A DNA stretch of 36,632 nt. It comes from Oerskovia douganii (GTDB taxonomy: Bacteria; Actinomycetota; Actinomycetes; Actinomycetales; Cellulomonadaceae). Below the pieces are notes generated by a model, which did not search any database, was not told where the DNA came from, and worked only from the letters and a program-made list of their open reading frames with translations. The translations under genes and the position numbers were made by a program. Location of the stretch: NCBI RefSeq assembly GCF_015142735.1, contig NZ_JACSPN010000016.1, forward strand, positions 61,916 through 98,547, in the 5' to 3' direction. This document shows positions 1 to 36,632 of this stretch, piece by piece; position 1 is the stretch's first letter, and every line of letters begins with the position of its first letter.

Positions 1-32
1 GGCCCGACGGCGGTGCGCGCCGCCGTCGGGCC
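1..32. terminator. perfect GC hairpin, probable terminator
   Basis: A perfect 13-bp stem (1-13 pairs with 20-32) encloses a 6-base loop. It lies just past the stop codon of the minus-strand gene that ends at 56, so it is probably that gene's terminator; it could also end a plus-strand gene coming from outside the window. There is no clear T-run, which is usual in high-GC actinobacteria. Confidence 0.6.
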
Positions 33-55
33 CCTCGCCCTTCGCCGTGCGCGGG

Positions 56-481
56 CTACCAGGTCCAGCCGCGCGCGCTGAGCTCGAGCTCCTCCCGCAG
101 CCGCTCGTCCTCGTCGCTGCGCAGGCCCGCACGCAGGGGGTCGGCGGCGACGTCGAGCCCGCTCAGCCGGCAGGCCTCGCGCAGCAGGGCGTCGTACGCG
201 CCCTGCGCGGCCAGGTAGTGGTGGGCGCGGGCGTAGACGTCGGGGTCGCGCTCGACCGCGCGCAGCTCGTCGGCGAGGCGGCCGAGGCGGACCTGGACGG
301 CGAGGGTGACGAGGGGGTCGGGTGCCCGACGGCGGCGCTCATGCCGGGTGGGCCTGCGCGGCGCCCGGGGTGGGGCGCTCGCGCGGAGGCCGCCCGAGGC
401 CTGGTCGAGGCGCACCGCGCACCACGCGACGGTGGCGACGACCGCCGCACCCACCACGCCGGAGACCACGAGGAGCCACAT
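56..481 (-). CDS. hypothetical membrane-anchored protein
   Basis: I do not recognise a named family. The 141-residue protein starts with one hydrophobic segment (about residues 2-23, MWLLVVSGVVGAAVVATVAW), then a basic Pro/Arg-rich linker (about 35-55), then a charged, mostly helical domain (about 56-141). This suggests a small protein anchored by its N-terminus with a cytoplasmic helical domain. A GGAAGG-like ribosome site lies just upstream of the ATG. It is on the same strand as the monooxygenase run but separated from it by about 120 bases, so it probably has its own transcript. Strong third-position GC bias supports that it is real. Function unknown. Confidence 0.6.
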   Translation of the reverse strand: MWLLVVSGVVGAAVVATVAWCAVRLDQASGGLRASAPPRAPRRPTRHERRRRAPDPLVTLAVQVRLGRLADELRAVERDPDVYARAHHYLAAQGAYDALLREACRLSGLDVAADPLRAGLRSDEDERLREELELSARGWTW

Positions 482-603
482 CGCCGGACCCTTCCTCGGT
501 ACCTGTCGGGGCCCGTCGACGGCCCGCCGATACCCTTCCAGCCTAGGTCGCGCGAGGGGGACCCGCCAGGGTCCGGCCCGGCCCGCCCGGCGCGAGGCGT
601 GCC

Positions 604-1701
604 CTACCGCGCCGTGAACCCCTTGGCCCGGCGCGCGTCCGCCGGGCCCCAGAGGTCGGTCTCGACCTCGGCCCGGACGAGCGGCACGACCTCCTCCGCG
701 AACCGGCGCAGCACGTCGTCCTGCCGGGCGGGCTCCAGGAGGTGGTTGATCGAGACCGACTGCAGGTCGTGCCCGTAGCTCTGGTGGTAGTCGAGGATCT
801 TCTCGGCGACCCGCTCGGGCGAGCCCACGAGGGCCGGGCCGCGCTCGACGGCCTCCTCGATGGTCCGGAAGCTCGTGACCTTGCCGACCGCGGCCGGGTC
901 GTGCTTCCGCAGGTCCGCGCGCGCGACCGCGCCCTCGTAGATGGGCCGGAACTCCTCGATCGCCTGCTCGGTCGTGTCCGCGAGGAACAGCCCGCCCGAG
1001 CCGGACCCGACGAACCCGTACGCCGGGTCGTGCCCCGCTGCCGCGTACCGCTCGCGGTAGCGGTCGATCAGCACCTGGTAGCTCTCGCGCGGCTGGAACG
1101 CGTTGGCGCTCACGATCGGGTCACCCCACCGCGCGGCGAGCTCGACCGCGAAGTGCGAGGTCGCCGAGCCGTGCCAGATCCGGAACGCGCCGTCGTACGG
1201 GCGCGGCAGGGTCGTGGCGCCCTGCAGGTCGGGGCGGTGGCGGCCCTCCCAGTCGACCTCCTCACCGCTCAGGAGCAGGCGGAGCAGCTCGTAGTTCTCC
1301 TCGAGGTACTCGTACTGCCTGGCGAGGTCGAGGCCCAGCAGCGGGTACTGGAGCGCCTCGTTGCCCTTGCCGATCACCATCTCGAACCGGCCCCGGCTGA
1401 GCTGGTCGATCGTCGCGTAGTCCTCGGCGACCCGGACGGGGTCCAGCAGGGACAGCACCGTGACGCCCGTGCTCAGCAGGATGCGCGAGGTGCGCGCGGC
1501 GACCGCACCGAGGATCACGGTGGGCGACGAGGACAGCACGTCGCCCGCGTGCCGCTCGCCGACCGCGAACGCGTCGAGCCCGAGCTCCTCGGCCAGGACC
1601 GCGGTCTCGACGACGCGCTCGAGCCGGTCGGCCGCGGGGACGGCCTCGCCCGTGACGGGGTGGGGCGGGTTGAAGACGATGTCGAGGACCTGGAAACGCA
1701 C
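604..1701 (-). CDS. LLM class flavin-dependent oxidoreductase
   Basis: A 365-residue luciferase-like (bacterial luciferase superfamily) monooxygenase that would use reduced FMN and O2. The N-terminal beta strand (FQVLDIVF), the AEELGLDAFAVGERH segment and the DQLSRGRFEMVIGKG motif are typical of the family, as is the late VGSPERVAEKILDYH segment. The frame is open further upstream, but the start is taken as GTG at 1701 because AAGGAG lies 5 bases before it and family homology begins there. It is the last gene of the minus-strand run, 53 bases after the SsuD-like gene. Substrate cannot be read from sequence; the neighbours point to an organosulfur compound. Confidence 0.85.
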   Translation of the reverse strand: MRFQVLDIVFNPPHPVTGEAVPAADRLERVVETAVLAEELGLDAFAVGERHAGDVLSSSPTVILGAVAARTSRILLSTGVTVLSLLDPVRVAEDYATIDQLSRGRFEMVIGKGNEALQYPLLGLDLARQYEYLEENYELLRLLLSGEEVDWEGRHRPDLQGATTLPRPYDGAFRIWHGSATSHFAVELAARWGDPIVSANAFQPRESYQVLIDRYRERYAAAGHDPAYGFVGSGSGGLFLADTTEQAIEEFRPIYEGAVARADLRKHDPAAVGKVTSFRTIEEAVERGPALVGSPERVAEKILDYHQSYGHDLQSVSINHLLEPARQDDVLRRFAEEVVPLVRAEVETDLWGPADARRAKGFTAR

Positions 1702-1713
1702 GGATGCTCCTTG

Positions 1714-1752
1714 GTGGGAGTGGGAGTGGGGGTGGGGGGACCGGGAGGGGAG
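1714..1752 (+). other. G-rich tract, possible G-quadruplex
   Basis: The gap between the two last monooxygenase genes has six runs of three or more G on the plus strand. The corresponding transcript is C-rich because both flanking genes are on the minus strand, so any quadruplex would form in the DNA template rather than in the mRNA. It ends just upstream of the AAGGAG ribosome site of the gene starting at 1701. Confidence 0.5.
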
Positions 1753-1754
1753 GC

Positions 1755-2870
1755 TCAGGCCGCCTGCGCCGACGCGTCCTCGGCGTCGCGCCTGGCGACC
1801 TCCTCGCGCACGATCGGGATGACGTGTCGGCCGAAGTCGGTCGCGTCGTCGAGCAGGTCGTAGCCGCGCGCCGAGATGATGCGGACCCCCAGGTCGTAGT
1901 ACGCGAGCAGCGCCTGCGCGACCGTCTCCGGCGTCCCGACGAGAGCGTTCGAGTTCCCCGCTCCCCCGGTGGCCCTGGCCGTCGCGGTCCACAGGGCCGT
2001 GTCGAAGCGGTCGCCCTGGGCCGCGATCTCCAGGAGGCGCTGCGAACCGGCGTTCTCGGGCTTGTCGATCGGGTGGCGCCTGCTCAGCACGCCGCCCGCC
2101 GCGGCCTTGCGGGCCTCGATCCGGTCGAGGATGCGGTGCGCCTTCTCCCAGGCCAGCTCCTCCGTGGCCCCGATGATCGGCCGGAACGCCGCGTGGATGC
2201 GCGGCGGCGTGGAGCGGCCGGCCGCGGCCGCCTCGGTGCGGACGCGCAGGATCTGCTCGGCCGTCCGGTCGAGCGGCTCGCCCCACACCGCGTAGATGTC
2301 GGCCTCGGCAGCGCCGACCCTGAACGCCGCGTCCGAGGACCCGCCGAACGAGATGGTGGGCGTGCGCCCCTCGAAGGGCTTGGTGTCGAGCAGGAAGTCG
2401 TCGAGGTCGTAGAAGCTCCCGTGGTGGTCGAACGGCTCGGTGCTCGACCAGGCCTTCTTGACGACCTGGATGTACTCCTGGGTGCGGGCGTAGCGCTCGT
2501 CCTTGGTCAGGGTGTCCCCTTCGCGCCGCTGCTCGTGGTCGTTGCCGCCCGTGATGAAGTGGACGGACAGCCGCCCCTCGGAGAGCTGGTCGAGCGTCGC
2601 GAAGGACTTGGCCGCGAACGTCGGGTAGGAGACGTTGGGGCGGTGCGCCAGGAGCAGCTCGACCGAGTCGAGGCGGGCCGCGGTCCAGGCCGCGAGCGCC
2701 GACGGCTCGGGTCCGCTCGACCCGTAGGCGAACAGGACGCGGGTCCAGCCGTTGTCCTCGTGGGCGCGCACGATGCGCTCGAGGTACTTCTTGTCGAACG
2801 GCGCGGTCGTGCGGTCGGTGGTCTCGGAGGCGTCGCTCGTGGTGGCGATGCCGAGGAACTCGACGGGCAT
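1755..2870 (-). CDS. SsuD-like LLM monooxygenase (alkanesulfonate monooxygenase type)
   Basis: A 371-residue luciferase-like flavin monooxygenase resembling SsuD, which releases sulfite from alkanesulfonates using FMNH2 and O2. Visible SsuD-type features are the N-terminal strand PVEFLGIATT, the segment LLAHRPNVSYPTFAAKSFATLDQLS, the flavin-site segment VHFITGGNDHEQRREGD, the ERYARTQEYIQVVKKAW helix, the PTISFGGSSDAA strand and the VGTPETVAQALLAYYDLG segment. The ATG at 2870 is preceded by GGAGAAG. It follows the GNAT gene by 77 bases in the same run. True alkanesulfonate specificity is inferred; related enzymes act on other sulfonates and sulfones. Confidence 0.85.
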   Translation of the reverse strand: MPVEFLGIATTSDASETTDRTTAPFDKKYLERIVRAHEDNGWTRVLFAYGSSGPEPSALAAWTAARLDSVELLLAHRPNVSYPTFAAKSFATLDQLSEGRLSVHFITGGNDHEQRREGDTLTKDERYARTQEYIQVVKKAWSSTEPFDHHGSFYDLDDFLLDTKPFEGRTPTISFGGSSDAAFRVGAAEADIYAVWGEPLDRTAEQILRVRTEAAAAGRSTPPRIHAAFRPIIGATEELAWEKAHRILDRIEARKAAAGGVLSRRHPIDKPENAGSQRLLEIAAQGDRFDTALWTATARATGGAGNSNALVGTPETVAQALLAYYDLGVRIISARGYDLLDDATDFGRHVIPIVREEVARRDAEDASAQAA

Positions 2871-2947
2871 GGTCTTCTCCGGTTCGGGTGAGGTGGGGTC
2901 TTCGGTAGGCGCGGGCGGGCGACGACGGGACGGTGGCGGACGAGCGG

Positions 2948-3655
2948 TCAGGGGGACGACGGGCCGGGCGGGGCGGCGCCGGCGAGGTCCAGGCCGTACG
3001 CGTGCAGCCGCCCGCCGCCCTCGCCCTCGATCACGCGGGTCTCGCGCTCGGGCAGCCGCTGGAACCCGAGCGCCTCGTAGAGCCGGTGCGCGCGGACCAT
3101 CTGGGGCCCCGAGCTCATGACGACCCGCTGCGCGCCCTGGGCACGGGCCACGTCGAGGACGTGGAGGGTGAGCGTCGTCCCGATCCCCCGACCGCGCGCC
3201 GCGGGCGCGACGCCGAGCAGCCGGAAGTCCAGCTCCCCGTCGAGCGCCAGGGGCGAGATGTGCCGACCGGGGAGCGGGGTCGCGACGGTGCCGAGCACCT
3301 CGCCGGTCCCGTCGTCGACCGCGACCCACACGTCGTGCTCGGCTGCACGGCTCGCGACGTCGCGCAGCACCGTCCGGTACGACTCCGAGATCGAGTACTC
3401 GTGCCCGTACGCCGCCTCGAGCAGGTCGGCGACGGCCTCGTGCTCGGCGGGCGTCACGAGCCGCACGGTCACGGCGGCGTCGGGCGCGGCCCGTCCCACC
3501 CCCGGGGGACCACCTGCGCGGCCCTCTCGGCGGGCCGCCTCGACCAGGTGGGCCACGCCGTCGGCCACCGCGCGCACGCGCCCGGCCCGGTGCGAGGCCT
3601 CCTGCGGGTCGGTCGGGTCGCCCGTGCCCCGGCGGGACGTGGTGGGCGCGCTCAT
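2948..3655 (-). CDS. GNAT family N-acetyltransferase
   Basis: A 235-residue protein with an N-terminal low-complexity stretch (about 1-62) and a GNAT acetyl-CoA-binding domain (about 63-225). The acetyl-CoA signature is LLGVAPAARGRGIGTTL (about 147-163), followed by the usual C-terminal YEALGF segment. The ATG overlaps the rhodanese stop codon as ATGA (3652-3655), which fixes the start and implies translational coupling. In the Bacillus ytmI operon a GNAT enzyme N-acetylates S-alkylcysteines before flavin-dependent C-S cleavage; a similar role here is an inference from context only. Confidence 0.8.
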   Translation of the reverse strand: MSAPTTSRRGTGDPTDPQEASHRAGRVRAVADGVAHLVEAARREGRAGGPPGVGRAAPDAAVTVRLVTPAEHEAVADLLEAAYGHEYSISESYRTVLRDVASRAAEHDVWVAVDDGTGEVLGTVATPLPGRHISPLALDGELDFRLLGVAPAARGRGIGTTLTLHVLDVARAQGAQRVVMSSGPQMVRAHRLYEALGFQRLPERETRVIEGEGGGRLHAYGLDLAGAAPPGPSSP

Positions 3656-4041
3656 GCGCGCTGCCGGACGGGCTCGTGCGGGCCCGACGACGCCGCTCCC
3701 GTTCCCGGCTCGGCCGGCAGTCCCGCGTCGCGCCAGGCGGGGAAGCCGCCCGCGACGTGCGAGACGTCCGTGTAGCCGCGCGCTGCGAGGGCCTCGGCGA
3801 CCGGGCCCGAGCCGCGCTCGGAGCCGCAGACCACGACGATCGGGGTGTCGAGCGAGACCGCGGGGGCGGAGGCGGCGCCGAAGATCGCGTCGAGGTCCTC
3901 ACGGTCGGTGACCGTGGCGCCGGGGATGGCGCCGGCGGTCGCGCGGCCTGCCTCGCTGCGGACGTCGACGAGGAATGCTCCGGCCGCGACGCGGGTGCCC
4001 GCGTCGGTCGCCGGGGTGAGGAGGGGCTGGTGCTGGGTCAT
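3652..4041 (-). CDS. rhodanese-like sulfurtransferase
   Basis: A 129-residue single-domain rhodanese. It has the FLVDVRSEAG strand (about 23-32) and the active-site loop C-G-S-E-R-G-S with the persulfide-carrying cysteine at about residue 72, then the VAGGFPAWRDAGLP segment typical of the C-terminus. Rhodaneses move sulfane sulfur to thiol or cyanide acceptors, so it fits a sulfur-assimilation operon. AGGAGC precedes the ATG. It is 58 bases downstream of the LLM gene and overlaps the GNAT gene by 4 bases. Loop length (CxxxRxS, six residues after the Cys) suits sulfur rather than arsenate chemistry. Confidence 0.85.
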   Translation of the reverse strand: MTQHQPLLTPATDAGTRVAAGAFLVDVRSEAGRATAGAIPGATVTDREDLDAIFGAASAPAVSLDTPIVVVCGSERGSGPVAEALAARGYTDVSHVAGGFPAWRDAGLPAEPGTGAASSGPHEPVRQRA

Positions 4042-4099
4042 GTCGTGCTCCTGGGTCGGGTGGGGCGGAGGGTGCTGCCGAGGTGGAGGTCCGGAGCCC

Positions 4100-5389
4100 T
4101 CACCTCGCGAGGGCTGGTTCGCGGGCGGGGGCGACGCCGGGCGCGACCGCGTCCACCGCGTCCACGGCGAGGCCCCAGTGCCGCGCGAGCAGCTCGAACG
4201 AGCGCGCCCGGTCGGCGGGGTCGTGGGCGGCGGTCGTGACGACGATCTCGTCGGCGGCGGTCACGCGCGCCAGGGTCTCGAGGCGCTCGACCACGGTCTC
4301 GGGCGACCCGACGAACCGCGTGTCGACGCGGTCATGGACGGCCGCACGGTCGGCGTCGGTCAGGTCCTCCCACGCGGGCGTCGTGCCGGGCGCGGGGTAC
4401 GCGATCGCGCCGCCCGTCCCGCGGCGGATCGACAGGACCCAGGCCGTGAACGGGTCGCCGATCCGGCGGGCCTCGGCGTCGGTGTCCGCGACCAGTACGT
4501 CGGCCGAGACGACGACGTAGGGCCGGTCGAGCACGCCCTTGCGGAACGCCGCACGGTAGGCCGCGATCGTGTCGAGCGTCGCGGACGGGCCCACGTGGTA
4601 GTTCGCCGCGAGCGGCAGTCCCAGCTCGCCCGCGACGCGGGCGCTGACCCCACCGCTCGACGCGAGCACGAACAGGTCGAACGCCGCTCCCTCGACGGGC
4701 GGGCTCGTCCACGGGGTGCCCGCGGCGTCGGCGAAGGTCCCTGCACGCAGGCCCAGGACCAGCTCGAGCTCGGCGCGGAACTCGGCGGGGGTCCGGTGCG
4801 CTCCGACGACCTCCTTCTGCGCCAGGAGCCGCTCACGCAGCGCGGAGTCCGTGAACGCGACCCCGGGGGCCGCGGGGACCAGGAGGCCGTCGACGACCCT
4901 GGCGCCGGCAGGTCGAGCGGGCGCGGACGGAGCGGGCTCGCCGGCCGTGGGCTCCGGCGTGCCCGACGGCGGATCGCCCTGTGCGGTCGCACCTGCCCTC
5001 GCGGGGGGCGGCGTGAACGCGCGGCCCAGGCCCAGGTCGACACGCCCAGGGTGCAGGGCCGCGAGGGTCCCGAACTGCTCGGCCGCGACGAGCGGGCTCG
5101 TCGTGCTCAGCAGCACGGCCCCAGACCCCACGCGGATGCGCGACGTCCGCTCGGCGACGAGGGCCGCGAGGACCGCGGGCGACGCCGAGGCGACGCCCGG
5201 CGACAGGTGGTGCTCGGCGAACCAGATGCGGCGGTAGCCGAGCTCGTCGGCGCGGACCGCGGTGTCGAGGGAGTCCCGCAGGGCCCGGGCGCCGGTCGAG
5301 CCCTCGCTCACGACCGCGAGGTCGAGGATCGAGAGCGGCACCCGGGGCTGGGCACGGGAGGGGGTGGTCGGCTGGTCGGTGGTGGTCAT
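4100..5389 (-). CDS. LLM class flavin-dependent oxidoreductase (MsnO8-like) with insert
   Basis: A 429-residue luciferase-like oxidoreductase. The N-terminal strand LSILDLAVVSEGS, the segment IWFAEHHLSPGVASASP (about 55-71), the ALHPGRVDLGLGRA motif (about 111-124) and the C-terminal FVGSPETVVERLE segment match the alkanal-monooxygenase-like MsnO8 group. An extra Pro/Ala/Gly-rich stretch at about 126-164 breaks the fold after the LGLGRA motif and explains much of the unusual length (relatives are usually about 330-350 residues). The ATG overlaps the stop of the nitroreductase gene as ATGA, and GGAGGA lies upstream. Coupling to that gene suggests it may draw on its reduced flavin. Confidence 0.82.
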   Translation of the reverse strand: MTTTDQPTTPSRAQPRVPLSILDLAVVSEGSTGARALRDSLDTAVRADELGYRRIWFAEHHLSPGVASASPAVLAALVAERTSRIRVGSGAVLLSTTSPLVAAEQFGTLAALHPGRVDLGLGRAFTPPPARAGATAQGDPPSGTPEPTAGEPAPSAPARPAGARVVDGLLVPAAPGVAFTDSALRERLLAQKEVVGAHRTPAEFRAELELVLGLRAGTFADAAGTPWTSPPVEGAAFDLFVLASSGGVSARVAGELGLPLAANYHVGPSATLDTIAAYRAAFRKGVLDRPYVVVSADVLVADTDAEARRIGDPFTAWVLSIRRGTGGAIAYPAPGTTPAWEDLTDADRAAVHDRVDTRFVGSPETVVERLETLARVTAADEIVVTTAAHDPADRARSFELLARHWGLAVDAVDAVAPGVAPAREPALAR

Positions 5390-6273
5390 GGTGCGGTCCT
5401 CCGGTGGGTGGGGGCGCTGGTCAGACGGTCAGCGGGACGGCACAGGCCGCGGGCCGCGAGCGCCGAGTGCAGGTGGGCGTGGCCGCGCTGGGTGCCGGGG
5501 ACCGCGAGCCGGTCGACCACGCGGCGCCGCCAGCTCTCCGACAGTCCCTCGTCGCGGTAGAACGGCGCGATGACGTCCTCGTAGGCGTCGACGTGCGGGG
5601 CCTGGGCGTCGAGGTCGTAGGTCTCGCGGTGCAGCACCGCACCCTGGGGCAGTCGTGGCTTGACCCGTTCGCCACCCGCCGGGTCCGGGTGCCCGACGAC
5701 GAGGCCCACGACCGCGACCGTCCCCGGGGGCAGGCCGAGCTCGGCCGCGACCTCCTCGGGGTGGTGCCGCAGCGCACCGATGTACACGGTCCCGAGCCCC
5801 AAGGACTCGGCGGCCACGACCGCGTTCTGTGCGGCGAGGGCCGCGTCGACGAACGCCACGACGGTCGAGTCCAGGTGGTCGGTGCCCGCCAACGGGGTGC
5901 CGTGCGCGGCGCCGATCGCGCGGGCACGCGCCAGGTCCGCGACCCACACGAGCAGGAGCGGCGCCTGCCGGACGTGGTCCTGACCGCCCGCGAGCGCCGC
6001 GAGCCGGTCCTTGCGGTCCGGGTCGGTCACCGCGACGACGCTCCAGAACTGCATGTTGGACGACGTCGGGGCGGACTGGGCGGCCGCGACGAGCGTCGGG
6101 AGCACCGCGTCGTCGAGCGGGTCGGGGAGGTAGGAGCGGACCGTGCGGTGCCGCAGGATCCCGTCGATCGCCTCGGTGAGCGGTGCCAGGTCGACCGGTC
6201 GGTCGTCGAGGGCGCCGGGGCCGTAGCGGTCGGCGAGCGGCGAGGCGGTGGGGAGCGTGGACGTGGACGACAT
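5386..6273 (-). CDS. nitroreductase-family NAD(P)H-dependent oxidoreductase, possible flavin reductase
   Basis: A 295-residue protein of the nitroreductase fold, closest in look to the NfsA/FRP group. It has the FMN-contacting segment RHRTVRSYLPDPL (about 41-53), AAQSAPTSSNMQFWSVV (about 64-80), a central SLGLGTVYIGALRHHPEEVAAELGLP segment split over the dimer interface, and VVGLVVGHPD. A C-terminal tail of about 50 residues extends past the normal family end. GAAAGG precedes the ATG. It overlaps the next LLM gene by 4 bases. FRP-type members supply FMNH2 to luciferases, so this is the best candidate in the window for the reductase partner of the many LLM enzymes; that is inference. Confidence 0.8.
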   Translation of the reverse strand: MSSTSTLPTASPLADRYGPGALDDRPVDLAPLTEAIDGILRHRTVRSYLPDPLDDAVLPTLVAAAQSAPTSSNMQFWSVVAVTDPDRKDRLAALAGGQDHVRQAPLLLVWVADLARARAIGAAHGTPLAGTDHLDSTVVAFVDAALAAQNAVVAAESLGLGTVYIGALRHHPEEVAAELGLPPGTVAVVGLVVGHPDPAGGERVKPRLPQGAVLHRETYDLDAQAPHVDAYEDVIAPFYRDEGLSESWRRRVVDRLAVPGTQRGHAHLHSALAARGLCRPADRLTSAPTHRRTAP

Positions 6274-6295
6274 GAGGGCCTTTCGACGGGTCGGT

Positions 6296-6322
6296 GCCGG
6301 CCGGGGGTGGCCCCCGGTCGGC
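6296..6322 (-). terminator. intergenic hairpin inside the operon
   Basis: A 12-bp stem with one G-T pair (6296-6307 with 6311-6322) and a 3-base loop lies between the oxidase gene and the nitroreductase gene, 22 bases after the oxidase stop. It could be a partial terminator or an mRNA-processing/stability element, because the downstream gene shows no obvious promoter. Confidence 0.55.
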
Positions 6323-6343
6323 GTGACGTGGCGGGAGGACGGG

Positions 6344-7528
6344 TCAGCCGGGGACCGGCGCGAGAGGACCGTGCGCGAAGCGGCCCAGGGAGAACAGGCG
6401 GTCCGCGGCCAGGGGCGACCGGTCCGGGTCCTCGCGGGCCAGCTCCGCCAGGACCCGCCCGATCGACGGCGCGAACTTGAACCCGTGCCCCGAGAACCCG
6501 GCGGCGACCACGACGCGGCCCACGCGGTCGAGCACGAAGTCGTGGTCCGGGGTCGTGGTGTACGTGCAGGAGACCGGCACGAGCCGGTCGGCGTCGGCGC
6601 CCGGCACCCAGGTCCGCACGTAGTCCTGGAGCAGGGCGAGCTGCCCGGGCTCGGGCCGGAACGTCCGCCGGTCCGGGTGCGTGCGGGGGCCGACGCCGTG
6701 GAAGCCGACCTTGATCCCCTCGCCCGGGGTCGCGAGCCCGTAGACCCCGCTGGGCCACGGGTGCGGCTCGGCGGGCGCGTGCGTGAAGGCCGGCCACGTG
6801 TCCTCGGCCGGTGCGCCCGGTGCGAGCGCGAAGTGGGCGGGCTGCTCCTGGGTGACGACGAGGGCCGGGAGGGGCGCGGCGCCGTCGGGCTCGGAGAACG
6901 CCTCGCCCAGCAGGCCCGCGCTCCACGCCCCCACGGCGACCACGACCGTGTCCGCGACCAGGTCGTGCCGGTCGGTGACGACCCGGACCGAGCCCGCACC
7001 CGGGTGGACGTGACGGACGTGCACGCCGTGGCGGACGTCGGCGCCGTGCGAGCGCGCCGCGGACTGGAAGGCCGCGACCGCGCGGTCGGCGTGGACGCGC
7101 CCCGCCGTCGCGGTCTCGTGGAGCACGTCGCCCTCGAAGCGCAGGCCGGGCCAGCGCTCGCCCGCCTCGTGCGGGCTCAACCACTCGTGCGGGACGCCCC
7201 GCGCGACGAACGCGTCACCGATCTCGGTGCGGCGCGGGAAGCCGTGGCTCACGCCGCCCGTCAGGGTCAGGACGGCGCCCGTGGCCAGCCCCGCGTCGCG
7301 CTCGAGCTCGCGCCACAGGCCGAACGCCTCCTGCGCGAGATCGAGGTACGCGGGCTGGGGGTACGTGGTCCGGTAGATGCGCGACGCCCCGTGCGAGGCG
7401 CCGTGCGCGTGGCCGGGCTCGAAGCGCTCGAGCAGGACGACGTCGTGCCCCGCGCGCGCGAGCTGCCACGCCGTGGCCGAGCCCATGACGCCTCCACCGA
7501 CGACGACGTGCGACACGTGCTCGGTCAT
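6344..7528 (-). CDS. FAD-dependent oxidase, monomeric sarcosine / N-methyltryptophan oxidase family
   Basis: A 394-residue flavoprotein. The N-terminus has the dinucleotide-binding motif VVVGGGVMGSATAWQLA (about 8-24), then HGASHGASRIYR (about 42-53), the equivalent of the His/Arg cluster around the flavin in monomeric sarcosine oxidase. Near the end, CTYTTTPDHDFVLDR carries the cysteine (about 321) that in this family bonds covalently to FAD, and GFSGHGFKFAP follows. Such enzymes oxidise secondary N-methyl amines to release formaldehyde and H2O2. AGAGGC precedes the ATG. It sits between the amino-acid ABC transporter and the flavin enzymes, so it may process an N-alkylated sulfur-containing amino acid; the substrate is unknown. 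Confidence 0.85.
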   Translation of the reverse strand: MTEHVSHVVVGGGVMGSATAWQLARAGHDVVLLERFEPGHAHGASHGASRIYRTTYPQPAYLDLAQEAFGLWRELERDAGLATGAVLTLTGGVSHGFPRRTEIGDAFVARGVPHEWLSPHEAGERWPGLRFEGDVLHETATAGRVHADRAVAAFQSAARSHGADVRHGVHVRHVHPGAGSVRVVTDRHDLVADTVVVAVGAWSAGLLGEAFSEPDGAAPLPALVVTQEQPAHFALAPGAPAEDTWPAFTHAPAEPHPWPSGVYGLATPGEGIKVGFHGVGPRTHPDRRTFRPEPGQLALLQDYVRTWVPGADADRLVPVSCTYTTTPDHDFVLDRVGRVVVAAGFSGHGFKFAPSIGRVLAELAREDPDRSPLAADRLFSLGRFAHGPLAPVPG

Positions 7529-7561
7529 CTGGCTGCCTCTCGATCAGTAGGTCGGGTGCCG

Positions 7562-7598
7562 CCGGCCCGCGGGTCCCAGGAGGAGCCCCGCGGGCCGG
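7562..7598 (-). terminator. perfect 12-bp hairpin after the substrate-binding protein gene
   Basis: Bases 7562-7573 pair perfectly with 7587-7598 around a 13-base loop. On the minus strand it begins 12 bases after the stop codon of the binding-protein gene. Position and strength suggest a terminator or a 3'-end stabiliser that would let the ABC transporter genes be expressed more than the enzymes downstream. Confidence 0.65.
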
Positions 7599-7610
7599 GC
7601 GGCCGTCCGG

Positions 7611-8672
7611 TCAGGGCTTGGGCAGCCCGGGCGGGTTGGTCTCCGAGGTCGGGATCGCCTCGTCCTCCAGGCCCCAGTGCTCGAGGAGCTCGGCGTAGCT
7701 GCCGTCCTCGATCGCGTGGTTGATCGCCGCCGTCACGGCCGGGGCGAGGTCGCTGCCCTTGAGGGTCGCGACCGCGATCTGCGCCGTCGCGGGCCAGCCG
7801 CCGTTGAGCGTGCCGACCACCTTGTACTGGTCGGGGGCCGTCGCGGCGCTGTACGCGAGGCTCGCGTTCGGCCCGACGTACACGTCGAGCCGGCCCGACG
7901 CGACCGCGAGCAGCGCGTCCTTGTAGTCCTCGTAGTACTCGGGCTCACCACCCTTGACGGGCTCGAGCCCCGCGGCGACGTTCTCCTCGTTCCACGCGAG
8001 CAGGATCTTCTCCTGGTTCGTGCCCGACCCGACGCCCACCGTGAGGCCCGCGATGTCCTTGGCCTCCTTGATCGCGGGCACCTTGTCGTTCGACGCGCCC
8101 GAGAGCCAGCCGAGCTGGTCGTTGCGGTAGGACGAGAAGTCGTACAGCTCCTTGCGCTCCTCGGTCACGGTCACGTTCGAGATCACCGCGTCGACGTCCC
8201 CGGACTGCAGCGCGAGGGGCCAGTCGGCCCACGCCTTGACCTCGAGCTCGAGGTCGAGGCCCAGGGCGTCGGCGACGAGGACCGCGATGTTGGGCTCGTT
8301 GCCGATGGGCGTCTTGTCGTCGTCCGCGAGGAACCCCAGGGGCGGCAGCCCGCCCGCGGTCGTCGAGACCTTGAGGACGCCCGCGGCCTTGACGTCCTCG
8401 GGGAGGAGCGCGATCGCCTCGGGCGACTCGGTCGTGCGGACGAACTCCTGGTCGGGCGAGGTGTCGATCACGAGCCCGGCCACCTCGGCGGCCTTCTCGT
8501 TGTCGGCCGTGCCGGGCTCGGCGTCGGCGCTCGTCGCGCACGCCGCGAGCAGCGCGAGGAGGGGCAGTGCCGCGACGGCGGCGACCGCGCGGTGGGACGG
8601 ACGGGCGGCGCGGCGGCGGGCGCGGGGAGCGCCGGGGACGCGTGCGGGCGCGCCGGTGGTGTGCAGGGACAT
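7611..8672 (-). CDS. ABC transporter substrate-binding lipoprotein, polar amino acid (SBP family 3) type
   Basis: A 353-residue lipoprotein. Arg-rich N-terminus, hydrophobic stretch and lipobox LLAAC with the lipidated cysteine at about residue 45. The mature part has the family-3 features GVLKVSTTAGGLPPLGF (ligand-binding strand), a DVDAVISNVTVTEERKELYDFS segment and ITGLTVGVGSGT-like hinge (here DIAGLTVGVGSGTNQE). Proteins of this type bind amino acids such as cystine, glutamine or histidine outside the membrane and deliver them to a paired permease. Third gene of the permease-ATPase-SBP set. In a sulfur operon, cystine or an S-modified cysteine is a reasonable ligand guess. Confidence 0.9.
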   Translation of the reverse strand: MSLHTTGAPARVPGAPRARRRAARPSHRAVAAVAALPLLALLAACATSADAEPGTADNEKAAEVAGLVIDTSPDQEFVRTTESPEAIALLPEDVKAAGVLKVSTTAGGLPPLGFLADDDKTPIGNEPNIAVLVADALGLDLELEVKAWADWPLALQSGDVDAVISNVTVTEERKELYDFSSYRNDQLGWLSGASNDKVPAIKEAKDIAGLTVGVGSGTNQEKILLAWNEENVAAGLEPVKGGEPEYYEDYKDALLAVASGRLDVYVGPNASLAYSAATAPDQYKVVGTLNGGWPATAQIAVATLKGSDLAPAVTAAINHAIEDGSYAELLEHWGLEDEAIPTSETNPPGLPKP

Positions 8673-8745
8673 CGTGGTCTCTTTCGTGGTGGGTGGACGT
8701 GCGGTGCGGTGGGTGACGCGGGACGGGCAGGACTCGTGCCGGGCG

Positions 8746-9593
<848 letters not shown>

Positions 9594-9597
<4 letters not shown>

Positions 9598-10748
9598 GCG
9601 ACACCTCCGACGTGGCGGTCGTTCGTACCGGTGCGCAGCAGGTGCCCACGCCCGACGGCGGCGCGCGCCGCGTAGGCCGGCGGCAGGTGGGCGGGCACGG
9701 GACGTCCCGTGATCCGCGACCACGCGACCTGGAGCGTCCACCGGACCCGCTGGACGGGCGTGGGCGGGAGCGTGCGCACCGCACCCTTGGCGTAGTGCCG
9801 TTCGACGTAGTACTGCGCGATCGTCAGGACCGTCGTGATGACCAGGTACCAGATCGCCGCGACCATGAGCAGCGGGACGACGCGCTGGTTGCGGCCGTAG
9901 ATCACGCCGATCGTGTAGAACAGCTCGCCGTACGCGAGGACGTACACGACCGAGGTGCCCTTGACGAGGCCGATGATCTCGTTGACGGACGTCGGCACGA
10001 TGGTCCGCATGGCCTGCGGCAGGACGATGCGCAGCGTCTGGCGCGAGCGCGGGATGCCCAGGGAGGCCGCGGCCTCGTGCTGGCCCTGGTCGACCGAGAG
10101 GATCCCGGCACGCACGATCTCCGAGGAGTACGCGGCCTGCGACAGGCCCAGGCCCAGGATCGCGGCGCCGAACTTGTCGATCACGTCGAGCGTCCCGAAC
10201 TCGAGGAAGCCGGGGCCGAACGGGACGCCCAGCGAGAGCGTCGGGTAGAGGTAGGCCAGGTTGTACCAGAGCAGGAGCTGGAGGATGAGGGGCACCGAGC
10301 GGAACACCCACGTGTAGGCCGAGGACACGGCCTGGAGCAGCGGCGACCGGGACAGGCGCATGAGCGCGAGGATCGTCCCGAGCCCGAACCCGATGATCGC
10401 GGCGACCGCCGTGAGCCGGATGGTTCCCCACAGTCCGTTGAGCACGGACGGCCAGGTCAGGTACTGCGCGACGATCGTCCACTCCCACTTGGGGTTGGTC
10501 ACGAGCGAGCTCACGACCATCGCGAGCAGGACGGCGACGCCGGCGGTCGCGATCCAGCGGCCCGGGAGGCGAGCGGGGACGACCTTGAGGTCCTCCCAGC
10601 GCGTGGCGTCGGTGGCGGTCGTGGTGGAGTCGGTCGGGGCGGTGGCGCTCGCCGGGGCGAGCGTCGCGACACCGGGTGGGTCGGGCAGGTTTCCGGGGGG
10701 CGGGGCGAGCTGGCGTGACTCGTCCTGGGGCAGGGACAGGGTGCTCAT
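9594..10748 (-). CDS. amino acid ABC transporter permease (HisM/QM family)
   Basis: A 384-residue membrane protein. A cytoplasmic N-terminal tail of about 60 residues precedes the first membrane segment (about 64-84), then [30 protein letters not shown] begins the conserved permease domain. The EAA loop, where the ATPase docks, is [20 protein letters not shown] (about 225-244). A C-terminal extension of about 40 residues follows the last helix. A single permease gene implies a homodimer. It heads the transporter block, 72 bases after the GNAT gene and just downstream of a large palindrome. Confidence 0.92.
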
Positions 10749-10793
10749 GGCAAACCTCGGGGCGGGTGAGAAGGGACGGACGGGCCGACGTGC

Positions 10794-10839
10794 CGTGTCA
10801 GAGCGAGCGTGACCTCGAGGTCACGCTGGTTCTGACACG
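10794..10839. repeat. 46-base near-perfect palindrome before the ABC transporter genes
   Basis: Bases 10806-10827 are a perfect 22-bp palindrome centred on CTCGAG. The symmetry continues outward to 10794/10839 with only one mismatch and one G-T pair. It overlaps the last codons of the GNAT gene and lies 46 bases upstream of the permease start. In RNA it would be a very stable hairpin, so an intra-operon terminator is likely; as DNA its dyad could be an operator for transporter expression. Confidence 0.6.
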
Positions 10840-11432
10840 TCCGGACAGAGCCACTTCTCGAACGCCAGGGGCCCGATCTCCTCGGGGTCGCGCGTCACGT
10901 CGAACAACGGGGTGTAGCCCGCGCTGAGGTACAGGCCTGCGGCCTCGGGCTGGCGGGGACCGGTCGTCAGGTACACCCGCGGGTAGCCCCGCTCGCTCGC
11001 GCGCTGCTCGAGCTCGGCGAGGACGCGCCGCGCGAGGCCGCGCCGCCGGTGGGCCGAGTGGGTCCAGATCCGCTTGAGCTCGGCGGTCGCGACGACGGGG
11101 GTGCCGTCGTCCGCGTGCGTGGCACCCCGGGCGTGGGGTCCGGTGCGGGGCAGCGTCCGGCGGGCGACGTCCCCGGCCTCGGGTTCCGCCCGACGACGGA
11201 ACGCACCGCCCGCGACCGGCTCACCGTCCACGAGGAGCAGGACGAGGTCGCCGTGCGGGGCCGCGAAGTCGGTGGCCGGGTAGTGCTCCATCTCGGCGCG
11301 CAGGTCCTCCTCGTCGAGGAGGGTGCGGTAGCGCGTGGCGTACTCGTGGGCCAGCTCGTCGAGGAGCGGGCGCACCAACGGGTCGTGCAGGTGCACCGAG
11401 CGGATCGTGACCGCCGTCGTGGGCGCGCTCAT
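10821..11432 (-). CDS. GNAT family N-acetyltransferase
   Basis: A 203-residue acetyltransferase. The N-terminal half has a DLVLLLVDGEPVAGGAFRR strand pair (about 62-80), then a charged insert (about 81-112), the AELKRIWTHSAHRRRGLARRVL acetyl-CoA signature (pyrophosphate loop R-R-R-G-L-A at about 129-134) and the ending PEAAGLYLSAGYTPLFD. The ATG overlaps the stop of the DUF1684 gene as ATGA (11429-11432). Both GNAT proteins of this run begin with MSAPTT, a hint of duplication, although the rest differs. In context it may acetylate an amino acid such as an S-alkylcysteine; not proven. Confidence 0.85.
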   Translation of the reverse strand: MSAPTTAVTIRSVHLHDPLVRPLLDELAHEYATRYRTLLDEEDLRAEMEHYPATDFAAPHGDLVLLLVDGEPVAGGAFRRRAEPEAGDVARRTLPRTGPHARGATHADDGTPVVATAELKRIWTHSAHRRRGLARRVLAELEQRASERGYPRVYLTTGPRQPEAAGLYLSAGYTPLFDVTRDPEEIGPLAFEKWLCPDVSEPA

Positions 11433-12382
11433 CGTGGCACCTTCTCCCCCGCCTCGACCGAGAACGGCAGGACGTTGCCCTCGACCGGGCGCGGGCACGT
11501 GCCGAACTCGGTGAAGGCGTAGGGCAGGTTGAGGGTGCGGTTCAGGTCGAGCCGCAGCGTCCCGCCGACGTCCGGACCGGCCACGTCGTCGTCGGGCGCC
11601 TCGGCGCCGGGGACCGCGGTCCCCGCCGCGGCGCGGTCCACGAACAGGACGCGCCAGTCCGCGATCCCGGGTGCCGGGTCGGTGAACAGCAGGCTCGCGC
11701 CGCCGGAGGTGCCCGTGAGCCGCAGCGTGGTGGTCAGCCCGTCGCGGACCACGTCGACCTCCCCCACGACCTGGACACGATGCTCCAGACCGGGCTGCGC
11801 CCCACCCACGACCTCGTCGACCGGCTCGTCGTACCAGCGGACCGGGACGTCCAGCACCCACGACGGGTCGTACGCGAACGTCGGCACCCCCTCGAACGCG
11901 ACCCGGGTGCGGGCCCGCGGGTCACGCACGCGCAGCCCGTACCGACCGGTGCGCCGCACGAGCTCGACCGCGACCGACGAGGCCGGGTCGGCGCCGTCGG
12001 GCACGAAGGTCGCGACGAACGCCGACGCTCCCTCCGCGACGTCCTGGACGTGCGTGCCGCGCAACGCGTCCTGACCGCCGGACGGGACGATCCCGTCGGC
12101 CGCCGCAGCACGCAGGTGCACCCCGTCGGCGTCCGACCACCACTCGCCGGGCAGGCCCGGGAACGAGGTCGGGGAACCCGGGACCCAGTGCAGCGACGTG
12201 AGCGTGAGCCACCCGTGCTGCTCGCGCAGGGTCCGCTCGCGCTCGGCGTGCCACGCGGACCACGCGGCCACGGCGGCGCCCGCCGGTGCGCCGGCCGTCT
12301 CGGTCGGGGCCGCCGTCGGGGCCGACGCGGCGTGACGGCCGCGCGTGGTGGCGCCGGCCGGGGACGTGGTGCTCGTCGTCAT
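11429..12382 (-). CDS. DUF1684 domain-containing protein
   Basis: A 317-residue protein with a Thr/Ala-rich N-terminus (about 1-38). The DUF1684 hallmarks are the start of the domain WSAWHAERERTLREQHGWLT, the central strand-rich part, and the C-terminal block DLNRTLNLPYAFTEFGTCP followed by PVEGNVLPFSVEAGEK (near residues 280-315), where relatives have N-x-P-x-C/AFT and NRLPVAVEAGEK. The biochemical role of DUF1684 is not established. AAGGAGC precedes the ATG. It sits between the NtaA-type monooxygenase and the GNAT gene, which it overlaps, so it is part of the organosulfur run. Confidence 0.85.
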   Translation of the reverse strand: MTTSTTSPAGATTRGRHAASAPTAAPTETAGAPAGAAVAAWSAWHAERERTLREQHGWLTLTSLHWVPGSPTSFPGLPGEWWSDADGVHLRAAAADGIVPSGGQDALRGTHVQDVAEGASAFVATFVPDGADPASSVAVELVRRTGRYGLRVRDPRARTRVAFEGVPTFAYDPSWVLDVPVRWYDEPVDEVVGGAQPGLEHRVQVVGEVDVVRDGLTTTLRLTGTSGGASLLFTDPAPGIADWRVLFVDRAAAGTAVPGAEAPDDDVAGPDVGGTLRLDLNRTLNLPYAFTEFGTCPRPVEGNVLPFSVEAGEKVPR

Positions 12383-12426
12383 GATGCTCCTTCGGGGACG
12401 GTGGTCGGGCGGTGTCGGGGTGGGCG

Positions 12427-13836
12427 TCAGGGGTGCGCCGCTGCGGCGTCGGCGGAGGTCGGTGCGGCCGCGCCCGCCCCCGCCGCGGGGCGTGCGAGCC
12501 CCAGGTGGTCGCGCAGCGTCGTGCCGGTGTACTCGGTGCGGAACGCACCGCGCTCCTGGAGGAGCGGCACGACCTGGTCGAGCACGTCGTCCAGGCCCGT
12601 GGGCGTCAGGTGCGGCACGAGGATGAAGCCGTCCGACGCGTCCTCCTGCACGTGCCGGTCGATGTCGTCGGCGACCTGCTGGGCCGTGCCCACGAACCCG
12701 CCCCGACCCGACACCTCGATCACGAGGTCGCGGATCGACCAGCCGTGGGCGGCGGCCTGCTCACGCCAGGCGCGGACCACCGGGGCGGGGTCCTTGACGT
12801 GCCGGACACGGCCGCGCGTGATGCTCAGGTGCTCGAGGTCGGGCTCGACGTCGGGCAGCGGCCCCTCGGGGTCGTAGGCCGTGAGGTCACGGCCCCAGAC
12901 CTGCTCGAGGAACGCGATGGCCGTGCGCCCCGGCACCTGCTGGAGGCGGATCTCGCGTGCCCGCTCGGCGGCCTCCTCGGCGGTGTCGCCCAGGACCACG
13001 ACCGTGGCCGGGAGGATCTTGAGCGAGTCGCGCTCGCGGCCGTGGGCCGCGAGGCGGGACTTCACGTCGGCGTAGAACGCCTGGCCGTCCTCGAACGCGG
13101 AGTGCGCCGAGAAGACGACGTCGGCCGTCGCGGCCGCGAAGTCCCGCCCGTCGGCCGAGTCGCCGGCCTGGAACAGGACCGGGTGCCCCTGGGGCCCGCG
13201 CGGGGTCTCGAAGCGGCCCGACACGTCGAAGTGCTTGCCGTGGTGCGCGAACGGGCGCACGAGCCCGTCCTCTGGGCCTACCGCGTCGTCGTCCCACGCG
13301 TCCCAGAGCTGCCGGGCCAGGGCCACGAGCTCGCCCGCGCGCTCGTACCGCTCCTCGTAGGGCAGGAACCCGCCGCGGCGGAAGTTCGCGCCCGTGAAGG
13401 CGTCGGGGCTCGTGACGAGGTTCCAGGCCGCGCGGCCGCCCGACAGGATGTCGAGGGTCGCGAACTGGCGCGCCAGCTCGTACGGCTCGTTGAAGGTCGT
13501 GCTGACCGTGCCCGCGAGGCCCAGCCGTTCGGTCACCGCGGCGAGCGCGGCCAGCACCGGGAGCGTGTCGGGACGGCCCACGACGTCGAGGTCGTGGATC
13601 TGCCCCTTGTGCTCGCGCAGCCGCAGGCCCTCGGCCAGGAAGAAGAAGTCGAGCTTCGCCGCCTCGGCCCGGCGGGCGAGGTGCTCGAACGAGCTGAAGT
13701 CGATCTGGCTGCGCGAGGCGGGGTCGCTCCAGACGGTCGTGTTGTTGACGCCCGGGAAGTGGACGCCCAGGTGGATCTGCTTGCGCGGCCGACCGTCACG
13801 CTGACGGGTCGACGACGAGGGGGCGGGGTGCGTCAT
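12427..13836 (-). CDS. NtaA/SnaA/DszA-type FMN-dependent monooxygenase
   Basis: A 469-residue luciferase-like monooxygenase of the long NtaA/SnaA/DszA group, which includes dibenzothiophene-sulfone and nitrilotriacetate monooxygenases and Bacillus YtnJ. Diagnostic stretches are the N-terminal HLGVHFPGVNNTTVW, FEHLARRAEAAKLDFFFLAEGL, LDILSGGRAAWNLVTS, the block LWDAWDDDAVG, GRFETPRGPQGHPVLFQAGDS and the C-terminal LVPLLQERGAFRTEY..TTLRDHLGL. It uses FMNH2 made by a separate reductase. Only 12 bases separate it from the monooxygenase gene upstream. C-terminal tail is Ala-rich. Substrate unknown, probably a sulfur compound. Confidence 0.9.
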   Translation of the reverse strand: MTHPAPSSSTRQRDGRPRKQIHLGVHFPGVNNTTVWSDPASRSQIDFSSFEHLARRAEAAKLDFFFLAEGLRLREHKGQIHDLDVVGRPDTLPVLAALAAVTERLGLAGTVSTTFNEPYELARQFATLDILSGGRAAWNLVTSPDAFTGANFRRGGFLPYEERYERAGELVALARQLWDAWDDDAVGPEDGLVRPFAHHGKHFDVSGRFETPRGPQGHPVLFQAGDSADGRDFAAATADVVFSAHSAFEDGQAFYADVKSRLAAHGRERDSLKILPATVVVLGDTAEEAAERAREIRLQQVPGRTAIAFLEQVWGRDLTAYDPEGPLPDVEPDLEHLSITRGRVRHVKDPAPVVRAWREQAAAHGWSIRDLVIEVSGRGGFVGTAQQVADDIDRHVQEDASDGFILVPHLTPTGLDDVLDQVVPLLQERGAFRTEYTGTTLRDHLGLARPAAGAGAAAPTSADAAAAHP

Positions 13837-13848
13837 GGTGGCGGGTCC

Positions 13849-15129
13849 TCAGGCGATCGCGGCGGCGTAGCGGTTGACGGGGCGCGCGAGCCCCAGGGTG
13901 TCCCGCAGGGTCGTGCCCGGGTAGGTCGACCGGAAGACGCCCGCCTCCTGGAGCAGGGGCACGACGCCGTCGACGAGGGCGTCGAGGTCCGTGCGGAGCG
14001 AGGACGGACGGATCGTGAACCCGTCGGCGGCCCCCGTGTCGAACCACTCCTCGACGACCTCGGCGAGGTCGCGGGCCGTGCCCACGTGCGTGAGGGACTC
14101 GGTGTCCCACGTGATGCCCTCGAGCCCTTCGAGCAGGTCGAGCCGTGCCTGCGCGCTCGCCCGGTCCTGCCCGATCACGGCGTACAGGTCCACGAGGACG
14201 CGCAGCCCGTCGGGGTCGCGGCCGGCCTGGGCCGCCTCGGTGCGCACCCGGTCGCGCAGCACCCGGGCGGCGTCGAGGGTCGTGGCCCGCACCCGCACGA
14301 CGTCGGCGCGACGCCCCGCGAGGGCCAGTGCCTCGGCGGAGCCGGCGCGCACGACGACCGGGGGCTGGGCCTGGGGCGAGCGCGGGGTGATCGACGGGCC
14401 CTTGACCGCGAACCGGACCCCGTCGTAGTCGACGTGGTGGACCTTGTCGCGGTCGATGAACCGCCCCGAGGCGACGTCGCGGATCTCGGCGTCGTCCTCC
14501 CACGAGTCCCACAGGCGGCTCACGACCTCGATGGACTCCTCGGCCTCGGCGACCGCGTCCGCGGTGCCCTGCGCCTCCTTGCGCCCGAACAGCGCGGCGG
14601 CCGCCTCGGACGTCGACCAGCCGACCTGCCACGCGGCCCGCCCCGCGCTCACGTGGTCGATCGTCGCGATCGCCTTGGAGACGTGGAACGGCTCGGTGTG
14701 CGTCGTGTCGACCGTCGCCACCAGACCGATGCCCGACGAGCGCGGGGCCAGTCGCGCGGCCACCAGGGCCGCGTCGAGCCTGCCCCGCAGGGTCGTGTTG
14801 CGCGTGGGCTGCAACGAGAAGGTGTCGTCGAACAGCGCGAAGTCGAGCACGCCGCGCTCCGCCGTCGCGACGAGCTCCTGGAGCCGGTGCGCGTCGAACT
14901 CGCGCGGCGACTGCGACCCGACCGCGCGCCAGACGCCCGCCCGGGCTCCGGCGTCGGACAGGTCGACGCCGAGGTGCACCGAACGGCGCGGGTGCTCGTC
15001 GAGCAGGTCGTCGCCGCCGGCGAGCGCGTCGAGGCCCTCCGCGGCGGGCTGCGACGAGGGCTGCTCGTCGGGCTGTGCGGTGGGCGGGGACGTGGGGGCG
15101 AACAGCGGGGTCAGGTTCGAGTCAGGCAT
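13849..15129 (-). CDS. LLM monooxygenase, divergent NtaA/SnaA/DszA-type
   Basis: A 426-residue luciferase-like monooxygenase. It shares with its downstream neighbour the long-form landmarks IATIDHVSAGRAAWQVGWS, LWDSWEDDAEI, FAVKGPSITPRSPQAQPPVVV and the ending LLQEAGVFRSTYPGTTLRDTLGLARP, but the N-terminal domain is more divergent and the enzyme is shorter. The frame is open further upstream, but ATG at 15129 is chosen because it has GGAG upstream and the preceding residues are low-complexity. It is the first enzyme after the Cys leader peptide, separated from it by a 231-base untranslated stretch. Confidence 0.83.
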   Translation of the reverse strand: MPDSNLTPLFAPTSPPTAQPDEQPSSQPAAEGLDALAGGDDLLDEHPRRSVHLGVDLSDAGARAGVWRAVGSQSPREFDAHRLQELVATAERGVLDFALFDDTFSLQPTRNTTLRGRLDAALVAARLAPRSSGIGLVATVDTTHTEPFHVSKAIATIDHVSAGRAAWQVGWSTSEAAAALFGRKEAQGTADAVAEAEESIEVVSRLWDSWEDDAEIRDVASGRFIDRDKVHHVDYDGVRFAVKGPSITPRSPQAQPPVVVRAGSAEALALAGRRADVVRVRATTLDAARVLRDRVRTEAAQAGRDPDGLRVLVDLYAVIGQDRASAQARLDLLEGLEGITWDTESLTHVGTARDLAEVVEEWFDTGAADGFTIRPSSLRTDLDALVDGVVPLLQEAGVFRSTYPGTTLRDTLGLARPVNRYAAAIA

Positions 15130-15320
15130 GGGTGGTTCCACTCCGGAGGTCGAGGGTGGGGTCGCCGGGACGCGCCGCCGCAGGGTAGGGGGGCATCGCG
15201 ACGGGTCGCGGGAGCACGGGGGTGCAGGGGTGGGCCGGCGCGTGCGGTGACCGGTGGCCGGGCAGCCCGAGGTGTCGGTCTGCCGCGGCGGCCGTGTCAC
15301 GGGCGGGGCGGTCCAGGAGT

Positions 15321-15335
15321 GAGCCGGGGCGGCTC
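15321..15335 (-). promoter_or_regulatory. hairpin downstream of Cys leader peptide 1
   Basis: A perfect 6-bp stem with a 3-base loop starts 25 bases after the leader stop codon, inside the 231-base region between the leader peptide and the first monooxygenase gene. It could be part of an attenuator whose folding depends on where the ribosome pauses on the leader. The rest of this region is C-rich with no other reading frame I trust. Confidence 0.35.
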
Positions 15336-15360
15336 GGGAGGCGTCAGGAGGAGCGCAGGC

Positions 15361-15468
15361 TCAGCAACAGACGCGGCCCGGGACGACGGGGCGCCCGGAC
15401 GGACAACACGCTCGACGCGCGGTGCCGGACGACGGGTCCAGGAGGGCGAGCGAACGGCTGGTGTCCAT
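15361..15468 (-). CDS. cysteine-rich leader peptide 1 (candidate attenuator)
   Basis: A 35-residue frame with a strong ribosome site (GGAGGAGGGCCC directly before the ATG). It contains Cys-Cys at residues 21-22 and again at 34-35, the last two codons before TGA. Three of the four cysteine codons are TGT, a rare choice in this GC-rich DNA. It starts about 57 bases after the predicted transcription start and precedes the 14-gene sulfur run. In mycobacteria, short polycysteine frames upstream of sulfur genes act as cysteine-responsive attenuators; this placement and composition match. The function here is inferred. Confidence 0.65.
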   Translation of the reverse strand: MDTSRSLALLDPSSGTARRACCPSGRPVVPGRVCC

Positions 15469-15529
15469 GGGCCCTCCTCCGGTCGTCCGAGCTGCGGTGC
15501 GGCGGACGGGGCGTCTGCCGCTGGCCCGG

Positions 15530-15558
15530 AATGTATGCCCGGGCACGGGGGGCGTCAA
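15530..15558 (-). promoter_or_regulatory. promoter of the organosulfur run
   Basis: On the minus strand TTGACG (15558-15553) and TACATT (15535-15530) are separated by exactly 17 bases, a near-ideal housekeeping-sigma promoter. The expected start is near 15523. A short dyad, ATTC-N6-GAAT at 15581-15594, lies just upstream of the -35 and could bind a regulator. Confidence 0.7.
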
Positions 15559-15654
15559 CAGGTCACCCCGACCGTCCCGCATTCTGGACCGAATCAGTAG
15601 AGATTGGGACGGGAGCTGGTCGAGACGGGCACCGAGGTCGCTGAGAGCGAAGGG

Positions 15655-16431
15655 CTAGCGCGGCGCCATCCGGATGCCGCCGTCGAGGCGGATCACCTCG
15701 CCGTTGAGCATGGGGTTCTCGACGATCGTGCGGACCAGGCGGGCGAACTCCTCCGGGCGGCCGAGCCGGCGGGGGTGCGGCACCTGGGCCGCGAGCGACT
15801 CCTGGGCACCGGACGGCAACGACGCCATCATGGGCGTGCTGAAGATGCCGGGCGCGATGGTCATGACACGGATGCGCAGGTCCGCGAGGTCGCGCGCGAG
15901 CGGCAGCGTCATGGCCGCGACCCCACCCTTCGACGCCGCGTACGCCGCCTGGCCCACCTGACCGTCGAACGCCGCGACCGACGCGGTGTTGACGATGACC
16001 CCGCGCTCCTCGGGGACGTCTCCGTCCGCGGGACCGCCCGGCGTGACCATGCGTTCGGCCGCGAGCCGCGCGACGTTGAACGTCCCGACGAGGTTCACGG
16101 TCACGACCTGCTGGAACGACGCGAGGTCGTGCACCCCGTTCCTGCCGAGCACGCGCCGCGCGAGCACGATCCCCGCGCAGCTCACCGCGACGTGCAGCCC
16201 GCCCAGGTCGGTGGCGGCATCGAGGGCCCTGGACACGTCGTCCTCGCTCGTGACGTCGGTCGGCACGAACCGCACCGCATCCCCCAGGGAGTCCGCGAGC
16301 GCCTGGCCGGGCGAACCCGCCAGGTCCGCGACCACGACCCGCGCCCCGGCGCCGACCAGCTCCTCGACGGTCGCCCGCCCCAGGCCCGAGGCCCCTCCGG
16401 TCACCAGCGCGACCTTGCCCGCGATCTCCAC
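15655..16431 (-). CDS. SDR family NAD(P)-dependent oxidoreductase, 3-hydroxyacyl-CoA dehydrogenase type 2-like
   Basis: A 258-residue short-chain dehydrogenase. Cofactor motif TGGASGLG (11-18), an acidic residue after strand 2 (VVVADLAG, Asp about 36) favouring NAD+, the SCAG motif in place of NNAG (about 84-87), and catalytic Ser 151, Tyr 164 and Lys 168 in [21 protein letters not shown]. The overall look, including the ending [17 protein letters not shown], matches type 2 3-hydroxyacyl-CoA / 2-methyl-3-hydroxybutyryl-CoA dehydrogenases of branched-chain and fatty acid breakdown. Start is GTG at 16431 with AAGGAG upstream. It stands alone between the sulfur promoter and the divergent ligase gene. 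Confidence 0.88.
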
Positions 16432-16539
16432 GTCCCACTCCTTCGTCGACGGTCGTGGGCAGCGTAGCGCCGGGGCTGCCGCAGCGCCCGGTCGCGTGGC
16501 TGCCCGTGCGGGCCGGGGACCGCGGCGCGAGGATGAGGC

Positions 16540-18138
16540 ATGCTGCTCGCCGAGGTCGCCGCCACGTCCGACGCCGTCGCCGCGACCCGCTCGCGCCTCG
16601 CCAAGCGCGCGGCGCTGGCCGACCTGCTGCGTCGTGCCGCGACGGAGGACGGGGAGGCGGGCGACGACGTCGAGATCGTCGTGTCCTACCTCGCGGGCGA
16701 GCTGCGGCAGCGGCGCACGGGGCTCGGGTGGGCGTCGTTGCGCTCGCTCCCGCCGCCTGCCGCGTCCGCGACGCTCACGGTCCGGGCGGTCGACGCGACC
16801 TTCGAGGAGATGGCCGCGCTCTCCGGCCCGGGCTCGGACACGGCGCGGTCCGCCGCGGCCAGGGCGCTGTTCGCGGCGGCGACCGAGCGCGAGCAGTCGT
16901 TCCTGCGCGGCCTGGTCGCGGGCGACCTGCGGCAGGGGGCGCTCGACGCCCTGGTCGTGGACGCGGTCGCCGAGGCGGCGGGGGTCCCGGTCGACGCGGT
17001 GCGCCGCGCGGTCATGCTGCGCGGGGCATCGGGTCCGGTCGCGCGCGCAGCGCTCGAAGCCCCCGGCCCGACGGCGGCGCTCACCGCCCTGGCCGGGTTC
17101 GGGCTCGAGGTGGGTCGCCCCGTGCGCCCCATGCTCGCGCAGTCGGCCCCCGACGTGGCGGCGGCGTTCGACAAGCTCGGTGTGCCGCCCGGTGCGGACG
17201 ACCCGGGACATCGCGTGTCGGTCGACGTGAAGCTCGACGGGATCCGCATCCAGGTCCACCGTGACGGCGACGACGTGCGCGTGTTCACGCGCTCGCTCGA
17301 CGACATCACCGCGCGCGTCCCCGAGATCGTGGCGGACGCCCGCTCCCTGGCCTCGGACCGGTTCGTGCTGGACGGGGAGGCCCTCGTCGTCGGGCCGGAC
17401 GGGGTGGCCAGGCCGTTCCAGGAGACAGCCGCCCGCTCAGCCACGCGCGACGCGCCCGGCGCGAGCGGCGAGGCGAGAGAGGCCGCTCTCGCGGGGGCGC
17501 TCGCGCTGCGCCCGTACTTCTTCGACGTGCTGCACGCCGAGGGCCGGGACCTCATCGACGCCCCGCTGCGCGAACGGCTCGCCGTGCTCGACCGCGTCGC
17601 GGACTCCTTCACGGTGCACCGCCTCACGACGTCCTCCCCCGGGGCCGCGCACGAGTACTTCGCCGAGGCGGTGCGCGAGGGGCAGGAGGGCGTGGTCGTG
17701 AAGTCGCTCGACGCGCCCTACGCGGCCGGGCGCCGCGGCGCCGGGTGGGTCAAGGTCAAGCCGCGGCACACGCTCGACCTCGTGGTGCTCGCGGTCGAGC
17801 GGGGGTCGGGCCGCCGGACGGGCCTGCTGTCCAACATCCACCTGGGCGCACGCGACCCCGAGGGCGGGTTCGTGATGCTCGGCAAGACGTTCAAGGGCAT
17901 GACCGACGAGATGCTGCGCTGGCAGACCGAGCGCTTCCGCGAGCTCGAGGTCTCCGACGACGGCTGGACCGTGACCCTGCGGCCCGAGCAGGTCGTCGAG
18001 ATCGCGTTCGACGGGCTCCAGCGCTCCACGCGCTACCCGGGCGGGCTCGCGCTGCGGTTCGCCCGCGTGCTGCGCTACCGCGACGACAAGACGGCTGACG
18101 AGGCGGACACGATCGAGGCGGTCCGGTCGCTCGCGTGA
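16540..18138 (+). CDS. ATP-dependent DNA ligase (LigB-type)
   Basis: A 532-residue ATP-dependent ligase of the kind actinobacteria carry beside their NAD+-dependent replicative LigA. An N-terminal helical DNA-binding domain (about 1-195) precedes the nucleotidyltransferase domain. The adenylated lysine is in [11 protein letters not shown] (K about 231), followed by FTRSLDDIT (motif III region), DGEALVV (motif IIIa/IV), [12 protein letters not shown] (motif IV) and GWVKVKP (motif V). An OB-fold domain closes the protein (about 420-532). It seals nicks during repair. GAGG lies upstream of the ATG. Divergent from the SDR gene; no repair partner is adjacent. Confidence 0.92.
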
Positions 18139-18180
18139 TCGACCACGACGGAGCGTTCGACCGCGAACTCCCCTCTCGCG

Positions 18181-19179
18181 TCAGACCCCGGCTGCCGCGA
18201 CCCGCTGCAGGATCGCGAGCTCTGCCGGCGGGAACCCGATCGACGGTTGCGCGAGGGTCCCCGCGACGTGTCGGGTGAGCAGGTCCACGCGGGCGTCGAA
18301 CTCCTCGAGCCTCGCATCCTCCGTGCTGACCAAGGTCGTCAGGAAGACGCCCTCGTCGTCGATGACCAGGGAGGCGTCCTCCATCCCAGGTGCGATGAAC
18401 GGTCCCCGGTCGCCGGTCATCTCCGCCTCGTCCAGATCGATCTCGACCTGGACGTACCTCAGGTGCTGTGGACGCTGCGCATCGAACCCGTCGCCTGCGA
18501 CCACGTGCAGTGCGCGGAAGATGCGCCCCGCAGCCACCGACCCGGCGGTGTACCAACTTGTCGGGCCGTCCTCGTTCTCGCCCGTGCCCGCGTCGCACAG
18601 GGGGCTCGCGTCGAGGAAGAGCCACCCGACCTCGGGATCCCGCCAGTCCGGCGATCCGTCCTGCCTGCTGGGCCACTGCGCGCCGCGGCGCCGGTCGAGC
18701 TGACCGACCCGGATGCTGCGCGGGACGAAAGGTGAGCCCTTCCGCGCCACCGCCGCGGCGATCTGGCCCGCGAGCGACCCCGCTTCTAGGTTCGCCTCGG
18801 AGTACGGTTCGTGCACCGGGAGGGTGTCGTAGGACCTCAGGGCCGACGGGTCGGCGACCACTCGCGAGACTGCCTCCGGGCCAGCCACGATCACGGCGTC
18901 CAGGGTTCGCACGAAACGGCTCCGCGCGAAAGGGGCGTCTGTGCCGACGTAGCCCACGACGCGCGCATGCTGCTCGGTGTCCAACAGCGCGTACGCCTCG
19001 ACCAGCTGCTTGTCGGCCTCGCGGAGCGCGGTGACGCCCATGGTGTCCGACGCCTGCTGCCAGTTCTCTGTGCTCGACGGCGTCACGCGCCCTCCGTAGG
19101 GAGCGAGCACCTGCCAGAGGGTCGTCCACCGCGTCGGGTCCGCGGAGGCCCTGCCGACAAGGCGTGCAAGGAAGGACAC
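18181..19179 (-). CDS. hypothetical protein
   Basis: I do not recognise the family. The 332-residue protein has no signal peptide or membrane segment. It is acidic and globular in look, with an EAYALLDTEQHARVVGYVG helix-strand region, a Trp/Asp-rich middle (about 165-205) and a long strand-rich section (HLRYVQVEIDLDEAE onward) before a C-terminal helix. Start GTG at 19179 has GGAG 8 bases upstream, and a TAGGCT -10 candidate lies about 40 bases further up. Its base composition is a little less extreme than its neighbours. It is convergent with the ligase gene and divergent from the second sulfur operon. Confidence 0.65.
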   Translation of the reverse strand: MSFLARLVGRASADPTRWTTLWQVLAPYGGRVTPSSTENWQQASDTMGVTALREADKQLVEAYALLDTEQHARVVGYVGTDAPFARSRFVRTLDAVIVAGPEAVSRVVADPSALRSYDTLPVHEPYSEANLEAGSLAGQIAAAVARKGSPFVPRSIRVGQLDRRRGAQWPSRQDGSPDWRDPEVGWLFLDASPLCDAGTGENEDGPTSWYTAGSVAAGRIFRALHVVAGDGFDAQRPQHLRYVQVEIDLDEAEMTGDRGPFIAPGMEDASLVIDDEGVFLTTLVSTEDARLEEFDARVDLLTRHVAGTLAQPSIGFPPAELAILQRVAAAGV

Positions 19180-19292
19180 GTGAGGACTCCGTCGTTTGTC
19201 GGGAAGAGTCCGGCGAGCCTAGCGGTCCGCGGCGAGGCGACGACCACGACGCTCAGTCCGCGCTCGACGAGTGCGATGGCGTGGGGAGTCCG

Positions 19293-19315
19293 TTCACCCG
19301 GAGAAACCGGGCGAA
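19293..19315. promoter_or_regulatory. dyad in the promoter region of the second sulfur operon
   Basis: An interrupted inverted repeat, TTCACCCGG and CCGGGCGAA around AGAAA, with 8 of 9 pairs matching, lies about 65 bases upstream of leader peptide 2. A weak -35-like TTCACC forms its left edge; no convincing -10 follows. It may be an operator. Confidence 0.35.
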
Positions 19316-19379
19316 ACATCGTCTCGGAGACCGGATGGGGGCTTGTGCCGGGCCTGCGCGGGCCGACAGGATCACCGCC

Positions 19380-19484
19380 ATGCGCTTCGACGTCAGGGCC
19401 CACGAGCACCCCGGGACACCGGTGCGCCTCGTGGTGCGCCGCGCCGTCGACCTGCGCCTCGTCGCGGGCTGTCTCTGTCGGTAG
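19380..19484 (+). CDS. cysteine-codon leader peptide 2 (candidate attenuator)
   Basis: A 34-residue frame with AGGA 8 bases before the ATG. It ends RRAVDLRLVAGCLCR, with cysteines at 31 and 33, both TGT. The Arg-Arg-x-Val-Asp-Leu core and Cys near the end resemble the short peptides that often precede sulfur-assimilation genes in actinobacteria and are annotated as putative leader peptides. It lies 200 bases upstream of the SsuA-type binding protein gene on the same strand, with a strong hairpin in between. Cysteine-dependent ribosome stalling is inferred. Confidence 0.7.
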   Translation: MRFDVRAHEHPGTPVRLVVRRAVDLRLVAGCLCR

Positions 19485-19496
19485 CCCTGCCCCGGC

Positions 19497-19523
19497 CCGG
19501 CCGCAGCTCGCGCTGACGGCCGG
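19497..19523 (+). promoter_or_regulatory. attenuator-like hairpin after leader peptide 2
   Basis: A 7-bp outer stem (19497-19503 with 19517-19523) is stacked on a 4-bp inner stem (19504-19507 with 19512-19515) with one bulged A and a TCGC loop. It begins 12 bases after the leader stop, where a ribosome finishing or stalled on the last Cys codons would affect its folding. The remaining 160 bases up to the binding-protein gene show no trusted frame. Confidence 0.55.
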
Positions 19524-19684
19524 TTGATCCGCGCACCTCGCACCCTCACCATCCCGCTCACGCCGTACCGCCGCCGGAATCTCGCGCCCGCAGGCGGTCT
19601 CACGCACCGAGCGCCTCCCTTCCCTCCCTGCCGCCGGCGTACCCACGACCGGTCGGCCCCCGTACCCGAAGACCTGGAGCTCCC

Positions 19685-20785
19685 ATGCCCCGCACCCTCA
19701 GACCCCATGCCCGCCGACTGGCTCGCACCGCACTGCGGGCCGCCGTGACCGTGGGCCTCGCCGCGGTGCTCGTGGCCTGCTCGGCCGCGAGCGCCGAGGA
19801 GGCCGTCGTCGGCGAGTCCGGCAAGGCCGTCCTGCGCTACGACGGCTCGGTCGGGCAGGTGACGTTCCCCGAGCTCGCGGCGGACCTCGGCTACTACGAG
19901 CGCGTCGAGCTCGAGTGGGTCGGCGACTCGACGGGCGGCCCGCAGAGCATCCAGGCCGCGGCGACGGGCTCGACCGACTTTGGTGGTGCGTTCAACGGGG
20001 CGATCGTCAAGCTCAAGGCGTCCGGCTCGCCCATCACGTCCGTCATCTCCTACTACGGCTCGGACGAGCTGTCCTACGGCGGCTTCTACACGGTCGAGGG
20101 CAGCCCCATCACCGAGCCCCGCGACCTCGTCGGGAAGTCGATCGGGGTCAACACGCTGGGTGCGCAGAGCGAGTTCCTCATCCGCGAGTGGCTCTCGCGC
20201 GGCGGGCTGACCGCGGAGGAGATCGACCAGGTCGAGCTCGTCGTCGTCCCGCCCGTCAACGCCGAGCAGGTGCTGCGCGAGGGGCAGGTCGACGTCGTGG
20301 GGCTCTCGCGCGTCTTCCAGGACAAGGCCCTGGAGCGCGGCGGGATCACGCAGCTCTTCAGCGAGACCTCGCTGTACGGGAACTTCTCCTACGGGACGTA
20401 CATCTTCCGTGACGAGTACGTCGAGAAGAACCCCGAGGTCGTGGAGGACTTCGTGCAGGGCACGGCGCGCGCGATCCGGTGGGCGCAGGTCACCCCGGTC
20501 GAGGAGGTCCGCGCGCGGTACACGAAGATCATCGAGGGGCGTGGGCGCGGCGAGAACACAGACCTGGTGCCGTACTGGAAGTCGGCGAGCATCACGGCCC
20601 CGGGCGGCGTGATCGCCGAGGAGGAGATCGCGACGTGGATCGACTGGCTCGTCCGCGAGGGCGAGCTGGAGAAGGACCGGTTCTCCCCCGACGACATCTA
20701 CACCAACGAGCACAACCCGTACGCGAACGGCACCTACGCGAAGGACGCGGGCCCCGACGGCGAGCCGGTCGAGGTCGCGCCGTGA
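19685..20785 (+). CDS. ABC transporter substrate-binding lipoprotein, SsuA/NMT1 type
   Basis: A 366-residue lipoprotein with an Arg-rich start, hydrophobic segment and lipobox LVAC (Cys about 32). The mature part is like aliphatic-sulfonate/nitrate/taurine binding proteins: LRYDGSVGQVTFPELAADLGYY near the start, IQAAATGSTDFGGAFNGAIVKLKASG (ligand loop), DLVGKSIGVNTLGAQSEFLIREWL and a REGQVDVVGL segment. GGAG precedes the ATG. First gene of the second sulfur-type operon, translationally coupled to the ATPase gene by a GTGA overlap. Ligand class (sulfonate) is inferred from family and from the monooxygenase in the operon. Confidence 0.9.
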   Translation: MPRTLRPHARRLARTALRAAVTVGLAAVLVACSAASAEEAVVGESGKAVLRYDGSVGQVTFPELAADLGYYERVELEWVGDSTGGPQSIQAAATGSTDFGGAFNGAIVKLKASGSPITSVISYYGSDELSYGGFYTVEGSPITEPRDLVGKSIGVNTLGAQSEFLIREWLSRGGLTAEEIDQVELVVVPPVNAEQVLREGQVDVVGLSRVFQDKALERGGITQLFSETSLYGNFSYGTYIFRDEYVEKNPEVVEDFVQGTARAIRWAQVTPVEEVRARYTKIIEGRGRGENTDLVPYWKSASITAPGGVIAEEEIATWIDWLVREGELEKDRFSPDDIYTNEHNPYANGTYAKDAGPDGEPVEVAP

Positions 20786-21672
20786 GCGGGGCCGGCACCG
20801 TGGAGGCCGTCGCACCCGCTCCGGCGCCGTCGGACACGGTCCCCGGCACCGTCCCCAGGCTGCGCCTCGAGCACGTGCGCAAGGAGTTCATCGTGCGCGA
20901 CGCGACGGCCGGCCGCGGGGCGCGCAAGCGGTTCACGGCCGTCGAGGACTTCACGCTCGACGTCCGAGCGGGCGAGTTCCTGACGGTCGTCGGCCCCTCG
21001 GGCTGCGGCAAGTCGACCCTGCTGGACCTGCTCGGCGGACTCACCGAGCCGACGTCGGGTCGCATCCTGCTCGACGGCGAGCCCGTCACGGGACCGGGCC
21101 TGGACCGGGGCGTCGTGTTCCAGCAGTACGCGCTGCTCCCCTGGCGCTCGGCCCGCGCGAACGTCGAGTTCGGGCTCGAGGCCAAGGGCGTCGCGCGGGC
21201 TGCTCGTGCCCGGGTCGCGGACGAGTACCTCGACCTCGTGGGACTCACTGCCTTCGCGGACCGGTACCCGCACGAGCTGTCGGGCGGCATGAAGCAACGG
21301 GTCGCGATCGCGCGCAGCCTCGCGTTCGACCCCGAGGTACTCCTCATGGACGAGCCCTTCGCGGCCCTCGACGCCCAGACGCGCGAGTCCCTCCAGGACG
21401 AGCTCCTGCGGATCTGGCGCGCGACGGGCAAGACGATCGTCTTCATCACGCACGGCATCGAGGAGTCGGTGTACCTCGGGCAGCGCGTCGCGGTCATGAC
21501 GCCCCGCCCGGGGCGGTTGCAGACCGTGATCGACGTGGACCTCGCAGGGGCCGCAGACCCTGGCAGCGACGACGGCGAGCACGACGACGTCCGTTCGTCG
21601 GCGCGCTTCGGCCGGTACCGGCACGAGGTGTGGAGCGCGCTCCACTCACCGAAGGAGGACGCCCATGTCTAG
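20782..21672 (+). CDS. ABC transporter ATP-binding protein, SsuB/TauB type
   Basis: A 296-residue ATPase. Walker A GPSGCGKST (71-79), the segment FQQYALLPW (113-121) which is typical of the nitrate/sulfonate/taurine group, signature LSGGM (166-170), Walker B VLLMDEP (186-192) followed by FAALDAQTRE. GTG at 20782 overlaps the binding-protein stop (20783-20785) and fixes the start. The acidic C-terminal tail carries a DDGEHDD cluster. It overlaps the permease gene by 8 bases. Confidence 0.93.
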   Translation: MSGAGTVEAVAPAPAPSDTVPGTVPRLRLEHVRKEFIVRDATAGRGARKRFTAVEDFTLDVRAGEFLTVVGPSGCGKSTLLDLLGGLTEPTSGRILLDGEPVTGPGLDRGVVFQQYALLPWRSARANVEFGLEAKGVARAARARVADEYLDLVGLTAFADRYPHELSGGMKQRVAIARSLAFDPEVLLMDEPFAALDAQTRESLQDELLRIWRATGKTIVFITHGIEESVYLGQRVAVMTPRPGRLQTVIDVDLAGAADPGSDDGEHDDVRSSARFGRYRHEVWSALHSPKEDAHV

Positions 21673-22591
21673 CTCCACGGCCCCGCACGCCCCCGGGCGC
21701 GAGGTACGTCCTGTGACCACCACGCCCCCGACGCCGTCGGCCGTGGACACCGTCGCGTTCGCCGACCCGCCCACGCTCGGTCGCCGTCAGGTGCTCACGG
21801 CCGACGACCCGACACCATCGTTCGGCGCCCGCCTGCGCGGGGCCGGGGTCCGTGTCCTGCGCGCCTCGGCCGCGATCGTGCTCTTCCTGGTGATCTGGGA
21901 GGTGGCGCCTCGCGTCGGGCTCGTCGACCAGGTCTTCCTGCCGCCGCTCAGCGCGGTCCTCGAGTCGTTCTGGGGGCTGCTCGTGAGCGGCGAGCTGGGC
22001 AAGCACGTGGGGACGAGCCTGACCCGGGCCGGCACGGGCTTCACGATCGCGGTCCTGCTCGCGATCCCGCTGGGCATCGCGATCGGGTGGTGGGCGGGGG
22101 TCGCCCAGTTCCTCGGCCCGTTCCTCGAGCTGTTCCGCAACACCGCGGCCCTGGCCCTCCTGCCCGTCTTCATCCTGATCCTGGGGATCGGCGAGACGTC
22201 GAAGATCACGCTCGTCGTCTACGCGTGCTTCTTCCCGATCCTGCTCAACACGATCGCGGGGGTCCGGACGGTCGACCCGCTCCTCGTGAAGTCGGCCCGC
22301 TCCCTCGGGCTGCCTCCCGTGCGGCTGTTCCAGAAGGTCGTCCTGCCGGCCGCGGTCCCCACGATCTTCACGGGGATCCGCATGGCCGGGACGAGCTCGA
22401 TCCTGGTGCTCATCGCCGCCGAGATGGTCGGGGCCAAGGCCGGCCTCGGGTACCTCATCACCTACGCGCAGTTCAACTTCCAGATCACGAACATGTACGC
22501 CGGGATCATCGCGATCTCGCTCGTCGGCGTCTCGATCAACGCCGTGCTCGTGAGCCTCGAACGGCACTTCTCGCGCTGGCGCACGACCTGA
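21665..22591 (+). CDS. ABC transporter permease, SsuC/TauC type
   Basis: A 308-residue membrane protein with a 60-residue cytoplasmic tail and about six membrane segments. The sulfonate-transporter landmarks are IVLFLVIWEVAPRVGL, FLPPLSAVL, the EAA-type loop KSARSLGLPPVRLFQKVVLP and the ending MVGAKAGLGYLITYAQ. GAAGGAGG lies upstream of the ATG, which overlaps the ATPase gene. It forms the channel of the importer with the two preceding products. Confidence 0.93.
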   Translation: MSSSTAPHAPGREVRPVTTTPPTPSAVDTVAFADPPTLGRRQVLTADDPTPSFGARLRGAGVRVLRASAAIVLFLVIWEVAPRVGLVDQVFLPPLSAVLESFWGLLVSGELGKHVGTSLTRAGTGFTIAVLLAIPLGIAIGWWAGVAQFLGPFLELFRNTAALALLPVFILILGIGETSKITLVVYACFFPILLNTIAGVRTVDPLLVKSARSLGLPPVRLFQKVVLPAAVPTIFTGIRMAGTSSILVLIAAEMVGAKAGLGYLITYAQFNFQITNMYAGIIAISLVGVSINAVLVSLERHFSRWRTT

Positions 22592-22659
22592 CCCGCACGC
22601 CCACCCGGCGCAGGACCACCCGAGCACGACCACCCGCACCCACGACCAGAGGACGCACC

Positions 22660-24099
22660 ATGACCCAGCAGCCCCGCCAGCTCAGCCTGAACCTCTTCAT
22701 CCACCCGGCCGGCCACCACGAGGCGGCCTGGCGCCACCCGGACACCCAGCCCGAGCGCATCTTCACGGCCGACTTCTACACCGAGCTCGCCCGCCGGGCG
22801 GAGGCCGCGACGTTCGACGCGGTGTTCTTCGCCGACGGCCCCGTCCTGCACGACGGCGTCGAGTTCAACAGCGTGGGTCGCCTCGAACCGATCCTGACGC
22901 TCGCGTCGATCGCGGCCGCGACGACGCGGATCGGCCTGATCGCGACCGCGTCGACCACGTTCTACGACCCGTACAACCTGGCGCGGCTCTTCTCGACGCT
23001 CGACCACCTGAGCGACGGGCGAGCGGGGTGGAACATCGTCACGACCGCGAGCGAGGACGCGGCCCGCAACTTCGGGCTGGACTCGCACCCCGACCACGTC
23101 GAGCGGTACGCGCGGGCGGCCGAGTTCGTCGAGGTCACCACCCGGCTCTGGGACAGCTGGGAGGACGACGCGGTCCTGATCGACCGTGCGGCGGGCCGCT
23201 ACGCCGACCCGGCGAAGATCCACGACGCGGCCTTCCGCGGCGAGCACCTGCGGGTCGAGGGCGCGTTCAACGCTGCCCGCTCGCCGCAGGGGCACCCGGT
23301 CCTGGTGCAGGCGGGCGCGTCGAACGAGGGCAGGGCGTTCGCGAGCCGCTACGCCGAGGCCATCTTCACCGCTCACCAGCGGCTGTCCGACGCGCAGGCC
23401 TTCTACGCCGACATCAAGGCCGGGGCCGAGGCCCTGGGCCGCTCGCGCGACGCGGTCAAGATCCTCCCCGGGATCAGCCCGTTCATCGCGTCGACCGAGG
23501 ACGAGGCCCGCGCCCTGGAGCGCGAGTTCAACGAGCTCACGGTCCCCGAGTACGGGCTGCGCCAGCTCGAGAAGCTCACGGGCGTCCGGCTCGACCACGC
23601 GCAGCTCGACGGCCCCGTCCCGACCGAGCTGTTCGCCGACGCGGGCGACGTGACCGACAACTCGCGCAGCCGCCTCCAGGTCGTCGCGGGCATCGTCGAG
23701 CGCGAGCAGCCCACGGTCCGCGGGCTGCTCCACCGCCTCGCGGGGGCGCGCGGGCACCGGGTCGTCGCGGGCACGCCCGAGCAGGTCGCGGACACGATCG
23801 AGGAGTGGTTCACGCAGGGCGCTGCCGACGGCTTCAACGTCATGCCGCCGTACCTCCCGGGCGGCCTGGACGCGTTCGCGGACCACGTCGTCCCGATCCT
23901 GCGCGAGCGCGGCCTGTTCCGGACGGAGTACGAGGGGACGACGCTGCGCGACCACCTCGGCCTCGAGCGCCCCGCGAGCCGGTACGCCTCGACCGCCGAT
24001 GCCCCGCACGAGGCGAGCGCGCAGGCGAGCGCACCGGACGAGGCGAGCGACGCCGTCGGGCAGGAGGGTGCCCGGACCACGGAGCCGGCCCTCGCGTGA
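22660..24099 (+). CDS. NtaA/SnaA/DszA-type FMN-dependent monooxygenase
   Basis: A 479-residue long-form luciferase-like monooxygenase. N-terminal LSLNLFIHPAGHHEAAWRHP is the classic opening of this group, followed by RRAEAATFDAVFFADGP, LDHLSDGRAGWNIVTT, LWDSWEDDAVL, PQGHPVLVQAGASNEGRAFA and the closing LRERGLFRTEYEGTTLRDHLG. It needs FMNH2 from a separate reductase; none is encoded in this operon, so it may share the nitroreductase-like protein of the other operon. AGAGGA precedes the ATG. It is 68 bases after the permease and overlaps the MFS gene. The C-terminal tail after about residue 440 is low-complexity (DEASDA type). Confidence 0.93.
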   Translation: MTQQPRQLSLNLFIHPAGHHEAAWRHPDTQPERIFTADFYTELARRAEAATFDAVFFADGPVLHDGVEFNSVGRLEPILTLASIAAATTRIGLIATASTTFYDPYNLARLFSTLDHLSDGRAGWNIVTTASEDAARNFGLDSHPDHVERYARAAEFVEVTTRLWDSWEDDAVLIDRAAGRYADPAKIHDAAFRGEHLRVEGAFNAARSPQGHPVLVQAGASNEGRAFASRYAEAIFTAHQRLSDAQAFYADIKAGAEALGRSRDAVKILPGISPFIASTEDEARALEREFNELTVPEYGLRQLEKLTGVRLDHAQLDGPVPTELFADAGDVTDNSRSRLQVVAGIVEREQPTVRGLLHRLAGARGHRVVAGTPEQVADTIEEWFTQGAADGFNVMPPYLPGGLDAFADHVVPILRERGLFRTEYEGTTLRDHLGLERPASRYASTADAPHEASAQASAPDEASDAVGQEGARTTEPALA

Positions 24100-25370
24100 G
24101 CACGCGCCCGAGCGCCCCGCCGGTCAGGCTGGCGTGGACCGTCCACGTGCCCGCCGCCGTCTGGGGCGTCGCCCAGGGCGCGGCCGCGCCGGTCGTAGCG
24201 CTCGCGGCACGCGAGCACAGCGCGTCCCTGGGCGTCGCGGGACTGGTCGTCGCGCTCGCCGGTCTCGGCCAGCTCGTCGGCGACCTGCCCGCGGGGCGCG
24301 TCGTCTCGCGCTTCGGCGAGCGGCGCTCGATCGTCGGGGCGGGGGTCCTCGCGGTGCTCGGCGTGGCGCTGTGCCTGATCTCGTGGTCGGTGGTCTCGCT
24401 CGCGGTCGGCGTGTTCCTCGCGGGCCTGTCCCAGGCCGTGTGGGGTCTCGCGCGCCAGACGTACCTCGCCGAGGCCGTGCCCTTCGCGCGCCGGGCCCGC
24501 ATCATGTCGAGCGTCGCGGCCATGATGCGGGTCGGGTTCCTCGCAGGGCCGATCCTGGGTGCGGCCGCGATCCTCGCCGTCGGGACGCGGGGCGGGTTCG
24601 CGGTCCAGCTCGTGGCCGTGTGCGTCGCGGCGGTCCTCATGGGCCGCGTGCCCGACGTCGGACGCTCGCCCCGCACGCCCGGTACACCGGGCGACCCGCT
24701 CGCCCGGGAGGCGGGGCTGTGGCGCGTTCTCGTCGAGCACCGCCGGCTCCTGCGCACGCTCGGGCTCGGGGCCGCGCTCATGGGGTTGTCGCGCACGGCC
24801 CGCACCGTGGTCCTGCCGCTGTGGGCCGACCTCCTGGGGGTCGACGCCGCGACCACGAGCCTGGTGTTCGGGGCCAGCGCCGCGCTCGACGTCCTCGTGT
24901 CGATCCCGGCGGGGTACCTCATGGACCGGTTCGGGCGACGCGCGCTCGCCGTCCCGTCGCTCGCCGTCCTGGCCGCGGGGTACCTCGCGCTGCCCCTCGC
25001 CGGGGGTGTCGCGTCCCTGACCGTGGTGGCCCTGGTGCTGGGCCTCGGGAACGGGCTGAGCAACGGCGTCATCATGACCCTGGGGGCCGACGTCGCACCG
25101 CCCGGGCAGCGCGCCGAGTTCTTCGGGGCGTGGCGGCTCCTGCACGACGCGGGCGCCTTCGCGGGTCCGCTCGTCGTCGCGGGCACCGCCCTCGTGGCGC
25201 CGCTGGGGGCCGCGGCGCTCGTGGTCGGCGCGGCGTCGGCCGCGGGCGGGGCGGTGTTCTGGCGGTACGTGCCGGTGTGGGCGCCGTGGCCGCGCCCTTC
25301 CTCCGTGGCGCCGGCCGTGCCGGGACCGGATGCGGTCACCGGGGTCGCGGGCACGGTGGGTACTCGGTGA
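24096..25370 (+). CDS. MFS transporter
   Basis: A 424-residue major facilitator protein with about 12 hydrophobic segments. The loop 2-3 motif GDLPAGRVVSRFGERRS and the matching loop 8-9 motif IPAGYLMDRFGRRALAV are the standard MFS signatures. Start GTG at 24096 overlaps the monooxygenase stop codon as GTGA, so it belongs to the same transcript. It may export a product of organosulfur oxidation, or import a related substrate; direction is not visible. The last 30 residues are a Pro/Val/Gly-rich cytoplasmic tail. Confidence 0.9.
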   Translation: MSTRPSAPPVRLAWTVHVPAAVWGVAQGAAAPVVALAAREHSASLGVAGLVVALAGLGQLVGDLPAGRVVSRFGERRSIVGAGVLAVLGVALCLISWSVVSLAVGVFLAGLSQAVWGLARQTYLAEAVPFARRARIMSSVAAMMRVGFLAGPILGAAAILAVGTRGGFAVQLVAVCVAAVLMGRVPDVGRSPRTPGTPGDPLAREAGLWRVLVEHRRLLRTLGLGAALMGLSRTARTVVLPLWADLLGVDAATTSLVFGASAALDVLVSIPAGYLMDRFGRRALAVPSLAVLAAGYLALPLAGGVASLTVVALVLGLGNGLSNGVIMTLGADVAPPGQRAEFFGAWRLLHDAGAFAGPLVVAGTALVAPLGAAALVVGAASAAGGAVFWRYVPVWAPWPRPSSVAPAVPGPDAVTGVAGTVGTR

Positions 25371-25417
25371 TGCTGGACGTCCCCGCCCGTCGGCGGGCCG
25401 ACCGAGAGGATCACGCC

Positions 25418-25636
25418 ATGACCGACGATCGCGCCGCCGTCCCGCCCAGCGACCTCACGCCGCGCATCGGCAAGGTCGCGACGCGTGAGCTCGCCCATCA
25501 CGGGTACACCCGCTACGAGGACCTCACGCGCGCGACCACCCAGGAGCTGCTCGCGATCCACGGGGTCGGGCCCCGGGCGATCCGGATCCTGGGCGAAGAG
25601 CTCGCCGAGCGAGGGGCAGGGTTCCGGGAGGCGTGA
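25418..25636 (+). CDS. small helix-hairpin-helix protein
   Basis: A 72-residue protein that is almost entirely one HhH-type domain: a tripartite IGKVATRELAHHGYTRYEDL segment then ELLAIHGVGPRAIRILGEEL with the Gly-Val-Gly-Pro hairpin. It resembles the C-terminal domain of RNA polymerase alpha and short DNA-binding HhH proteins, so non-specific DNA or nucleic-acid binding is probable. GAGAGGA lies upstream of the ATG. It is 47 bases after the MFS gene but is common as a stand-alone gene in actinobacteria. Confidence 0.75.
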   Translation: MTDDRAAVPPSDLTPRIGKVATRELAHHGYTRYEDLTRATTQELLAIHGVGPRAIRILGEELAERGAGFREA

Positions 25637-25651
25637 CGCAGGGCTGCGTCA
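25634..25651. terminator. bidirectional terminator overlapping two stop codons
   Basis: A perfect 7-bp stem (25634-25640 with 25645-25651) and GGGC loop. The left arm starts with the TGA of the plus-strand HhH gene and the right arm ends with the stop (TCA on plus) of the convergent minus-strand gene, so one hairpin could end both transcripts. Confidence 0.6.
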
Positions 25652-26008
25652 GGCCGTGATCACGTCGATGACCTCGGTGTCGTCGTGCCGCCGCGCCAGG
25701 GCCGTCACGACGGGCGGCTTGGGGACGGGCGGCTGCGCCTTGACCCCCGTGCTCTTGCTGCGGCGCGGCCGGGTGGGCACGGGGACGCCCAGGGACTTGA
25801 AGACCTTGCGCAGCTCGGCCTCTGTCCACCCCGCCGCGAGAGCGTCGGAGAACGCGAGCGCGTAGTCGCGCTCGGCGTCCTCGAGCTGCGCCTTGGCGGC
25901 GGCGACCTGTTCGGCGCGCTCGGACAGGACGCGGCCCGACTCCATGCGGTGCTCGAGGAGGTCGCGCAGCCGCGACTCGTACGTGGTGGCGGTCTCGTCG
26001 TCGCTCAT
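25649..26008 (-). CDS. hypothetical protein, coiled-coil with helical C-terminal motif
   Basis: I do not recognise a family name. The 119-residue protein begins with a charged helical stretch (about 8-55) rich in Glu/Arg/Ala that could form a coiled coil, then a helix-turn-helix-like piece, GWTEAELRKVFKSLGVPVP (about 60-78), then a basic and Pro-rich tail. This layout occurs in small actinobacterial proteins of unknown role. It starts 9 bases after the stop of the EEP-family gene, so it may be co-transcribed with it, but a TAGGTT box 6 bases before the ATG also allows a leaderless transcript. Confidence 0.7.
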   Translation of the reverse strand: MSDDETATTYESRLRDLLEHRMESGRVLSERAEQVAAAKAQLEDAERDYALAFSDALAAGWTEAELRKVFKSLGVPVPTRPRRSKSTGVKAQPPVPKPPVVTALARRHDDTEVIDVITA

Positions 26009-26014
26009 GCCACC

Positions 26015-26020
26015 AACCTA
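26015..26020 (-). promoter_or_regulatory. -10 box, possible leaderless start
   Basis: TAGGTT on the minus strand ends 6 bases before the ATG at 26008, and no ribosome site is seen. The TAG is also the stop codon of the upstream gene, so the match could be chance. Confidence 0.4.
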
Positions 26021-27046
26021 GGGCCTGACCTGGACGGTCGCCAGGATCGCCAGGTGGTCCGTCCCGGGGATCTCGACCTGCCCGACGTCGCCGACGCGCA
26101 TCCCCTCGTCGACCACCACGTGGTCCAGGTCGACGAGGGGCGGGTGGCTGCGGCCTGCGGGCCACGAGAGGTTGAGGCCGTCGCCCGCGAGCCGCGTCGC
26201 GTCGGCGAAGCGGCCGCCGAGCAGGTCGCGGAACGCCGAGTGGTCGTGGGTCGCGTTGAAGTCGCCGAGCAGGATCTGCGGCGTCGGGTCGGCGTGCGCC
26301 TCCTCGCGCAGCAGCGCGAGGTCCTCCGCCCACAGGTCGACCGCTCCGGGGGTCGGCGGGTGCGGGTGGGCGGCCGTGACGCGCACGTCCGTCCCGTCCA
26401 GCCCGACGACGGCGCTCGGCTGGTGGAAGCGGCTCGCCACCCCGTCCCGCTCGTCGGACAGCGGGGTCGCGCTCCACAGCCCGCTGCCCGCGGCGTCCTC
26501 GGTCGGGTGGAGCCGCGTCCACGAGTACGGCAGCAGGTCCTCGATCCCGGCGGCCACGAGCTCGGCCTCGAACTCCGCGCTCAGCTCGACCACGCTCAGC
26601 AGCTCGACCTCCTCCGCCCGGACCGCGTCGACCACGGCCAGCGCGTCGGCCCGCCCGTAAAAGACGTTCGTCGCCATGACGCGCAGCGTCCCGTCCGCAC
26701 CGGGAGCGGTGCCCGGCCCCGGCACGAAGAACGGCACGAGCCACACCGCGTGCGCGACGACGAGCACCCCCGCGATCGTGCTGAGCACCCACCGCCGCCG
26801 GCTCAACGAGAGCAGCAGCACCACGAGCGCCGCGAGGGCCACCCACGGCGTGGCGGAGACGAGCTGCGCGAGGGGCGTCACGCCGTCGAGCCCCAGGGCG
26901 CGCGCGAGCGTGAGCGCACCCACCCCGACGAGGCACAGCGCCAGCACGACCGTCCACACGATCCCGCCGACGCGACGCGCACTGGACGGACCGCGCTCCT
27001 CGGTCACGACGGATCCGCTCACGGGGACACCTGCACCGTGTGTCAT
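26018..27046 (-). CDS. membrane endonuclease/exonuclease/phosphatase family protein
   Basis: A 342-residue protein. Three hydrophobic segments (about 29-49, 66-81, 88-108) anchor a C-terminal EEP domain (about 120-342) that should face outward. EEP catalytic motifs are present in order: MATNVFYG (Asn 127), VELS (metal-binding Glu 154), AAHPHPP (His 227), GDFNATHDHSAF (Asp 262, Asn 264), DLDHVVV and the final TDHLAI (Asp 330, His 331). Members hydrolyse phosphodiester bonds in nucleic acids, lipids or inositol phosphates; the target is not predictable here. A TAGGGT box 6 bases before the ATG suggests a leaderless transcript. Confidence 0.88.
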   Translation of the reverse strand: MTHGAGVPVSGSVVTEERGPSSARRVGGIVWTVVLALCLVGVGALTLARALGLDGVTPLAQLVSATPWVALAALVVLLLSLSRRRWVLSTIAGVLVVAHAVWLVPFFVPGPGTAPGADGTLRVMATNVFYGRADALAVVDAVRAEEVELLSVVELSAEFEAELVAAGIEDLLPYSWTRLHPTEDAAGSGLWSATPLSDERDGVASRFHQPSAVVGLDGTDVRVTAAHPHPPTPGAVDLWAEDLALLREEAHADPTPQILLGDFNATHDHSAFRDLLGGRFADATRLAGDGLNLSWPAGRSHPPLVDLDHVVVDEGMRVGDVGQVEIPGTDHLAILATVQVRP

Positions 27047-27052
27047 GCAGCG

Positions 27053-27058
27053 ACCCTA
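27053..27058 (-). promoter_or_regulatory. -10 box for a leaderless transcript
   Basis: TAGGGT on the minus strand, then 6 bases, then the ATG at 27046 of the EEP-family gene. No Shine-Dalgarno sequence is seen. Confidence 0.5.
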
Positions 27059-27172
27059 TCGACCGGTTCGCGCGGTTCCGGGCCGGTCGGTCCCCGCCGG
27101 TGCGGGAGCCCTGTGCAGCCCGCGGTGCGATCGTGTGAAGAACGCCTCGGCCCGGTCGGTGCCCCCGTGCGC

Positions 27173-27227
27173 GAGATGGGAGAAGTGTCTGCGAATCCGC
27201 GCCAGAACCGGACACTTCCGCCATCTC
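27173..27227. repeat. imperfect inverted repeat, 17-base arms
   Basis: Arms 27173-27189 and 27211-27227 match at 15 of 17 positions around a 21-base spacer. It lies in the 269-base gap between two divergent genes. Both arms begin with GAGATGG when read inward, a start shared with the arms of the larger repeat at 27891-27947. No reading frame I trust covers it. Confidence 0.6.
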
Positions 27228-27302
27228 ACGGCCGGGCGGTCGCTGCCGGGACGGGACGGACCAGAACCTCGAATCCCCTCGCTCACCCAGCGCCCGGCTC
27301 CC

Positions 27303-27308
27303 TAGGCT
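27303..27308 (+). promoter_or_regulatory. -10 box for a leaderless transcript
   Basis: TAGGCT, then 7 bases, then the ATG at 27316. No Shine-Dalgarno sequence is visible. Confidence 0.5.
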
Positions 27309-27315
27309 CGGCGGT

Positions 27316-27810
27316 ATGACGGACGACGCGCGGAACACCTTCCTCGAAGCCCTCGCCCAGTGGGCGTGGCAAGGCCACCGCCACGGGCAGGACGTCGTCG
27401 ACGCGGCGTGCGACGCGCTCGTCGCGGGCCTCGACTCACCCGCGCTGCGCGACCTCGCAGGGCTCTACCGGGACGCGCCGCGCGAGGTCGTCCAGCTCAC
27501 GGTCGCCGACGTCGTCGCGGAGCTGGGGCTCGACCTCCCGGTCGGGCGCGACGCGCTGAGCCGCCACCTCCTTGGCCGCCAGGCAGAGGCGGTGCTCGCG
27601 GGCCGCCTCTCACCCAGGACGTTCGCGACCTGGGCTCTCCGGCACTTCGGGTACGACGTGTCGGGTGACCTGCAAGGGCTCGTCCTCGCGGCCGACGAGT
27701 ACGAGTCGCACACGTGGCACCGCATCGGCGACTTTCCGAACGCCAGCCTGGCCGTCCTCGACGACGACGTCCGACGCATCGCACATGCCCTCCTCGCAGA
27801 ACCGTCCTGA
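27316..27810 (+). CDS. hypothetical protein
   Basis: I do not recognise it. The 164-residue soluble protein is mostly helical, with FLEALAQWAWQGHRHGQDVV near the N-terminus and a middle that pairs short helices with the segment SPRTFATWALRHFGYDVSGD. The C-terminal third has an aromatic/acidic ADEYESHTWHRIGDFP segment. No signal or membrane segment. The GC bias is normal for the chromosome here. It is flanked by inverted repeats on both sides and transcribed alone. Confidence 0.65.
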   Translation: MTDDARNTFLEALAQWAWQGHRHGQDVVDAACDALVAGLDSPALRDLAGLYRDAPREVVQLTVADVVAELGLDLPVGRDALSRHLLGRQAEAVLAGRLSPRTFATWALRHFGYDVSGDLQGLVLAADEYESHTWHRIGDFPNASLAVLDDDVRRIAHALLAEPS

Positions 27811-27890
27811 CCTGCCCGGGCCCTCACCGCCGGGAGTGCCCACGGGTCCCACCCGGCGTGATGCGGTGGGTCATGCCGACGGACGCCCGT

Positions 27891-27947
27891 CGAGATTCGG
27901 CCAACTGGGGTTCGAGGCCGTCGCGCACCCCAGTTGGCCGCATCTCG
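27891..27947. repeat. large inverted repeat, 21-base arms
   Basis: Arms 27891-27911 and 27927-27947 match at 20 of 21 positions around a 15-base spacer, in the 303-base gap between the unknown gene and purL. Read inward, the arms begin CGAGATNCGG. It may terminate the unknown gene, or be a dispersed palindromic element related to the one at 27173. Confidence 0.7.
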
Positions 27948-28010
27948 CGCGAGAAGGGTGGGGCGCGCGTCACCGTGGGCGACCGAGCGACGACGACTCT
28001 CGCGCCGCTG

Positions 28011-28050
28011 TGGCGGACGCTGGCGGAGTCTGGCGGAGTCTGGCGCGAAC
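28011..28050 (+). repeat. four 10-base tandem units
   Basis: Units TGGCGGACGC, TGGCGGAGTC, TGGCGGAGTC and TGGCGCGAAC follow each other directly. The array is between the inverted repeat and the purL terminator. No coding function is visible. Confidence 0.6.
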
Positions 28051-28051
28051 G

Positions 28052-28097
28052 CCGAGGGGCGGGGCGCGGAGACCAGGTCTCGCACCCCGCCCCTCGG
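28052..28097 (-). terminator. purL terminator
   Basis: A perfect 13-bp outer stem (28052-28064 with 28085-28097) surrounds a second palindrome (28069-28074 with 28076-28081). On the minus strand it begins 16 bases after the purL stop codon. There is no T-run, as expected at this GC content. Confidence 0.75.
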
Positions 28098-28113
28098 ACG
28101 GCTCAGCAGCGGG

Positions 28114-30486
28114 TCAGCCGAAGATCCCCGGCAGCGTCGCACGGAAGACCTGGTCGGCCTCGCTCAGCGGGATCGTGAAGATGCCCTCGATCTCGAGCGA
28201 CTCCCCGGTCTCGGTGACCTCGGCGGGCTCGGTGCCGGTCTCGCCGATCTTGAGGACGGGCACGCCGCGCGCGACGCACGCGTCGACCAGCTTGGTCTCC
28301 TCGCCGCGCGGCACGGCGACGAGCGCGCGGGCCGTCGACTCCGAGAACAGGGCCTCGAACGGGGTCACGCCGTCGCGCGCGGCAAGGGCGTCGATCGAGA
28401 CCTTGGCACCGGTCCCGAAGCGCAGCGACGCCTCGAGGAGGCCCTGGATCAGGCCGCCCTCGGAGAGGTCGTGCGCGGCGGAGACCAGGTCGTCGCGGCT
28501 CGCGTTGACGAGGACCTCGGCCAGCGCACGCTCGGCGGCGAGGTCGACCTGCGGGGGCACGCCGCCCAGGTGCTGGTGGACGACGTCGGCCCAGGCGGAG
28601 CCGTCGAGCTCGGGGCGGGTCGTGCCGAGGAGGTAGACGGACTCCCCGGCCTCGCGCCAGCCGGACCCGGTCGCGTGCGCGACGTCGTCGAGCACGCCCA
28701 GGACGCCGACGACGGGCGTCGGGTGGATCGAGGAGTCGATCTGCCCGGGCTCGCCCGTGCCGTTGTAGAGCGAGACGTTGCCGCCCGTGACGGGGACGCC
28801 GAGGGTCTGGCACGCGTCGGCCAGGCCTTCGATGGCCTCGACGAGCTGCCACATGGAGTCGGGGTCCTCGGGCGAGCCGAAGTTGAGGCAGTCCGTGATC
28901 GCGAGGGGGCGGGCGCCCGTCGTGGCGACGTTGCGGTACGCCTCGGCGAGCGCGAGCTGGGCGCCCGTGCGCGGGTCGAGCTTGGCGTAGCGGCCGTTGG
29001 CGTCGGTCGCGAGCGCGACCCCGAGGCCCGTGGTCTCGTCGACGCGGATCACGCCGCCGTCGTCGGGCTGGGCGAGGGCCGTGTTGCCCTGGACGAACCG
29101 GTCGTACTGGTTGGTGACCCACTCCTTCGAGGCGAGGTTGGGCGAGCCGAGCAGGCGCAGCGCGGTCGCGCGGAGCTCGTCGGCGGTCTGCGGCCGGGCG
29201 AGCCCGGCAGCCACGACGGTGTCCGCGTTGAGGCCGTCCATCCACACCGGGCGCGCGTACGGGCGGTGGTACGTGGGGCCCTCGTGCGCGACCGAGCGCG
29301 GGTCGACGTCCACGATGCGCTCGCCCTGGTGGTCGATCGTGAGGCGACCGGTGCCGGTGACCTCGCCGATGACCGACGTCTCGACGTCCCACTTGGACGT
29401 GATCGCGAGGAACTCGTCGAGCTTGTCGGGCGCGACGACCGCCATCATGCGCTCCTGCGATTCCGACATGAGGATCTCGCCCGCGTTGAGCGACGGGTCG
29501 CGCAGCAGGACCGAGTCGAGCTCGACGTGCATGCCGCCGTCACCGTTGGACGCGAGCTCCGAGGTGGCGCACGAGATGCCGGCCGCGCCGAGGTCCTGGA
29601 TGCCCTCGACGACGCGTGCCGCGTAGAGCTCGAGGCAGCACTCGATGAGGACCTTCTCCATGAAGGGGTCGCCCACCTGGACCGAGGGGCGCTTGGCGGG
29701 CACGCCGTCCTCGAACGTCTCGGACGCGAGGATCGAGGCGCCACCGATGCCGTCGCCGCCCGTGCGGGCACCGAACAGGACGACCTTGTTGCCCACGCCC
29801 GAGGCGTTGGCGAGGTGGATGTCCTCGTGGCGCAGCACGCCGACGCACAGCGCGTTGACGAGCGGGTTGCCCTGGTACGAGGAGTCGAACACGAGCTCGC
29901 CGCCGATGTTCGGCAGGCCGAGGGAGTTGCCGTAGCCGCCGACGCCCGACACGACGCCGTGCACGACGCGCGCCGTGTCCGGGTGGTCGACCGCGCCGAA
30001 GCGGAGCTGGTCCATGACGGCCACGGGGCGCGCACCCATCGAGATGATGTCGCGGACGATCCCGCCGACGCCCGTCGCCGCGCCCTGGTAGGGCTCGACG
30101 AAGCTCGGGTGGTTGTGGGACTCGACCTTGAACGTCACGGCCCAGCCGTCACCGATGTCGACGACGCCCGCGTTCTCGCCGATGCCGACGAGGAGGTGCT
30201 TCTTCATCTCGTCGGTCGTCTTCTTGCCGAACGTGCTCAGGTGCACCTTGGACGACTTGTACGAGCAGTGCTCCGACCACATGACGGAGTACATCGCGAG
30301 CTCGGCGGCCGTGGGGCGTCGCCCGAGGATGTCGCGGATGCGCTGGTACTCGTCCGGCTTGAGGCCGAGCTCCGCGAAGGGCTGCGCCTCGTCGGGGGTG
30401 GCGGCTGCGCGCTCGACCGTGTCGAGGTGCGGCCGGTGCTCGGAGGTCGCTGCGGCGGGCGTCGGGGCGTTGCTGGGGGCGGTCAT
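28114..30486 (-). CDS. purL: phosphoribosylformylglycinamidine synthase subunit II
   Basis: A 790-residue enzyme that makes formylglycinamidine ribonucleotide from FGAR, glutamine-derived ammonia and ATP, the fourth step of purine synthesis. It acts with PurQ (glutaminase) and PurS, not encoded in the window. Landmarks: [12 protein letters not shown] (about 69-80), [28 protein letters not shown] (about 120-147, ATP/Mg site), [15 protein letters not shown], and the second half repeat with [21 protein letters not shown] and AHDLSEGGL. Length fits the small, separate-subunit form. ATG at 30486 has GAGGG upstream. A -10 candidate and a terminator bracket it as a single-gene unit. Confidence 0.97.
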
Positions 30487-30574
30487 CGAATCCCTCGGGG
30501 TGGCGTGCCAGCCGGCGCGTTCGACGAGCGTGTCATCGGGGAGGCGACCGGCACGGGGCTGCACAGGTGCGGCC

Positions 30575-30580
30575 AGTTTA
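30575..30580 (-). promoter_or_regulatory. purL: -10 candidate for purL
   Basis: TAAACT on the minus strand in a GC-rich gap, about 90 bases upstream of the purL ATG. No clear -35 is seen. Confidence 0.35.
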
Positions 30581-30654
30581 CGTGCGGTTCGGGGCTGCGG
30601 GGGAAGGCGTCCACGAACGGGACCGCCGGGGCAGGTCCGGGACGTCGGCGACGA

Positions 30655-30660
30655 TAACCT
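30655..30660 (+). promoter_or_regulatory. -10 box for a leaderless transcript
   Basis: TAACCT, then 6 bases, then the GTG at 30667 of the DUF2599 lipoprotein gene. No ribosome site is present. Confidence 0.5.
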
Positions 30661-30666
30661 CGCACG

Positions 30667-31623
30667 GTGACTCCTGCCGTCCGTCCTCGTCTCCGGCCGC
30701 GCCTCGCCCTCGGGGTGAGCGGCGCGCTCGCGGCCGTCCTCCTGGGAGGGTGCTCCCTGCCCGACGGCGCCGCTCCCGCCCCGTCGTCGTCCTCGCCCGC
30801 CGAGGGGGTCGCGTCGGGGACGCCCGCTCCCGAACCCGAGGTGTCGACGCAGACTCTCGCGGCCGACGGGATCGAGATGCTGCTGTCGGTGCCGCTCACC
30901 GAGACCGACGAGACCGACGAGGGCGACGAATCCGGCGGGGCCACCGACGCCCCGGTCACGGTCACGCCCGACGAGGACGGGTCCAGCAGGGTCGCGTTCG
31001 TCCTCGCCCTGCCGGCGGCGAGCGCCGGCGACGCCGACGCGACCAGCGGCCCGGTCGCCGCGCCCCCCGCGACGCTCGACCTGGTCTCCCCCGCCGACGG
31101 CTCCCTGGTCCGCAACAGCGACGGCAGCCTCAGCGTGCTCGACGCCGCGGGCACGACGCTCGGCGGGTTCTCCGCGCCGGAGGCGACGGAAGCGTCCGGT
31201 CCTGCGGCCCGTGCAGGAGTCGTGGTCGTGGAGCCGACCCGCGCGGAGGTGCACGTGCAGGCCGAGGGGGCTGCGGCGTCGGGCGCCCCGGGCGAGACCT
31301 CGCCGACACCGCAGAGCGTGACCGTCACGACGTGGCTCGGCGCGCAGGGCGTGCGCAGCGCGACCTGGGGCGAGCGCGAGGGCGGGCGCTCGCTCGCCGT
31401 GGACCCGACGCCGTGGGCGAGGCTGTCCGGCATGGTGGGCGAGGCGACCGCGTGGGCGCAGCTCGTCGCGAGCGAGCCCGAGGCCGGCTCGCGGACCATG
31501 CGCGACCAGTTCGACTGCCACGCCCTGGGCGCGACCGACAAGGCGACGTGGAACCTGGAGCCGTGGCGGCCCGACGTCGGGTTCCTCGCGACGGCCGCGG
31601 CACGCTGCAACCCGACGGGCTGA
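30667..31623 (+). CDS. DUF2599 domain lipoprotein
   Basis: A 318-residue exported lipoprotein. An Arg-rich start and hydrophobic stretch lead to the lipobox LLGGC (Cys about 29), then a Ser/Pro/Ala linker with an acidic repeat TDETDEGDE (about 78-86). A central strand-rich region precedes the C-terminal DUF2599 segment, in which [18 protein letters not shown] and [20 protein letters not shown] place two conserved cysteines (one in FDCH, one near the last residues, RCNPTG). Found in mycobacteria and relatives, role unknown; it is probably on the outer face of the membrane. Start GTG at 30667 is leaderless in look. Confidence 0.82.
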
Positions 31624-31645
31624 CCCCTTTCACGGCCGAGAGCCC

Positions 31646-31651
31646 TAGCAT
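31646..31651 (+). promoter_or_regulatory. -10 box of the truncated kinase-like gene
   Basis: TAGCAT, then 6 bases, then the ATG at 31658. The promoter thus survives although the gene is cut short. Confidence 0.45.
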
Positions 31652-31657
31652 CGTCGG

Positions 31658-31969
31658 ATGCCCACCGACCTCCCGCCGTCCTCCGTCCTGCTCGACGCGG
31701 CCGCGACCTGGGCCGCCTCCGTCGGGAGCGGCCCCGAGGTCGCCCTCGTCGAGGAATGGGTCTGGCCCCACGGTCAGTCCCGGGTGGCGCGCGTACGGAC
31801 GGGCTCGGGCGACGTCGTCGTGAAGTGGGAGCGCTCGGCGCGCAACGTGGAGCGCGAGGTCGAAGCGCTGCGCCGGTGGGTGCCCGCGCTCGGCGACGAC
31901 GCGGGCCAGCTGCTCGCGGCCGACGTCGCCGCGCACGTGCTGGTGCTGACGCACGTCGCCCCGACCTGA
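31658..31969 (+). pseudogene. truncated aminoglycoside-phosphotransferase/kinase-like gene
   Basis: Only 103 residues remain. They look like the N-lobe of an APH/choline-kinase-type enzyme: a leading helix, VALVEEWVWPHGQSRVARVRT (glycine-loop strand pair), the ATP-lysine strand DVVVKWER, a helix NVEREVEALRRWVPAL and the hinge strand AHVLVLTHVAP. The protein stops right after the hinge, before the catalytic loop (HxD) and the DxD motif, so it cannot be a working kinase. The break falls at about 31965. The kinase assignment is from fold pattern, moderately sure. Confidence 0.55.
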
Positions 31970-32152
31970 GGGCGCCTTCACGATCGGCAATCTCGGGCCC
32001 AGATCGCTCCTTCGAAGCCCTCCGACGGTACGGTTCGGGGGCGGCGAACCAACGTCAAACGACCAGACGAAGCGGCGCGGATCCGCTCGCCTGCCGTAGC
32101 CGTGCGTTGCCCGGCTCCACGAGTCCGTGAGGGCCTTCGCCGTTCGACAGCG
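31970..32152. other. junction region without a recognisable gene
   Basis: Between the broken kinase-like gene and the imuA'-like remnant I see no convincing reading frame, repeat or hairpin. In other actinobacteria an imuB gene would follow imuA' here; nothing of it is visible. Confidence 0.5.
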
Positions 32153-32765
32153 TCAGGTCCAACGATCGGTGGTGCCGCGGATGGTGCGAGCGACCTCAAG
32201 CTCACAGCGACGCAGGTAGGCCGAGCCGCGGTCGACCCCCGACCACCGGTGGGCCTCGACGTCCAGGCGCACGGCGGCCTGCTCCCACTCTCGCGTGCTG
32301 ACCAGGCCGACACCGCGCTCCCGAGCGCGCGCGAGCAGGCGCCGACGCTCGGAGGCGCTGAGCGCGGTGGCGGGGCCCCACGACGACGTACCGCATGCCG
32401 TCGAGCAGGGCCGCGACGATGCCGGCAGGATCCTCGCCGGCGTGCGGGATCACGGCCAGACGCTTGAGCGAGATCCCGGCCTGCACGGCCGCGAGGTACC
32501 CGAGCGACGGGGCCCCGACGACGGCGACCCAGTCCGAGGCGCGCTGCGACTGCGCGATCAGCGCGAGAAGCAGCGATGTCGACCCCTGGATGACGCTCGC
32601 CGTGCCGACCGGCAGGCAGCCACCATCGAGGATCGCTCCCAGTGGCCGAGGGGCTTCCTCGATGTCGGGCACCGACGGCGCCGACGAGCGCACGCCGGTG
32701 CGGAGCTCGGCGCGACGCAAGGTCGCGCGAGCAGCCTCCAGCGCCTCGAGCGCGGCCATCGTCAC
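32153..32765 (-). pseudogene. imuA': frameshifted ImuA'-like SOS mutagenesis protein
   Basis: Actinobacterial ImuA' is a RecA-fold accessory protein of the ImuB-DnaE2 translesion mutasome. The first frame gives LPVGTASVIQGSTSLLLALI, WVAVVGAPSLGYLAAVQAGI, LKRLAVIPHAGEDPAGIVAA and GMRYVVVGP. One extra base in the GGGGCCCC run at 32371-32379 breaks the frame. In the shifted frame, residues continue sensibly as ATALSASERRRLLARARERG, then STREWEQAAVRLDVEAHRW to a TGA at 32153. Joined, about 203 residues. Start may be GTG 32765 (GATACT 6 bases upstream), ATG 32759 or ATG 32783. Either a real pseudogene or a sequencing indel. A LexA box lies upstream. Confidence 0.7.
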
Positions 32766-32786
32766 CCATCCAGTATCCGTCATGAA

Positions 32787-32802
32787 TCGAACAGGTGTTC
32801 GA
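32787..32802. promoter_or_regulatory. LexA/SOS box
   Basis: TCGAACAGGTGTTCGA, a perfect match to the actinobacterial/mycobacterial LexA consensus TCGAAC-N4-GTTCGA, with symmetry extending to 20 bases (32785-32804). It lies between the imuA'-like remnant and the divergent small gene, so LexA could repress both. Confidence 0.9.
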
Positions 32803-32803
32803 A

Positions 32804-32809
32804 TAGGAT
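32804..32809 (+). promoter_or_regulatory. -10 box abutting the LexA box
   Basis: TAGGAT starts 2 bases after the LexA box and is 6 bases before the ATG at 32816, giving a leaderless SOS-controlled transcript. Confidence 0.55.
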
Positions 32810-32815
32810 GGGATG

Positions 32816-33109
32816 ATGGGTTGCCGTCGACGGTCGCCGGCAGGCGGATGGCCAGCCGGGTTCGAGTCAGTTCCGCTGCGCGACGGCGCCGAGGAGGCGC
32901 CACAACTCGCACGCGTTGAGGCTGCGATCGTGCGTCCCGAGGAGGGCATCCCGGTGCGAGCATGGATCACCCAGCGTCAAACCGGCGAGCAGCACGTCGA
33001 CGGCGAGGCCATCGCCTGGGCCGGTCGTCAGGTCTGGGTCCGCTACCTCGACCCCCACGGACGCGAAGGATGGGCCTGGCTATGGGCCGACGCTGTCGAG
33101 CGTCGCTGA
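32816..33109 (+). CDS. small SOS-box-linked hypothetical protein
   Basis: A 97-residue protein with a low-complexity N-terminal third and a conserved-looking C-terminal part, PVRAWITQRQTGEQHVDGEA then WAGRQVWVRYLDPHGREGWAWLWADAV (about 48-95), predicted as a small beta-rich fold rich in Trp. No catalytic motif is apparent. I do not know a function; proteins of this look occur next to ImuA'/DnaE2 genes in related actinobacteria as far as I recall. ATG 32816 is preferred over ATG 32813 because of its leaderless spacing from TAGGAT. The shared LexA box suggests DNA-damage induction. Confidence 0.65.
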   Translation: MGCRRRSPAGGWPAGFESVPLRDGAEEAPQLARVEAAIVRPEEGIPVRAWITQRQTGEQHVDGEAIAWAGRQVWVRYLDPHGREGWAWLWADAVERR

Positions 33110-33137
33110 ACGCTTGAGGCCCCACCAGGCGGAGGCC

Positions 33138-33680
33138 CTACATCAGTCGCTCATCGGCGAGCACGAACGTCTTGATCGTCCCCAGTAGGGCCCGGATCTT
33201 CCTGTTCTGCGCGGCCGTGATGGCTTCCTTGTCGTGCTTGTTGAACATCTTCAACAAGAAGTCGCAGTCCCCCCACCCGTCGCCGCCGTTCCATGCGTTC
33301 GGCGGGAAGGCCCCCTGGTCGTACAGGTCCCTGATCAGGGCGCGGGAGAAGTACTCGGACGTGAGCTCGATCCACTCGCGTGCGGTGATCGCTTCACGAA
33401 GATGGAGGAAGCGCTTCAGCACGTCGACCTCCTGGTCGAGGTCGGAGCGGCCGAATTTGTTGACACAGACGCTACCGATCGGGAACAGGAGAGCGCCGTT
33501 GCGCTGGTTCACGATCGTGAAGAGATCGACGAGCCCGGTCTTGCCACATACACAGACCCCACCTTGCGCATGGTCGTACTCGACGCCGACCACCTCCCAC
33601 TCCATGACTGCATCTGCCCAGCGAGTAGCCACCGATTCTCCGACTACCGCATCCTGGAGCGCTGCGAAGTTCACCGTCAT
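33138..33680 (-). CDS. hypothetical protein with CxCG...C motif
   Basis: A 180-residue protein, not a named family to me. The N-terminal half has WEVVGVEYDH then CVCGKTGLVDLFTIVNQRNG and LFPIGSVCVNKF, so three cysteines and a conserved Pro-Ile-Gly segment that could bind a metal ion. The C-terminal half is helical and charged, with a Gly/Trp/Asp-rich loop (NGGDGWGDCDFL) near its middle. GGGAGG lies 6 bases before the ATG at 33680 (an ATG 3 bases further up is too close to it). GC content is lower than the chromosome on the left. Located among acquired-looking genes, divergent from the giant secreted protein. Confidence 0.7.
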   Translation of the reverse strand: MTVNFAALQDAVVGESVATRWADAVMEWEVVGVEYDHAQGGVCVCGKTGLVDLFTIVNQRNGALLFPIGSVCVNKFGRSDLDQEVDVLKRFLHLREAITAREWIELTSEYFSRALIRDLYDQGAFPPNAWNGGDGWGDCDFLLKMFNKHDKEAITAAQNRKIRALLGTIKTFVLADERLM

Positions 33681-33989
33681 CATGTACCTCCCGACACCGG
33701 ACTCTAGGACGTACCAGCCCGCCCTCAAACTGACCCCTGCGGAGAGGCACGTCAGCCGTTGACGCTAGATCCGCGCCGACCGTAGAACGGGTCTGCTGTA
33801 TGGATGGGTCCTCGGGCGGATTTCACCCGCTCGCGTCTTCGTAGGTTCGATGCGGGGTGGGCTATGTTCCGTGCACCATCGCTGGTTGTGAGCTTGCTGT
33901 GAGCCAGGCTGGGGCCCGCCCGTAGGGGGTGTGGGTTTCGGTATTTGGTACGCGCTGGTGCGTGCCACGTTGGATCGGGCTGCTTCGCG
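33681..33989. other. divergent intergenic region, 309 bases
   Basis: It must hold promoters for both flanking genes. The only candidate I see is TATGTT (33863-33868) on the plus strand without a convincing -35. No repeat, hairpin or small frame stands out. Confidence 0.35.
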
Positions 33990-36632
33990 ATGACGTTCTT
34001 GGTGTCGTTCTCTGGTGTTCCTGGTGCGTGGCGCGCGTCGATCGCGTCGATAGCGGGGGCTGTAGCGCTGAGCGTGGGTGTGGTGTCGTTGCCCGCGCCT
34101 GCGGCTGCGGCTTCGGTGATGGCTGAGGTGACTGCGGAGTCGCCAGCGGTGGACCCAGCGGACGTACCGCGTACGGCACCAGATTCCGGTTCGGCGATGG
34201 TGAACGCGCGGTTGGCGGGTGTGCCAGTGGAGGACCTGTCGCAGCGCACGGAGTTCGGTTCGGTCTGGGCGTTGCCGAACGGGCAGTGGACGGCACAGCA
34301 GGGCTCGGGGCCCGTGTGGGTGCGCACGGGCGGAGATGGCACGGCCGAGGCGGACTGGGCGCAGGTCGATCTGACACTTGCAGCAGCCGAGGACGGTACG
34401 GTCCGTCCAGTCGCGGCTGTGTCCGGTCTGGAGATCTCCGGTGCGGCCGATCCGGTAGACGGCGGCGTCGTGAAGCTCGCGTCGGTGACAGATCCCGACA
34501 CCGGGGTGGTCTCAGCGCTGCACTGGTCGGGCGCTTTGCCCACGCCGATGCTCGAGGGCAAGCGCGCAACCTATGCGGGCGTGCGCGACGGATTGGACCT
34601 GGTGGTCGAGGCGACGAACACGGGCTTCGAGCAGTTCTTCGTCGCGCAAGACGAGGCCGCGGCCCGACTCGCGATCGAGGATCCTCTGACAGTGACGGCC
34701 GAGGGCGGCACTGTGTCGGCGACCAGTGACGGGGGCATGGAGATCACTGCCGCATCAGGCGAGGTGGTCAGTCTTGGCGCCACGCCGTTGGCGTGGGACG
34801 CGCGGGCAGAGGAGCACCGCCCGGACTCCTTGCTTGGGTCGGCGCCGGTCGTCGATTCGGCCGCACCGCGGCTAGCGCCGCTGCCCGAGTTGGACGTGCT
34901 CTACGGGACTGAGTCAGCGTACGAAGAGACGCCCGCCAAGGAACCCAAGGCAAAGCCCGGTTCCGCGACTCCACATCCGGTTGACGCGACCGAGGCGGAC
35001 CCGCTGTCGGCCGCGGTGACACTTGACGAGTCGGTTCATGTCATCGATGCATCGACGGCAACCCTGTCCCTCTCAGGGGTCGAGGAGATCCTGGCTGACC
35101 CGAAAACGACATTCCCGGTCGTGATCGACCCCCAGGTGAGCCTCAACCGGGGATTGGACCTGTATGTCCAGACGGACTCGACGGTCGACACGTCGGCGCG
35201 CACGTACATGCACATGGGCACCTACAACGGCGGGACCGTCAAGGCGCGCGGCATCATCAACTTCCCCACGTCGAAGATCGCAGGAAAGGTTGTCACGGCT
35301 GCGTCGATGGAGCTGTGGAACTTCCACTCCTACTCGTGCAGTGCCCGAAACTGGGAACTGTGGCACACCGGGGGGATCTCGACCGCAACACGATGGACGA
35401 ACCAGCCAGCCTGGTTGACGAAGCAGTTGACGACCTCGACCACCAAGGGCTACTCCGCGTCATGTGGGGCGGGCTGGGCGACGATGAACGTCAAGGGTGC
35501 GATGACGTACGCGGCTGATCGTGGCGACGCGCAGATCACGCTGGGAGTGAAAGCGGAGAACGAGTCGGACTCCTATGGCTGGAAGAAGTTCTACTCGGCC
35601 GACAACGGAACTTACATTCCCTCGGTCTGGGTGACATACAACTCGTACCCGAGCGCACCCTCGAACTACGGTCATCCGGTCGGCGAGTACGCCTGGTGGC
35701 CGAGTTCTACCGATGCGAACAGGGTCTTGTATGCTAAGACGCTCAAGCCCAAGTTCTATGCGGTGGGAGCAGATCCTGACGGCGGCAACATCAAGGGATT
35801 GTTCTCCGTCCTTAATTCGAGCGGCACGGCCGTCTGGAACCAGCTGTCGGGTTCGACCGTAGCGTCGGGCGGACGGTCGGAGTTTGCGCCAGCATCCGCC
35901 ACGCCCGCGCTCGTAAGCGGAGCTGCTTATAGCGCACGGGTATGGACAAGCGACGGGACACTGACGTCCAAGACTTACAAGACCTGGAATTTTACCGTCG
36001 ACACCGTTAAGCCGAATGCCTCGACGATCACGGCGTCGGGGTATGCGAACGGGCAGTGGAAGGACACAGCGCCGTCGTCGAACGCGTTCACGCTGAAGTC
36101 GACCTCGACGGACGTGGTTCGGTTCGAATACTCGCTCGACGGCGGTGCGTGGACCTCGATCGCAGCGACGGGCACAACGCCGACCGCCACGATCTCGTGG
36201 AACCCGGCGAACGGGGCGCACACGCTCAAGGTCCGCGCGATCGACAAGGCCGCATGGACCTCGGGGGAGACGACGTTCAGCTTCGGCGCGGGTGGCGCTG
36301 CTCTGGCGTCCCCGGCGACCGGACTCAAGTCCACCGACACTTTCCAGGTCAAGGCCTCCGGGCCGACAGCAGGGTCGGGCACCGTGACACCATCCATCTG
36401 GTGGCGTGCTGCGGGCACCGCGGAGCCGGCCAACTACGACGGGTCGAAGGGCTCGACCACGGGGTGGACGAAGGCGACCGACCTGCCCGCTGTCGCGGCG
36501 AACACTGCCGTGTCGGTGAACCGGCAGTGGTCGGCCGCGGCCGCGGCCGAGGCGCTGGGTAAGTCGCGGGTGCCGGTGCTGTTGGACGTGCAGGTGTGTT
36601 TCACCTATTCCACCTCCTCGATCGTGCGATGC
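33990..36632 (+). CDS. large secreted DNRLRE/Ig-like protein, partial (probable RHS/polymorphic-toxin N-terminus)
   Basis: The frame is open from ATG 33990 to the right edge (881 residues, no stop). A signal peptide is likely: basic RAS near residue 15, then IASIAGAVALSVGVVSLPAPAAAA (about 17-40). Next a strand-rich domain (about 60-330) and an acidic/Lys linker. A DNRLRE-type domain spans about 387-550, with RGIINFPTS, ASMELWNFHSYSC, TRWTNQPAW and WATMNVKGAMTYA. Two or more Ig/Fn3-like domains follow (FSVLNSSGTAVW; RFEYSLDGGAWTSI, TLKVRAIDKA). This order is common in giant actinobacterial wall proteins ending in RHS/YD repeats and a toxin tip; the tip lies outside the window, so toxin function is inferred. 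Codon use is less GC-rich than the left part, suggesting acquisition. No clear ribosome site. Confidence 0.85.
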   Translation, partial: MTFLVSFSGVPGAWRASIASIAGAVALSVGVVSLPAPAAAASVMAEVTAESPAVDPADVPRTAPDSGSAMVNARLAGVPVEDLSQRTEFGSVWALPNGQWTAQQGSGPVWVRTGGDGTAEADWAQVDLTLAAAEDGTVRPVAAVSGLEISGAADPVDGGVVKLASVTDPDTGVVSALHWSGALPTPMLEGKRATYAGVRDGLDLVVEATNTGFEQFFVAQDEAAARLAIEDPLTVTAEGGTVSATSDGGMEITAASGEVVSLGATPLAWDARAEEHRPDSLLGSAPVVDSAAPRLAPLPELDVLYGTESAYEETPAKEPKAKPGSATPHPVDATEADPLSAAVTLDESVHVIDASTATLSLSGVEEILADPKTTFPVVIDPQVSLNRGLDLYVQTDSTVDTSARTYMHMGTYNGGTVKARGIINFPTSKIAGKVVTAASMELWNFHSYSCSARNWELWHTGGISTATRWTNQPAWLTKQLTTSTTKGYSASCGAGWATMNVKGAMTYAADRGDAQITLGVKAENESDSYGWKKFYSADNGTYIPSVWVTYNSYPSAPSNYGHPVGEYAWWPSSTDANRVLYAKTLKPKFYAVGADPDGGNIKGLFSVLNSSGTAVWNQLSGSTVASGGRSEFAPASATPALVSGAAYSARVWTSDGTLTSKTYKTWNFTVDTVKPNASTITASGYANGQWKDTAPSSNAFTLKSTSTDVVRFEYSLDGGAWTSIAATGTTPTATISWNPANGAHTLKVRAIDKAAWTSGETTFSFGAGGAALASPATGLKSTDTFQVKASGPTAGSGTVTPSIWWRAAGTAEPANYDGSKGSTTGWTKATDLPAVAANTAVSVNRQWSAAAAAEALGKSRVPVLLDVQVCFTYSTSSIVRC

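Follow-up and report, generated by a model that had tools for sequence, protein, structure and literature searches.

In Mycobacterium smegmatis, the leader RNA of a cysteine-responsive system reportedly adopts a structure that masks the downstream ribosome-binding site (RBS), with refolding freeing this site. In the portions available to us, papers that cite Canestrari 2020 credit it with describing attenuation at translation in this species (PMC13236596, PMC9031893), Shell 2015 treats Cys leader peptides (PMC4633059), and Seliverstov 2005 presents candidate cys leader peptides in Mycobacterium, P. acnes and B. longum (PMC1262725). Here we compare these systems with a locus of Oerskovia douganii, found in a stretch of 36,632 nucleotides that was analysed as a whole and is referred to below as the window. 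We consider it highly probable that the operon at this locus, for sulfonate-type uptake and desulfonation, is governed by a leader peptide that responds to cysteine and belongs to the NF042934 class.

The leader frame, MRFDVRAHEHPGTPVRLVVRRAVDLRLVAGCLCR, extends over 19380-19484 (+) and has 34 codons from its ATG. A sequence-only reading of the window had proposed a 34-residue frame ending in C-L-C-R, with TGT for both Cys residues, and this is what we found: the TGT codons lie at 19470-19472 and 19476-19478, separated by one codon (CTC), and a single Arg codon stands between the second of them and the TAG stop at 19482-19484. There are two candidate starts, the ATG at 19380, with CAGGAT 7 nt upstream, and a GTG at 19422, where the match to the NF042934 profile begins. 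The conserved core, VRLVVRRAVDLRLVAGCLCR (19422-19484 (+)), contains profile positions 1-19, with the second TGT of the putative sensor codons TGT-CTC-TGT (19470-19478 (+)) at position 19. Among five Oerskovia species, six of the 21 core codons vary, five synonymously and one nonsynonymously, whereas five of the 14 codons of the N-terminal extension (19380-19421) vary, one synonymously and four nonsynonymously. Judged by these substitutions, purifying selection acts on the core peptide and not on the N-terminal extension, which points to the core as the functional part of the leader.

The window peptide matches all 19 positions of NF042934 (E 2.4e-4), scoring 20.6 bits as the 34-residue peptide and 23.2 bits as a 20-residue form, and in neither form does it reach the curated cut-off of 27 bits. 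The orthologous leader of O. rustica passes this cut-off, with 30.8 bits in the genome search and 34.2 bits for the peptide alone; at one conserved position the window peptide carries Leu where the O. rustica leader has Arg. A search of the genus gave an NF042934 match at E <=0.1 in all seven Oerskovia genomes, above the cut-off in six of them. The window leader belongs to the NF042934 class, a placement that we base on its orthology with the O. rustica leader and not on the score of the window peptide itself. As expected for this class, the residue at the end of the profile is a Cys, only a few codons from the stop, and the leader is followed by a sulfur- or cysteine-related operon, whose substrate we judge from resemblance. 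The profile match and the O. rustica orthologue together support the likeness to actinobacterial leader peptides that had been suggested from the window. The likeness is limited for NF042933, the Ms5788A equivalog, to which the window peptide scores 18.1 bits against a cut-off of 45, with C-L-C in place of a polycysteine tract; an Rfam search gave no match at gathering scores.

Open frames are abundant in GC-rich DNA, and the window peptide itself stays under the curated cut-off, so that the frame could be a chance ORF that resembles leader peptides and regulates nothing. We regard this as very improbable. All 19 profile positions are matched, whereas the weaker NF042934 matches elsewhere in the same genome are partial (<=14.8 bits), and the peptide is kept in all five Oerskovia genomes in which the binding protein of the downstream operon occurs. 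Furthermore, the leader is found at the operon in seven genomes from two genera, with core changes biased towards synonymous ones in five of these seven, and it uses TGT despite a strong preference for TGC. On these sequence comparisons, the leader frame is confirmed to be beyond chance.

Downstream of the leader, all on the + strand, lie genes for an NMT1/SsuA-like substrate-binding protein (19685-20785; TIGR01728 below cut-off), an ABC transporter ATPase (20782-21672, start codon provisional; nearest models of the taurine/nitrate type, below cut-offs), an ABC transporter permease (21665-22591; nearest models SaoP/SsuC/TauC, below cut-offs) and an FMN-dependent monooxygenase of the NtaA/DmoA family (22585-24099; TIGR03860, 556.6 bits against a cut-off of 279.7). 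By resemblance, this would be an operon for sulfonate-type uptake and desulfonation. The claim that a cysteine leader precedes an SsuABC-type operon is therefore supported in the form of an Ssu-like transporter/monooxygenase operon.

We then asked how closely the leader and the operon are linked. The binding protein was detected at E <=1e-80 in 19 of 200 Cellulomonadaceae genomes and, at the 1e-80 cut-off, was absent from two of the seven Oerskovia genomes. In all five Oerskovia genomes carrying it, the leader lies 182-200 nt upstream of its gene. No leader was found within 700 nt of the 14 binding-protein orthologues outside Oerskovia, and when up to 4.2 kb upstream were read, two of the 14 had the leader ahead of a reordered operon. 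These two Cellulomonas-type genomes represent a second genus, in which the order is leader-ATPase-permease, with ATPase and permease homologues of 72-77% identity and the binding protein further on; the Cellulomonas cellasea record (L014) has the order ATPase-permease-binding protein-monooxygenase. In the remaining 12 of the 19 genomes, we saw no leader in the upstream sequence covered (in one case 2.2 kb, where the contig ends), and three of these 12 loci gave only fragmentary profile matches (E 0.36-0.77). Whichever of the two gene orders is present, the operon thus begins with the leader. The association persists despite gene rearrangement, and would add a sulfonate-type operon of the Cellulomonadaceae to those under ribosome-based control by cysteine. 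Other leaders of the class precede a variety of proteins. Eight such proteins, picked by eye among 66 loci, were searched against NCBIfam: one, an SsuA-family binding protein, scored above cut-off, while an NtaA/DmoA monooxygenase, two NirA-like reductases, a sulfurtransferase, a MoaD-like carrier and a dicarboxylate/glutamate-type symporter were indicated below cut-off and one had no NCBIfam match.

The Cys codon at profile position 19 is nearly invariant. Of 131 leaders, 128 have TGT there; this set comprises all matches ending at position 19 from collections of 83 and 48 (matches ending elsewhere were excluded), and it includes related, hence non-independent, genomes and perhaps some weak matches that are no leaders. 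By subset, the count is 123 of 126 in the main set (76/78 from Cellulomonadaceae and 47/48 from other Actinomycetota) and 5/5 of the remaining matches. Collapsing the 126 leaders to distinct 36-nt cores left 91, of which 88 have TGT and three TGC. The other Cys codons of the same 126 leaders are TGT in only 38 of 85 cases (Fisher p 7e-20 versus position 19), and frames downstream of the leaders, chosen by size and G+C at codon positions rather than by annotation, rarely use TGT (2/67 Cys codons at Cellulomonadaceae loci and 6/46 in a second set of frames). We relied on these frames instead of the codon usage of the window, where a rough count with some uncertain gene frames gave 25 Cys codons. 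Within the Cellulomonadaceae alone the contrast is weaker (76/78 at position 19 versus 24/29 at other Cys codons, p 0.015), partly because Oerskovia leaders end in TGT-TGT or TGT-CTC-TGT. TGT would be decoded by wobble by a tRNA-Cys with anticodon GCA.

The other conserved positions behave differently at the codon level. The Asp nine codons before the sensor Cys, D(-9), is present in 126/126 leaders, R(-13) in 125/126 and R(-6) in 120/126, values that are inflated by profile selection, which leaves codon choice unaffected. Both GAC and GAT encode D(-9), with GAT in only 19/126, which rules out a general preference for T at the third position, and the Arg residues are encoded by five or six different codons. 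With Asp and Arg codons varying and the Cys codon fixed, Asp and Arg are kept as amino acids and Cys as a codon. As a separate observation, the Ser at profile position 16, Ser(-3) relative to the sensor Cys, is encoded by AGC in 95 of 103 leaders, compared with 19% AGC in the rough codon count of the window. Among the papers listed in a literature search that covered few subscription journals, no title or opening of an abstract reported the TGT choice in Cys leaders, and we regard the near-invariant TGT sensor codon as a codon-level signature of the class.

The window contains a second Cys leader, MDTSRSLALLDPSSGTARRACCPSGRPVVPGRVCC (15361-15468 (-)), ahead of NtaA/DmoA-family monooxygenase genes, with the consensus (R/G)R.CC..GRPVVPGRVCC-stop. 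It is in frame in six of seven Oerskovia genomes, with 33, 35 or 40 residues and length changes of whole codons only, and 23 of its 24 Cys codons are TGT; no NCBIfam model matches it. The two leaders are unrelated in sequence, as had been claimed. The further suggestion that the two operons gained cysteine control independently stood in part: the leaders are of different kinds, but that at 19380-19484 comes from an existing class, has a class copy elsewhere in the genome and also precedes this operon in a second genus, which makes it unlikely to have arisen for this locus. Three NtaA/DmoA-family monooxygenase genes are found in two divergent operons (12427-15300 (-) and 22585-24099 (+)), each with its own kind of Cys leader.

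The class copy elsewhere in the genome is a second NF042934 member, ending in ARRDVDLRRVASALCC, ahead of a gene for a dicarboxylate/glutamate-type symporter. Our guess is that this symporter takes cystine, a substrate that no model names. The ARRDVDLRRVASALCC leader is nearly invariant at the DNA level in six Oerskovia genomes (L001, L016-L019 and L021, on other contigs), and upstream of it lies an 8-bp inverted repeat, CGGCTACC-ATC-GGTAGCCG, perfect in four of the six.

A promoter-like pair, TTGTGC-N18-CAGGAT (19343-19372 (+)), ends 7 nt before the ATG and is conserved in 5/5 Oerskovia genomes with the leader; it was read from the alignment, the -35 element being our own reading, and a generic promoter scan around the leader called no promoter. 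The position of CAGGAT, 7 nt before the ATG, suggests a leaderless transcript. The Cellulomonas-type leaders have TAGTTT 7 nt ahead of their ATG, and in the class at large a -10-like hexamer was seen before 51 of 244 in-frame starts versus 19 of 185 out-of-frame starts (p 0.0035). Within a subgroup of the class (L036, L043, L049, L137-L139, L145 and L146), the hexamer TANNNT lies 6-7 nt upstream of the ATG in leaders like MPLVLVRRVHVDLLRTGSCLC. The leaders of L036 and L049 precede what we take to be an oxygenase of the 2-oxoglutarate/isopenicillin-synthase type, and that of L043 presumably a thioredoxin-like protein; neither protein gave a family match.

Further upstream, the block GGGCGAAACATCGTCTCGGAGACCGGAT at 19309-19336 has a single variable base among five Oerskovia species and contains the palindrome GTCTCGGAGAC (19321-19331). 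The palindrome was rejected as an operator, since the 14-mer around it is too frequent for a single one, with 209 genomic sites at <=2 mismatches versus 32 for the pattern read backwards; the block as a whole is a possible operator.

The sequence-only reading had also placed an 11-bp stacked hairpin within 12 bases of the leader and had interpreted the two as a stall-dependent attenuator. The sequence at 19497-19523 (+), 12 nt after the stop, can indeed fold into a GC-rich hairpin (11 bp, one bulge), but the stability of this hairpin is not clearly above chance (z = -1.09, 300 dinucleotide shuffles). The corresponding values in four other Oerskovia were +0.36, 0.08, -0.36 and -0.59, and the folds after the two Cellulomonas-type leaders gave -0.01 (G092) and -1.86 (G022, a different GC hairpin), such that stability fell within the shuffle range in 7/7 leaders folded (z -1.86 to +0.36). 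The outer stem is broken in one genome (G004), and the stem differs in relatives while the leader is conserved, close to the outcome that the sequence-only reading had itself named as speaking against its proposal. There is no U tract after the hairpin, and we found no terminator-like sites in 19180-19760.

These findings bear on a trp-type attenuator, in which stalling at the Cys codons would keep the 19497-19523 hairpin from acting as an intrinsic terminator, a design classically recognised by a conserved terminator hairpin with a U tract and by an alternative antiterminator. The presence of the GC hairpin just past the stop is what such an attenuator would look like, as is the G022 leader with its own GC hairpin, and some pairing at the hairpin site withstands base changes among the five species. 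However, the consensus fold of these species, in which 8 of 48 pairs change on both sides in some sequence, has a covariation term of +0.78, that is, no net support; this fold also draws a second possible hairpin near the binding-protein RBS (19630-19657 (+)). Informal inspection of the folds showed no antiterminator. The spacing between the last Cys codons and the hairpin, claimed to be what a stall-dependent attenuator needs, argues against one: the Cys codons are only 2-4 codons from the stop, and going by the size of the footprint a ribosome stalled there would obstruct the hairpin no more than a ribosome at the stop. We rejected the hairpin as a terminator on stability, conservation and the U tract, yet note that the window (-1.09) and G022 (-1.86) folds lie on the stable side. 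An intrinsic terminator ranks third among the output steps that we weighed, and we consider it unlikely. More generally, a GC hairpin beside a leader in GC-rich genomes should not be called an attenuator without shuffles and relatives.

Between the leader and the binding-protein gene lies an untranslated, C-rich spacer (19485-19684 (+); C 0.51 and G 0.26 in the first 190 nt). Its approximately 200 nt, with 59 YC dinucleotides versus 19 on the complement, would suit Rho-dependent attenuation, whereby release at the leader stop exposes the spacer and the stalled ribosome, or its consequences, prevents termination. Rho was also proposed, weakly, for mycobacterial cys leaders that lack terminators, in the part of Seliverstov 2005 available to us (PMC1262725). 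C-richness, however, is unspecific and was rejected as evidence for Rho: spacers after 91 class leaders are no richer in C than the similar regions upstream of the 14 orthologues of the binding protein that lack a leader next to them (p 0.11), two of which have a leader about 2.2 kb upstream. In addition, stalling at 2-4 codons from the stop would leave the spacer almost entirely uncovered by the ribosome. Termination by Rho within this spacer ranks second, as a somewhat doubtful candidate.

Refolding that frees the downstream RBS is in our analysis the most likely of the three output steps, although we would stop just short of calling it probable. It is favoured by the M. smegmatis precedent only. 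When the RNA was folded either free or with a ribosome modelled on the stop or the first Cys codon, a check that had been proposed along with the attenuator, the binding-protein RBS was about equally accessible in five species with no consistent change, and by this measure RBS unmasking received no consistent signal. Nor was consistent pairing between leader and RBS found in the five species, in long GC-rich folds that are unreliable.

Translation of the leader, stalling, the direction of control and the output step are what we infer from these patterns of conservation, codon choice and linkage, and we envisage them as follows. Transcription probably starts at or beside the ATG, which would allow ribosomes to load immediately. 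When Cys-tRNA is plentiful, TGT-CTC-TGT would be read through, the ribosome released at the stop and the operon kept low. When Cys-tRNA is scarce, the TGT codons would hold the ribosomes up and the operon would be turned on. The choice of TGT, together with the conserved Arg and Asp residues that would then lie in the exit tunnel, probably makes this stall easy to trigger.

For the class as a whole we offer a tentative proposal, which we think has a reasonable but minority chance of being correct. Actinobacterial Cys leaders may be peptide-assisted, codon-specific sensors of cysteine, not plain 'hungry-codon' attenuators, in which wobble-decoded UGU is required and the nascent R(-13)..VD(-9)L..R(-6) in the exit tunnel primes the ribosome for arrest. 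One such module would then stand ahead of symporters, NirA-like reductases, SsuA transporters and the sulfonate-type operon. The near-invariant TGT allows a direct and cheap test of how the class senses cysteine.

How the window leader relates to the systems described above can be stated in detail. In the parts of the mycobacterial reports available, the Ms5788A and Ms4527A leaders (NF042933, NF042936) share with it a short, probably leaderless ORF, terminal Cys codons and cysteine or sulfur genes downstream, whereas the window leader has no polycysteine run, is 200 nt away from the first gene and shows no RBS unmasking in folds. The leaders of Seliverstov 2005, in the portion available, likewise have Cys codons adjoining the stop, and those of Mycobacterium have no conserved terminator hairpin, but they belong to other operons and carry Cys runs instead of C-L-C (PMC1262725). 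The uORFC-8-2 Cys attenuator before cysS in Rhodobacterales is similar in that its Cys codons are thought to stall the ribosome, and different in having a terminator stem with a U run and in its codon choice, with UGC dominant there and TGT near-invariant in NF042934 leaders (PMC8632094, also available in part). Closest is NF042934 itself, a cis_reg_atten model named 'putative leader peptide' (Actinomycetota). The window leader departs from it in its score below 27 bits, its Leu for Arg and its two TGT codons spaced by CTC, and shares with it the full 19-position match, the Cys at position 19 near the stop, the RR-VDL core and the position ahead of a sulfur-type operon.
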